From NCBI GenBank assembly GCA_029252405.1, contig JAQXBM010000013.1:1-43691 (forward strand): 43,691 nt of DNA, written 5' to 3'. Under the pieces are notes generated by a model that did no database searches, had not been told where the DNA came from, and saw nothing but the letters and a program-made list of their open reading frames with translations. This DNA is from Crocinitomicaceae bacterium. Its GTDB lineage: Bacteria; Bacteroidota; Bacteroidia; Flavobacteriales_D; Crocinitomicaceae. The translations under genes and the position numbers were made by a program. Shown piece after piece: positions 1 through 43,691 of this stretch (position 1 is its first letter; each line of letters starts with the position of its first letter).

Positions 1-234
1 GGACTTAGAGATTTTTAGATTTATTGTCCCACCTTCCAAGCTGTAGCTGCCGTTTAATCTAACAATGCTGAACATTCTGCGAAAATAGATTAGTCGATTC
101 GATAAGTAATAACCATCAATTGTGCCACCGAGAAAGATACCCTGAAAGCGCTTATTCGCGTGAAAAAACTTCTGAATGGAATGAATTGCCTGTTCAAACG
201 CCTCAGGCTCTTTTGTGTAACTAACTTCCTTCAA
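1..234 (-). CDS. Partial unknown protein, runs off the window
   Basis: I do not recognise this protein. On the minus strand a frame stays open from about position 252 to the window edge, giving about 78 residues from the proposed start. It reads as real protein: an amphipathic charged start, then IFLGGTIDGYYLSNRLIYF, then a short basic and hydrophobic stretch. There is no ATG near the 5' end. The best start is TTG at 234-232, which overlaps the TGA stop of the upstream MORN gene (TTGA), an arrangement typical of translational coupling. An in-frame ATG lies a little further upstream but is followed four codons later by TAA, so the gene may instead be a longer one with an early stop. The C-terminus lies outside the window. 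Confidence 0.45.
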   Translation of the reverse strand, partial: MKEVSYTKEPEAFEQAIHSIQKFFHANKRFQGIFLGGTIDGYYLSNRLIYFRRMFSIVRLNGSYSLEGGTINLKISKS

Positions 235-992
235 GACTTCTTCTTTTTCGACTTATGATATATCCATGTCTCAATCAAATCACCATTTTCATACTCTTTC
301 CCTTTGACTAAAATTCCGTCTTTGTTGTACTTTTTGACCTCGCCATGGTAGACGCCATTCACGTATGGACTTTCTTCTCTAATCTTTCCGTTCTTCCAGT
401 AGATGAAGGAAACTCCGTGCAACTTCCCAAGTGAATGGAGAGTTCGATTTATGATAACTCCAGTTTCCAGATCAACATTTAGCCAAGCTCCATGAGGTAT
501 TTCTTCATCCAACATAAAACCATAGTCAGTTGAGTTATTGTAGAAATAGGTTTCAAACTGTAATTCCGACGAATCAATTGCAACAGTGTCTACGTTTTTC
601 AATAAGTCAAAGTGCTTTGGATCGATCCCATGATTTTCGTCAAATGGATGCATATTCACCGAATAGTACAACTTTCCATTTTTGCGATAATAGTTGCATT
701 CTCCAATGGTCTTTTGCTCAAAATCACCTCGAATTTTTAAAATCTCACGATTGCTTTTCGTGTTTAGAATGAATCCTTCACTTTGTTTACTGCCTTCTGA
801 GTAATAATCCGTGACTTTAAGCAAAGTATCAGCTTCTTCAAGTATTCTGTAGAATTTCGCATCTTCTTTCTGACAAACGAACCAATCCTTATTGAAATAG
901 ATCTTGTCTTGTGCAAAACCAATCCCAGAGCAGAAGAAGCTTAGCAAAAGAAGAAAGCGCAGAGTTCTTTTATGGTGATGTGATTTTCTCAT
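231..992 (-). CDS. Secreted MORN-repeat (YwqK-like) protein
   Basis: Predicted exported protein of 253 residues. The start at 992 gives MRKSHHHKRTLRF followed by a hydrophobic stretch ending GFAQ, a normal signal peptide. A longer reading from 1067 would put 25 non-signal residues in front and would overlap the divergent transporter gene, so I reject it. The C-terminal third carries MORN-type repeats: GKLHGVSFIYWKNGKI, VYHGEVKKYNKDGIL and a third, degenerate one (KEYENGDLIETWIY), as in the YwqK/toxin-antitoxin-annotated MORN families. In Bacteroidota such proteins are common and mostly of unknown function. It ends in a lysine-rich tail. A TATCTTTG box lies six bases upstream of the start. The stop overlaps the next minus-strand frame, suggesting an operon running off the left edge. 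Confidence 0.75.
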   Translation of the reverse strand: MRKSHHHKRTLRFLLLLSFFCSGIGFAQDKIYFNKDWFVCQKEDAKFYRILEEADTLLKVTDYYSEGSKQSEGFILNTKSNREILKIRGDFEQKTIGECNYYRKNGKLYYSVNMHPFDENHGIDPKHFDLLKNVDTVAIDSSELQFETYFYNNSTDYGFMLDEEIPHGAWLNVDLETGVIINRTLHSLGKLHGVSFIYWKNGKIREESPYVNGVYHGEVKKYNKDGILVKGKEYENGDLIETWIYHKSKKKKS

Positions 993-998
993 TTGAAT

Positions 999-1029
999 CA
1001 AAGATAAGCATCTGTCCAAATCCATCCAA
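999..1029 (-). promoter_or_regulatory. Bacteroidota-type promoter for the MORN gene
   Basis: On the minus strand TATCTTTG (1006-999) matches the TAnnTTTG -7 box exactly, with TTGG (1029-1026) 19 bases upstream as a weak -33 element. The ATG follows only six bases after the box, so any transcript from it would have almost no leader. The divergent transporter start at 1047 leaves just 54 bp for both promoters. Confidence 0.45.
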
Positions 1030-1046
1030 TTCCTTATATTCACGTC

Positions 1047-2453
1047 ATGAAAAAAATGGCGCTTCATTGGAAAATACTAATTGCAATGGCCCTAGGTGTG
1101 GTCTGGGCGATTTTATCAGGTCACTATGGCCTGAATGATTTTACGTCCGATTGGATTGATCCATTTGGGAAAATCTTCATTAACTCCTTGAAATTCATTG
1201 CTGTGCCCTTGGTGTTATTCTCGATAATTACAGGTGTCTCTGGAATGGGAGATCCATCAAAATTAGGTCGAATAGGAGGGAAGACCATTGGTTTGTACTT
1301 GGTGACAACCATTTTCTCTATTTCTGTTGGTTTGCTTCTAGTCAACTTATTCTCGCCAGGAATTCAAGGAAATGAAGAAACGCGACTAAAGAATCGTTTG
1401 CAATACGAGATTTGGGCAGATCAAAATGGAATTGAGGTCAAAGATGGACGCCATGAATTGGAAACTGCAACTCCAGCTCAAATTGCTAATGCTGATAAAG
1501 ATTTGAAGGCTTCAATGGAAACAGAGGAGTACAAAACAGCTCAAGCAAAACGAGCAAAAGCTGAGGCTGCAAAATCAAGTGATGGGCCACTTCAGCCACT
1601 GGTGGATATGGTTCCTGAAAACTTGATCATCTCTATGAGTGATGGACGATTCATGTTGCAAGTGATCTTCTTTGCCCTTTTCTTTGGAATTTCCATGGCG
1701 CTACTTCCGAAAGATAAAACAGAAACAGCCAATCGATTTTTCATTGGGATGAACGAGGTCTTTGTGAAGATGGTTCACATCATCATGCGTGCAGCACCAT
1801 TCTTCGTGTTTTGTTTGATGGCTGGGGTACTGGCAAAATCTGCAGACAGTCTGGATGAATTGCTGGATATCTTCGGGAAATTGCTAGGTTATTCATTGGT
1901 AGTGATATTGGGACTTTCAGTCATGTTATTTGTGTTCTATCCACTTTTCATGCGACTATTTGGAGTGAAAATGAGCTACAGAAAGTTTTTCCAAGGGATG
2001 AGTCCCGCTCAGTTTTTGGCATTTTCTACCAGTTCGAGTGCAGCAACACTTCCAGTGACAATTGAATGCGTGAATGAAAATTTGGGCGTTCCAGAGGAAT
2101 CGACTGATTTTGTTCTCCCAATTGGGGCAACTGTAAACATGGATGGAACTTCACTGTATCAAGCAGTGGCGGTAATTTTCTTAGCAAACTTCTTTGATGT
2201 CGATTTGTCAATTATGCAACAACTCGGAATTGTACTCACAGCGACCTTAGCTTCAATTGGAGCTGCAGCTGTTCCTGGTGCAGGATTGATTATGTTGATG
2301 ATTGTACTTGAATCTGTTGGTTTGAATCCAATGTGGGTGGCGATTGTCCTTCCAATGGATCGTATTCTCGACATGTGCAGAACGGTAATCAACGTGACAA
2401 GTGACGCTTCTGTGTCAGCAATTATTGCGAAATCAGAAAAAATGATGGATTAA
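1047..2453 (+). CDS. Dicarboxylate/amino acid:cation symporter (SDF family)
   Basis: Inner-membrane secondary transporter of the DAACS/SDF family (GltP/DctA relatives), 468 residues. Family landmarks are present in order: the serine-rich HP1 tip STSSSAATLP (about 328), NMDGT in TM7 (364-368), HP2 VPGAG (about 411) and a TM8 motif DMCRTVINVTSD (442-453). The TM8 Asp, Arg, Thr, Asn and Asp match the positions that bind acidic amino acid in GltPh (D394, R397, T398, N401, D405), which favours glutamate/aspartate over neutral substrates. One oddity is a charged, Ala/Lys-rich hydrophilic stretch at about residues 106-185 between TM3 and TM4, longer than in classical members. A second ATG at codon 4 is possible. 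The secreted protein gene follows after 29 bp. Confidence 0.93.
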   Translation: MKKMALHWKILIAMALGVVWAILSGHYGLNDFTSDWIDPFGKIFINSLKFIAVPLVLFSIITGVSGMGDPSKLGRIGGKTIGLYLVTTIFSISVGLLLVNLFSPGIQGNEETRLKNRLQYEIWADQNGIEVKDGRHELETATPAQIANADKDLKASMETEEYKTAQAKRAKAEAAKSSDGPLQPLVDMVPENLIISMSDGRFMLQVIFFALFFGISMALLPKDKTETANRFFIGMNEVFVKMVHIIMRAAPFFVFCLMAGVLAKSADSLDELLDIFGKLLGYSLVVILGLSVMLFVFYPLFMRLFGVKMSYRKFFQGMSPAQFLAFSTSSSAATLPVTIECVNENLGVPEESTDFVLPIGATVNMDGTSLYQAVAVIFLANFFDVDLSIMQQLGIVLTATLASIGAAAVPGAGLIMLMIVLESVGLNPMWVAIVLPMDRILDMCRTVINVTSDASVSAIIAKSEKMMD

Positions 2454-2482
2454 TTAATTTTGAAAATATAAACTCTACAAAA

Positions 2483-2899
2483 ATGAAACTACTTACAACA
2501 CTTTTACTCGCTTTAGCTTCAAGCTTTACATTTGCTCAAGGTCCTCAAACGTGGCCAGATGCCTTCAACCAAGAAGATGTTGATGCCATTAAAACGGAAA
2601 TCGTAGAACTTCTTTCAGATGAAGAAAAAGTGGATGAGCTTTATGCGCGAATTCAATTTCCATTTCGCGTTGGAAGGACGGAATACACAAAGAAAGAATT
2701 GAAAGGTAAATTTGGTGAGTTCTTTTCATCAGCTTTATGCAGCGAAATGGCGAGCAGCGAGTATTACGAAGTGGCGGGACCAGAAGGTGATAGCTACATG
2801 CTCGTGTGTATGACCGCTCCAGATGGATTTGATGGAGCCGTACCAATTTTCAAGCGAATAGATGACGTTTGGATGTTGACTAGCCTAGATTTGTACTAG
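2483..2899 (+). CDS. Small secreted protein of unknown function
   Basis: A 138-residue protein that I cannot place in a family. It starts with a clear Sec signal peptide (MKLLTTLLLALASSFTFAQ). The mature part is acidic, with FNQEDVDAIKTEIVELLSDEEKVDELY predicted helical (residues about 29-55, quoted in outline only) and a mixed C-terminal region with two cysteines (SALCSEMASSEYY and MLVCMTAPDGF) that could form a disulfide in the periplasm. It sits 29 bp behind the symporter on the same strand and is probably co-transcribed. No enzyme motif is visible. Downstream is the GGGCGTTCCCC repeat rather than a conventional T-tailed terminator. Confidence 0.75.
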   Translation: MKLLTTLLLALASSFTFAQGPQTWPDAFNQEDVDAIKTEIVELLSDEEKVDELYARIQFPFRVGRTEYTKKELKGKFGEFFSSALCSEMASSEYYEVAGPEGDSYMLVCMTAPDGFDGAVPIFKRIDDVWMLTSLDLY

Positions 2900-2913
2900 G
2901 AGGTATTTTTTTT

Positions 2914-3030
2914 GGGGCGTTCCCCTCAAACCCTCACACTCAAACCCCAACTCACTCTGAACATCGGGTCGGGTTATCCGCTGTAGTTCCCCTGTCAATA
3001 GACAGAGAAAGCTGCCGCTTCTATCCCTAA
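2914..3030. repeat. GGGCGTTCCCC-type intergenic repeat, copy 1 (long form)
   Basis: Between the convergent genes ending at 2899 and 3097. It opens with GGGGCGTTCCCC (2914-2925), a four-base-pair hairpin behind a T tract. A C-rich segment then shares 28 identical bases (2915-2942) with 7491-7518. The rest of this copy (2966-3030) has ATCGGGTCGGGTTATCCGC, a CTGTC/GACAG hairpin and CCGCTTCTATCCCTAACGC. From memory, closely similar intergenic elements occur in many flavobacterial genomes; I know no established name or function. It may work as a 3'-end structure. Confidence 0.6.
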
Positions 3031-3096
3031 CGCAAAAATCACGTTCAAAATGGATCTTGCGTTGGATGTGAAAGATGATGGATTTGGTTGACTTCG

Positions 3097-5190
3097 TTAG
3101 AACTTTCTGTGTTTTTCAGTTAGTTCGAACGTTTTTTCAACGGCTTTACCCCACTTAGGGCTTGCTATTTCCTTGTATCTTTTTACCTGCTTCTCAATCC
3201 ATTTTTTGAATGCTGGAGGATCTTCTCTAAGACGAATGATGTTCTTACAAATCCGCTGAAGAATCCAGAAGTTATGGCCAGATCGCGCCATTCGAAGATT
3301 GAGCATCATTGCATCACTTCCAGACCTCATTTTACTGAAAAACGGAATGTATTTCTCTATCATTTCGGGTTGATCTTCTAAATCTCGACCAAGCTGCTTA
3401 AAGTTCATGTCACTTGTTATGTTCAGTTCATCCCTTAATCCATCCCAGTCACTTGGAAACATGGATTCGAATGACGTGAAGAAGGGAGAAGCTGAATCAA
3501 AGGCTGTCCCATCAATTAGGTGTATGGCAGCTACTCTGTACATGTCCATTTTAATGTATGCCTTTTTATCTCCATAGAGTTTACCTGCCATAGCATCTTT
3601 AAAGGGAGCAGTTGAGTCTATGCTAACCGCGGATGAATGTCTAAGTTGATATCCAATAATCGCTATTAAGATTGGTGTTCCAACGCCCAAAATATGAAAT
3701 GGAACTGAGCTCGGATTTCCATTGATAATTCCCAACGTTAAGGATTGAGCGATTAAATAGGATTCAGGTAGTTTTTCCTCAAAAACCTCCATTTCACCGT
3801 CAATCTCCAAGCTATTGATCCAACGTTTACTGTGCATTGGTCCTCCATAACTAATTGCAATGCCATCTTTGGGAGAATCCAAACTATTGGTAGATGCCTG
3901 CAGTGCACTCTCATAATCATATGCATGGAGTACCAGGAAATTAGCAACTTTCTTTAGTTTTTCCATGTGTCCGAAAACTCCACTTTCCTGTTCAGAATAA
4001 AGTGATAGTGTTTTGGCTTGATAGCTTAGCACTTCGCTCGCATCTGGTTCAAAAATAGGATGCATTAAGTTACTCATCATCATGGCGGGAATGGCAAAAT
4101 CCTCCATTCCAATCATGTAGTCTGGGTCAATGCTAAGCTGTTTTTTGGTGATGTTATTGATGTCTAAAGATTCGGTGCTTTCTTCCGATTCCTTCCCGAT
4201 TAAGTCCATCAAATCTTTTCTCCTTTTGATGGTGTCAGCAGATATAACACCATTTCTTTTCATTTCGTCGCGAGCAGTATTCAATATATCAAGTCCCTTA
4301 TCATCATGTTTTGCGGCTATTAACTTGATTCTCGTGAAATTTCCGTTATCACTGATCAGTAGGTTTCTGCGTTGTTTGACCTCTTTGGCTAATTGAATGG
4401 TTGAGGGTGTCATATAGTGCTCAGATAGCAAGTACCCATCCCGTTTATAGGTGATGGGATTATTTGGATCGGCTGTTACTTTAGTGAGGTTCGAGATGAA
4501 AATAAACGCGTCCCGTTTCATTTTAGGGAGCTTTGGGCCTTCATTCTGCACGACTGTTTTTATTTTCTTACTTTCCTTTAGTGTTTCAGGATCTGAAAGA
4601 AAAAGAACCATCTCAAAGGCGCGTGCAAAACTAATAGGATAACCAATTTGAGAAGAAACCCCTTCAGAAACAATCGACTTTTCGCTCTTAATTTGTAAGT
4701 CTTGAAAAATTTTCAAATACTCAAAGTAGCGATCTACATTGTTCGTTTCTTGTTTGATTCCACCCAAGAATACATTTATCTTACTATCCCAAATCGGGTA
4801 GAGAGTAGGGTTCATGAAGTGAAGGATTTTTGATGTTCCAACGACCGAATTGTTGATGAGGCTTTTTACCTCTTTGAACTCTCCTTTACTTAGTTGTAAG
4901 TTGTTCTTCTTGACATCATTTAGCAATTCCAAAACACGGTCGAAATTGTCGTTTTTCCAAACGAAAACAGTCGGCATCCAGGCGTAAACGAGGTTGGCGG
5001 CTATTGTTAATTCTTGGCGTTGGAGAATTTCTTTGTCCTGAACGAATTGAATAAAATGTGGATAAGAAATGATATAAGATAAAGTTCTCTTTTCTGAAAC
5101 CCTGGTGGCAAGACTCAATTTTGGTATGTCAATTACAAGATTTTCCTGTAGGAATTTGAGATCTTCTATTCGGAGTTTATATAATGACAT
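3097..5190 (-). CDS. Putative TGT-superfamily (DpdA-like) transglycosylase with HhH-like N-terminus
   Basis: A 697-residue protein whose C-terminal half looks like a divergent tRNA-guanine transglycosylase (TGT, PF01702 fold). Landmarks occur in TGT order: SDNGNF (280-285) where TGT has the catalytic DSGGF; YGG (448-450) near the conserved glycine loop; HILGVGTP (499-506), close to the TGT MGVGTP strand; and SIDSTAPFKDAMAGKLYG around D525, matching the nucleophile segment FDCVxPTRxxRNG. No Cys-rich zinc site is visible, as in DpdA-type DNA transglycosylases of 7-deazaguanine DNA modification. The N-terminal ~200 residues are separate and contain GTSKILHFMNPTLYPIWDSK (118-137), a motif I associate with helix-hairpin-helix glycosylase-like domains. 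I start at 5190 (MSLYKLRIEDL); the 30 codons upstream look non-coding. No queuosine or dpd genes are nearby. The assignment is by eye; function is inferred. Confidence 0.5.
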   Translation of the reverse strand: MSLYKLRIEDLKFLQENLVIDIPKLSLATRVSEKRTLSYIISYPHFIQFVQDKEILQRQELTIAANLVYAWMPTVFVWKNDNFDRVLELLNDVKKNNLQLSKGEFKEVKSLINNSVVGTSKILHFMNPTLYPIWDSKINVFLGGIKQETNNVDRYFEYLKIFQDLQIKSEKSIVSEGVSSQIGYPISFARAFEMVLFLSDPETLKESKKIKTVVQNEGPKLPKMKRDAFIFISNLTKVTADPNNPITYKRDGYLLSEHYMTPSTIQLAKEVKQRRNLLISDNGNFTRIKLIAAKHDDKGLDILNTARDEMKRNGVISADTIKRRKDLMDLIGKESEESTESLDINNITKKQLSIDPDYMIGMEDFAIPAMMMSNLMHPIFEPDASEVLSYQAKTLSLYSEQESGVFGHMEKLKKVANFLVLHAYDYESALQASTNSLDSPKDGIAISYGGPMHSKRWINSLEIDGEMEVFEEKLPESYLIAQSLTLGIINGNPSSVPFHILGVGTPILIAIIGYQLRHSSAVSIDSTAPFKDAMAGKLYGDKKAYIKMDMYRVAAIHLIDGTAFDSASPFFTSFESMFPSDWDGLRDELNITSDMNFKQLGRDLEDQPEMIEKYIPFFSKMRSGSDAMMLNLRMARSGHNFWILQRICKNIIRLREDPPAFKKWIEKQVKRYKEIASPKWGKAVEKTFELTEKHRKF

Positions 5191-5278
5191 TGTAATCTGG
5201 TTATTGGTTCGTTGTGCCACTCTGTTTAGATAGATGCACGAAAATGTACTTTGATTTCTTTGAATTCGACAGGAGAAC

Positions 5279-5304
5279 AAGCTCGAATAGAATCATTCGA
5301 GCTT
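5279..5304 (-). terminator. Perfect 10-bp hairpin between the Ala-rich gene and the TGT-like gene
   Basis: AAGCTCGAAT (5279-5288) and ATTCGAGCTT (5295-5304) are perfect inverted arms around a six-base loop. It lies 53 bp past the stop of the 99-residue gene and about 90 bp before the TGT-like start, so it may end the upstream two-gene transcript. The following sequence is only weakly T-rich (TTGTTCTCC on the minus strand), so an operator or processing site is an alternative. Confidence 0.5.
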
Positions 5305-5356
5305 ATTCCAGCTGTCTTAATTGTTCCCCCAGACAAGAGGTGAATGGTGGTAAGGT

Positions 5357-5656
5357 CTAACTGCGGTTACATCTAGCCAGACATGCTTGCCATTCTTGGT
5401 GGGCCTGATGGTATGCTTGCATAGCGTTATGTGTCTTATAAATAGCTGCCACGTGAGCAGCCTCTGCTGCGGCAGCCGTGGCAATAGCCGCTGCGCACGC
5501 TGCGGTTCCTATACCTGTCCAAAACCATGGACAGGCCCCGATTACTAAGCCCTTAGCTGCGGTTGCTGCAAGGAAGGCACCTGTTTGATCTGCATGGGCA
5601 TTTTGCCAGGCAGTATATTTATCTTGTTGTCGAGTTCTCTCTGAATTACACGGCAT
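5357..5656 (-). CDS. Small Ala-rich hydrophobic protein, unknown
   Basis: A 99-residue protein I do not recognise. A polar, charged head (MPCNSERTRQQDKYTAWQNA) is followed by a long alanine/glycine-rich hydrophobic stretch (about residues 27-70) with GLVIGACPWFWTGIG and a run of alanines. The tail HQEWQACLARCNRS is polar and amphipathic. Five cysteines are present, two as CLARC at the end. There is no cleavable signal peptide. The middle could form one or two membrane-inserting helices, as in glycine-zipper or bacteriocin-like peptides, but no leader motif supports a bacteriocin. It begins 21 bp after the stop of the 457-residue gene, so the two are almost certainly one operon. Its local GC is higher than that of its neighbours, explained by the Ala codons. 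Confidence 0.6.
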   Translation of the reverse strand: MPCNSERTRQQDKYTAWQNAHADQTGAFLAATAAKGLVIGACPWFWTGIGTAACAAAIATAAAAEAAHVAAIYKTHNAMQAYHQAHQEWQACLARCNRS

Positions 5657-5677
5657 AATAGTTGGATTTAATAGTGA

Positions 5678-7051
5678 TTAATTAAGTGTGAAAAAAGTGT
5701 TCATTCCATCTTGGTAAAGAGGATAGTAGTCTCTCATTCGTTCTACTACATCATCTAACCAATTGGTCTTGGCCAGTTCATTAAGTGGTACACGATCAAA
5801 ATCGAGACCCGTCTGATCTTGAGCAAGCCATGACTCATTTCTTCGCACAAAGCCATTCATTCGCATGTAGGATCCAACTGCTACGCCATTATCTTCAAGT
5901 CCGAACATGTGTGCACGAAGAAGGACAGTGGAGTTAGTTTGCACATCTTTTAAGGTCACAAAGGTTGAGAATTTTGGTGCTGCTGGATCATCTTTGATTT
6001 CAATAGATGTAACCACACCTTCTACTTGTACAAGCGTACCATCGGCTATGTTGTTTCCCATCGAAGTTAAATCCTGAATAGACGTTTTTGCCCCAGTGGG
6101 AATACCAGAAGAATAGGCGCGCTTGTCCGTTCTTCTTTGTTCATTACTCAGCCAGCGATTGTAGCTTCGGTCAGAAAGGGCTACCCGAACGTAAGAAGCG
6201 TAGGCATAAAGTATTGTACAGCGATTTGCAATTTCACTTAATTTCAACGCTTCTTGATAATTGCTTGTTGATGCGTTTCCATTTGCTCCATTGGAGATCA
6301 GTGCTAAGTATGGTCCCATAATGGCACCCGAAATTCCAAACATGCCTTGCAACTTTTCTTGATATGATTTTGCCAATGCGCGCATTTCCTCGGCAGGCTT
6401 GTCATTTTTCAATGCATTGTAAAGTGCTTCGTATGCAGCGTCATGAATGTCCTGCAAAGAGCCACTCAGCTCAGAGATAAGCTTTGTGTCTTCTTCTCTA
6501 ATCGCTTGCTCACTGTCAAGTTCTTTTCCTGTTCTCAAATAGCCAATGTAATCACAAGAGACTGCATTAGTAAGCATATTGACGTACACTTCACCAAGAA
6601 AGTCTGTTTCTTGATCGGTAACTTTTGAGTTAGTTATGGCTAGATCGAAAATGGGATGGGTTCCATCGAGCATTGAATCATAGGCTGCTTGGCCTTCAGC
6701 TTCGCCCAACGAGCTTTTAAAGTTCTCGAGCATGGCCTTTTTCTTTTCCTCTGCTTCAGGAGAATTGTCAGCAGCCAGAGCTTTCATTGTTTTAGAAAGT
6801 TGGGCATCTTCATAATCTGCCAGTTTTCGCTCGCGTGAACTAACATAGGTTAGTAATTCAATTTTGTTCAAAATGTCGGCTCCCATTCCGTAAAATTGAG
6901 AAGCTAAATTTCGAACAGTTTGGTAATTGTTGTTTTCCCATGCATCCACGTAGGCGTCGGTGAGACTAATCACCCTCTCTTGCATGGCAATTGTAGAATT
7001 GCCGGCGCCAAGGGGAAGTACATGTAATGGGATAGATGTTTGTTGTGACAT
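5678..7051 (-). CDS. Helical protein with C-terminal OB-fold-like region, unknown
   Basis: A 457-residue cytoplasmic protein (MSQQTSIPLHV at the start, no signal peptide) that I cannot assign. Residues about 20-300 are mostly alpha-helical, with long charged helices (EEKKKAMLENFKSSLGEAEG) and a small Gly/Ala/Ile-rich patch around 240 (GISGAIMGPYLALISNGANG). Residues about 330-420 change to beta-rich sequence, GTLVQVEGVVTSIEIKDD then FVTLKDVQTNSTVLLRAHMFG then GSYMRMNGFVRR, which has the strand pattern of an OB fold (NirD/tRNA_anti-like) and could bind nucleic acid. The last 35 residues are polar and aromatic. It is the first gene of an operon with the 99-residue protein. The 525-bp region upstream is unusually rich in small palindromes. 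Confidence 0.65.
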   Translation of the reverse strand: MSQQTSIPLHVLPLGAGNSTIAMQERVISLTDAYVDAWENNNYQTVRNLASQFYGMGADILNKIELLTYVSSRERKLADYEDAQLSKTMKALAADNSPEAEEKKKAMLENFKSSLGEAEGQAAYDSMLDGTHPIFDLAITNSKVTDQETDFLGEVYVNMLTNAVSCDYIGYLRTGKELDSEQAIREEDTKLISELSGSLQDIHDAAYEALYNALKNDKPAEEMRALAKSYQEKLQGMFGISGAIMGPYLALISNGANGNASTSNYQEALKLSEIANRCTILYAYASYVRVALSDRSYNRWLSNEQRRTDKRAYSSGIPTGAKTSIQDLTSMGNNIADGTLVQVEGVVTSIEIKDDPAAPKFSTFVTLKDVQTNSTVLLRAHMFGLEDNGVAVGSYMRMNGFVRRNESWLAQDQTGLDFDRVPLNELAKTNWLDDVVERMRDYYPLYQDGMNTFFTLN

Positions 7052-7576
7052 ACTGTTTTGGTTAAGTACTGATTAAACGCGTGAGTTAGTGACTCATTTT
7101 TTGACATAAGTCTCCATGTTGCACGTGTGCAATCAATACAGGTTAATGAATGTTTTTGACGTCAGTGGTTAGTACTGATCATGATGTAATTAAAATAATG
7201 GCGTCTTCTTAAATATACTTAAATTCTGTGGAAGTCGAATGCTGCATTGAAGGGATTTTTTTTATGCGACTATTTAGTTATAAAGCAGTTATAAATGGAT
7301 GTTAACATCGTGGTGTTCGTCGTTTAGGGGCTTTACGAACAGTATCGTGAAATAGAAGTGAACTGATATTGAACGGGAAATTAAGTGAAGTTCATTAAAA
7401 AACAGGTAATTCCCGAAATGTAAAATACGTGTTTCCGATGGTGAATTTCGAAGAAAAGAGGCACTTAATAAACGCATGATGAAGTAATTTGGGCGTTCCC
7501 CTCAAACCCTCACACTCACACTCGAACTCACCCTAAAAAATAAGAACCTTCTCTCTCAGCAAGGCTTAGCTAACTT
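7052..7576. other. 525-bp intergenic region with clustered small palindromes
   Basis: No convincing gene. The first 140 bases, upstream of the minus-strand operon, hold several short symmetric sites: TGAGT-N5-ACTCA (7082-7096), TTGCAC-GT-GTGCAA (7119-7132), GACGTC (7159-7164), TGATCA/ATCATGAT (7176-7184), plus two copies of TTAGTACTGAT-like sequence (7072-7083 and 7169-7178) and two TTTTTGAC runs. This looks like a regulated promoter with several binding sites. The middle (7200-7480) shows nothing I can name; a 62-codon frame there does not look like protein. The far end carries the repeat copy at 7491. Confidence 0.45.
7488..7545. repeat. GGGCGTTCCCC-type intergenic repeat, copy 2 (short form)
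   Basis: GGGCGTTCCC followed by C-rich sequence; 28 bases (7491-7518) are identical to 2915-2942, and similarity continues weakly through AACTCACCCT to about 7541. The second half of copy 1 (the CGGGTCGGG and CTATCCCTAACGC parts) is missing. It lies just past the 3' end of the YfiT-like gene. Confidence 0.6.
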
Positions 7577-8116
7577 TTATGATTTATTTTCTAACCCAAG
7601 TTTGATGTGGCCCAAATGATGCTCACAATGCCACGCATATGTGCCAATTGCCTCAAGAATAGACACCTCAGTTCCATGCTCTGGATGAACGTATTTCCGT
7701 TGCAAATCATGTTCAGTCAATCCAGTCAACAAGCGCGTCCATTTCGAGTGAAGTGCTGTTAATAAATCAATCGAATCGTTCAAATCTTCTTCAGTTCCAT
7801 CAGATAACTCAGCCCAACGATCTTCATGGTAAGGGCGAATAGTCGGAGAATCTTCGGTCAAACTCAGCTTGAATCGAATAATACTATTCATGTGACTATC
7901 AGCGCAGTGATGTACAACTTGTTTGATGTTCCAACCGCCCGGGCGATACGGTAAATGCTTATCTTCAGAGGAAAGATACTTGGTTAAAACCTTCAGTTTC
8001 TTCGGGAAAGCAGAGATCATTTCGATCCAACTTGATTTTAATTCAGTTGAAACTTCCGTTGGCATTTGGAACTCTCCAATTGGGAAACGCAAGTCGTAAA
8101 GATTATCGCGTGACAT
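7577..8116 (-). CDS. YfiT-like DinB-superfamily metal-dependent protein
   Basis: A 179-residue member of the DinB/YfiT family (related to BstA bacillithiol S-transferases and putative metal hydrolases), cytoplasmic. The family signature is strong: RPGGWNIKQVVHHCADSH (first metal-ligand region), then TEDSPTIRPYHEDRWAEL, then AWHCEHHLGHI near the C-terminus carrying further His ligands of the four-helix bundle. I start at 8116, giving MSRDNLYDLRFPIGEF, because family members begin just before the RYPIG-like motif; an ATG at 8137 would add seven residues. It follows the penicillin-binding gene by about 120 bp on the same strand and may belong to the uvrA transcript. Family membership is well supported; the substrate is unknown. 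Confidence 0.85.
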   Translation of the reverse strand: MSRDNLYDLRFPIGEFQMPTEVSTELKSSWIEMISAFPKKLKVLTKYLSSEDKHLPYRPGGWNIKQVVHHCADSHMNSIIRFKLSLTEDSPTIRPYHEDRWAELSDGTEEDLNDSIDLLTALHSKWTRLLTGLTEHDLQRKYVHPEHGTEVSILEAIGTYAWHCEHHLGHIKLGLENKS

Positions 8117-8236
8117 GAGCTGGGGATTTGACCACAATATATTGTAAAATCAATAATTTCCATTGATAGATCGTCGAATCTCTTAATTGAATTTTTTTTA
8201 AAAGAGTTGAAATTTATTGGAATGGTTCTCCACTTT

Positions 8237-9850
8237 TTAATCCTCACAATCGAATCTGCCAGGAGGATATGATGCTGGAGCAACAAAGTCAGCAGTAGAA
8301 ATATTCAAACTTGAATCAGCGTAAACTTGCTGCATGTAGTATCCGTAAATCGGCAGAGCTCCACGAGCACCTTGTCCCCAAGTCATGGATCGAAACCGAA
8401 CTTGTTTATCTTCGCCACCCGTCCAAACGCCCGTAACTAGATCGGGTATCAATCCAAAAAACCACATGTCGGCGTTTCCTTGAGTCGTTCCTGTTTTTCC
8501 TGCAGTTGGCTGTGTGATGCCTCCCCATTTTTTGTGCCATCTTAAACTGGTTGAAGTGCCAGAGGTAACCACGCCTTTCATCATTTGAAGGACATCGTAG
8601 GAAATCATTGAGTTTAGCACTTCTCTAGATTTTACTTTGGAAGAATAAATTATATTTCCGTGCTTGTCTTCGATTCTTCGGATGGTTTGTGGTTCAACGA
8701 ATATTCCATCATTCACGAACATGGCGTTCGCAGCGGTCATTTCAAATAAACTCATATCAGGAGTTCCGAGGCACATTGCAGGAACAATTTGATCATTGGG
8801 AATTTCAATGTTCATTCTTTTGAATAGTTTTGCTATAGTTATTGGGCCAGAGCAAGCTCCCATCAAGGACATAATTGAAACACTTACGGGACCTGAACTA
8901 CTTTGAGTGAATTCTTTTAGAACGGTTCCACTGGAATTACCAGGAGGACACCATTTTCTTCCTTTCGGATCGCACGGCTCAACGCAGATCTGATCTTTAT
9001 CGATTACTGTGCATGGCTCAGCAACTCCCATTGAAAAGGCGGCAGCATACGTGAATGGTTTAATTGTCGAACCAATTTGTCGTTTTCCTTGTTTGACGTG
9101 GTCAAATTTAAAATGTTCGTGATCAATGCCACCAACCCACGCTTTCACATGGCCTGTTGAAGGTTCAATGGAGATCATACCAGAACGAATGAAGTTCTTG
9201 TAATAACGAATGGAATCTAAAGGAGATAGCACCGTATCAATTTCTCCTTTCCAAGAGAAGACTTTCATGTTAACTGGCTCTTCAAAATTTTCAATTATTT
9301 CTGAAGCCGGAACTCCAGCAGTAGCCATTCTTTGATATCGATTTGTGGATTCTATTGCGCGTTTCAGGATGTTCTGAATGCGCTCATCAGTTACTTTCCT
9401 ACCGTTATAAGTATCACTGAATGGAAATCGCTTCGCTTTGGAGTTGTTTTTCGTGAAAGCTGGCTGAAGGTCTTCAGAAAGGTGCCTGCTGACAGCAGCT
9501 TCTGCGTATTCTTGAAGTGTTGGATTGATAGTCGTATAGATTTTCAATTCATCAGAGTAGATGTCATAACGATCACCATTTTTCTTTCGATAAACGTATT
9601 CACCTTTTTTGTCTTTCTGTGAGAGAAGATCTTCCAAGTCATTTTTGAATGAAACACGGAAGTAAGGCGCTAAATCTGGACCTTTTTTCCTGATGTTTGA
9701 ATAGTGTCCAAGAATGGTGCTATCGTCATCTGAATAAATGAGTGAAGGAGGTATTTCAGCTATTTCAGGTGATGCATCTTTTGTAGTGCAGGCAAAACCA
9801 AACACAATACTAAGTGAGCAAGTTAGGAGTATGTATTCGAAGCGTCTCAT
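8237..9850 (-). CDS. Stand-alone penicillin-binding transpeptidase lipoprotein (PBP1A-like, no GT51)
   Basis: A 537-residue predicted lipoprotein (signal ending VFGFAC, Cys21) homologous to the transpeptidase half of Bacteroidota PBP1A. PBP1A-type sequence starts near IYTTINPTLQEYAEAAV (about 105) and continues through MKVFSW, GMISIEPSTGHVKAWVGG and the active-site GSTIKPF (S261, K264), with KTGTT at K452. The glycosyltransferase (GT51) domain that normally precedes this is absent, and the own signal peptide argues that this is its natural form. The second motif is unusual: where relatives have SxN, the aligned residues are S318-S319-G320, so the Asn is replaced by Gly. It may be a partner transpeptidase or an inactive binding protein in the periplasm. 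Its ATG overlaps the uvrA stop (ATGA). Confidence 0.85.
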   Translation of the reverse strand: MRRFEYILLTCSLSIVFGFACTTKDASPEIAEIPPSLIYSDDDSTILGHYSNIRKKGPDLAPYFRVSFKNDLEDLLSQKDKKGEYVYRKKNGDRYDIYSDELKIYTTINPTLQEYAEAAVSRHLSEDLQPAFTKNNSKAKRFPFSDTYNGRKVTDERIQNILKRAIESTNRYQRMATAGVPASEIIENFEEPVNMKVFSWKGEIDTVLSPLDSIRYYKNFIRSGMISIEPSTGHVKAWVGGIDHEHFKFDHVKQGKRQIGSTIKPFTYAAAFSMGVAEPCTVIDKDQICVEPCDPKGRKWCPPGNSSGTVLKEFTQSSSGPVSVSIMSLMGACSGPITIAKLFKRMNIEIPNDQIVPAMCLGTPDMSLFEMTAANAMFVNDGIFVEPQTIRRIEDKHGNIIYSSKVKSREVLNSMISYDVLQMMKGVVTSGTSTSLRWHKKWGGITQPTAGKTGTTQGNADMWFFGLIPDLVTGVWTGGEDKQVRFRSMTWGQGARGALPIYGYYMQQVYADSSLNISTADFVAPASYPPGRFDCED

Positions 9851-12648
9851 AGCTTCTCCTTCAAAAACTCACCTGTATGACTCTTCTTATCTTTCACAAT
9901 ATCCTCAGGAGTTCCAACAAAAACAACATTTCCGCCGCCATTTCCACCGTCAGGCCCCATATCGATAATATGATCCGCACATTTGATTACGTCTAAATTG
10001 TGTTCAATCACAATCACAGAATGTCCAGCGTTGATCAATTCATTTAAGGCGATCACCAATTTATTCACATCGTGGAAATGCAAACCTGTCGTTGGCTCAT
10101 CAAAAATAAATAGGGTGGCAGGGCTCGATTTTCCTTTGGAAAGGAAAGATGCCAATTTGATTCGTTGTGCTTCACCACCACTCAAGGTGCTCGAAGGCTG
10201 ACCGAGTTTCAAATAACCCAATCCAACTTTTACGAGCGGCTCAATTTTCTCAACGATCTTTTCTTCAATTCGTGAATCTCCTCCTTTGAAAAATTCGAAG
10301 GCTTCGGAAACATCCATCTCGAGAATATCTGAAATTGATTTTTCGCGATAGAGGATATCCAGCGTCTCCGTTTTGTAGCGTCCACCTTTGCATTGCTCGC
10401 ACGGTAAGTGAACATCTGCCATGAACTGCATTCCAACAGTGATTGATCCTTCGCCATCGCACACTTCACATCGACCTCCGTCTACATTGAAACTGAAGAA
10501 GCCAGGTTTGTACCCTCTGGTTTTCGCCAAAGGTTGACGTGCGAATAAATCGCGGATGTCGTCGAATGCTTTCACATAGGTCACTGGATTACTTCGCGAC
10601 GATTTTCCAATCGGGTTTTGATCGACAAACTCAACAGCCTTCAATGTTTTGTAATCACCTGAAAATGCTCTGAAATCTCCTTGCTGATCTCCGTAAATCC
10701 CCAATTCCTTTCGCAAAGCAGGAAGTAGAATCTCTCGTACCAAGGTCGATTTCCCTGATCCGCTGACACCTGTCACGCATACTAAACTATGCAATGGGAA
10801 ATCTACATCAACGTTTTTCAAATTGTGCTGACGAGCGCCTGAAATGCTCAACTTATTCTTGCTCTTTCGGCGGCGTTCTGGAATCGGGATTTCTTCCTTC
10901 CCTGTTAAATAATCTGCCGTTAAGCTTCTTTTCGCTTTCGGAAGCTGCTTGTGCGTTCCTTGAAAGACGATTTCACCTCCATAAGCTCCAGCCATTGGTC
11001 CGATATCGATGATTTCATCGGCGGCTTGCATGATGTCCTCTTCGTGCTCGACAACTATGACGGTATTTCCTAAATCACGCAGTGAATGAAGTACTTTTAT
11101 CAAGCGCATGGTGTCTTTTGGGTGCAAACCAATGGATGGCTCATCCAGAATATACATCGACCCAACTAAACTACTTCCAAGTGAAGTAGCCAAGTTAATG
11201 CGTTGCGATTCTCCACCAGAAAGTGAGTTCGAGCGACGATTCAAGGTCAAGTATCCCAATCCGACTTCGTCTAAAAAGCGGAAGCGTTGTTGAATTTCAG
11301 GAAGAATCTTTTTGGTGATCTGTTTATCGTGTTTGCTCGGCTTGAGTGAATTGAAAAAATCAATTGCATCGGAAATAGGAGAGAGGACAACATCTGTTAT
11401 CGACTTTCCTTCAATTTTTACATAGTTTGCATCTTTTCGGAGTCGTGTTCCTCGACAATCGTGACAATCAGTTTTCCCACGGTAACGCGATAACATGACG
11501 CGGTACTGAATCTTATACGATTTGCTTTCAACGAACTTAAAGAAGTCCATGATTCCCTTCACCTTTCCTTTTCCATCCCAGAGAATTTCCAATTCTTCAT
11601 CTGTTAAATCAATAACTGGTCGGTGAATAGGGAAGCCGATATCTGAAGCTTGATCCACGAATTTGTCCAAGTAGCGACTCATTTTTTCGCCTTTCCAAGG
11701 CATGATCGCTCCTTCAAATACGCTCAAATCGCGATTGGGAATCACCAAATTTTTATCAATTCCAATGACCTGACCGAATCCTTCGCAGGTTTTGCAGGCT
11801 CCAAATGGGTTGTTAAAGGTGAAAAAGTGTTCACTCGGAACTTGGAATTCCATTCCATCCAATTCAAAACGATTTGAGAAGGACTTGTTTTTATCATCCT
11901 TCATTGTTCGGATAATACATTCGCCTCCTCCTTCGATAAATGCCAATGAGACAGAATCTCCGTATCGAGAAACGGCATCATCATCTGAGAAATCAATCGA
12001 AATACGATCAATTACTAGCAGTGCTTTCTTTATGTTCTTTGGTAGCTTGGTGATTGCATCGTCCACCATCACAAATTCGCCCTCAATAAACAGTCGGACG
12101 TACCCTTGCTGTTTAAGTAGCTCCAATCGCTTTTCGGTTCCATAGGTTTCAGTTCCAACCAGTGGAGCTAAAATCAAACAGCGATCACCTGTTTCTTGTT
12201 TGCGCAGGAAATCGACGACATCTGAAACGTTGTGCTTTTTCACTTCATTTCCTGAAATAGGGGAGATGGTCTTTCCAATTCGTGTGAACAGAACTTTTAA
12301 GTAATCGTAGATTTCCGTGCTTGTCCCAACTGTAGAACGCGGATTATTCGAAATTACTTTCTGTTCGATGGCAATTGCGGGAGAAATTCCTTTAATGTAA
12401 TCCGCTTCGGGTTTGTCTAGTTTTCCAAGGAATTGACGCGCATAAGAAGAAAGACTTTCTATGTATCTGCGTTGACCTTCTGCATAGAGCGTGTCAAAGG
12501 CGAGTGAAGACTTTCCTGAACCCGAAAGCCCAGTAATCACGGTGAATTTACCATGAGGAATCTTTACATCAATGTTCTTCAGATTGTGCACTCGGGCACC
12601 TTTAATTTCGATTTCTTTTTGCTTAACTGAAGGATTTGCTACTGCCAT
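9847..12648 (-). CDS. uvrA: Excinuclease ABC subunit A
   Basis: UvrA, the damage-recognition ATPase of nucleotide excision repair, 933 residues, cytoplasmic. Two ABC modules are visible: Walker A GLSGSGKSSLAFD (about 40-52) and VSGSGKSTL in the second half, signature motifs LSGGESQRINLA and LSGGEAQRIKLA, and Walker B YILDEPSIGLHP and FIFDEPTTGLHF. The second-module zinc site is intact (CEVC then CEQC). In the first module only the distal pair remains (GACKTCEGFG); the proximal CxxC is replaced by FELDGMEFQVPS, a variant I believe is common in Bacteroidota. The start at 12648 (MAVANPSVKQKEIEIKGARVHNL, given in outline) is four bases after a TATCTTTG box. It overlaps the downstream PBP gene by four bases. 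Confidence 0.97.
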   Translation of the reverse strand: MAVANPSVKQKEIEIKGARVHNLKNIDVKIPHGKFTVITGLSGSGKSSLAFDTLYAEGQRRYIESLSSYARQFLGKLDKPEADYIKGISPAIAIEQKVISNNPRSTVGTSTEIYDYLKVLFTRIGKTISPISGNEVKKHNVSDVVDFLRKQETGDRCLILAPLVGTETYGTEKRLELLKQQGYVRLFIEGEFVMVDDAITKLPKNIKKALLVIDRISIDFSDDDAVSRYGDSVSLAFIEGGGECIIRTMKDDKNKSFSNRFELDGMEFQVPSEHFFTFNNPFGACKTCEGFGQVIGIDKNLVIPNRDLSVFEGAIMPWKGEKMSRYLDKFVDQASDIGFPIHRPVIDLTDEELEILWDGKGKVKGIMDFFKFVESKSYKIQYRVMLSRYRGKTDCHDCRGTRLRKDANYVKIEGKSITDVVLSPISDAIDFFNSLKPSKHDKQITKKILPEIQQRFRFLDEVGLGYLTLNRRSNSLSGGESQRINLATSLGSSLVGSMYILDEPSIGLHPKDTMRLIKVLHSLRDLGNTVIVVEHEEDIMQAADEIIDIGPMAGAYGGEIVFQGTHKQLPKAKRSLTADYLTGKEEIPIPERRRKSKNKLSISGARQHNLKNVDVDFPLHSLVCVTGVSGSGKSTLVREILLPALRKELGIYGDQQGDFRAFSGDYKTLKAVEFVDQNPIGKSSRSNPVTYVKAFDDIRDLFARQPLAKTRGYKPGFFSFNVDGGRCEVCDGEGSITVGMQFMADVHLPCEQCKGGRYKTETLDILYREKSISDILEMDVSEAFEFFKGGDSRIEEKIVEKIEPLVKVGLGYLKLGQPSSTLSGGEAQRIKLASFLSKGKSSPATLFIFDEPTTGLHFHDVNKLVIALNELINAGHSVIVIEHNLDVIKCADHIIDMGPDGGNGGGNVVFVGTPEDIVKDKKSHTGEFLKEKL

Positions 12649-12652
12649 TCTT

Positions 12653-12660
12653 CAAAGATA
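12653..12660 (-). promoter_or_regulatory. -7 box for uvrA
   Basis: TATCTTTG on the minus strand, an exact TAnnTTTG match, separated from the uvrA ATG by four bases only. No good -33 element is seen at the usual distance. If used, uvrA mRNA would be essentially leaderless. Confidence 0.4.
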
Positions 12661-12826
12661 AAAACGCGCGACCAATAAACGGGAAAAGAGAAAAATGTTT
12701 TACAAAAATTTGTTAGTTCGGAAAAATGGCGTAGATTAGTCTCTCAAATCAATAAAAACACACGGCGTATAGCATAAACTTTACTTTAAACACAGTTTGG
12801 ATCAATTAAACTACTAAAAGTAAGTT

Positions 12827-13423
12827 ATGGCTATGAATAAATTCGAAGACCGTGAGTTGGTAAGTGCATATCTTGATGGGAATGAAAAGGCTTTTGAAAC
12901 GCTATTGTTGCGTCATAAAGATAAAGTACATCGTTTCATTTACATGAAGGTGAGAGACGGAGCGCTTGCAGAAGATATCTTTCAAGATACATTTATTAAA
13001 GTTGTTCGCACCCTGAAAAGCGGTTCGTACAATGAAGAGGGCAAATTCTTGCCATGGGCGATGAGAATTGCACACAATTTAATCATCGACTACTTCCGTA
13101 AAAAGAACAAAGTACGTTTGGTTTCGGAATCGAGCTCGATGCGCGATGATTACAATGTGTTCCATACAATCGACAACGACGAGAAAAATGTTGAAGAAAC
13201 GATTTCGCAAACAGAGTTGGAAGACCAAATGGTGGAGTTGATCGAGTATTTACCTGAATCTCAACGTGATATTTTGAGAAAGCGAATTTTTAAGGAAATG
13301 TCTTTCAAGGATATCGCTGAGGAAGAAGATATTAGCATTAACACTGCTCTTGGTAGAATGCGCTACGCCTTGATTAACTTGAGAAAGTTGATCGACAAGC
13401 ACAATATGGTGACGCATTTTTAG
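12827..13423 (+). CDS. ECF-type RNA polymerase sigma factor
   Basis: Sigma-70 family extracytoplasmic-function factor, 198 residues. Region 2 includes KVRDGALAEDIFQDTFIKVV (about 42-61), which contacts core and the -10 element, and FLPWAMRIAHNLIIDYFRKK. Region 4 spans LPESQRDILRKRIF and MSFKDIAEEEDISINTALG, the helix-turn-helix that reads the promoter. The linker between them is acidic. ATG at codon 3 is an alternative start. No anti-sigma factor gene follows; the next gene is a haem-binding protein on the same strand behind a terminator. It resembles the widespread Bacteroidota RpoE-like sigma that lacks an adjacent anti-sigma, so its control is not evident from context. Confidence 0.93.
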   Translation: MAMNKFEDRELVSAYLDGNEKAFETLLLRHKDKVHRFIYMKVRDGALAEDIFQDTFIKVVRTLKSGSYNEEGKFLPWAMRIAHNLIIDYFRKKNKVRLVSESSSMRDDYNVFHTIDNDEKNVEETISQTELEDQMVELIEYLPESQRDILRKRIFKEMSFKDIAEEEDISINTALGRMRYALINLRKLIDKHNMVTHF

Positions 13424-13430
13424 AGTAACG

Positions 13431-13467
13431 ATCCAATTACTGAATTTCAAATTGGATTTTTCTTTTT
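13431..13467 (+). terminator. Intrinsic terminator after the sigma factor gene
   Basis: ATCCAATT (13431-13438) pairs perfectly with AATTGGAT (13450-13457) around an 11-base loop, followed by a T-rich tract TTTTTCTTTTT. It lies 8 bp after the sigma factor stop. Confidence 0.8.
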
Positions 13468-13522
13468 CCATCAGAATTAATAGTCATTCTCAGCGTTTGA
13501 TTATTTTTAGCAAAAAAAAGAA

Positions 13523-14011
13523 ATGGCTCGAAAAAAAGGAATGGGGATCTTCAAGAAAATTTTATTGCTACTTCTCGCAGTATTTGTAATCATGCAATTC
13601 TCGAGAATTGACAAAACGAATCCGAAAGTCGAAAAAGCGAAAGACTTCATCTCTTTGACAAATCCGCCTGCAGATATTGAAAAAATGATTCGATCTGCTT
13701 GCTACGATTGCCATTCACACGAAACAGAATATCCTTGGTACTCCAATATCGCTCCAGTTTCTTGGATCATCGGAAACCACATCGAAGAAGGTAGAGAATA
13801 TTTGAACTTCTCACTTTGGGCAGATTACAGCGAGGACAAAGCCAACCACAAATTGCACGAATGCGAAGAAGAAGTGGAAGAAGGGCACATGCCAATTTCA
13901 TCCTACACTTGGACGCACGGAGATGCTGATTTATCAGATGAGCAACGCGAAGAATTAGCAGAGTGGTTCGAAGACCAAATGACCGGGCCTGATAAAGGGC
14001 ACGATCACTAG
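13523..14011 (+). CDS. Membrane-anchored haem-binding domain protein
   Basis: A 162-residue protein with an N-terminal membrane anchor (KKILLLLLAVFVIMQF, about 11-26) and a periplasmic haem-binding domain of the Haem_bd (PF14376) type. It has one c-type haem motif CYDCH (C60, C63, H64) preceded by RSA and followed by SHETEYPWYSNIAPVSWIIG, a conserved pattern of this family. The C-terminal part is very acidic and His-containing (ECEEEVEEGHMP, ending GHDH), with MPISSYTW supplying a likely distal Met or His ligand. Such proteins are thought to act in electron transfer or haem sensing; the partner is unknown. It converges with the lipoprotein gene ending at 14020, leaving 8 bp. Confidence 0.88.
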   Translation: MARKKGMGIFKKILLLLLAVFVIMQFSRIDKTNPKVEKAKDFISLTNPPADIEKMIRSACYDCHSHETEYPWYSNIAPVSWIIGNHIEEGREYLNFSLWADYSEDKANHKLHECEEEVEEGHMPISSYTWTHGDADLSDEQREELAEWFEDQMTGPDKGHDH

Positions 14012-14019
14012 AACTGCGA

Positions 14020-14712
14020 TCACTTGTTTGCGAAGAATGCTGAATGTGTAAATCCTTCTAGGTGAGAAATGTTCCATTTTCCATCTACCTTTTCAACTTC
14101 AAAATAATAGCGATGTTGTCCCCAATCTGAATCAACATTTGCCCATTTCCAATAAAACTGTCCCGTTTTTTGCGTTAAAGCGATCGGCTCAATTTCAATT
14201 TCTTCCCATGGGTTGGGATCATCGTACGGCACATCTTGACAATTACACCAAGGATTCGCTCCGGATCCATAAGGTGGATAAGTTCCTTCCTCGTAAATCA
14301 ATTCGCCAGACCGAACCTTTTCATCAATGGTCAAGTAGATATCAGAATAATCTTTTATAAAGTTCTGCGTGAAATAACCTGTTGACGATATATCTTCGGC
14401 AGCAATATCGAGAACAGACAAATTGATTCCCGTATAGATGTTTTTGGAAGAATCCAGAATTAGTTCAGGGCCGTAAGGATTTCCCAAATCATGCCAAATA
14501 TTAACCTTCCTGATGAGCGATTCCACCTCACGTAAATCTGTTTCCACGAAACGCGTGCGTGTTTCTTCTGTCACCGCAGGTTCTTCTTCTTGGTTGAGGG
14601 AATCAATTTTACTAGTTGAATTATCAATACCCTTATTTTGACTTTCATCCACTGAAGTGCATGCGTGCAATGAAAAGCCAAGTGTGATCAAAAGGAAATA
14701 AGCGTTTTTCAT
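14020..14712 (-). CDS. Putative lipoprotein, unknown function
   Basis: A 230-residue predicted lipoprotein that I do not recognise. The start at 14712 gives MKNAYFLLITLGFSLHAC, a signal peptide with a lipobox ending at Cys18; the longer frame to 14820 adds 36 residues with no sense as a signal and overlaps the next gene. After the Cys comes a low-complexity Ser/Asp/Glu linker (to about residue 60), usual for outer-membrane lipoproteins of this phylum. The folded part contains YPPYGSGANPWCNC and ends with GQHRYYFEVEKVDGKWNISHLEGF, a pattern typical of small NTF2-like or DUF3828-like domains. It lies 22 bp behind another lipoprotein gene and is probably in the same operon. Confidence 0.75.
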   Translation of the reverse strand: MKNAYFLLITLGFSLHACTSVDESQNKGIDNSTSKIDSLNQEEEPAVTEETRTRFVETDLREVESLIRKVNIWHDLGNPYGPELILDSSKNIYTGINLSVLDIAAEDISSTGYFTQNFIKDYSDIYLTIDEKVRSGELIYEEGTYPPYGSGANPWCNCQDVPYDDPNPWEEIEIEPIALTQKTGQFYWKWANVDSDWGQHRYYFEVEKVDGKWNISHLEGFTHSAFFANK

Positions 14713-14734
14713 AGTCAAAAAGTGAAGCTTTGTT

Positions 14735-14998
14735 TTACTCAGCTTCTTCCATTTTCCACGTGCGACATGAAACAGTAGCGTCACACCCATGCTCATACGC
14801 AAAAACGGCGGCATCTTCATAGATCCTCACATTAGAAGACCCACAACCTTGAAACTTCGTGATGGTGTCTCCAGTTGCAATGCTGATCACAGCACATTCC
14901 TTGCATTGATTTGGAGTCACCAATCCACGGGCAATATTCGCACAGGAAAATAAAAATAGCGCTCCCGCTGATAGGATAAAAAAGTTCTTTGCTTTCAT
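14735..14998 (-). CDS. Small Cys-rich lipoprotein, unknown
   Basis: An 87-residue predicted lipoprotein with signal MKAKNFFILSAGALFLFSC (Cys19). The mature part of about 68 residues has five further cysteines (QCKECAVIS, QGCGSS, HGCDATVSC), suggesting disulfides or a metal site in the periplasm. I know no family for it. It is the first of two lipoprotein genes on the minus strand; the second starts 22 bp after its stop. Confidence 0.7.
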   Translation of the reverse strand: MKAKNFFILSAGALFLFSCANIARGLVTPNQCKECAVISIATGDTITKFQGCGSSNVRIYEDAAVFAYEHGCDATVSCRTWKMEEAE

Positions 14999-15027
14999 AG
15001 TTATTTGTTTAGTAAGTGCTACAGTCC

Positions 15028-15951
15028 TTAGAACTGCATGTGTCGTTCTTTCTTCTCTTCGTAAATATCGTCGAGTGACACCAAAATACCTGTTTCTTCA
15101 ACTCCACCGAACTCCTCATTTATAGCAGTACCAAAGGTTTTCATCGTCGGTGAAAGGTTCATGTAAATGTTCACCAAAGGCGGGATGAATTCGCCACGTT
15201 CGCGAACGAAACTATTCAATACTTTAAATCCTTCTTTGAAGTCCAACCCTGCCAAGAGTTTGTCGAATTCCTCAGCGTTGTAATTTTGAACAAGAGGCGA
15301 GTGTGGCTTCATAAGGTCTTCTTTATCCGGAAAGAAGTGATGCATGAAGTGAAGCAGAAAATCGCGCCCTTCGGTGTTGTAATTGTCGTACATCGTCACT
15401 TTTCCGAAGAAATATTTGATTTCAGGATGGTGATGGACAATTGCACCGAGTCCATCCCAAATATTATCCAAAGCGAACAGTCCTTTACGCGGATTCACTG
15501 ATGGCTGGAAGTTTGGTTGTACCCAACTGCGCCCTAACTCAATGGTATTTGGAAGATAATCGTCGATAAAACGTTCTGAAAACTTGAAATAATGACTGGT
15601 TGAGAGCGGAATTTTCTCAGAACCTGTTCCCAATACCTTATCGCACAAAATGTAACGGTAACCACCAATGATTTCTTCATCCTCAGGCGACCAAACGATC
15701 AGTTGATCATAGCACAAGTCTGAAGTGTCAAAATCATCCAAATCAATCTCTTCACCCGTTCCACCGCCAGCATTTCTGAAGGTCACTTCACGAAGTCTAC
15801 CAATTTCTTTCAAGACATTAGGGGCATTGTGAACATTCACAGAATAGATGTCATTGCCACCTTTTCGCGTGCTACGTAAAAAACGTTCCGAATTCAATTC
15901 GCGTTTTAAAACAGCTTTGTCAATAGGGTCAATTATCGGTTTCATTTCCAT
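15028..15951 (-). CDS. glsB: Glycine-lipid N-acyltransferase (GlsB/OlsB-like GNAT)
   Basis: A 307-residue GNAT-fold acyltransferase of the hemolysin/OlsB type (PF13444-like), cytoplasmic face. Landmarks are IGRLREVTFRNAGGGTGEEIDLDDFD (outlined, residues 48-73), YDQLIVW, IIGGYRYILCD, ELGRSWVQPNFQP and ALDNIWDGLGAIV. In Bacteroides thetaiotaomicron GlsB adds a 3-hydroxy acyl chain to the glycine amino group and GlsA esterifies it, making N-acyloxyacyl glycine lipids. Here the adjacent upstream gene is a PlsC-type acyltransferase, matching a split glsB/glsA pair; flavobacteria such as F. johnsoniae have a fused enzyme. Ornithine-lipid OlsB is the alternative. MEMKP or MKP may be the start. Confidence 0.75.
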   Translation of the reverse strand: MEMKPIIDPIDKAVLKRELNSERFLRSTRKGGNDIYSVNVHNAPNVLKEIGRLREVTFRNAGGGTGEEIDLDDFDTSDLCYDQLIVWSPEDEEIIGGYRYILCDKVLGTGSEKIPLSTSHYFKFSERFIDDYLPNTIELGRSWVQPNFQPSVNPRKGLFALDNIWDGLGAIVHHHPEIKYFFGKVTMYDNYNTEGRDFLLHFMHHFFPDKEDLMKPHSPLVQNYNAEEFDKLLAGLDFKEGFKVLNSFVRERGEFIPPLVNIYMNLSPTMKTFGTAINEEFGGVEETGILVSLDDIYEEKKERHMQF

Positions 15952-16012
15952 TTATTTCTGTTCGACTGAAATCTTCATGAATTAGTTATTCATTACTCTA
16001 AGGTAAACATTC

Positions 16013-16837
16013 TCATTTAGCCAAATCGTAAACCATACCACGAATTTCTTGCGCAATCTCCAGTTCCGACTTACTCTCATTATTTAAAATTGTTGGATCA
16101 ATTGGATCACCAACAATGAATTTAATGTGTCTTCCAGATTGTTTAAACATCTCATTTGAAAGATAAAGCATCTCAATATTGGCTTTAATGCCTAGTTTTC
16201 TTCGGAAATTTGACAATCTGTAGAAAAAGTCGGAGAGATGACCTTCAATGTGAATAGGAATCACTTTTCGATCGAACTTTCTTGAATTTGTAACGAAGGT
16301 TTTCTTCCATTCCAGGTCCTCGATAACACCGTTTACTTTTCTGCTGACCAATCCAGCTGGAAAAATGCACACGCAATCATCCGATTCAAAGAGGTTATAG
16401 ATGCGCTCGCGCAAATCAGATTTCTGTTTTTTGTTTCCAATTTTATTAACGCCTACGAACATTCCATTCATATTCGTCAAGGCCATAAGAATGTCATTTA
16501 CAATAAACTTGAGGTCTTTTCTGCGCTCTTCCAAGGCTGTGATCAATATCATGGCATCCATACCTCCAAGCGGATGGTTCATGACCAATACAATTCGCTC
16601 GTCTTTGGGTATTTTTTCAAGACCTTCGACTTCGATTGTGAGGTTCATGTAGTCTACTACGGCCTGACAAAATTCATGATCCTTTTTATCCTTATGTAAC
16701 TCAAGGAAATCATTCATTTCCTCTTGGTGCATCATGTTCTTGAGATAGCTTAGAACGGGACGAGGCATCCATTTCAAAACCGCTGGATTTTTTTCAGCAA
16801 TTACCTTCTCAACATCAATAAATCTTCGTTTTTCCAT
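16013..16837 (-). CDS. glsA: PlsC-type O-acyltransferase (GlsA-like)
   Basis: A 274-residue membrane-associated acyltransferase of the lysophosphatidate acyltransferase superfamily. The catalytic HxxxxD-type motif is MNHPLGGMDAM (about 105-115), followed by NMNGMFVGVN and the glycine/proline block CIFPAGLVSRK, which correspond to acyltransferase motifs II-III. A basic C-terminal half (NFRRKLGIKA) and the end IKFIVGDPIDP fit the OlsA/GlsA branch. It is upstream of, and 61 bp from, the GNAT gene on the same strand, so it is predicted to O-acylate the N-hydroxyacyl glycine made by that enzyme. General LPA acyltransferase activity cannot be excluded. Confidence 0.75.
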   Translation of the reverse strand: MEKRRFIDVEKVIAEKNPAVLKWMPRPVLSYLKNMMHQEEMNDFLELHKDKKDHEFCQAVVDYMNLTIEVEGLEKIPKDERIVLVMNHPLGGMDAMILITALEERRKDLKFIVNDILMALTNMNGMFVGVNKIGNKKQKSDLRERIYNLFESDDCVCIFPAGLVSRKVNGVIEDLEWKKTFVTNSRKFDRKVIPIHIEGHLSDFFYRLSNFRRKLGIKANIEMLYLSNEMFKQSGRHIKFIVGDPIDPTILNNESKSELEIAQEIRGMVYDLAK

Positions 16838-16933
16838 TTCTCAAATACGAAATTAGTCTTAATTCTTCCAGCCGAATCATTCGACCAATGAATTTATTCA
16901 CATTGAACATTTAAAAGTTCATAATATTCATCG

Positions 16934-16961
16934 ATTGCTTCAACTCATTATTGTAGATTTG
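16934..16961 (+). promoter_or_regulatory. Promoter for the aminotransferase gene cluster
   Basis: TAGATTTG (16954-16961) matches the TAnnTTTG -7 box; ATTG (16934-16937) lies 16 bases upstream, slightly short for a -33 element. It is 27 bp before the aminotransferase ATG and could drive the long co-directional run that follows. Confidence 0.5.
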
Positions 16962-16988
16962 TAATTCCATAATTAGCAGTAAAACGTT

Positions 16989-18182
16989 ATGATCGAATTA
17001 TCCGATAGAATCAATGCGATGGAGGAATCCGCAACCATTGCCATGTCTCGAAAAAGTAGAGAGTTAAAAGCGGAAGGAAAGGATGTTATTGCGTTAAGTT
17101 TGGGTGAGCCAGACTTCCATACACCAGATTTTATCAAAGAGGCTGCGACCCAAGCGATGAATGACAATTTCACGTATTATACACCAGTTCCTGGGTATTT
17201 AGATTTACGTCAGTCCATTTCAAAGAAATTTAAGCGAGATAACAATTTGGATTACAGTCCAGATGAGATCGTTGTTTCTACGGGAGCAAAGCAGTCAATC
17301 GCGAATGTCGTTTTGAGTTTGATCAACGAAGGAGACGAGGTAATTATTCCTGCTCCATATTGGGTTTCATATTTGGCTATTGTAAATGTAGCTGAGGGAA
17401 AGCCAGTAATTGTTAATGCGGGAATTGAAAATGATTTCAAGGTGTCAGCTAAGCAATTGGAAGATGCGATTACGCCTAAAACCAAGTTGATTATCTTCTC
17501 GACTCCATGTAATCCAACCGGTTCAGTTTACAGCAAAGAAGAATTAGCTGATATTGCTGAAGTATTGAAGCGTCACCCGAATGTTGTGATTATTGCTGAT
17601 GAGATATACGAACACATCAACTTTACGTCAAAACACGAAAGTCTAGCGCAGTTCTCCGAAATCAAAAATCAAGTGGTTACGGTGAATGGTGTTTCGAAGG
17701 CATGGGCGATGACAGGTTGGCGATTGGGATACATCGGAGCCAGCGAGAAAATTGCGAAAGCATGTACGAAGATGCAAGGTCAATTTACTTCTGGAACATC
17801 ATCGATTTCTCAGAAAGCGGCTATTGCTGCAATGGAAGCTGATCCAGCGATTTTAAAAGACATGATCTCAGCATTTGAAGGACGAAGAAAATTAGTCCTC
17901 AACGCGCTGAATGATATAGAAGGAGTTAAGACAAATATTCCAGAAGGGGCGTTTTATGTCTTCCCAGACGTTTCGTACTTTTACGGGAAGTCCTTCAACG
18001 GAAGAACGATACAGGATGGCAACGATTTAGCCATGTATTTGTTAGATGAAGCGCTAGTTGCTTTGGTTACAGGTGAAGCATTTGGCGATCGAAATTGCAT
18101 TCGAATTTCTTACGCAACCTCAGAAGAGGTTTTGACGAAAGCGATGAATCGTATCCGTGAGGCCTTAGAAAAATTGAGTTAA
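16989..18182 (+). CDS. Class I/II aminotransferase (aspartate aminotransferase type)
   Basis: PLP-dependent aminotransferase of 397 residues, fold type I, subgroup Ib like Thermus AspC; cytoplasmic. Visible landmarks are SLGEPDFHTPDF near the N-terminus, VSTGAKQSI, PAPYWVSY, STPCNPTGSVY (cofactor contact Asn), IADEIYEHI (Asp that pairs with the pyridine N) and the Schiff-base lysine in NGVSKAWAMTGWRLGY, with the arginine-containing substrate motif NCIRISYA at the end. It probably converts aspartate and 2-oxoglutarate to oxaloacetate and glutamate, but the exact amino donor cannot be read from sequence. Its TAA shares one base with the ATG of the kinase gene (TAATG), so the two are translationally coupled. 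Confidence 0.93.
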   Translation: MIELSDRINAMEESATIAMSRKSRELKAEGKDVIALSLGEPDFHTPDFIKEAATQAMNDNFTYYTPVPGYLDLRQSISKKFKRDNNLDYSPDEIVVSTGAKQSIANVVLSLINEGDEVIIPAPYWVSYLAIVNVAEGKPVIVNAGIENDFKVSAKQLEDAITPKTKLIIFSTPCNPTGSVYSKEELADIAEVLKRHPNVVIIADEIYEHINFTSKHESLAQFSEIKNQVVTVNGVSKAWAMTGWRLGYIGASEKIAKACTKMQGQFTSGTSSISQKAAIAAMEADPAILKDMISAFEGRRKLVLNALNDIEGVKTNIPEGAFYVFPDVSYFYGKSFNGRTIQDGNDLAMYLLDEALVALVTGEAFGDRNCIRISYATSEEVLTKAMNRIREALEKLS

Positions 18183-19177
18183 TGAATGTTGATGTAAACG
18201 CATTATTTAATCAGTTCGCTCAACAACGAATACTTGTCGTTGGAGATGTTATGATTGACGCGTATTTGCGCGGAAGCGTTACGCGCATCAGTCCTGAAGC
18301 ACCGGTTCCAATTGTTAACCTTGAAAAAACAGAGGATCGTTTGGGCGGAGCTGCAAACGTGGCATTAAATCTTGCTTCGCTTGGAGCGGAACCCATTTTG
18401 TGCGCAATTGTTGGAGATGATCGCGGAGGAAGAACCTTTTCTGAAATCTTGGATTACCGGGGACTTTCCAGAGATGGAATCGTGAAGAGTGCGGATCGCA
18501 TGACAACGATCAAAACGCGCGTAATTGGTAATAACCAGCACTTGTTGAGGATTGATGAGGAAGTGTTGACGGACATTTCCAGCCAGGAAGAGCAGGATTT
18601 CATTCACCGTATTAAGCAATTGATCGACACGAAAATTGATGCGATCATCTTGGAAGATTACAACAAAGGCTTGCTTACGCCGAATGTGATTGATTCCATT
18701 GTGAAAATGGCAAATGCTCGAAAGATTCCTGTGACTGTTGATCCGAAAAAAGACAACTTCTTCGAATACAAAAACGTGACATTGTTCAAGCCCAATATGA
18801 AAGAATTAAAAGAGGGGGTTGGCGTGAAATCAATGGATGTCACAAAAAGAGAACAATTCGAAGCTGCTGTTGATCAATTAGAATCAAAACTGAACAACGA
18901 CATTACCTTGGTGACACTTTCGGAACACGGAGTTTTCATCAAAAATGATCAAGATAAAAAATACATTCCTGCACACATTAGAAACATTGCTGATGTCAGT
19001 GGGGCAGGAGACACGGTGATTGCCGTGGCAACGCTTTGCCTCGTCGCAGGATTAGAAATTGAATACATCGCAGATATCGCCAATTTATCGGGCGGACTCG
19101 TCTGCGAAGTGAGTGGAGTAGTTCCGATTGACGCTGAATTACTGAAAGAAGAAATTGCTAAACTTCAGCACTCATGA
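18182..19177 (+). CDS. hldA: D-glycero-beta-D-manno-heptose 7-phosphate kinase-type PfkB protein
   Basis: A 331-residue PfkB-family sugar kinase matching the kinase half of HldE/RfaE (RfaE domain I), cytoplasmic. It has VGDVMIDAYLRGSVTRISPEAP (outlined; the SPEAP motif is characteristic), LGGAANVALNLASLGA, GNNQHLLRIDEE, EDYNKGLLT and the catalytic SGAGDT with its Asp near residue 277. It would phosphorylate heptose 7-phosphate at C1 for the ADP-heptose of LPS core. The nucleotidyltransferase half is missing, so a separate HldC-type protein is expected elsewhere. The next gene, trkH-like, starts inside its end (ATGA overlap). The order kinase-trkH-ubiE-porT is one I recall from flavobacterial genomes. 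Confidence 0.85.
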   Translation: MNVDVNALFNQFAQQRILVVGDVMIDAYLRGSVTRISPEAPVPIVNLEKTEDRLGGAANVALNLASLGAEPILCAIVGDDRGGRTFSEILDYRGLSRDGIVKSADRMTTIKTRVIGNNQHLLRIDEEVLTDISSQEEQDFIHRIKQLIDTKIDAIILEDYNKGLLTPNVIDSIVKMANARKIPVTVDPKKDNFFEYKNVTLFKPNMKELKEGVGVKSMDVTKREQFEAAVDQLESKLNNDITLVTLSEHGVFIKNDQDKKYIPAHIRNIADVSGAGDTVIAVATLCLVAGLEIEYIADIANLSGGLVCEVSGVVPIDAELLKEEIAKLQHS

Positions 19178-21003
19178 ACATCAAAGAGCTAAGGGAAAGA
19201 GCAAATCTTTATCTGTACGGTTCAAAATCGAGAGTATTGGGGATATTATCATTCCTGAACGTTTTGGTTTCACTGACTGCCCTTGGTGTTCTTATTTTTT
19301 ACTATGGATTCAAACTAACACCGGAAACAAAAGACTTGTGCTTCACGATTCTGGAAGTAAGTTTTGCGTTCTACATTTTGCGCTATGCTCTGAAGTTTAT
19401 TTACGACTTCAATCCGCGAGAATTTATTAGGAACAACTGGTTCGAAGGCGTCATAGTACTCTTATTATTAGTTGAAGGGATTTCGTATAATTTCTTTGAT
19501 CGAATGGTTATCGAATCCATGTTTATTTCATGGGGATTCCGCGATTTCGGGGCCTTTTCGACCATATTCGTTCAGCTGTTCATCTTCATTATTATCATCA
19601 GTAACCTATTCAAAGAGCGGAAGTTTAAGCCCTGGTTGAAGATTCATCCTGGTTGGTTGTTTACGATTTCCATTGCTTTGATGACCTTAGTTGGTGGTTT
19701 GTTGTTGATGCTTCCAGAGATGTCTAATATTGATGGAGGAATGGGCTTTACCGATTCTTTGTTCCTTTCCATGTCTTCGGTGAGTGTTACTGGCTTATCC
19801 ACTGTTGATGTTGCTGAAACATTGACGTTCAAAGGACAAATCGTTGTGTTGATTTTAATCAAGCTTGGAGGATTGAACACCATTGCTTTTGGAGCACTGA
19901 TGCTTGTTGTAGCGAAATTTGGGGTGGGAATTAAATACCACGAGGTAATCGAAGATTTCGTCAACAGAGATTCGATTTTGAAAGCGAAAACAATGCTCAT
20001 GAAGATCGTTCTATGGGCAACGACAATCGAGATTATTGGAATCATTTTACTCTTCGTTGGATTTGGTAATCAAGGGGTGTTTGCCGACACTGGGAATAGG
20101 GCGTTTCAAGCCGTTTTCCATGGGGTTTCCGGCTTCAACAATGCAGGATTATCGACATTACACGGCGGAATGATGCATCCTGATGTCATCAACAGCACCT
20201 TCGTTCACACAGTGATCATGATTCTCTTCTTCCTTGGAGGTTTTGGGATGATCTATTTGTTCGATTTATTTGAAATCAAGCGTTTGCGCGAACGGATGCG
20301 CAAGCCCTGGAAAACAATTGAATTCGGAACGAAAATCTCTTTGTATTTCACTTTAGGATTGATCGCTTTTGGAGCCATCGTCTTCATGGCTGTGGAATGG
20401 AATCGAAGTTTAGCGGGTGAAGGCACATTGCGTTCAGTTGTGGTCTCTGTTTTTGAGTCATTGACTACCAGAAATGCCGGTTTTAACGTTGTCGACACAT
20501 CAGAATTGGCCATGCCTGTCATGATCGTTTTCTTATTCCTCATGTTCGTCGGAGCCTCTTCAGGATCGGCAGGTGGGGGTATCCGAACATCGACCTTTGC
20601 CATTATGTGGGCGTCAGTAATCTCAACCATCAAAGGGAAAAAGCATACCGAATTATTCAAAAGAACAATCGCCAATGATACCGTATTGAAAGCCTACGCG
20701 ATTTTCATCTTTTTTGTAATTGGAAATATAGTTGGTCCATTTATCTTATCTATTTCCGAGGCAGATTTATTAGCATCGGGTAAATACGATTTCATGGATC
20801 TAGTTTTTGAGCACGTGTCAGCAGCAAGTACCGTTGGACTGTCAACAGGGATGACCTCAGATTTGAGTGTTACCGGGAAATTTGTGCTCATTGTGGCCAT
20901 GTTTATTGGTCGTGTTGGAACATTAACCTTAGCTTATCTAGTCGGGAAGAGAGTGATTAGTAGAAATTATAAATACCCATCGGGGCACACCATGGTGGGG
21001 TAA
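19174..21003 (+). CDS. TrkH/KtrB-type potassium uptake channel subunit
   Basis: Inner-membrane K+ translocating subunit of 609 residues. Four pore-loop filter sequences are visible in order, each with the conserved Gly: [21 protein letters not shown] and STVGLSTG, the repeat architecture of TrkH/KtrB. The N-terminal ~140 residues add several hydrophobic segments before the first pore domain, a Bacteroidota-type extension. Late in the chain [17 protein letters not shown] is the TrkH intramembrane-loop region, and [15 protein letters not shown] closes the last helix. The regulatory TrkA/KtrA partner is not in the window. It is co-transcribed with the kinase (4-bp overlap) and followed 11 bp later by the methyltransferase gene. 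Confidence 0.94.
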
Positions 21004-21014
21004 AAAGGTTAGTT

Positions 21015-21758
21015 ATGTCAGAAGAAAGAAAAGTTGTAAAACCATACAACAACGAATCAAGCTCAAAGAAGGAGGAAGTAGCGGAAATGTTCAACAATAT
21101 TTCCAAGCGCTACGATTTCTTGAACCATTTTTTATCTCTTGGAATTGATAAGATTTGGAGAAAAAAGGCCATTAAGCAACTCCGTGATCTTCAGCCTAAG
21201 AAGATTTTGGACATCGCCACAGGAACAGGGGATTTCGCCGTTGCAGCCATGAAATTGAAGCCAACAGAAGTAATTGGAGTTGATATTTCACAGGGAATGC
21301 TCGATGTTGGGATCGAAAAAATGAAACGAAAAGGACTTGATCACGTTATTCAAATGAGAATTGGAGATTCTGAGGAACTTCCTTTCGAAGATGGGTACTT
21401 TGATGCCTTGACAGTTGGTTTCGGTGTTAGGAACTATGAGAACTTGGAAAAGGGACTCACAGATATGCTTCGCGTGCTTCGTCCAGGTGGAAAAGCGATC
21501 ATTTTGGAGTTCTCAAAACCGAAGAAGTTTCCAATGAAACACTTGTTTGGTTTTTATTCGAAGCGAATTATTCCTTTTTTTGGGAAACGAATTTCGAAGG
21601 ATGAACGAGCGTATGCTTATCTGCCGGAGTCAGTTGAGGCATTTCCTGAGGGAAAAGCATTTACAGACATTCTCGAAAAGATTGGTTATTCTAAGGTCTC
21701 CGCAAAAACTGTTTCGGGTGGAATTGCAACCATCTATGCAGGAACGAAAAAACAATAA
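21015..21758 (+). CDS. ubiE: Demethylmenaquinone/ubiquinone biosynthesis methyltransferase
   Basis: A 247-residue SAM-dependent C-methyltransferase of the UbiE/MenG family, which makes menaquinone from demethylmenaquinone (the relevant quinone in this phylum). Seen: [23 protein letters not shown], quoted here only as the family's N-terminal pattern, residues 23-45; the SAM motif [34 protein letters not shown], given in outline; and [20 protein letters not shown] (20 residues). The usual C-terminal block [11 protein letters not shown] and [12 protein letters not shown] is present. It is in line with trkH and the porT genes. The symbol menG would serve equally. Confidence 0.95.
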
Positions 21759-21784
21759 GAATGATTAAAATGCGCTCAGGTACT

Positions 21785-22492
21785 ATGAAAATTGTTGCGA
21801 TCGCTTTCGTGCTGATCTCCTTCGCGAGTTGGTCGCAACGAGAAAAGCCGATGAATTACCGTCGCTTTGATGAAAAGCTCCTGCATTTTGGATTTATGCT
21901 TGGTGCGAACTCAGCGGATTTTACATTGTATCAAGTGCCTCAGGCATATGAGCAGTTCGGGGTTCTTTCTGTTACGAATCAATCTCAGCCTGGAGGTCAA
22001 GTGGGAGTCGTAACGACTATGAAATTGGGTACTCCAGTTGTTCGACTTCGTTTTATTCCAACACTTTCGTTTCAAGAGCGCATCATTAATTATCAATTTA
22101 TTGATGATACATACACCGGAAGTGAATTCAATGTTGAGCGCGTCCAATCAACAAATTTGGATTTTCCTCTTATGTTCCAATTTCGAACAATTCGAGTGAA
22201 CAATTTTGCAGCGTACGCACTAGCAGGTTTTCAATATTCATTGGATTTGCAATCACAGCAAGATGCAAGTCAAACCTTCAACGATCCATTCATCAAGATC
22301 AAACGGAATGATTGGCAAGGGCAAGTTGGTGCCGGATTAGAGTTCTTTGCGACCTATTTCAAATTCGGAATGGAACTTAAGTATTCTCACGGAATAAGTG
22401 ATGTTTTCATCAATGACGGAACAGCTGTTTCCAAACCAATTGATCAAGTGTATAACCGGGTTTGGTGGTTCTCACTCATCTTTGAAGGATAA
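21785..22492 (+). CDS. porT: PorT-family outer-membrane/T9SS protein, copy 1
   Basis: A 235-residue predicted beta-barrel of the PorT family, a component needed for type IX secretion and gliding in Bacteroidota. The signal peptide ends FASWSQ. The protein has alternating polar/hydrophobic strands (HFGFMLGANSADFTLYQV, VRLRFIPTLSFQERIINYQF) and ends in NRVWWFSLIFEG, with a C-terminal aromatic pattern suited to barrel insertion. I start at 21785 because the second copy begins at the equivalent ATG and both share the sequence GTACTATGAAAATT there; an ATG at 21761 would add eight residues. A position after ubiE matches the usual flavobacterial neighbourhood. A second, similar gene follows 64 bp later. 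Confidence 0.88.
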   Translation: MKIVAIAFVLISFASWSQREKPMNYRRFDEKLLHFGFMLGANSADFTLYQVPQAYEQFGVLSVTNQSQPGGQVGVVTTMKLGTPVVRLRFIPTLSFQERIINYQFIDDTYTGSEFNVERVQSTNLDFPLMFQFRTIRVNNFAAYALAGFQYSLDLQSQQDASQTFNDPFIKIKRNDWQGQVGAGLEFFATYFKFGMELKYSHGISDVFINDGTAVSKPIDQVYNRVWWFSLIFEG

Positions 22493-22556
22493 TCTGAGTT
22501 CGCTTTTCAGGCTTCCAAGCCGAACAATAAGAAAGATTCGAGTACGTTGAAGTACT

Positions 22557-23264
22557 ATGAAAATTCTTTGCCTGTGCTTCATTTTTTTTTCATTTTTGAG
22601 TTGGTCTCAGCCAGAGAAGCCGATGAACTATCGTCGTTTTGACGAAAGGAAGTTTCATTTTGGGATGATGCTCGGCGGGAATTCTTCCGATCTTACAATT
22701 TATCAAGTACCAAACGCTTACGAGCAATTTGGAGTTCGGTCCGTTTCGAATCAATCACAACCTGGAGGACAAGTAGGACCTGTCATTACGATGAATCTAG
22801 GAACACCAATCGTTCGTTTGAGATTCATCCCAACTTTTTCATTTCAAGAGAAAATCATCAACTATCAATTCGTGGATGCTTCGTATACAGGAAGCGAATT
22901 CAATGTGGAGAGAATTCAGGCGTCCAATCTCGACTTTCCATTGATGCTCCAGTTCCGAACACTTCGACTCAACAACTTTGCAGCATATGGGATGATAGGC
23001 GCTCAATACACAATGGATCTGCAGTCTCAAGAAAATGCAAGTCAGACATTCTTCGATCCCTTCATCAAACTGAATCGACACGATTTCCAAGGACAAATAG
23101 GAGGTGGGATTGAGTTTTTTTCGCGGTATTTCAAACTCGGACTTGAGCTCAAGTACTCTCATGGAGTAACCGATGTCTTTGTGAATGATGGAACCGTGAT
23201 TGCCAATCCAATTGACCAAATCTATAACAGAGTTTGGTGGTTCTCAATCATTGTCGAAGGGTAG
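22557..23264 (+). CDS. PorT-family protein, tandem copy 2
   Basis: A 235-residue paralogue of the preceding gene, aligning end to end without gaps; by eye I count about 65 differences in 235 positions (roughly 72% identity). Differences are densest in the signal peptide and in predicted loops, while segments such as EKPMNYRRFDE, NQSQPGGQVG, YTGSEFNVER and PIDQIYNRVWWFS are kept. Both genes are intact, so this is a functional-looking tandem duplication rather than decay. One copy presumably serves the core T9SS role; the other could be specialised or provide dosage. Which is the ancestral porT cannot be told from this window. Confidence 0.85.
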   Translation: MKILCLCFIFFSFLSWSQPEKPMNYRRFDERKFHFGMMLGGNSSDLTIYQVPNAYEQFGVRSVSNQSQPGGQVGPVITMNLGTPIVRLRFIPTFSFQEKIINYQFVDASYTGSEFNVERIQASNLDFPLMLQFRTLRLNNFAAYGMIGAQYTMDLQSQENASQTFFDPFIKLNRHDFQGQIGGGIEFFSRYFKLGLELKYSHGVTDVFVNDGTVIANPIDQIYNRVWWFSIIVEG

Positions 23265-23302
23265 ACCAAGTTTGTTCCTTTTGACGTACCTTTGACGCCG
23301 AA

Positions 23303-24850
23303 ATGGATTCAATCAATTTTCAAGTTACACCAGAAGAGGCGAAAGACGAAGTGTTCTTGCGTTCGCGAATTTCAAAAGAACTTCGTATTCCAAGCGATTC
23401 ATTCAAGTATCGTTGGAAAAGAAGGTCAATAGACGCGCGCAAACGTCAGATTAAAATCAATTGTTCCTTTGAGGTGTTTCAGAATGATGAAGAAATACCA
23501 TCTCCAGCAAGTTTCTTTCCCAAGGATGTTCACGAAGGTGAATCGGTTGCCATTATTGGAGCGGGACCTGCGGGTCTCTTCGCTGGTTTACGTGCACTGG
23601 AACTAGGTTTGAAGCCAATTATTTTTGAAAGAGGAAAAGATGTTCGCTCCCGCAGACGCGATTTAGCGACGTTGAACAAAGAGGGAATTGTCAACCCTGA
23701 ATCGAACTATTGTTTCGGTGAGGGCGGAGCAGGAACCTATTCTGATGGTAAATTGTACACCCGATCCAAAAAACGCGGTGATGTAAAAAAAGCCCTCGAA
23801 TGGTTCGTGGAATTTGGTGCGACTGACGAGATTTTAGTAGATGCTCATCCGCATATTGGAACAAATAAATTGCCTCAAATCATCGTGGCAATGCGGGAGA
23901 AAATTATTGAATTTGGGGGAGAAGTTCATTTTGAATCGAAGTTGACAGATCTAATTATCAAGGATAGTCGAATTGCAGGCTTTGAAATCAACAATGAAAC
24001 AACACTTGATTTTGAGCACGTAATTCTCGCGACTGGGCATTCTGCTCGTGATATTTTCGCACTCTTACACAGAAAAGGAATTCAAATCAATGCGAAACCG
24101 TTTGCTTTGGGTGTGAGAATTGAACATCCACAGTCGCAAATCGATAAAATACAATACCACGGACGCCTCAACGACGATTTTCTTCCACCAGCATCGTACA
24201 GTTTGGTAACACAAGTTGATGGAAGAGGAGTTTACTCATTCTGCATGTGTCCAGGTGGAATTGTCGCTCCGTGCGCTACTGAACAGGAAGAAGTCGTAAC
24301 AAATGGATGGTCTCCTTCGAAACGAAACAATCCTTACTCAAATTCGGGAATTGTTGTGGCTGTTTATCCTGATGATTTTAAAGGACACGAGTCGAATCCC
24401 TTGGTCTGCTTGGATTTCCAGAAAAAGGTGGAGCGAGCATGTTGGGAAGCCGCAGGTAAAACGCAACATGTTCCAGCACAGCGAATGAAGGATTTCGTAG
24501 ATCGAAAAGTATCGAAAACGCTTCCAAAGTCGTCCTATCAACCTGGTTTGACTTCAGTAGACTTGAACACTGTCCTTCCTGCAATGATCGCGGATCGATT
24601 GAGAGTGGCATTCAAAGATTTTGGGCAAAAAATGAGAGGTTATCTCACGAATGATGCGATTTTACACGCACCAGAATCGAGAACATCTTCGCCTATTCAA
24701 ATTCCGCGTGGAAAGGACTTTCAGCACCCAGAAATTCAAGGGTTGTATCCGTGTGCGGAAGGTGCAGGATTCGCTGGAGGTATTATTTCAGCAGGAATTG
24801 ACGGAATGAAATGTGTGGATGCCTTCCATAATTTAAAAGCAGAGAAATGA
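23303..24850 (+). CDS. FAD-dependent oxidoreductase (COG2509-type)
   Basis: A 515-residue flavoprotein of the uncharacterised FAD-dependent dehydrogenase family (COG2509), probably cytoplasmic. It has an N-terminal region of about 85 residues typical of the family (RISKELRIPSDSFKYRWKRR), then the dinucleotide-binding motif VAIIGAGPAGLFAGLRALE (about 84-102), FERGKDVRSRRRD, and NYCFGEGGAGTYSDGKLYTR (20 residues), a family hallmark. Further on are ILATGHSARDIF and, near the end, PCAEGAGFAGGIISAGIDG closing the FAD site. The electron acceptor and substrate are unknown. It follows the porT copies by 38 bp and overlaps the small membrane protein gene by four bases. Confidence 0.9.
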   Translation: MDSINFQVTPEEAKDEVFLRSRISKELRIPSDSFKYRWKRRSIDARKRQIKINCSFEVFQNDEEIPSPASFFPKDVHEGESVAIIGAGPAGLFAGLRALELGLKPIIFERGKDVRSRRRDLATLNKEGIVNPESNYCFGEGGAGTYSDGKLYTRSKKRGDVKKALEWFVEFGATDEILVDAHPHIGTNKLPQIIVAMREKIIEFGGEVHFESKLTDLIIKDSRIAGFEINNETTLDFEHVILATGHSARDIFALLHRKGIQINAKPFALGVRIEHPQSQIDKIQYHGRLNDDFLPPASYSLVTQVDGRGVYSFCMCPGGIVAPCATEQEEVVTNGWSPSKRNNPYSNSGIVVAVYPDDFKGHESNPLVCLDFQKKVERACWEAAGKTQHVPAQRMKDFVDRKVSKTLPKSSYQPGLTSVDLNTVLPAMIADRLRVAFKDFGQKMRGYLTNDAILHAPESRTSSPIQIPRGKDFQHPEIQGLYPCAEGAGFAGGIISAGIDGMKCVDAFHNLKAEK

Positions 24851-25089
24851 AGAACAAAATCTTTCCAATAATACTCGTCGCAATTGGGTCTTTGATCCTC
24901 CTTTCTTCCATAAATTCCTTGACTTCTGTGTCTAATGAGATCAGAGCAACAGGCGATTCTTCGGCATATACAGTTGGAAGAATTATCGGAAGCTTAATCC
25001 TGCCAATAGTTGGGTTAACGCTGTTCATTATCGGAACAGTGGCAATCAGAAAAGCGAGCAGAGAAGACGAAGAGAAAGGGATTTTCTAG
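24847..25089 (+). CDS. Small two-helix membrane protein, unknown
   Basis: An 80-residue protein with two hydrophobic segments, IFPIILVAIGSLILLSS (5-21) and IIGSLILPIVGLTLFIIG (46-63), joined by a short polar loop and ending in a charged tail KASREDEEKGIF. No family is recognised. The ATG overlaps the stop of the oxidoreductase gene (ATGA), so it is translationally coupled to it. Confidence 0.65.
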   Translation: MKNKIFPIILVAIGSLILLSSINSLTSVSNEIRATGDSSAYTVGRIIGSLILPIVGLTLFIIGTVAIRKASREDEEKGIF

Positions 25090-25120
25090 ATCTCTAGGAG
25101 AATTCACTAATTTTAGTCTG

Positions 25121-25648
25121 ATGAAGCTCATCGACGAACATACTGGCATATCTCTCAGGGAATTTCAACTCTAAGATCGGGATGGTCTAGTGTTACTTGC
25201 GAACAATGCAAGTATTGCAAATAACTTGCGCGATGGATTTCCGCATCCATATACAATTGAGGCAGCTGAAAAGTTCATAGCTGATACTCAGTCAACTCAT
25301 CCTCCAACACGTTTGTGTATTGAAAAAGATGGAGTTTATGTCGGAAATATTGGGCTGCATCCCTCAACGGACATTTACCGAAAAAATGCAGAAATCGGGT
25401 ATTTCATCGGTGAGAATTTTTGGGGACAGAGAATTGCAAGTCAAGCAGTTATAATGATGGTCGATTACGGTTTTGAAAAATTACAGATCAACAGAATCGA
25501 AGCGGGAGTGTTTGATTACAACATCGGATCAAGAAAAGTGCTAGAAAACGCTGGATTTCAATATGAAGGGACATCTCGACAATCCGTGTTCAAAAATGGA
25601 AAATACCATGACGAATTAAAATACGGAATATTGAAAGCTGATACCTAA
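25121..25648 (+). pseudogene. GNAT acetyltransferase interrupted by an in-frame TAA
   Basis: A RimJ/RimL-like GNAT N-acetyltransferase reading of 175 codons. From ATG 25121 it reads MKLIDEHTGISLREFQL, then TAA (25172-25174), then continues in the same frame DRDGLVLLANNASIANNL and NLRDGFPHPYTIEAAEKFI to a normal end at 25648. The block ISLREFQL before the stop is the usual first strand of this family, where relatives have LREFQLED, so the TAA sits where a Glu codon (GAA) is expected: one G-to-T change. The acetyl-CoA region GYFIGENFWGQRIASQA and ENAGFQYEG are intact. A shorter protein of 152 residues from GTG 25190 would lack the first strand. Sequencing error is possible. Confidence 0.75.
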
Positions 25649-25694
25649 AATTCTTACCGCCGATAAGCAGCAGCGAAGCTAATTCAACCATTCT

Positions 25695-26417
25695 TCATTC
25701 TGCATTGAGCCTTCGGTACTCAGCCAAAATAATTCCAGTAGCCATCGCCGCATTCAAGGATTCAGCTTCGCCATACTTCGGAATAAAAATGGGATGCGTG
25801 ACGCACGACTTGATTTCATCGGAAATACCTTTTCCTTCATTACCAATGACTAAAACTCCTTTTCGTTCGAGTGGAGTGGAGTACATGTCAATTCCATCGA
25901 GCAAAGCTCCGTAAATGGGTAGATCAGAATTTGATAAATATTCTTTCAAATCAAGGTATTCTATGGACATTCGGAACAGTGAACCCATGGTGGCCTGAAC
26001 CACTTTTGAATTGAAGCAATCAACGGTGTCTTTCGAGCAAACGATGTTGGAAACTCCAAACCATTCAGCCGTTCTAATGATAGTACCCAGATTTCCAGGG
26101 TCCTGAATTCCATCCAATGCGATAATAAGATCACCGCGGTCAACATTTTTCTTTGGGAAGCGAACAACAGCAAGCAGAATTCCAGGATTTTTCAGTGAGC
26201 TGATTTCCTTCATTCCGCGTTCATCTGTGAGGTAAACCCGATTGAATTGAAAGTCCGAATTTGTCGTGCAAATGAACTCCAACGAATCAGGTTGTTCGTC
26301 AATTAATTCATTGATGATTTTTTCACCCTCAACAACAAACAAACGCTCCGCATCACGATTCTTTTTCAACCGAAGAGATCGAATCAATTTAATCTTGTTT
26401 TTGGATAAATTTTCCAC
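25695..26417 (-). CDS. TrmH/SpoU-family RNA 2'-O-methyltransferase
   Basis: A 240-residue RNA ribose methyltransferase of the SPOUT class, cytoplasmic. The N-terminal part (RLKKNRDAERLFVVEGEKII) is the substrate-binding region with the typical FVVEGEK motif. The C-terminal knot domain shows IALDGIQDPGNLGTIIRTAE (20 residues; motif 1), VLVIGNEGKGIS (motif 2) and IPKYGEAESLNAAMATGI (motif 3), which bind SAM. The target RNA (23S rRNA or tRNA) cannot be told from sequence. The start is GTG at 26417; no ATG is available upstream in frame. It is divergent from the tamL-like gene across a 283-bp region with paired inverted repeats; this neighbourhood is one I recall for TrmH and BamA/TamA-like genes in Bacteroidota. 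Confidence 0.92.
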   Translation of the reverse strand: MENLSKNKIKLIRSLRLKKNRDAERLFVVEGEKIINELIDEQPDSLEFICTTNSDFQFNRVYLTDERGMKEISSLKNPGILLAVVRFPKKNVDRGDLIIALDGIQDPGNLGTIIRTAEWFGVSNIVCSKDTVDCFNSKVVQATMGSLFRMSIEYLDLKEYLSNSDLPIYGALLDGIDMYSTPLERKGVLVIGNEGKGISDEIKSCVTHPIFIPKYGEAESLNAAMATGIILAEYRRLNAE

Positions 26418-26700
26418 GGACGGTTTCTAACCTGAGTTCAATTTAATAATACACTCAGATCGCTTGGATTTGAGCAGTTTCGAGATCAAAGAAGGGGAAA
26501 TATCGGGATATTTTGATGATTTTAAACGAAGAAAATGACAATTTTCAAGTGAAATGGTCATTTTACCGAATAATTTAACTGAACCCTCTTCGCTATCTTT
26601 CATGATGATACCGCTGTACCACTCAAAAAAGACTGCCTAAATGTTTTCTTGTTAAATGATTTTCTGAGAAGGTTTTTTAATCGGACTCAGGTTAGTATTT
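26418..26700. promoter_or_regulatory. Divergent control region between trmH-like and tamL-like genes
   Basis: 283 bp without a gene. Two features stand out. First, CTAACCTGAGT (26427-26437) and ACTCAGGTTAG (26685-26695) are exact inverted copies placed just upstream of each of the two start codons. Second, a long hairpin at 26532-26564: AAAATGAC pairs with GTCATTTT, then one mismatch, then ATTT pairs with AAAT and a T-G wobble, around a five-base loop. Neither gene ends here, so it is not an ordinary terminator. TATTTTTG at 26696 matches TAnnTTTG but touches the proposed tamL start. Confidence 0.5.
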
Positions 26701-29376
26701 TTGTTGAAATCCTATGAGTACTTGAAAGGAGCTTTCAAACATACAATCATTCTTTTAATTCTGCTTGTCGGGGTAATGTCCTGTAAGCAAACAAAGAACG
26801 TTCCCGATGGTAAGTATCTCCTCAAAAAAAACAAAGTTTACACACAGGGGGATAAATTGGATGAAGCCGAACTGGAGGAAATCATCCGTCAGAAGCCCAA
26901 TTTCAAACGTTTCGGTGTAAAGTGGAAGTTGCGGGCATTCAATGTAGTCGATTCGGCGAAGGTTGCGGACAAACGTGCTAGAAAGAATGGTAAGCTCCGA
27001 GTAAAGAATCAGAAACTCAGAGACAAAGAGGATCGAATTAACGCGAAACGAATTGCTAGAGCTCACCGAAAGGACAAAGAATATTTTACAGAAAAGATAA
27101 TCCCGCTCAAAGATACGGTGACACCGAGGAAATTCTTTCGAGAATGGTTGAAGTATAAAATTGGAAAACCACCGGTCATTTTTGATAGCATTCCGTACAA
27201 CAAAACTATCGAACAGATGTCGGCCTACATGCGTAGTAAAGGCTATTACTATTCGACGGTAAGTGCACTTGTAGAATATAAAAAACGAAAAGCGAAGGCA
27301 TTCTATAGCGTGGTTTCGGGAGAACGTTATTTCATTGATTCTGTTACAATTGATTGCGACAATCCAAATGTTAAAGGAAACTACGCCAAATACATCAAGA
27401 AACAGGAGGAACATCCGCTAGTTGCGAAGCCATTCGACATTGATCTCTTGGACGATCATCGCTTTGATGTGGCAACTTATATGCGAAACTCCGCACTTTA
27501 TGGATTCAGTCCGAATCATATTCATTACGAAGTAGATACGAACAGACAATCGATGAAGGTGAATTTAACGGTGGTTTTTCTTGACCGTTTGATTCGACCT
27601 GAGGGCAATCCGGACACCTTAATTGCTATTCCGCATAAAACCACATACATCAGAGATGTTTACTTCCACATCGCCGACACCTCGCTATTCGATGGGAACT
27701 TCTCGGATTACATGGATTCACTCGAATTGAGCGTGATGGATGGTCAAGTTCTCCGAACAATTGATAGCCTCGACTACAACGAAGTAAATAAGCGAAATTC
27801 AAATGAGCTTGATCCTAAACGCGCGGCAACGTTCGTTTACAACGGCGAGATGTTTATTCGTCCAGAAATTCTCGAGATGCAGAACTACTTGGAGAGCACT
27901 AACTATTACAAGGAGGAGTACGGGGAAAGAACGTACACGCGTTTGCTGCAATTGGGCTTGTTCGAAGGGATCAAAACCAAAATTATTGAGATTGAAGGTA
28001 CGAATAAGTTGGATGTCCACTACTACCTGATTCCACTCAAGAAGCAAAGCTTTGGAGCTGAGCCAAAAGCCACGAATTCTAATGGTTTCCTTGGTGTTTC
28101 GGCGACGGTCAACTACTCGAATCGAAACTTGTTTAGTAATGGAGCCAAGTTGACATTCTCGATTTCGGGAGGATTTGAATCGCAGCCACCAGTATTTGAC
28201 GAAAACGGCGACGGACAGGCAGTGCAAACCGCGGCTCGTAGCTTTAACACTTTTGAAATTGGACCGAGTATTAAGTATGAGGCACCAGGACTTTTACCAC
28301 TGCGAATTACCCGATTCTCTAAACGACACAGACCGCGTACAGTGATTTCAACGGCTTATAACTTCCAACGAAGGGAAGAATTCTCACGAGGCGTTTTCCA
28401 GTTGAATTATATCTGGCAATTTTATGTTGGAAAGCACCAGTTGTTTCAGGCTGGACTCCCTGGAGCTTCTGTGATTAAGTTTGTGAATTTACAGAAGAGC
28501 CCTGAATTCGGAGATATCTTGCTGGGACTGAATGATCAGTTTCTATTGAATTCCTTTAGTGATCAATTTGTTTGGCAGGATTGGAGATTTATGTTCGAAT
28601 ATTCAATGATTAATCCCAAGAAAGGGAAAACGCAGGTCTACTTGACTTCTTCTTTCGATCCAGCGGGAAATATATTGTCTTTGTTCGATAAGTATTTGGA
28701 TACACTAGACAACGGTCAAAAGAAAGTGTTTGGTGTCGCCTATGCGCAATTCGCCAGAATGGACAATGAGTTGATCGTCTATCAACCACTTGGAAAAGAG
28801 CACTCGCTGAACTTTAGATTGAACGCAGGGGCAGGATTACCTTATGGGAACTCTGATAGAGCATTGCCATACGATTACAGTTTCTTTGCAGGTGGAGCCA
28901 ATGATAACAGAGGTTGGCGGGCGCGATCGTTGGGACCTGGAGTCTACAAGAACTACTTGGATACCAATAGTACCGCCACTCAGATTGGTGACGTACGATT
29001 CGGAGGTTCATTCGAATACCGCTTCCCATTTAACGACCTGGTAAAAGGAGCCTTGTTTTTCGATGCGGGAAATATTTGGACAATCAGAGACGATTCCAAT
29101 AGGGAAGGAGGAAAATTCACAAGTGATTGGTACAAGCAACTTGCATTGGCAGGAGGTTTTGGACTCCGTTTAGACTTTGACTACTTTGTTATTCGTGTAG
29201 ATTTGGGGATTCCGTTAAGAAATCCTTCACTACCGAAAAATACGCAATGGATTTTCCAATCGAACGCTCCTTACTTGCAAGCTTTGGAAGATGAGTTCGG
29301 AACTGAATATGAAAAACTCAATTTACCCGATCGTTTTGACCTGCAATTGCATTTCGGAATTGGTTATCCGTTCTAA
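26701..29376 (+). CDS. tamL: Lipoprotein BamA/TamA-family outer-membrane protein (TamL-like)
   Basis: An 891-residue Omp85-family outer-membrane protein with a lipobox (LLVGVMSC, Cys28), the form known in Bacteroidota as TamL, which works with TamB in envelope assembly. The N-terminal half (about 30-450) holds POTRA-like and charged segments, including a Lys/Arg-rich stretch at 90-125. The C-terminal ~420 residues are the 16-stranded barrel: FFAGGANDNRGWRARSLGPG carries the conserved RGW-like/xRGF motif that locates in the barrel lumen, and the chain ends with LQLHFGIGYPF, an aromatic terminal strand. No ATG is present before Cys28 except one inside the lipobox; TTG 26701 is the best start. 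Its stop overlaps the convergent gene by four bases. Confidence 0.88.
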   Translation: MLKSYEYLKGAFKHTIILLILLVGVMSCKQTKNVPDGKYLLKKNKVYTQGDKLDEAELEEIIRQKPNFKRFGVKWKLRAFNVVDSAKVADKRARKNGKLRVKNQKLRDKEDRINAKRIARAHRKDKEYFTEKIIPLKDTVTPRKFFREWLKYKIGKPPVIFDSIPYNKTIEQMSAYMRSKGYYYSTVSALVEYKKRKAKAFYSVVSGERYFIDSVTIDCDNPNVKGNYAKYIKKQEEHPLVAKPFDIDLLDDHRFDVATYMRNSALYGFSPNHIHYEVDTNRQSMKVNLTVVFLDRLIRPEGNPDTLIAIPHKTTYIRDVYFHIADTSLFDGNFSDYMDSLELSVMDGQVLRTIDSLDYNEVNKRNSNELDPKRAATFVYNGEMFIRPEILEMQNYLESTNYYKEEYGERTYTRLLQLGLFEGIKTKIIEIEGTNKLDVHYYLIPLKKQSFGAEPKATNSNGFLGVSATVNYSNRNLFSNGAKLTFSISGGFESQPPVFDENGDGQAVQTAARSFNTFEIGPSIKYEAPGLLPLRITRFSKRHRPRTVISTAYNFQRREEFSRGVFQLNYIWQFYVGKHQLFQAGLPGASVIKFVNLQKSPEFGDILLGLNDQFLLNSFSDQFVWQDWRFMFEYSMINPKKGKTQVYLTSSFDPAGNILSLFDKYLDTLDNGQKKVFGVAYAQFARMDNELIVYQPLGKEHSLNFRLNAGAGLPYGNSDRALPYDYSFFAGGANDNRGWRARSLGPGVYKNYLDTNSTATQIGDVRFGGSFEYRFPFNDLVKGALFFDAGNIWTIRDDSNREGGKFTSDWYKQLALAGGFGLRLDFDYFVIRVDLGIPLRNPSLPKNTQWIFQSNAPYLQALEDEFGTEYEKLNLPDRFDLQLHFGIGYPF

Positions 29377-29960
29377 ATGAAGATTGTTTTCAGGAATGGA
29401 CGAAGTTCTTCCCATTTGATGAGCAATTTCTCTGATGGCCAATTCTGATCATCCAAAGAAATTTCCAAACCTTCTTCCAAAAGGATCACATCACAATCAT
29501 CAATCGAAAGCTCATTCATGAAAGCGTTCGATGGCATTTCTTGCTCATGCTGGGCATAGTGTGCTGTAACTTTCTTGTGAAAGAATGCGCGATAACGCTT
29601 TTCGTGCTTCTCCCGAAACATCACGCTTGGAGAACAAACTTCTCCATCAGAAAGATTGAACAAATGAGATTCACTCGCACTTTCATCCAAATCGATGCAA
29701 TTGAAATAGAAATTCAATTGAATGAAGCTCGTGCGCTGAACAAATCCGTACTGGCCGATGCAGTAATCCTGCTCTTTGTAATCAGAAACAATTTCGAGGA
29801 TATTCGCATTGAGTGCATTTTTTGCATCCACATTGCCCGAGAATTCTACAACGGGATATATGAGACCATTCTCATATAAACCATCAGAAAATTTCACTTC
29901 TTGAGCTTTAACCATCTGTAAAACAAATAATAACGGTAGTAATATGACTGTTTTATCCAT
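29373..29960 (-). CDS. Secreted protein of unknown function (intact paralogue)
   Basis: A 195-residue secreted protein with signal MDKTVILLPLLFVLQMVKAQ. I know no family. It has NGLIYPVVEFSGN near the N-terminus, a segment QLNFYFNCIDLDES, and ends with a hydrophobic/charged helix (LLIKWEELRPFLKTIF). Four Cys residues are present. It is a tandem paralogue of the broken gene at 30103-30696: both contain LQLNFYFNCIDLDES-like sequence, an ELSIDDC motif and a WP-x4-LLI-W-x-EL-x-P ending. The two are separated by 142 bp and both lie on the minus strand between pcrA and the convergent tamL-like gene. Confidence 0.72.
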   Translation of the reverse strand: MDKTVILLPLLFVLQMVKAQEVKFSDGLYENGLIYPVVEFSGNVDAKNALNANILEIVSDYKEQDYCIGQYGFVQRTSFIQLNFYFNCIDLDESASESHLFNLSDGEVCSPSVMFREKHEKRYRAFFHKKVTAHYAQHEQEMPSNAFMNELSIDDCDVILLEEGLEISLDDQNWPSEKLLIKWEELRPFLKTIFI

Positions 29961-30102
29961 AACAAAGGTGTATTGGTATTATATATACGCAAGAAACAAG
30001 CCAAAGGTTTGATAACGTATGGATTATACATTTTCAGTTGAACTAAAGAACAACTTGAAATTACGAGGTTAGAAAGTGTGGGATTTCCAGAATGGCGAAG
30101 GA

Positions 30103-30696
30103 CTACCGCGTTCTGATATGCTTGAAATAAGGGCTGAGTTCGCTCCATGTAATCAATAAATTCACGTCTGGCCAGTTTTCTTGTAAGTTCAAAGAAATTT
30201 CTAGCCCTTTTTCCAATAGGTTGACCTCACAGTCATCAATAGAAAGTTCATTCAAGAATTCGGATGAAGGAACTTCCTTGTCGTTCTTCGTGTAATGCGA
30301 CGCGATCTTTTTCTTAAAAAACTCGTTGTAATCTTTCGATTTGTCTTCATCGATCATAGCGCTTGGAAGAGAAATTTCACCTGTTGATAGGCTGAACAAA
30401 TAAGATGCTTTGACACTCTCGTCCAAATCGATGCAATTGAAATAGAAATTCAGCTGCAAGAAGTTGTTGTGTTGAACGAAGCCATGTTGACTGATGCAGT
30501 AATCTTGATCTTTGTATACCGAAACGAGTTCCAAAATATTTTCGTTTAGCTTCGTATTTGCATCTGGATTTCCTGAAAACTCAGCAATTGGGTACGTGAG
30601 TCCATTTTCGAAAGTACCGTTCTTGAATCTTACGTTCTGAGCAAAGGTTCATTGTGCGATCAGAAATAATGCGAGCAATGCGAAGGTCTTTTTCAT
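30103..30696 (-). pseudogene. Tandem paralogue of the secreted protein, interrupted by TGA in the signal peptide
   Basis: From ATG 30696 the reading is MKKTFALLALFLIAQ, then TGA (30651-30649, codon 16), then TFAQNVRFKNGTFENGLTYP and on without break to a stop at 30103, 197 codons in all. The sequence after the stop completes the signal peptide (TFAQ) and aligns throughout with the intact 195-residue neighbour (EFSGN, LQLNFYFNCIDLDES, LNELSIDDCEV). Thus only one codon is broken; a Gly codon (GGA) is a likely ancestor, a single G-to-T change. Without read-through no exported product is expected; a TTG at 30534 would give a 143-residue internal fragment without a signal. Sequencing error is not excluded. 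Confidence 0.78.
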
Positions 30697-30739
30697 AGCA
30701 AAGTGTGGATGGGAGTTGTCAAATACCACCTCAATATAG

Positions 30740-33040
30740 CTAATTATCCAATACTGTGAGTTTTGCAAATCGGAGTAAAACCGTTTTGGAACCGTGTCTT
30801 GGGAAGAAGATGGTCGCTTTCGTGTCAGGCCCTGTTCCTTCCAATTGAGTGACTTTTCCTTTTCCGAATCGATCATGCTCAACGTTGTAGCCAACTTTCA
30901 ACTGACTTGGAGCTTGTGTTGGTTTCTCCGATCTTCCCAATGGTTTTGAAACCGAACTGATCGGTTTGAGAGATCGAGATCCCATTGGGCGGTTGAGTCC
31001 ACCAGTAAAAGCCTTTTCGCTTGATCTTCCTCCACGACCTGTCACCAAAGATCTTCCGATACCGCGTGATGGTGTTTCGTGATTCAAGAATTGTGGATCA
31101 ATTTCATCAATAAAACGGCTCGGCTCGCACGTAATTAAATTTCCCCATTGGAATCTAGACGTCGCGTAGGATAAATTACACGTTTCCTTAGCGCGAGTGA
31201 CAGCCACGTAAAACAATCGACGTTCTTCTTCCAAGTCCGTTCGAGAATTGAGCGAAAGCTGAGACGGGAAGAGGTTTTCTTCCAATCCAACTAAGTAAAC
31301 ATGCTGAAATTCCAGTCCTTTACTAGAGTGAATCGTCATCATTGTAACATGATTTCGGTCTTCATCTTCTTTTTGATCCGAATCCGTGAGCAAGGCAACA
31401 TCCAGCATGAATTCAGAAAGAGCTTTCGATTCGCCTTCGTCACGTGAAATAGTAAATTCTTTGATCGCTGAGAGTAACTCCTCAATATTTTGATAGCGCT
31501 CAACTTCCTCCGGTCCTTTGTCCTTTTCTGTGTTGAGTTCTTTCAGTATTCCCGATGAGCGCGCAATTTCCTGAGCGAGTACATCTGCGTCCGTGCGATC
31601 CAATTGAGCGGTAAAGCTTTTGATCATTGTTACGAACTCACTAATCCGATTTCGGGCTCCCGAATTGATTTGAACAGGATATCGATTGAAATCTGAAATC
31701 ACTTCCCAAGGGCTTATGCCATATTGATTGGCAGCGATGATCACTTTTTCCATCGAGGTTTTTCCAATTCCACGCTTCGGATAATTGATCACACGCTTCA
31801 GTGCTTCTTCGTCTTGCTGGTTCGCAGCTAATCGAAAGTAGGCGAGTAAATCCTTGATTTCTTTCCGTTGATAGAAAGACAAACCACCGTAAATCTTGTA
31901 CGGAACGTTCAATTTCCGCAGGGCCTCCTCAAAGGAACGCGACTGACGATTAGTACGGTATAGAATGGCGAAATCGTTGTAAGATAAACCGTCATTTTTG
32001 GATTTGTCGTAGATCTTCTGCGTGACAACCTTTCCTTCTTCGTTATCCGTCAAGGTACGCGTGACACTGATTTTTTCACCTCCGTCGTTCGCAGTCCAAA
32101 CCGTTTTCTTGATTTGATCTTTGTTCTTCGCAATAACACCGTTCGCCGCTTCAACGATATTCTTCGTACTTCGATAGTTCTGTTCCAATTTGTACAAACT
32201 GAAATCAGGGTAATCCGTTTTGAAGTTGAGTATGTTTTGAATGTTCGCTCCACGGAACGAGTAGATACTTTGCGCATCATCACCCACGACACAAATATTT
32301 TCGAATACCGCCGCCAGTTTCTTTACAATCAAGTACTGAGCGTAGTTTGTATCTTGGTACTCATCTACCAATACATAACGGAATTTCTGTTGATAGTAGC
32401 TCAAGACATCTGGAAAATCACGCAGCAAGATGTTCGTTTGATACAGTAGATCATCAAAATCCATTGCTCCAGCGTTGAAACAACGAGCAGCGTAGGTTTT
32501 GTAGATTCGGGCCATTTCAGGGCGCTTTGCCATTTTATCTTCCTGAATGATTTCAGGGTTCTGAGCATAAGCTTCAGGTGAAATCAAGTTGTTTTTGGCA
32601 GAAGAGATTCTTCCCAATACATTTCCAGCTTTGTAGGCTTTATCGTCTAGGTTGAATTGCTTGATGATATCTTTGAGTAGACTTTTCGAGTCTTGTGTAT
32701 CGTAAATGGTGAAATTGCTTGGGTATCCCAAACGATCAGAATTGATTCGGAGAATTCTTGAAAACACCGAGTGAAACGTTCCCATGGTGATATTTCGAGC
32801 TTCACCTGGACCAACGATGTTACCAATTCGCTCAGTCATTTCTTTGGCTGCTTTGTTCGTAAAGGTCAAGGCAAGAATATTGAAGGGGTCAACACCTTGT
32901 TCCATCATAAAAGCAATACGGTAGGTGAGCACACGCGTTTTTCCTGATCCAGCACCGGCAATTACCATCGTTGGACCTTCAATATGTTTTACAGCAGCTA
33001 GCTGACTTTCATTTAATTCTTCTAAATATCCCATGGGCAA
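30740..33040 (-). CDS. pcrA: UvrD/PcrA-type superfamily 1 DNA helicase
   Basis: A 766-residue SF1A helicase that unwinds DNA 3' to 5' in repair and replication restart, cytoplasmic. Motifs in order: Q motif LNESQLAAVKH, Walker A GAGSGKTRVLTYRI (about 31-44), motif Ia ALTFTNKAAKEM, motif II VLVDEYQDTNYAQY, motif III VVGDDAQSIYSFRGA, motif IV LEQNYRSTKNI, motif V TIHSSKGLEFQHVYLVG and motif VI EERRLFYVAVTRAKE. The C-terminus has a Tudor-like tail, GYNVEHDRFGKGKVTQLEG, typical of PcrA and used to bind RNA polymerase. MPMGYLEELN or MGYLEELN may be the start. The broken secreted-protein gene starts 43 bp past its stop, and a TATATTTG box lies about 100 bp upstream. Confidence 0.95.
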   Translation of the reverse strand: MPMGYLEELNESQLAAVKHIEGPTMVIAGAGSGKTRVLTYRIAFMMEQGVDPFNILALTFTNKAAKEMTERIGNIVGPGEARNITMGTFHSVFSRILRINSDRLGYPSNFTIYDTQDSKSLLKDIIKQFNLDDKAYKAGNVLGRISSAKNNLISPEAYAQNPEIIQEDKMAKRPEMARIYKTYAARCFNAGAMDFDDLLYQTNILLRDFPDVLSYYQQKFRYVLVDEYQDTNYAQYLIVKKLAAVFENICVVGDDAQSIYSFRGANIQNILNFKTDYPDFSLYKLEQNYRSTKNIVEAANGVIAKNKDQIKKTVWTANDGGEKISVTRTLTDNEEGKVVTQKIYDKSKNDGLSYNDFAILYRTNRQSRSFEEALRKLNVPYKIYGGLSFYQRKEIKDLLAYFRLAANQQDEEALKRVINYPKRGIGKTSMEKVIIAANQYGISPWEVISDFNRYPVQINSGARNRISEFVTMIKSFTAQLDRTDADVLAQEIARSSGILKELNTEKDKGPEEVERYQNIEELLSAIKEFTISRDEGESKALSEFMLDVALLTDSDQKEDEDRNHVTMMTIHSSKGLEFQHVYLVGLEENLFPSQLSLNSRTDLEEERRLFYVAVTRAKETCNLSYATSRFQWGNLITCEPSRFIDEIDPQFLNHETPSRGIGRSLVTGRGGRSSEKAFTGGLNRPMGSRSLKPISSVSKPLGRSEKPTQAPSQLKVGYNVEHDRFGKGKVTQLEGTGPDTKATIFFPRHGSKTVLLRFAKLTVLDN

Positions 33041-33140
33041 ATTCCTCTATTTCTGAGGCAGATATTGAAATCAATTTCTAAACTCAAACCTAAACTTTCG
33101 CAAGCGATCTTGAGTGCATTTTAGAACCTAACTCAGGTTT

Positions 33141-33171
33141 CAAATATACACAAAAGCGAATCCGCATTAAA
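33141..33171 (-). promoter_or_regulatory. Promoter for the pcrA-like gene
   Basis: Minus-strand TATATTTG (33148-33141) matches TAnnTTTG; TTTA (33171-33168) lies 19 bases upstream as a -33 element (consensus TTTG). It leaves a leader of about 95 bases before the pcrA ATG at 33040. Confidence 0.55.
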
Positions 33172-33338
33172 GTCGAATTCCAAAAATAGTTGACAAACTA
33201 TGAACAGATTTCATGAGAAATTACCTGTCAAATGAACAGTTGAATCTTTCAATGATACCTCTCAGTATCCGAAACGAAGCCTGAGTTGTTAATGTTGAGA
33301 TGTTCATCTACATTGATTTTAAACTAATCCTATTCAAT

Positions 33339-34898
33339 ATGAAAGCACATGTACTCTTATTTACGATTCTATTTTCTTTCGGGCTTCAGGCTCAATCGAA
33401 CTATTATTCAACGTTTTTAGCGAACCCCAATCTTTACGCGGAGCAGTTGGTGAAATTGCCTTGGGATGCAAGCAAGTTATACCAAGTGACTCGCGATGTT
33501 GATCAGTCATCAGGTGTTTTTTACTATACCATTGATGATGTTTCGACAGGCGCAGTTGTTCCCATCTCAATACCTCTAATCAATCAAGTGAGGGGAGAAC
33601 CGACATTCGTGGACGATGGGATTTTGTTTTCAGCAATCGCTGGATATGGTATTGAGCTTGTTTATTTTGATGGGGTCAATTCAACAATTTTCGATTTGAA
33701 TAGTGGGGTGGGAGATAGTGATCCGGTCATCCAGGAAATAGACGATCGAGTGTTTGTTGTTGCAAATGATGGCAATAACACGCAGCTATATGAATTTGAT
33801 AAAAGCACGCATCTTTTAGAGCAAATTACGACGGGAATGGTTTCCATTCAATCGGTCTGTGCAACTTGGGATGGAGATGTCTTTTACAGTACCAAATCGA
33901 TCAACACGACTTTTAACGAGGATGAATATCAGTTGATCAAGGCTTCGTCAGCTAATGGATCGTATTCGTTTACAACTATTCAAACTATTGGTTTTCCAAT
34001 TGGCATCAATGGAGGGTTCAACTGGAAGCATCCAGTATTGAAAGATGGTCTGCTTTATTTTTCCGCGGTTCATACGCATACTGACGTCTCGTTGATTTGG
34101 ACGGTATCAATTTTTGTCGTTTATCCAGATGATCAAATGTATCCAGTCAATTTGATTCTTCCAAGCCTTTCTGGTGAGTTCAAATTGTTTGAATGGGATG
34201 GATTATTGTGTGTTTATTCTGATTCTCACGATACACTCTATTCAAGTCCAGATGCAGTGAATTTTACAGAAATGCAAATTCCAGCAGGCAATAGTCTGAT
34301 TGAGCATCGCGTGTCTTCAAATAACAAGCTCTACTTTACAAGTATTCATCCAGATGATTCGCGTGAATTATTTCAATTTGATGGAAGCTTTGTTTCGATC
34401 AGAGATGGAGAACATTTGCACTTCCTATTGGAGGACAATGATATTCTGTATTACTCAGACTACCGAGGTGCGGACTCATCATCTATCGTTTTGGTATACA
34501 CGGGGATTGATTTTGTGGATGAGGTAAAAATCGTGGTTGGAAGTCATTCTCCCGATCGAAAATCAGCCGTAATGTACAATGGATTATTTACCTTTTTGTT
34601 CACTAACGGTGGCTTTGTTGGGCATCATGATATTTTTCAACTCACAGGTTCACCGAGCGTAGATCTTGACGAACTAGAGCTCGAAATGAGCCTTTATCCA
34701 AATCCAATTAGTACAGGAGATGTTCTTTCGATGCGTGCTCTTCGTGATGGAGAAGTTGAGTTGATCAATACTTCGGGAAGTGTCGTGAAGCGATTTGATT
34801 TAATCAATGGCGAAGCACATCTGAACACCTCTTTTCTCAGTCCTGGGGTGTATTTAATCTCATTTATGAATCGCACACAGCGCATTGTAGTTCAATGA
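33339..34898 (+). CDS. Secreted protein with T9SS C-terminal sorting domain
   Basis: A 519-residue secreted protein predicted to leave the cell by type IX secretion. The signal peptide is MKAHVLLFTILFSFGLQAQ (19 residues); I start at 33339, since the upstream extension to 33300 (MFIYIDFKLILFN) spoils the signal. The body is beta-rich, with recurring ELYFFDG/LYEFD-like and IWTVSIFVVYPDDQ-like strands suggestive of a beta-propeller of about six irregular repeats (ELGT/Kelch-like without a clear family). The last ~80 residues are a type A sorting domain: LYPNPISTGDVLSM, then ELINTSGSVVKRFDL, then LSPGVYLISFMNRTQRIVVQ. This links it to the PorT-dependent system encoded 10 kb upstream. Its adhesin or enzyme role is unknown. 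Confidence 0.85.
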   Translation: MKAHVLLFTILFSFGLQAQSNYYSTFLANPNLYAEQLVKLPWDASKLYQVTRDVDQSSGVFYYTIDDVSTGAVVPISIPLINQVRGEPTFVDDGILFSAIAGYGIELVYFDGVNSTIFDLNSGVGDSDPVIQEIDDRVFVVANDGNNTQLYEFDKSTHLLEQITTGMVSIQSVCATWDGDVFYSTKSINTTFNEDEYQLIKASSANGSYSFTTIQTIGFPIGINGGFNWKHPVLKDGLLYFSAVHTHTDVSLIWTVSIFVVYPDDQMYPVNLILPSLSGEFKLFEWDGLLCVYSDSHDTLYSSPDAVNFTEMQIPAGNSLIEHRVSSNNKLYFTSIHPDDSRELFQFDGSFVSIRDGEHLHFLLEDNDILYYSDYRGADSSSIVLVYTGIDFVDEVKIVVGSHSPDRKSAVMYNGLFTFLFTNGGFVGHHDIFQLTGSPSVDLDELELEMSLYPNPISTGDVLSMRALRDGEVELINTSGSVVKRFDLINGEAHLNTSFLSPGVYLISFMNRTQRIVVQ

Positions 34899-34913
34899 TG
34901 CACTAGTGGGAAT

Positions 34914-35549
34914 CTAAAGTTTTGATCTCCATTTTCTCGGCACGTAGGGTTTGAACTTGTCAAACTCTTTTACGTGCAACCAGTGTTTCCAACCGACTGA
35001 TAAAATCATTGCGAGCGGCACTCCAGGCGTAAAACTAAATGAAAGTTGATTCTTCGGGTTAAAGGCGAAATCATATTCGATATCAATCGCGATTGGTGCT
35101 GCCTTCCATTGTAAGTCGCCAAAGGTTTTTGAGTACGTTTCGTTGAAGTAGCCCGAAGCGTCATATTCTTCACCGAATCTATTCCAAGAATCTCTAACGA
35201 GAAATGCTGGTCCAAGTCCAACGTATACGCGGTGTTTTTCACTTTTGTAAATGGCTCCGCGAACCCCGATATGCGATATCATGGCAAAGCCGTTGGAGCA
35301 ATCTGCTAAAAAGCCTTGGATGAATTTTATGGAGACGAGATCTTCGTACACGAACTTCTCATACCCCAAGAACAAGCCATAGTTCAACACGAAGCGGGCA
35401 TTTTTGTCGAGCTTATTTGGTTGAAGATTGGCAGTTTTATCTCCAAAGGGATGAATGGTCATCCCGAAATGTTTAATCGTAATGGCATCTTGGGCATGCC
35501 CCATGAAACCAAATAGAATAAAAAGAAATATGAGCTTAGCTTTTCGCAC
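34914..35549 (-). CDS. Predicted outer-membrane beta-barrel-like protein, unknown
   Basis: A 211-residue secreted protein with signal MRKAKLIFLFILFGFMGHAQ. Several alternating hydrophobic strands end in aromatic residues (FVLNYGLFLGYEKFVYEDL, HRVYVGLGPAFLVRDSW, NQLSFSFTPGVPLAMIL), consistent with a small membrane beta-barrel of the outer-membrane porin-like type; I do not recognise a specific family. The C-terminus HVKEFDKFKPYVPRKW is polar, unlike a classical terminal aromatic strand. Its start lies 14 bp inside the end of the upstream CFI-box lipoprotein gene, indicating coupled translation. Confidence 0.7.
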   Translation of the reverse strand: MRKAKLIFLFILFGFMGHAQDAITIKHFGMTIHPFGDKTANLQPNKLDKNARFVLNYGLFLGYEKFVYEDLVSIKFIQGFLADCSNGFAMISHIGVRGAIYKSEKHRVYVGLGPAFLVRDSWNRFGEEYDASGYFNETYSKTFGDLQWKAAPIAIDIEYDFAFNPKNQLSFSFTPGVPLAMILSVGWKHWLHVKEFDKFKPYVPRKWRSKL

Positions 35550-36366
35550 GATCGCCTGAATAGAAGAGTCTCAAGAATACAACGAATCCAGTTAACGGAA
35601 CTCGCAATACTTTGTGAAGCCATTTTTTAGAACGGTGCTTTTCAACAAAAGCAGGAGAGTTTCTGTAGTACCAAGCGATGAACTTGCGTCCTGCACCAAA
35701 CTTATCCAAGAATCGATCTCTGAATTCACGTAACACCATTACTTGAGGTGCGTTGTACGAGCCATAACTCATAGTAGCGATATAGCAACCCGAGTTCGAT
35801 CCGCCTGAATCCGATCCGCCTGAATCTGAACCACCAGAGTCGGAGTTTCCAGAGTCAGAACCACCAGAGTCCGATCCGCTAGAATTTGAACCTCCTGAGT
35901 TCGCAATTCCTACTACCAGCCAAATGATTAAAATGATGAGCAGAAGCAAGAGCACACCTAAAACAATGAGAAATGCCTTGCCAAATCCACTGTTTTCGGA
36001 ACCGTACATTTCAACATTCTCTACGTTTTCCTCGGTGAAATTTTGGACTTCATTCGGTTCACTCTCAAAATCGAGATCATCACTCATGAAGATGTGCATA
36101 TCGTTTAAGCTATCTCCAGTGGACATCTCTTCTTGCGTAACTTCAACAGGAGTTCCAGATAAACCTTCTTCCGATACTTCAGCATTTTCGACGCGATAGG
36201 TTGTTTCGTCTTGATGAACATAGATATCGTACCGATCAATCTTTTCCTTGACAGGTTTCTTCTTAAAGACATCAACTTTGGAGTAGGAAATTTTGCTGTA
36301 ATTGTTGCAGCCCGCCAGCAATATGGCAATAGAGAGCAGCGTAATAATGGTGTATTTAGTTTTCAT
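35536..36366 (-). CDS. CFI-box lipoprotein with a membrane segment and GGSDS repeats
   Basis: A 276-residue predicted lipoprotein with signal ending LLAGC (Cys20). The order is an acidic N-terminal region, a hydrophobic segment (AFLIVLGVLLLLLIILIIWL, about 130-150), a Gly/Ser/Asp repeat (about 155-192, units like GGSDS) and a C-terminal CFI-box module: CYIATMSYGSYNAPQVMVLR, then FRDRFLDKFGAGRKFIAWYY and SPAFVEKH. The invariant Cys, YGS, LR-FRD and YYxxSP elements are all present. CFI-box domains occur at the C-terminus of many secreted or membrane proteins of Bacteroidota and Firmicutes; their role is unknown. After the module two hydrophobic segments follow (VLRVPLTGFVVFLRLF). The lipid anchor plus a further membrane helix is unusual. 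Confidence 0.75.
   Translation of the reverse strand: MKTKYTIITLLSIAILLAGCNNYSKISYSKVDVFKKKPVKEKIDRYDIYVHQDETTYRVENAEVSEEGLSGTPVEVTQEEMSTGDSLNDMHIFMSDDLDFESEPNEVQNFTEENVENVEMYGSENSGFGKAFLIVLGVLLLLLIILIIWLVVGIANSGGSNSSGSDSGGSDSGNSDSGGSDSGGSDSGGSNSGCYIATMSYGSYNAPQVMVLREFRDRFLDKFGAGRKFIAWYYRNSPAFVEKHRSKKWLHKVLRVPLTGFVVFLRLFYSGDRAKS
35788..35901. repeat. Imperfect tandem 15-bp repeats encoding GGSDS
   Basis: Within the CFI-box gene, about seven imperfect 15-bp units encode GGSDS/GGSNS/GNSDS variants in frame. The repeat links the membrane segment to the CFI-box. Units diverge at synonymous sites, so it is not a perfect satellite, but copy-number change between strains is plausible. Confidence 0.7.
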
Positions 36367-36508
36367 AGGATGTTTGTAGAGTGCAATTTACTGAATAATT
36401 CATTCAGTTTGAAATTGTTCTAACTTATTATAAGTGCATAAGAACTAAACTCATCTAGGATTCTATGATTCTTTCTGTTTTGGACTTAATTTACTTATGA
36501 GAAATCCT

Positions 36509-36516
36509 TAACTTTG
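36509..36516 (+). promoter_or_regulatory. -7 box for fbaA
   Basis: TAACTTTG, an exact TAnnTTTG match, 28 bp before the fbaA ATG. The -33 element at the expected spacing is poor (TTAA). It would serve fbaA and probably accD. Confidence 0.5.
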
Positions 36517-36544
36517 TCGCTCGAATTAATAAAAGGTACCTACA

Positions 36545-37612
36545 ATGAGTCACGGAATCAAACCAGGAGTTGCAACAGGAGATGAAGTACAGGCAATTTT
36601 TGCGTATGCAAAAGAGAAGGGATTTGCTCTTCCAGCAGTAAACGTTACAACTACTAGCACAGTCAATGCTGTGATGGAGGCCGCTTCAATGATGAACGCT
36701 CCAGTTATTGTTCAATTTTCAAACGGTGGAGCGCATTTTTACGCTGGTAAAGGTTTGATCAATGACAATTTCAGCGCGAGTATTCTTGGCGGTATTTCTG
36801 GAGCGAAGCACGTACACGCTTTAGCAGAACTTTATGGAGCGACTGTGATTTTACACACGGATCACGCCGCACGTAAATTGCTTCCTTGGATCGATGGTTT
36901 GTTGGAAGCAGGTGAAAAGTTCTATGCTGAACACGGTAAGCCTTTGTACAGTTCGCACATGATTGATCTTTCTGAAGAAGATTTGAAAGAGAACATCGAA
37001 ACGTGCAAGCACTATTTAGAGCGCATGTCCAAAATTGGAATGACACTCGAAATTGAATTAGGAATCACAGGAGGAGAAGAAGACGGTGTCGATAACTCGA
37101 ATGTTGATGTATCGAAATTGTACACTCAGCCAGAGGAAGTAGCATACGCCTACGAAGAGTTGATGAAAGTGAGCGACAAATTCACGATTGCTGCCTCTTT
37201 CGGAAATGTTCACGGTGTTTACCGACCAGGAAATGTGAAATTGACGCCTAAAATTCTATTGAATTCTCAGAACCACATTCAGGAGAAATTCAACACAGGT
37301 CACAACCCAGTGGACTTCGTATTCCACGGAGGATCAGGATCGTCGCTAGAAGAGATTCGCGAGGCAATTGGTTATGGAGTGATCAAAATGAACATTGATA
37401 CAGATTTACAGTTTGCTTTTACGGAAGGAAGCCGTGATTACATCACGAATAAAATTGATTATTTACAAACGCAAATCGGAAATCCAGAAGGAGCCGATGA
37501 GCCGAACAAGAAATATTACGATCCAAGAAAATGGTTGCGCGATGGTGAGTTGACCTTCATCAAGCGTCTCGAAAGATCATTTAAGGATTTGAATAATGTG
37601 AATACATTATAG
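36545..37612 (+). CDS. fbaA: Fructose-bisphosphate aldolase, class II
   Basis: A 355-residue zinc-dependent class IIA aldolase of glycolysis and gluconeogenesis, cytoplasmic; cleaves fructose 1,6-bisphosphate to dihydroxyacetone phosphate and glyceraldehyde 3-phosphate. Seen: FALPAVNVTTTSTVNAVMEA (20 residues), FSNGGAHFYAGKGL, the zinc-binding HTDHA (about 104), LEIELGITGGEEDGVDN with the catalytic and metal-binding acids, SFGNVHGVYRPG (zinc His), and VFHGGSGSSLEEI with KMNIDTDLQFAFT, the phosphate-binding loops. Length and motif order match the type A enzymes of E. coli. The accD gene follows 35 bp later on the same strand, so the two probably share a transcript. Confidence 0.97.
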   Translation: MSHGIKPGVATGDEVQAIFAYAKEKGFALPAVNVTTTSTVNAVMEAASMMNAPVIVQFSNGGAHFYAGKGLINDNFSASILGGISGAKHVHALAELYGATVILHTDHAARKLLPWIDGLLEAGEKFYAEHGKPLYSSHMIDLSEEDLKENIETCKHYLERMSKIGMTLEIELGITGGEEDGVDNSNVDVSKLYTQPEEVAYAYEELMKVSDKFTIAASFGNVHGVYRPGNVKLTPKILLNSQNHIQEKFNTGHNPVDFVFHGGSGSSLEEIREAIGYGVIKMNIDTDLQFAFTEGSRDYITNKIDYLQTQIGNPEGADEPNKKYYDPRKWLRDGELTFIKRLERSFKDLNNVNTL

Positions 37613-37647
37613 TATTCCATTAGATTTACAACATAATTTAGAACACT

Positions 37648-38493
37648 ATGAGTAGTTGGTTTAAAAGAAGTAAAGAAGGAATTACAACATCTACCCACGA
37701 CAAAAAGGAAACACCTGAAGGTCTCTGGAAGAAATGTTCGAACTGTAAGACGATTTTTGGAGCAGACGATCTTCAAAACAACTTTTACGTTTGTAATCGT
37801 TGTAATCACCACGAGCGCATTGGCTCAGAGGAATACTTCCAGATTCTTTTTGATGAAGGAAAGTACCGAGAGTTAAACGCCAAAATTAAATCGGGTGATC
37901 CTTTGAAGTTCGAGGATACAAAGAAATACGAGGATCGAGTAAAAGCATCCCAAAAGAAAACAGGATTGACAGATGCCATTCGTACTGCGAAAGGTAAGTT
38001 AGACGGTCACGATTTCGTGATTGCAGCCATGGATTTTTCATTCATCGGTGGTTCAATGGGCTCAGTAATGGGAGAGAAGATTGCCAAAGCGATTGACGCG
38101 GCGATCAAAGCGAAATGTCCATTCATGATTATTTCGAAGTCGGGTGGAGCGCGTATGATGGAAGCTGGACTTTCATTGATGCAAATGGCAAAAGTTTCTG
38201 GGAAACTGGGTCAGCTTTCAAAAGCTGGATTGCCTTACATCTCTTTCTTGACAGATCCAACTACAGGTGGAGTTACCGCTTCATTTGCCATGTTGGGAGA
38301 TTTGAATATCGCCGAACCAGACGCATTAATCGGATTTGCAGGACCGCGTGTCGTTCGTGAAACGATCGGTCGTGATTTGCCAGATGGATTCCAACGTTCA
38401 GAGTTTGTAATGGAACACGGGTTCTTAGATTACATTGTTGAACGTCCACAACTGAAGGAGACTTTAGCTCAGAGCTTGGAGTTTTTTAGATAG
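37648..38493 (+). CDS. accD: Acetyl-CoA carboxylase carboxyltransferase subunit beta
   Basis: A 281-residue AccD, which with AccA transfers the carboxyl group from biotin to acetyl-CoA for fatty-acid synthesis. The N-terminal four-Cys zinc ribbon is complete (CSNC at 30-33, CNRC at 49-52). The crotonase-like body has [37 protein letters not shown] (20 residues; substrate loop), [16 protein letters not shown] and [16 protein letters not shown], all typical. The C-terminus matches normal length. It is preceded by fbaA and followed within 30 bp by a strong terminator. The accA and biotin subunits are elsewhere. Confidence 0.97.
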
Positions 38494-38520
38494 GCTGAGA
38501 TTGAAATACTAATAAATTGA

Positions 38521-38558
38521 AAAATTGAAAGATGAGAATTCGTCTTTCAATTTTTTTT
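38521..38558. terminator. Strong intrinsic terminator, probably bidirectional
   Basis: AAAATTGAAAGA (38521-38532) pairs perfectly with TCTTTCAATTTT (38543-38554), extended by G-C and a wobble, followed by eight Ts (38551-38558). It lies between accD and the convergent ABC-transporter gene, so it can serve both strands. Confidence 0.85.
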
Positions 38559-38597
38559 ATTTCAATTTTTTAATGCCGAAGGCAATCTTTCAATCCA

Positions 38598-40343
38598 TCA
38601 GATTCTACTTTGATACGTAAACAGATCATGGTATCGACCTTTCTTCGCCAATAACTCATCGTGCTTGCCGCGTTCTTCGATACGCCCTTCTTCTATTACT
38701 AAAATCTGATCTGCCTTTTGAATTGTACTCAATCTGTGGGCAATTACGAAAGTGGTTCTGTCTTGCATCAAACCATTTAAACTTTTCTGAATAAATGATT
38801 CACTTTCTGTATCCAAGTTCGACGTGGCTTCATCCAAAATAATAATCTTCGGATTGGCCAATAACGCACGAGCGATTGAAATACGCTGACGCTGTCCACC
38901 AGATAATTTCACCCCGCGTTCACCAATTAGCGTGTCCAATCCTTCTTCAAAGCGATCGGTGAATTCATTCACGTAAGCGCCTTCAACTGCGGCTTGCAAT
39001 TCTTCTTCAGTGGCATTTGGTCTAGGGAAAACAATGTTCTCGCGAATGGTTCCTTCGAATAGGAAATCATCTTGCAAAACAACTCCCAAATCTTTTCGGA
39101 ATGAGCTCAGGTTTACTTTCGACATATCGATGCCATCAATCGTTACCAATCCTGATTCCGGGTTTTGGAAAGATGCTGCCAAACTGGCAATCGTTGATTT
39201 TCCAGATCCAGATGATCCAACTAAGGCAGTGACGCTTCCTTTTGAAGCTGTAAACGAAACATTGTGCAAGACTTCCTTTCCTTCTTCGTAAGAGAAGCTC
39301 ACATCATTGAATTCAATATCACCGTGAATATCTTTTAATATTTCCGTTCGAACAGTAGGGTCGTCCTCCTCAGTCATGTTGAGCAATTCTTGAGTTCGGT
39401 CTAAACCTGCCATTGCTTCGGTCAACTGGCTTCCGATATTACCCATTTGAACGATTGGTGCTATCATGAAACCGAGGTACAAGAAGAATGAAAAGAACTC
39501 ACCTGTTGTCAATGATCCGTCCATCATGAAGTAACCACCAAGTCCCATTATCCCTGTAGATGCGAGACCGATTAAAAAGACAGAGGAACTTTGAATCAAT
39601 GCAGTGGCAGTCAAACTCTTCTTCACATTTTGATACAAGCTATCAACTCCTTTTTCGAAGTTCTTGTTTTCTTGCTCTTCTGCGTTGAATGCTTTAATTA
39701 CTCGGACTCCACCAAGCGTTTCCGTTAATCGTCCTTTGACATCAGCGTTTATTTTTCCTCTATTTCTGAATATCGGGCGTACATATCCAAACGCTTTAAG
39801 CATTACTATTCCGAAAACAACAACAGGAATTAATGCTGAAACTGTCATTATTGCATTGATTTTCACCAAGATGACAATTGTTGCAATGGCAGTAACTGTT
39901 CCTCCAATCAATTGAACAAATCCAGTTCCAACGAGGTTTCTTACGCCTTCAACATCACTCATAACTCTTGAAACCAAGCCTCCCGATTTGTTGCTGTCGA
40001 AAAAACCAATTGGTAATCTCATTAGTTTGGATTGAACCTGAATTCGCATTTGGGAAATCATGTGCTGCGCCTGAACACTCAATAGTCGTGTTAAACTAAA
40101 GGATGCGGCTGCCTGAATTAAAATTGCCAAAGCACTGATAAGAAGAACTATCCAAAGCATTTGCTCGTTCTTTGTTTTGGCTACATCATCTACAAGAATC
40201 TGCACAGCCCCGGGAACGACCAAACCAGCGGCACTTCGGATTAAAATGAGGACTAATCCAACCCCTAACATTCCCTTTCTCGGCCAAATATATTCTTTGA
40301 ATGCCCATTTGAAAGAGACGTTGCTTTTACTTTTTTCGCTCAT
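38598..40343 (-). CDS. ABC exporter, fused permease and ATPase (MsbA-like)
   Basis: A 581-residue half-transporter of the type IV (MsbA/LmrA) ABC exporter class, working as a homodimer in the inner membrane. The N-terminal six-helix domain contains SGGLVSRVMSDVEGVRNLVG, the intracellular coupling loop. The nucleotide-binding domain has Walker A GSSGSGKST (about 375), the Q-loop VVLQDDFLFEG, signature LSGGQRQRISIARALLANPK (20 residues), Walker B IIILDEATSNLD and the His switch VIAHRLST. Lipid or drug export is likely but the substrate is not readable. It converges with accD. Upstream, the broken small secreted gene (40434-40799) lies on the same strand. Confidence 0.93.
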   Translation of the reverse strand: MSEKSKSNVSFKWAFKEYIWPRKGMLGVGLVLILIRSAAGLVVPGAVQILVDDVAKTKNEQMLWIVLLISALAILIQAAASFSLTRLLSVQAQHMISQMRIQVQSKLMRLPIGFFDSNKSGGLVSRVMSDVEGVRNLVGTGFVQLIGGTVTAIATIVILVKINAIMTVSALIPVVVFGIVMLKAFGYVRPIFRNRGKINADVKGRLTETLGGVRVIKAFNAEEQENKNFEKGVDSLYQNVKKSLTATALIQSSSVFLIGLASTGIMGLGGYFMMDGSLTTGEFFSFFLYLGFMIAPIVQMGNIGSQLTEAMAGLDRTQELLNMTEEDDPTVRTEILKDIHGDIEFNDVSFSYEEGKEVLHNVSFTASKGSVTALVGSSGSGKSTIASLAASFQNPESGLVTIDGIDMSKVNLSSFRKDLGVVLQDDFLFEGTIRENIVFPRPNATEEELQAAVEGAYVNEFTDRFEEGLDTLIGERGVKLSGGQRQRISIARALLANPKIIILDEATSNLDTESESFIQKSLNGLMQDRTTFVIAHRLSTIQKADQILVIEEGRIEERGKHDELLAKKGRYHDLFTYQSRI

Positions 40344-40433
40344 GACCGAGTTTAGTCGAATATCGAGCCAAAGTGATTTTCATGTCAGAACGTCAGGAAA
40401 TCGATTTTTATTCATACTTATTTGACGCTTGAA

Positions 40434-40799
40434 CTAAAAATTCCCTCCTGCTTTGTAAACAGGAAGATCTTCAATAATATGTTCAGTTTTGCGAAGTGTC
40501 CAATAATACGCTCGACCTAATTTCCGCTCAGGGTTAAATTGATCGATTTGTATTGAATGTGTGATTATATAAATCTCCTGTTCCTTATAAATACCTCAGA
40601 AGAGTTGTTGAACGGTAAACTTATAAATTGTTCTGTTCTGAGAATTGATATCGGCCATTTGATACTCCGTAGAATCCTTCCAAAGAACACACATCCTCAA
40701 GTATTCCTCATTTCCTTCGTAATTATTTGTCTCTTGAGCTAAAGGGACAAGGCCAAGACTAAAAATGAATAGACATGAAAGCAATACGCTAAATAACAT
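40434..40799 (-). pseudogene. Small secreted protein gene interrupted by an in-frame TGA
   Basis: From ATG 40799 the reading is a signal peptide (LFSVLLSCLFIFSLGLVPL and AQ) then ETNNYEGNEEYLRMCVLWKD and QNRTIYKFTVQQLF, then TGA (40598-40596, codon 68), then in the same frame GIYKEQEIYIITHSIQI, FNPERKLGRAYYWTLRK and LPVYKAGGNF to TAG at 40434, 121 codons. The sequence after the stop looks equally protein-like (regular codon use, no further stops), so I treat it as one interrupted gene. I do not know the family. A 67-residue truncated secreted product could still be made. It is preceded by the rpsO promoter region on the other strand. Confidence 0.65.
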
Positions 40800-40904
40800 A
40801 GAGTGAAATTAAAAATGTTTGAAGTACTGTGTAGCAGGATAACAAGTCCTTAACATCATCGAAATGAGAAACTTTTGTTAAAAGAGTGAAGTTTTGACTA
40901 CTTG

Positions 40905-40935
40905 GTTGAATGTTTCAATAATAACACTATCTTTG
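40905..40935 (+). promoter_or_regulatory. Promoter for rpsO
   Basis: GTTG (40905-40908), 19-base spacer, TATCTTTG (40928-40935): the best full -33/-7 match of this type in the window. It lies 47 bp before the rpsO ATG, between the divergent broken gene and rpsO. Confidence 0.7.
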
Positions 40936-40982
40936 CCACGTCGAAATTCGACATACATAAAAATCATTAAATAAATATTGGA

Positions 40983-41252
40983 ATGTATTTAGCACCAGAA
41001 AAGAAAAAAGAAATCTTCGCGAAGTACGGGAAGTCTGAATCTGACACAGGATCTTCAGAAGGGCAAATTGCTTTGTTCACTTACCGCATTTCTCACTTGA
41101 CTGAGCACTTGAAAAAGAACCGTAAAGATTACGGAACTCAAAGAGCTCTTCAATTGTTAGTTGGTAAGCGTCGTAGCTTGCTTGATTACTTGAAAGCGAC
41201 AGATATCTCAAGATATCGTGCGATTGTAAAAGAACTTGGACTTCGTCGTTAA
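40983..41252 (+). CDS. rpsO: 30S ribosomal protein S15
   Basis: An 89-residue ribosomal protein S15, which binds the central domain of 16S rRNA early in 30S assembly. The sequence matches family length and signature: [20 protein letters not shown] near the N-terminus (20 residues), [39 protein letters not shown] and the end [12 protein letters not shown]. In many bacteria S15 controls its own mRNA through a leader structure; the leader here is short (about 40 bases after the predicted promoter). The pnp gene follows, the conserved rpsO-pnp order, but with a 193-bp gap that carries two hairpins. Confidence 0.98.
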
Positions 41253-41277
41253 GATCATTTACACGTGCAAAATTTAT

Positions 41278-41316
41278 AAGAGGGGGCATTCGAATTTAGT
41301 TCGGCTGTCCCTTCTT
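41278..41316 (+). terminator. Hairpin after rpsO (terminator or processing site)
   Basis: AAGAGGGGGCA (41278-41288) pairs with TGTCCCTTCTT (41306-41316) with two G-U wobbles; the loop has a further CGAA/TTCG pairing. Only a short T run (three Ts) follows, so read-through into pnp is likely. It stands where E. coli has the terminator and RNase III site of rpsO-pnp. Confidence 0.6.
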
Positions 41317-41333
41317 TGCTAAAATTGGGATTG

Positions 41334-41416
41334 CATTTCGACTCCGCTCAATGCCCGAGGTATAGAAAGAGTTGGATTGTAGCACTGAGAACTGGGCGCT
41401 GAGCGAAGTCGAAGCG
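41334..41416. repeat. Long inverted repeat of the TTCGACTCCGCTCA type
   Basis: Left arm 41334-41356 and right arm 41394-41416, 23 bases each, match as inverted copies at 18 of 23 positions; two further positions give G-U pairs in plus-strand RNA. The loop is 37 bases. The arm cores are TTCGACTCCGCTCA and TGAGCGAAGTCGAA. From memory, the same TTCGACT/CGCTCAG core occurs as a dispersed repeat in many flavobacterial genomes. Confidence 0.75.
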
Positions 41417-41445
41417 TCAATTAATTAAAATGTAAACAAATAAAT

Positions 41446-43584
41446 ATGAATATAGGAATAACAAAGTCCATCACTATCGGAGGAAAAGAGATCTCCATCG
41501 AGACTGGAAAGTTAGCGAAGCAAGCTGACGGATCCGTAGTGTTACGAATGGGCGACACTATGATTCTTGCAACAGTAGTTGCAAACAGAGACGCCAGAGA
41601 AGGCGTAGATTTTCTACCATTGACGGTAGATTACAAGGAGAAATTTGCTGCAGACGGAAGAATCCCAGGTGGTTTCTTCAGAAGAGAGGCACGTCCATCA
41701 GAAAGAGAAATCTTGGTGATGAGAATTGTCGATCGTGCATTGCGTCCATTGTTCCCAGATGATTTCCATGCTGAGGTTCAATGTATGATGCAATTAATTG
41801 CTTATGATGGAATTAACAGCCCGGACGCTTTAGTTGGATTCGCTGCATCAACAGCAATTGCAGTTTCTGATATCCCGTTCAACGGACCAATGTCTGAAGT
41901 ACGTGTAGGTAGAGTTGATGGAGAGTTCATCATTAATCCAACGTTGGAGGAAATGGAAGCTTCAGACATCGATTGTATGATTGCAGGAACAATTGACAAC
42001 ATCGTAATGGTGGAAGGTGAAATGCTTGAGATTCAAGAATCAGAAATGGTTGAAATCATCAAGAAAGCTCACGAATCAATTAAATTGCAATGTCAATTCC
42101 AATTGGATTTGGCAGCAGAAGTTCCAGGTACTTCTCCAAAAAGAGAATACTCTCATGAAGATCACAACGATGAGGTTCGTGCGAAGGTAATGGAAGCATG
42201 TTACGCAAAATGTAAAGTTGTTGCAGAGCAAGGTTTGGCATCTAAAGAAAAAAGAGCTGAATTGTTCGGAGCAATCAAAGAAGAATATATCGCATCACTT
42301 TCTGAAGAAGAGTTAGAAGTAGAAGGGAAGTACATCTCTGTATACTACAAAGCTGCAATGAAGAAAGCGGTTAGAGATACGATGTTGAACGATAACATCC
42401 GTTTGGATGGACGTAAGTTTGACGAAATTCGTCCAATCTGGTCAGAAGTTGATTACTTACCAACGGCACACGGCTCTGCTGTGTTTACACGTGGTGAAAC
42501 TCAATCGTTGACGACACTTACTTTGGGTGGAAAGATGGATGAGCAACGAATTGATGATGTAACTTTCTCAGGAAACGTTCCATTCATGTTGCACTACAAC
42601 TTCCCTCCATTCTCAACTGGTGAAGCGCGTATGTTGAGAGGAACATCTCGTCGTGAGATTGGACACGGTAACTTGGCACTTCGTGCATTGAAGCCAGTTC
42701 TTCCAGAAGATAACGCTTACACAATTCGTTTGGTGTCTGAGATTCTTGAGTCAAATGGTTCGTCTTCTATGGCAACAGTTTGTGCTGGAACATTGGCATT
42801 GATGGATGGTGGTATCCAGATTAAAGCGCCAGTATCAGGAATCGCAATGGGATTAGTTGCAGATGCTGAGAACGGAAAGTTTGCAGTATTGTCTGATATC
42901 TTAGGAGATGAAGATCACCTTGGAGATATGGATTTCAAAATTACTGGAACAGCAGCTGGAATTACAGCTTGTCAAATGGATATTAAAGTAGATGGTCTTC
43001 CTTACGAAGTATTGACTCAAGCGTTGAATCAAGCGAAAGAAGGACGTTTACACATCTTGGACAAGATCACGGAAACAATTGCTGCTCCAAACACAGAGTT
43101 GAAACCACAAACTCCTCGTATCGAGGCATTCACAGTGCCAAACGACATGATTGGAGCGATCATCGGACCTGGTGGAAAAATCATTCAGCAAATGCAGAAA
43201 GATACCAACACGAACATTACAATTGAAGAATTGGAATCAGGTGAAGGGAATGTTCAGATTATGTCGAACAATGCAGATGACATGAACACTGCTGTGAAAA
43301 TGATCAAGCAAATTGCTTTCCCACCAACAGTTGATGAAGGTGCTGAGTACGAAGGAAAAATCAAATCACTTCAAGCATACGGAGTATTTGTTGAAATCGT
43401 TCCTGGTACAGATGGTTTGATTCACATCTCAGAATTCGCACACGAGCGTATCCAGAAAATGGAAGACGTTTGTAAAGAAGGAGATATTGTGAAATTCAAA
43501 GTGGTAGGTAAAGATCCAAAAACGCGTAAGTGGAAGCTTTCACGTAAGGTTCTTTTGCCAAAGCCAGAAGCTGAAGCAAAATAG
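41446..43584 (+). CDS. pnp: Polynucleotide phosphorylase
   Basis: A 712-residue PNPase, the trimeric 3'-to-5' phosphorolytic exoribonuclease of mRNA decay. Two RNase PH-like halves are visible: [19 protein letters not shown] and [19 protein letters not shown] in the first, [14 protein letters not shown] and [13 protein letters not shown] with [11 protein letters not shown] in the second, active half. [20 protein letters not shown] (about 506; 20 residues) holds the catalytic acids. It ends with a KH domain ([19 protein letters not shown], about 565) and an S1 domain ([20 protein letters not shown], about 633), both RNA-binding. It is downstream of rpsO and followed by a strong terminator. Confidence 0.98.
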
Positions 43585-43613
43585 ATTTCTCTTAGAGAGA
43601 TTCTCAATACTAC

Positions 43614-43648
43614 AACGCCCGTTCCTTTGGTTCGGGCGTTTTTTTTGT
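43614..43648 (+). terminator. Intrinsic terminator after pnp
   Basis: AACGCCCG (43614-43621) pairs perfectly with CGGGCGTT (43633-43640) around an 11-base loop that itself has a CC/GG pairing; a run of ten Ts follows from 43639. It starts 29 bp after the pnp stop. Confidence 0.95.
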
Positions 43649-43691
43649 CTCTTTTTTAAAATTAGTTGCGCTTACATTGGTTAGGTTTTTA

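Follow-up and report, generated by a model that had tools for sequence, protein, structure and literature searches.

A TGT-like enzyme gene with an N-terminal accessory domain is the third gene of a mobile-looking unit in a Crocinitomicaceae bacterium

The analysed stretch of DNA (hereafter the window) is 43,691 nucleotides long and comes from a contig of a Crocinitomicaceae bacterium. Genes in the window were named by reading their translations, except DinB, which was named by Pfam. Three genes on the minus strand, flanked by a pair of direct repeats, are the subject of this report. The features are as follows.

2912..2961, plus strand: left direct repeat, 50 nt (repeat comparison).
2963..3038, minus strand: Flavo-1 RNA-like element next to the left repeat on its inner side, at the cassette's 3' end (Rfam RF01705; 41.6 bits, slightly short of the gathering score of 42; E = 1.3e-6).
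3097..5190, minus strand: TGT-like protein of 697 aa with an N-terminal accessory domain (ORF, motifs, alignment and profile test).
3097..4545, minus strand: TGT-like enzyme region, residues 216-697, with D281, E363, H422, G449-G450, H499-P506 and D525 (three-member alignment and TGT profile test).
4546..5190, minus strand: N-terminal accessory domain, residues 1-215, forming an independent module (stand-alone relatives in loci L009, L026, L027 and L028/L029).
5357..5656, minus strand: 99-aa protein with an Ala/Gly-rich hydrophobic middle and a Cys near the C-terminus (hydropathy; a 99-aa protein holds the same place in locus L008).
5678..7051, minus strand: 457-aa protein, encoded by the unit's first gene, with an OB-like region at about residues 325-430 (BLASTP and weak OB-type matches).
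7488..7537, plus strand: right direct repeat, 50 nt, with 88% identity to the left one (repeat comparison).

The 697-aa ORF runs from an ATG at 5190 to a stop at 3097; its frame stays open upstream as far as a TTG at 5280, and the plus strand carries no translation of this stretch. The earlier note had considered it a possible solo gene. It is the last of three: the genes stand in the order 457-aa OB-like, 99-aa and TGT-like, with gaps of 21 bp and, before the enzyme gene, 166 bp. The new observation here is that a TGT-like gene takes the third place in a three-gene unit, whose order recurs in a second genome and which has a related arrangement in a third. The motif blocks quoted in the earlier note were found with the same numbering (SDNGNF 280-285, YGG 448-450 and HILGVGTP 499-506), as were SIDSTAPFKDAMAGKLYG around D525 and SKILHFMNPTLYPIWDS in the N-terminal part. 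In an alignment of the three family members described below, D281, E363, H422, G449, G450, H499 and D525 are invariant (3/3), including the two aspartates that the note had singled out, and the GVGTP-type block reads GLGTP in the member at L005.

The protein has no meaningful match in Pfam, NCBIfam, PHROGs, PADLOC or PDB sequences. Pfam family PF01702, that of bacterial Tgt, gave zero matches to it at E up to 1, and a PF01702 search of its own genome returned the canonical TGT gene on contig C63 only. At E up to 1, the other matches to the 697-aa protein in its own genome amount to one 63-residue stretch (E = 0.19) with a stop. Across the order, 3 of 299 genomes gave a match: the window's own, G060 and G014. 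The relative in G060 (L003; the same gene in L007 and L008) has 477 aa and covers residues 215-692 at 49% identity, and in G014 (L004/L009) only the N-terminal part was matched. When the species genome collection was scanned with the single protein, no relative was found; a two-member profile later found one in a Cytophagales MAG (L005, genome G691), with 44% identity and a frameshift near the 3' end of the gene. Further members were absent from the phylum sample (1/395) and the class sample (1/395), where the one match was the window's own genome each time, from the family of G060 (1/39, G060 itself) and from the order of G691 (1/291, G691 itself); these samples may overlap. Nothing matching the enzyme part was found among plasmids and phages, and viral contigs yielded no TGT-like relative. 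Residues of about 216-697 represent a distinct family that looks very rare within the collections searched. Among the papers listed from the open-access literature searched, none dealt with this family, which is not proof of absence in print. That literature held nothing on a TGT with HhH; for a TGT with an OB-fold it held one paper, on BRC loci (PMC12839542).

Kinship with canonical TGTs was assessed against a profile of 31 canonical TGTs of the window's phylum, from 30 of the 60 matching genomes (loci returned with sequence) and from G060. The three-member profile scored 31.29 against it over 185 columns. This score was reached by 0 of 300 column-shuffled controls (best 26.2) and by 0 of 119 real-protein decoys (best 26.74), which were unrelated ORFs from which TGT ORFs, family members, duplicates and the ORFs of phage loci L015-L025 had been removed beforehand. 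The reversed three-member profile scored 18.42, and DpdA, an accepted TGT relative, reached 23.67 against the same TGT profile. The TGT-like resemblance proposed earlier from motifs thus exceeds chance in a modest profile test; column shuffling is a lenient null, the family has three members, and the excess is not a database-level E-value. The signal is supplied by the three-member profile and by the member at L003 (36.34) rather than by the window sequence alone (23.95), which, like L005 (17.21), stays below the best decoy. Comparisons built on fewer TGT sequences gave weaker similarity.

The profile alignment, which was made without hints, places the motif blocks in TGT order. It pairs PDYMIGMED with the DIIMAFDEC block, FLVLHAYDY with FPIVQGSVY, GIAISYGG with GNAIGG, HILGVGTP with YLMGVGTP, and IDSTAPFKDAMAGKLY with the FDCV-P-RNAR-G-LF block, which puts D525 at the place of the TGT nucleophile Asp. 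SDNGNF falls outside the significant local alignment and is left unpaired with TDSGGY by MAFFT, so the pairing of D281 with the Asp of TDSGG is a reading of motifs. The last block was also described by the pattern D[SC]xxPx[KR][DN]AxxGx[LI][FY], drawn after both families had been seen. Among 199 ORFs of at least 250 aa, it occurs solely in 14 of the 31 TGTs and in 7 further ORF records, all of them duplicates of the window gene and the L003 gene. The L005 member falls outside the pattern because the Pro of this block is absent there.

Alternatively, an enzyme with a different (beta/alpha) fold, such as another one that handles glycosyl or phosphoribosyl groups, could have converged on GVGTP-like and DST-like loops without being TGT kin. 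We consider this somewhat unlikely. It is favoured by the lack of a curated TGT match, by the 12 weak and unrelated chains that a PDB profile search returned, with no TGT among them, by the low pLDDT (40.2 and 37.7) of two AlphaFold models built from few input sequences, and by the two of three single members that do not rise above the best decoys. The two models themselves speak neither for nor against a barrel. However, several blocks stand in TGT order, and among the 199 ORFs the last-block pattern is confined to TGTs and the window and L003 copies, with L005 as a misfit and the pattern itself being post hoc. Profile statistics and the invariant motif residues support TGT-type kinship, which lacks a curated family match.

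The TGT-like enzyme resembles bacterial Tgt (PF01702) in the common order of its FDEC-like, VQG-like, AIGG-like, GVGTP and nucleophile-Asp blocks. On the other hand, it has Glu at the Asp place of FDEC, His at the Gln place of VQG and DST in place of DCV, together with inserted segments, a different C-terminal part, partner genes and no PF01702 match. The window genome and G060 each carry one canonical TGT separately, elsewhere in the genome. The earlier note had remarked on a missing zinc-Cys cluster, and CxCxxC is indeed absent from all three members. Since this motif is present in only 13 of the 31 canonical TGTs of the phylum (L013, L014 and L039-L067), is absent from the other 18, and is also missing from the window genome's own canonical TGT, its absence is uninformative and was dropped as a distinguishing trait.

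The fusion of the enzyme part to an unrelated N-terminal region, also noticed earlier, is borne out by relatives of either half: the enzyme part stands alone in L003/L008, and the N-terminal part occurs by itself in four other sources. Residues 1-215 thus make up a module of their own. One stand-alone relative lies in another genome of the order (L009) and one on a Photobacterium plasmid, in the vicinity of a MazG-like gene (L026). A third (L027, 2313-4564), from a Salinimonas plasmid, comes after a RES-domain gene and one further gene, with an integrase gene adjoining. The fourth is the same protein in two viral contigs with differing surroundings (L028 and L029, 5935-6543), like a movable accessory gene, and no further viral contig was a source of this domain. 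The suggestion that this part is HhH-glycosylase-like is not supported, as neither Pfam nor the PDB sequences gave it a match to an HhH or HhH-GPD family. It is helical in a low-confidence AlphaFold model. DUF6308 (PF19827) gave a weak local match near the SKxLHF..P..WDS block in three of the four N-terminal members scanned (best E = 0.013), far under the Pfam cut-off (15.8 vs 27.3 bits), and no paper on the name DUF6308 was found in the open-access literature searched.

In L008, the enzyme gene follows a 482-aa and a 99-aa gene in the same order, with gaps of 12 bp and 1 bp. The large partners of the window and L003 match each other weakly by BLASTP (E = 0.002) in the OB-like region. The OB-type matches themselves are weak (RecG, E 0.04, for the window partner; tRNA_anti-like, E 0.24, for the L005 relative). 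Sequence similarity between the 99-aa proteins of the window and L008 was not detectable, and thus what they are claimed to share is limited to position, length and a hydrophobic middle. A two-transmembrane hairpin was considered for these proteins and rejected, as hydropathy gives one segment above 1.5 in each. In L005, the enzyme gene comes after genes of 641 and 657 aa that are related to the large partner, and after genes for small membrane proteins. Since a 5' remnant of about 60 codons of a second TGT-like copy sits between the two OB-like genes, this arrangement was probably duplicated in tandem and is now decaying. At L005 2140-9972, genes for several small membrane proteins, whose C-terminal parts read as similar, are interspersed with those for the OB-like partners. 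A partner profile run against 249 genomes of the order matched the window's own genome and G060, both of which are in the profile, and one 52-residue stretch in G071, within what reads as a lipoprotein, which was left uncounted. As no clear OB-like partner was found in a further genome among these 249, the co-occurrence of the genes rests on few genomes.

The unit could also encode a base-releasing toxin of a toxin-immunity or abortive-infection system, whose TGT-like part would remove guanine from tRNA or DNA and whose hydrophobic and OB-like proteins would sense or deliver. The rarity and patchiness of the unit, its apparent tandem duplication and decay in one genome, and the occurrence of the N-terminal domain by itself, beside a RES-domain gene on a single plasmid and in two viral contigs whose neighbouring genes differ, are consistent with this reading. 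However, no immunity-like gene was identified and the RES link is a single neighbourhood, and we regard a toxin as quite improbable.

The three-gene unit looks like a mobile cassette. A transporter gene that flanks it is present in 31 of the 34 genomes of the genus, the window's own included. Eight neighbourhoods were read from the other 30; one (L088) ends too near the transporter, and in the seven informative ones the three cassette genes had no tblastn match (E 1e-8). In G276, about 60 bp separate the homologues of the flanking genes at 2483-2899 and 7577-8137, compared with 4,677 bp in the window, as at an empty site. A 21-base core of the repeats occurs exactly in the genome only at the two window repeats, and with 2 mismatches at one place on another contig. 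This imperfect third copy adjoins a DUF6884 gene (L095, 1758-2165), which could be another cassette of like kind. A GGGCGTTCCCC element resembling these repeats, followed by a TCCGCT block, is present at another locus of the phylum (L052). No paper on a Flavo-1 RNA in Bacteroidetes was found in the open-access literature searched. Around the L008 unit no comparable repeat pair was found, the longest match being 23 nt at 78%. Reading of the ORFs gave no sign of an integrase or transposase in the unit. The GC content is 0.389 for the enzyme gene, 0.424 for the OB-like gene and 0.517 for the 99-aa gene, against 0.409 for the window; recent transfer lacks GC support since the enzyme and OB-like genes are close to the window value.

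The supply of 7-deazaguanine bears on what the enzyme could insert. The earlier observation that no queuosine cluster is present holds, by reading of the window ORFs and in that QueC was not found in the three host genomes. The QueC profile PF06508 gave five weak partial matches there (20.8 to 28 bits, cut-off 22), and these places read as asparagine synthetase AsnB (2), TilS, argininosuccinate synthase ArgG and MnmA; for G691 the absence is limited by a completeness that is not given. Since all five matches read as other enzymes, no home-made preQ0 is evident.

A DpdA-like enzyme that inserts a salvaged 7-deazaguanine in DNA, within a system like restriction, is in our judgement quite improbable. 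The mobile-looking cassette with its OB-like partner is compatible with it. H499 is aligned with the His of VHGFG in phage DpdA, which is a hint and not a test, H422 resembles the His of CFHAGE by reading only, and Ser follows the putative nucleophile Asp in both (DST vs DSS). According to PMC6884629, His196 is conserved in DpdA and absent in DpdA2, and there are hosts without QueDEC that have a preQ0 transporter. However, the three-member profile scored a non-significant 17.96 against ten phage DpdAs, which 56 of 300 shuffles reached; these are 10 of 12 phage genes, of which one more was compared singly (E 0.15) and one was left out. Unlike phage DpdA, the TGT-like enzyme has other partners; its surroundings show no preQ0 genes on reading, and QueC was not found in its genome. 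PADLOC matches none of the three cassette proteins, and no nuclease was recognised in the cassette by reading. TGT homologues with other partners also occur in BREX-related capture (BRC) defence loci, as described in PMC12839542. As in BRC, a TGT homologue has here joined a locus of several genes that lacks DpdB and DpdC; HerA/FtsK, PglZ, DUF6079, the STAND NTPase and GNAT, which that paper gives for BRC, were not recognised among the window ORFs by reading.

We consider that the gene may represent a divergent branch of the TGT/DpdA superfamily, a base-exchange enzyme in a mobile three-gene cassette that perhaps has a role in conflict with mobile elements, and give this reading, drawn from sequence comparison, an even chance. 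The TGT-like part would form the usual TGT barrel, in which D525, at the TGT nucleophile place, would attack the sugar of a guanosine within a nucleic acid, D281 would serve as the general acid/base, and E363 and H422 would line the base pocket. The guanine would then be swapped for another base, or released. The OB-like partner might present the nucleic acid, the 99-aa hydrophobic protein may anchor the complex at the membrane, and the N-terminal domain would be an add-on module of the window's copy. A bolder version, which we think unlikely, is a new mobile base-exchange system, in which a membrane-tethered TGT-superfamily enzyme with an OB-type partner would rewrite or remove the guanine of incoming DNA (or of RNA) by means of a base that is not a home-made 7-deazaguanine. 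To our knowledge, TGT-type enzymes are established as base exchangers only with guanine and 7-deazaguanines, acting on tRNA and on the DNA of some phages and bacteria. A rare TGT branch with OB-like and hydrophobic partners, in hosts where QueC was not found, would point to salvage or to a different exchanged base.
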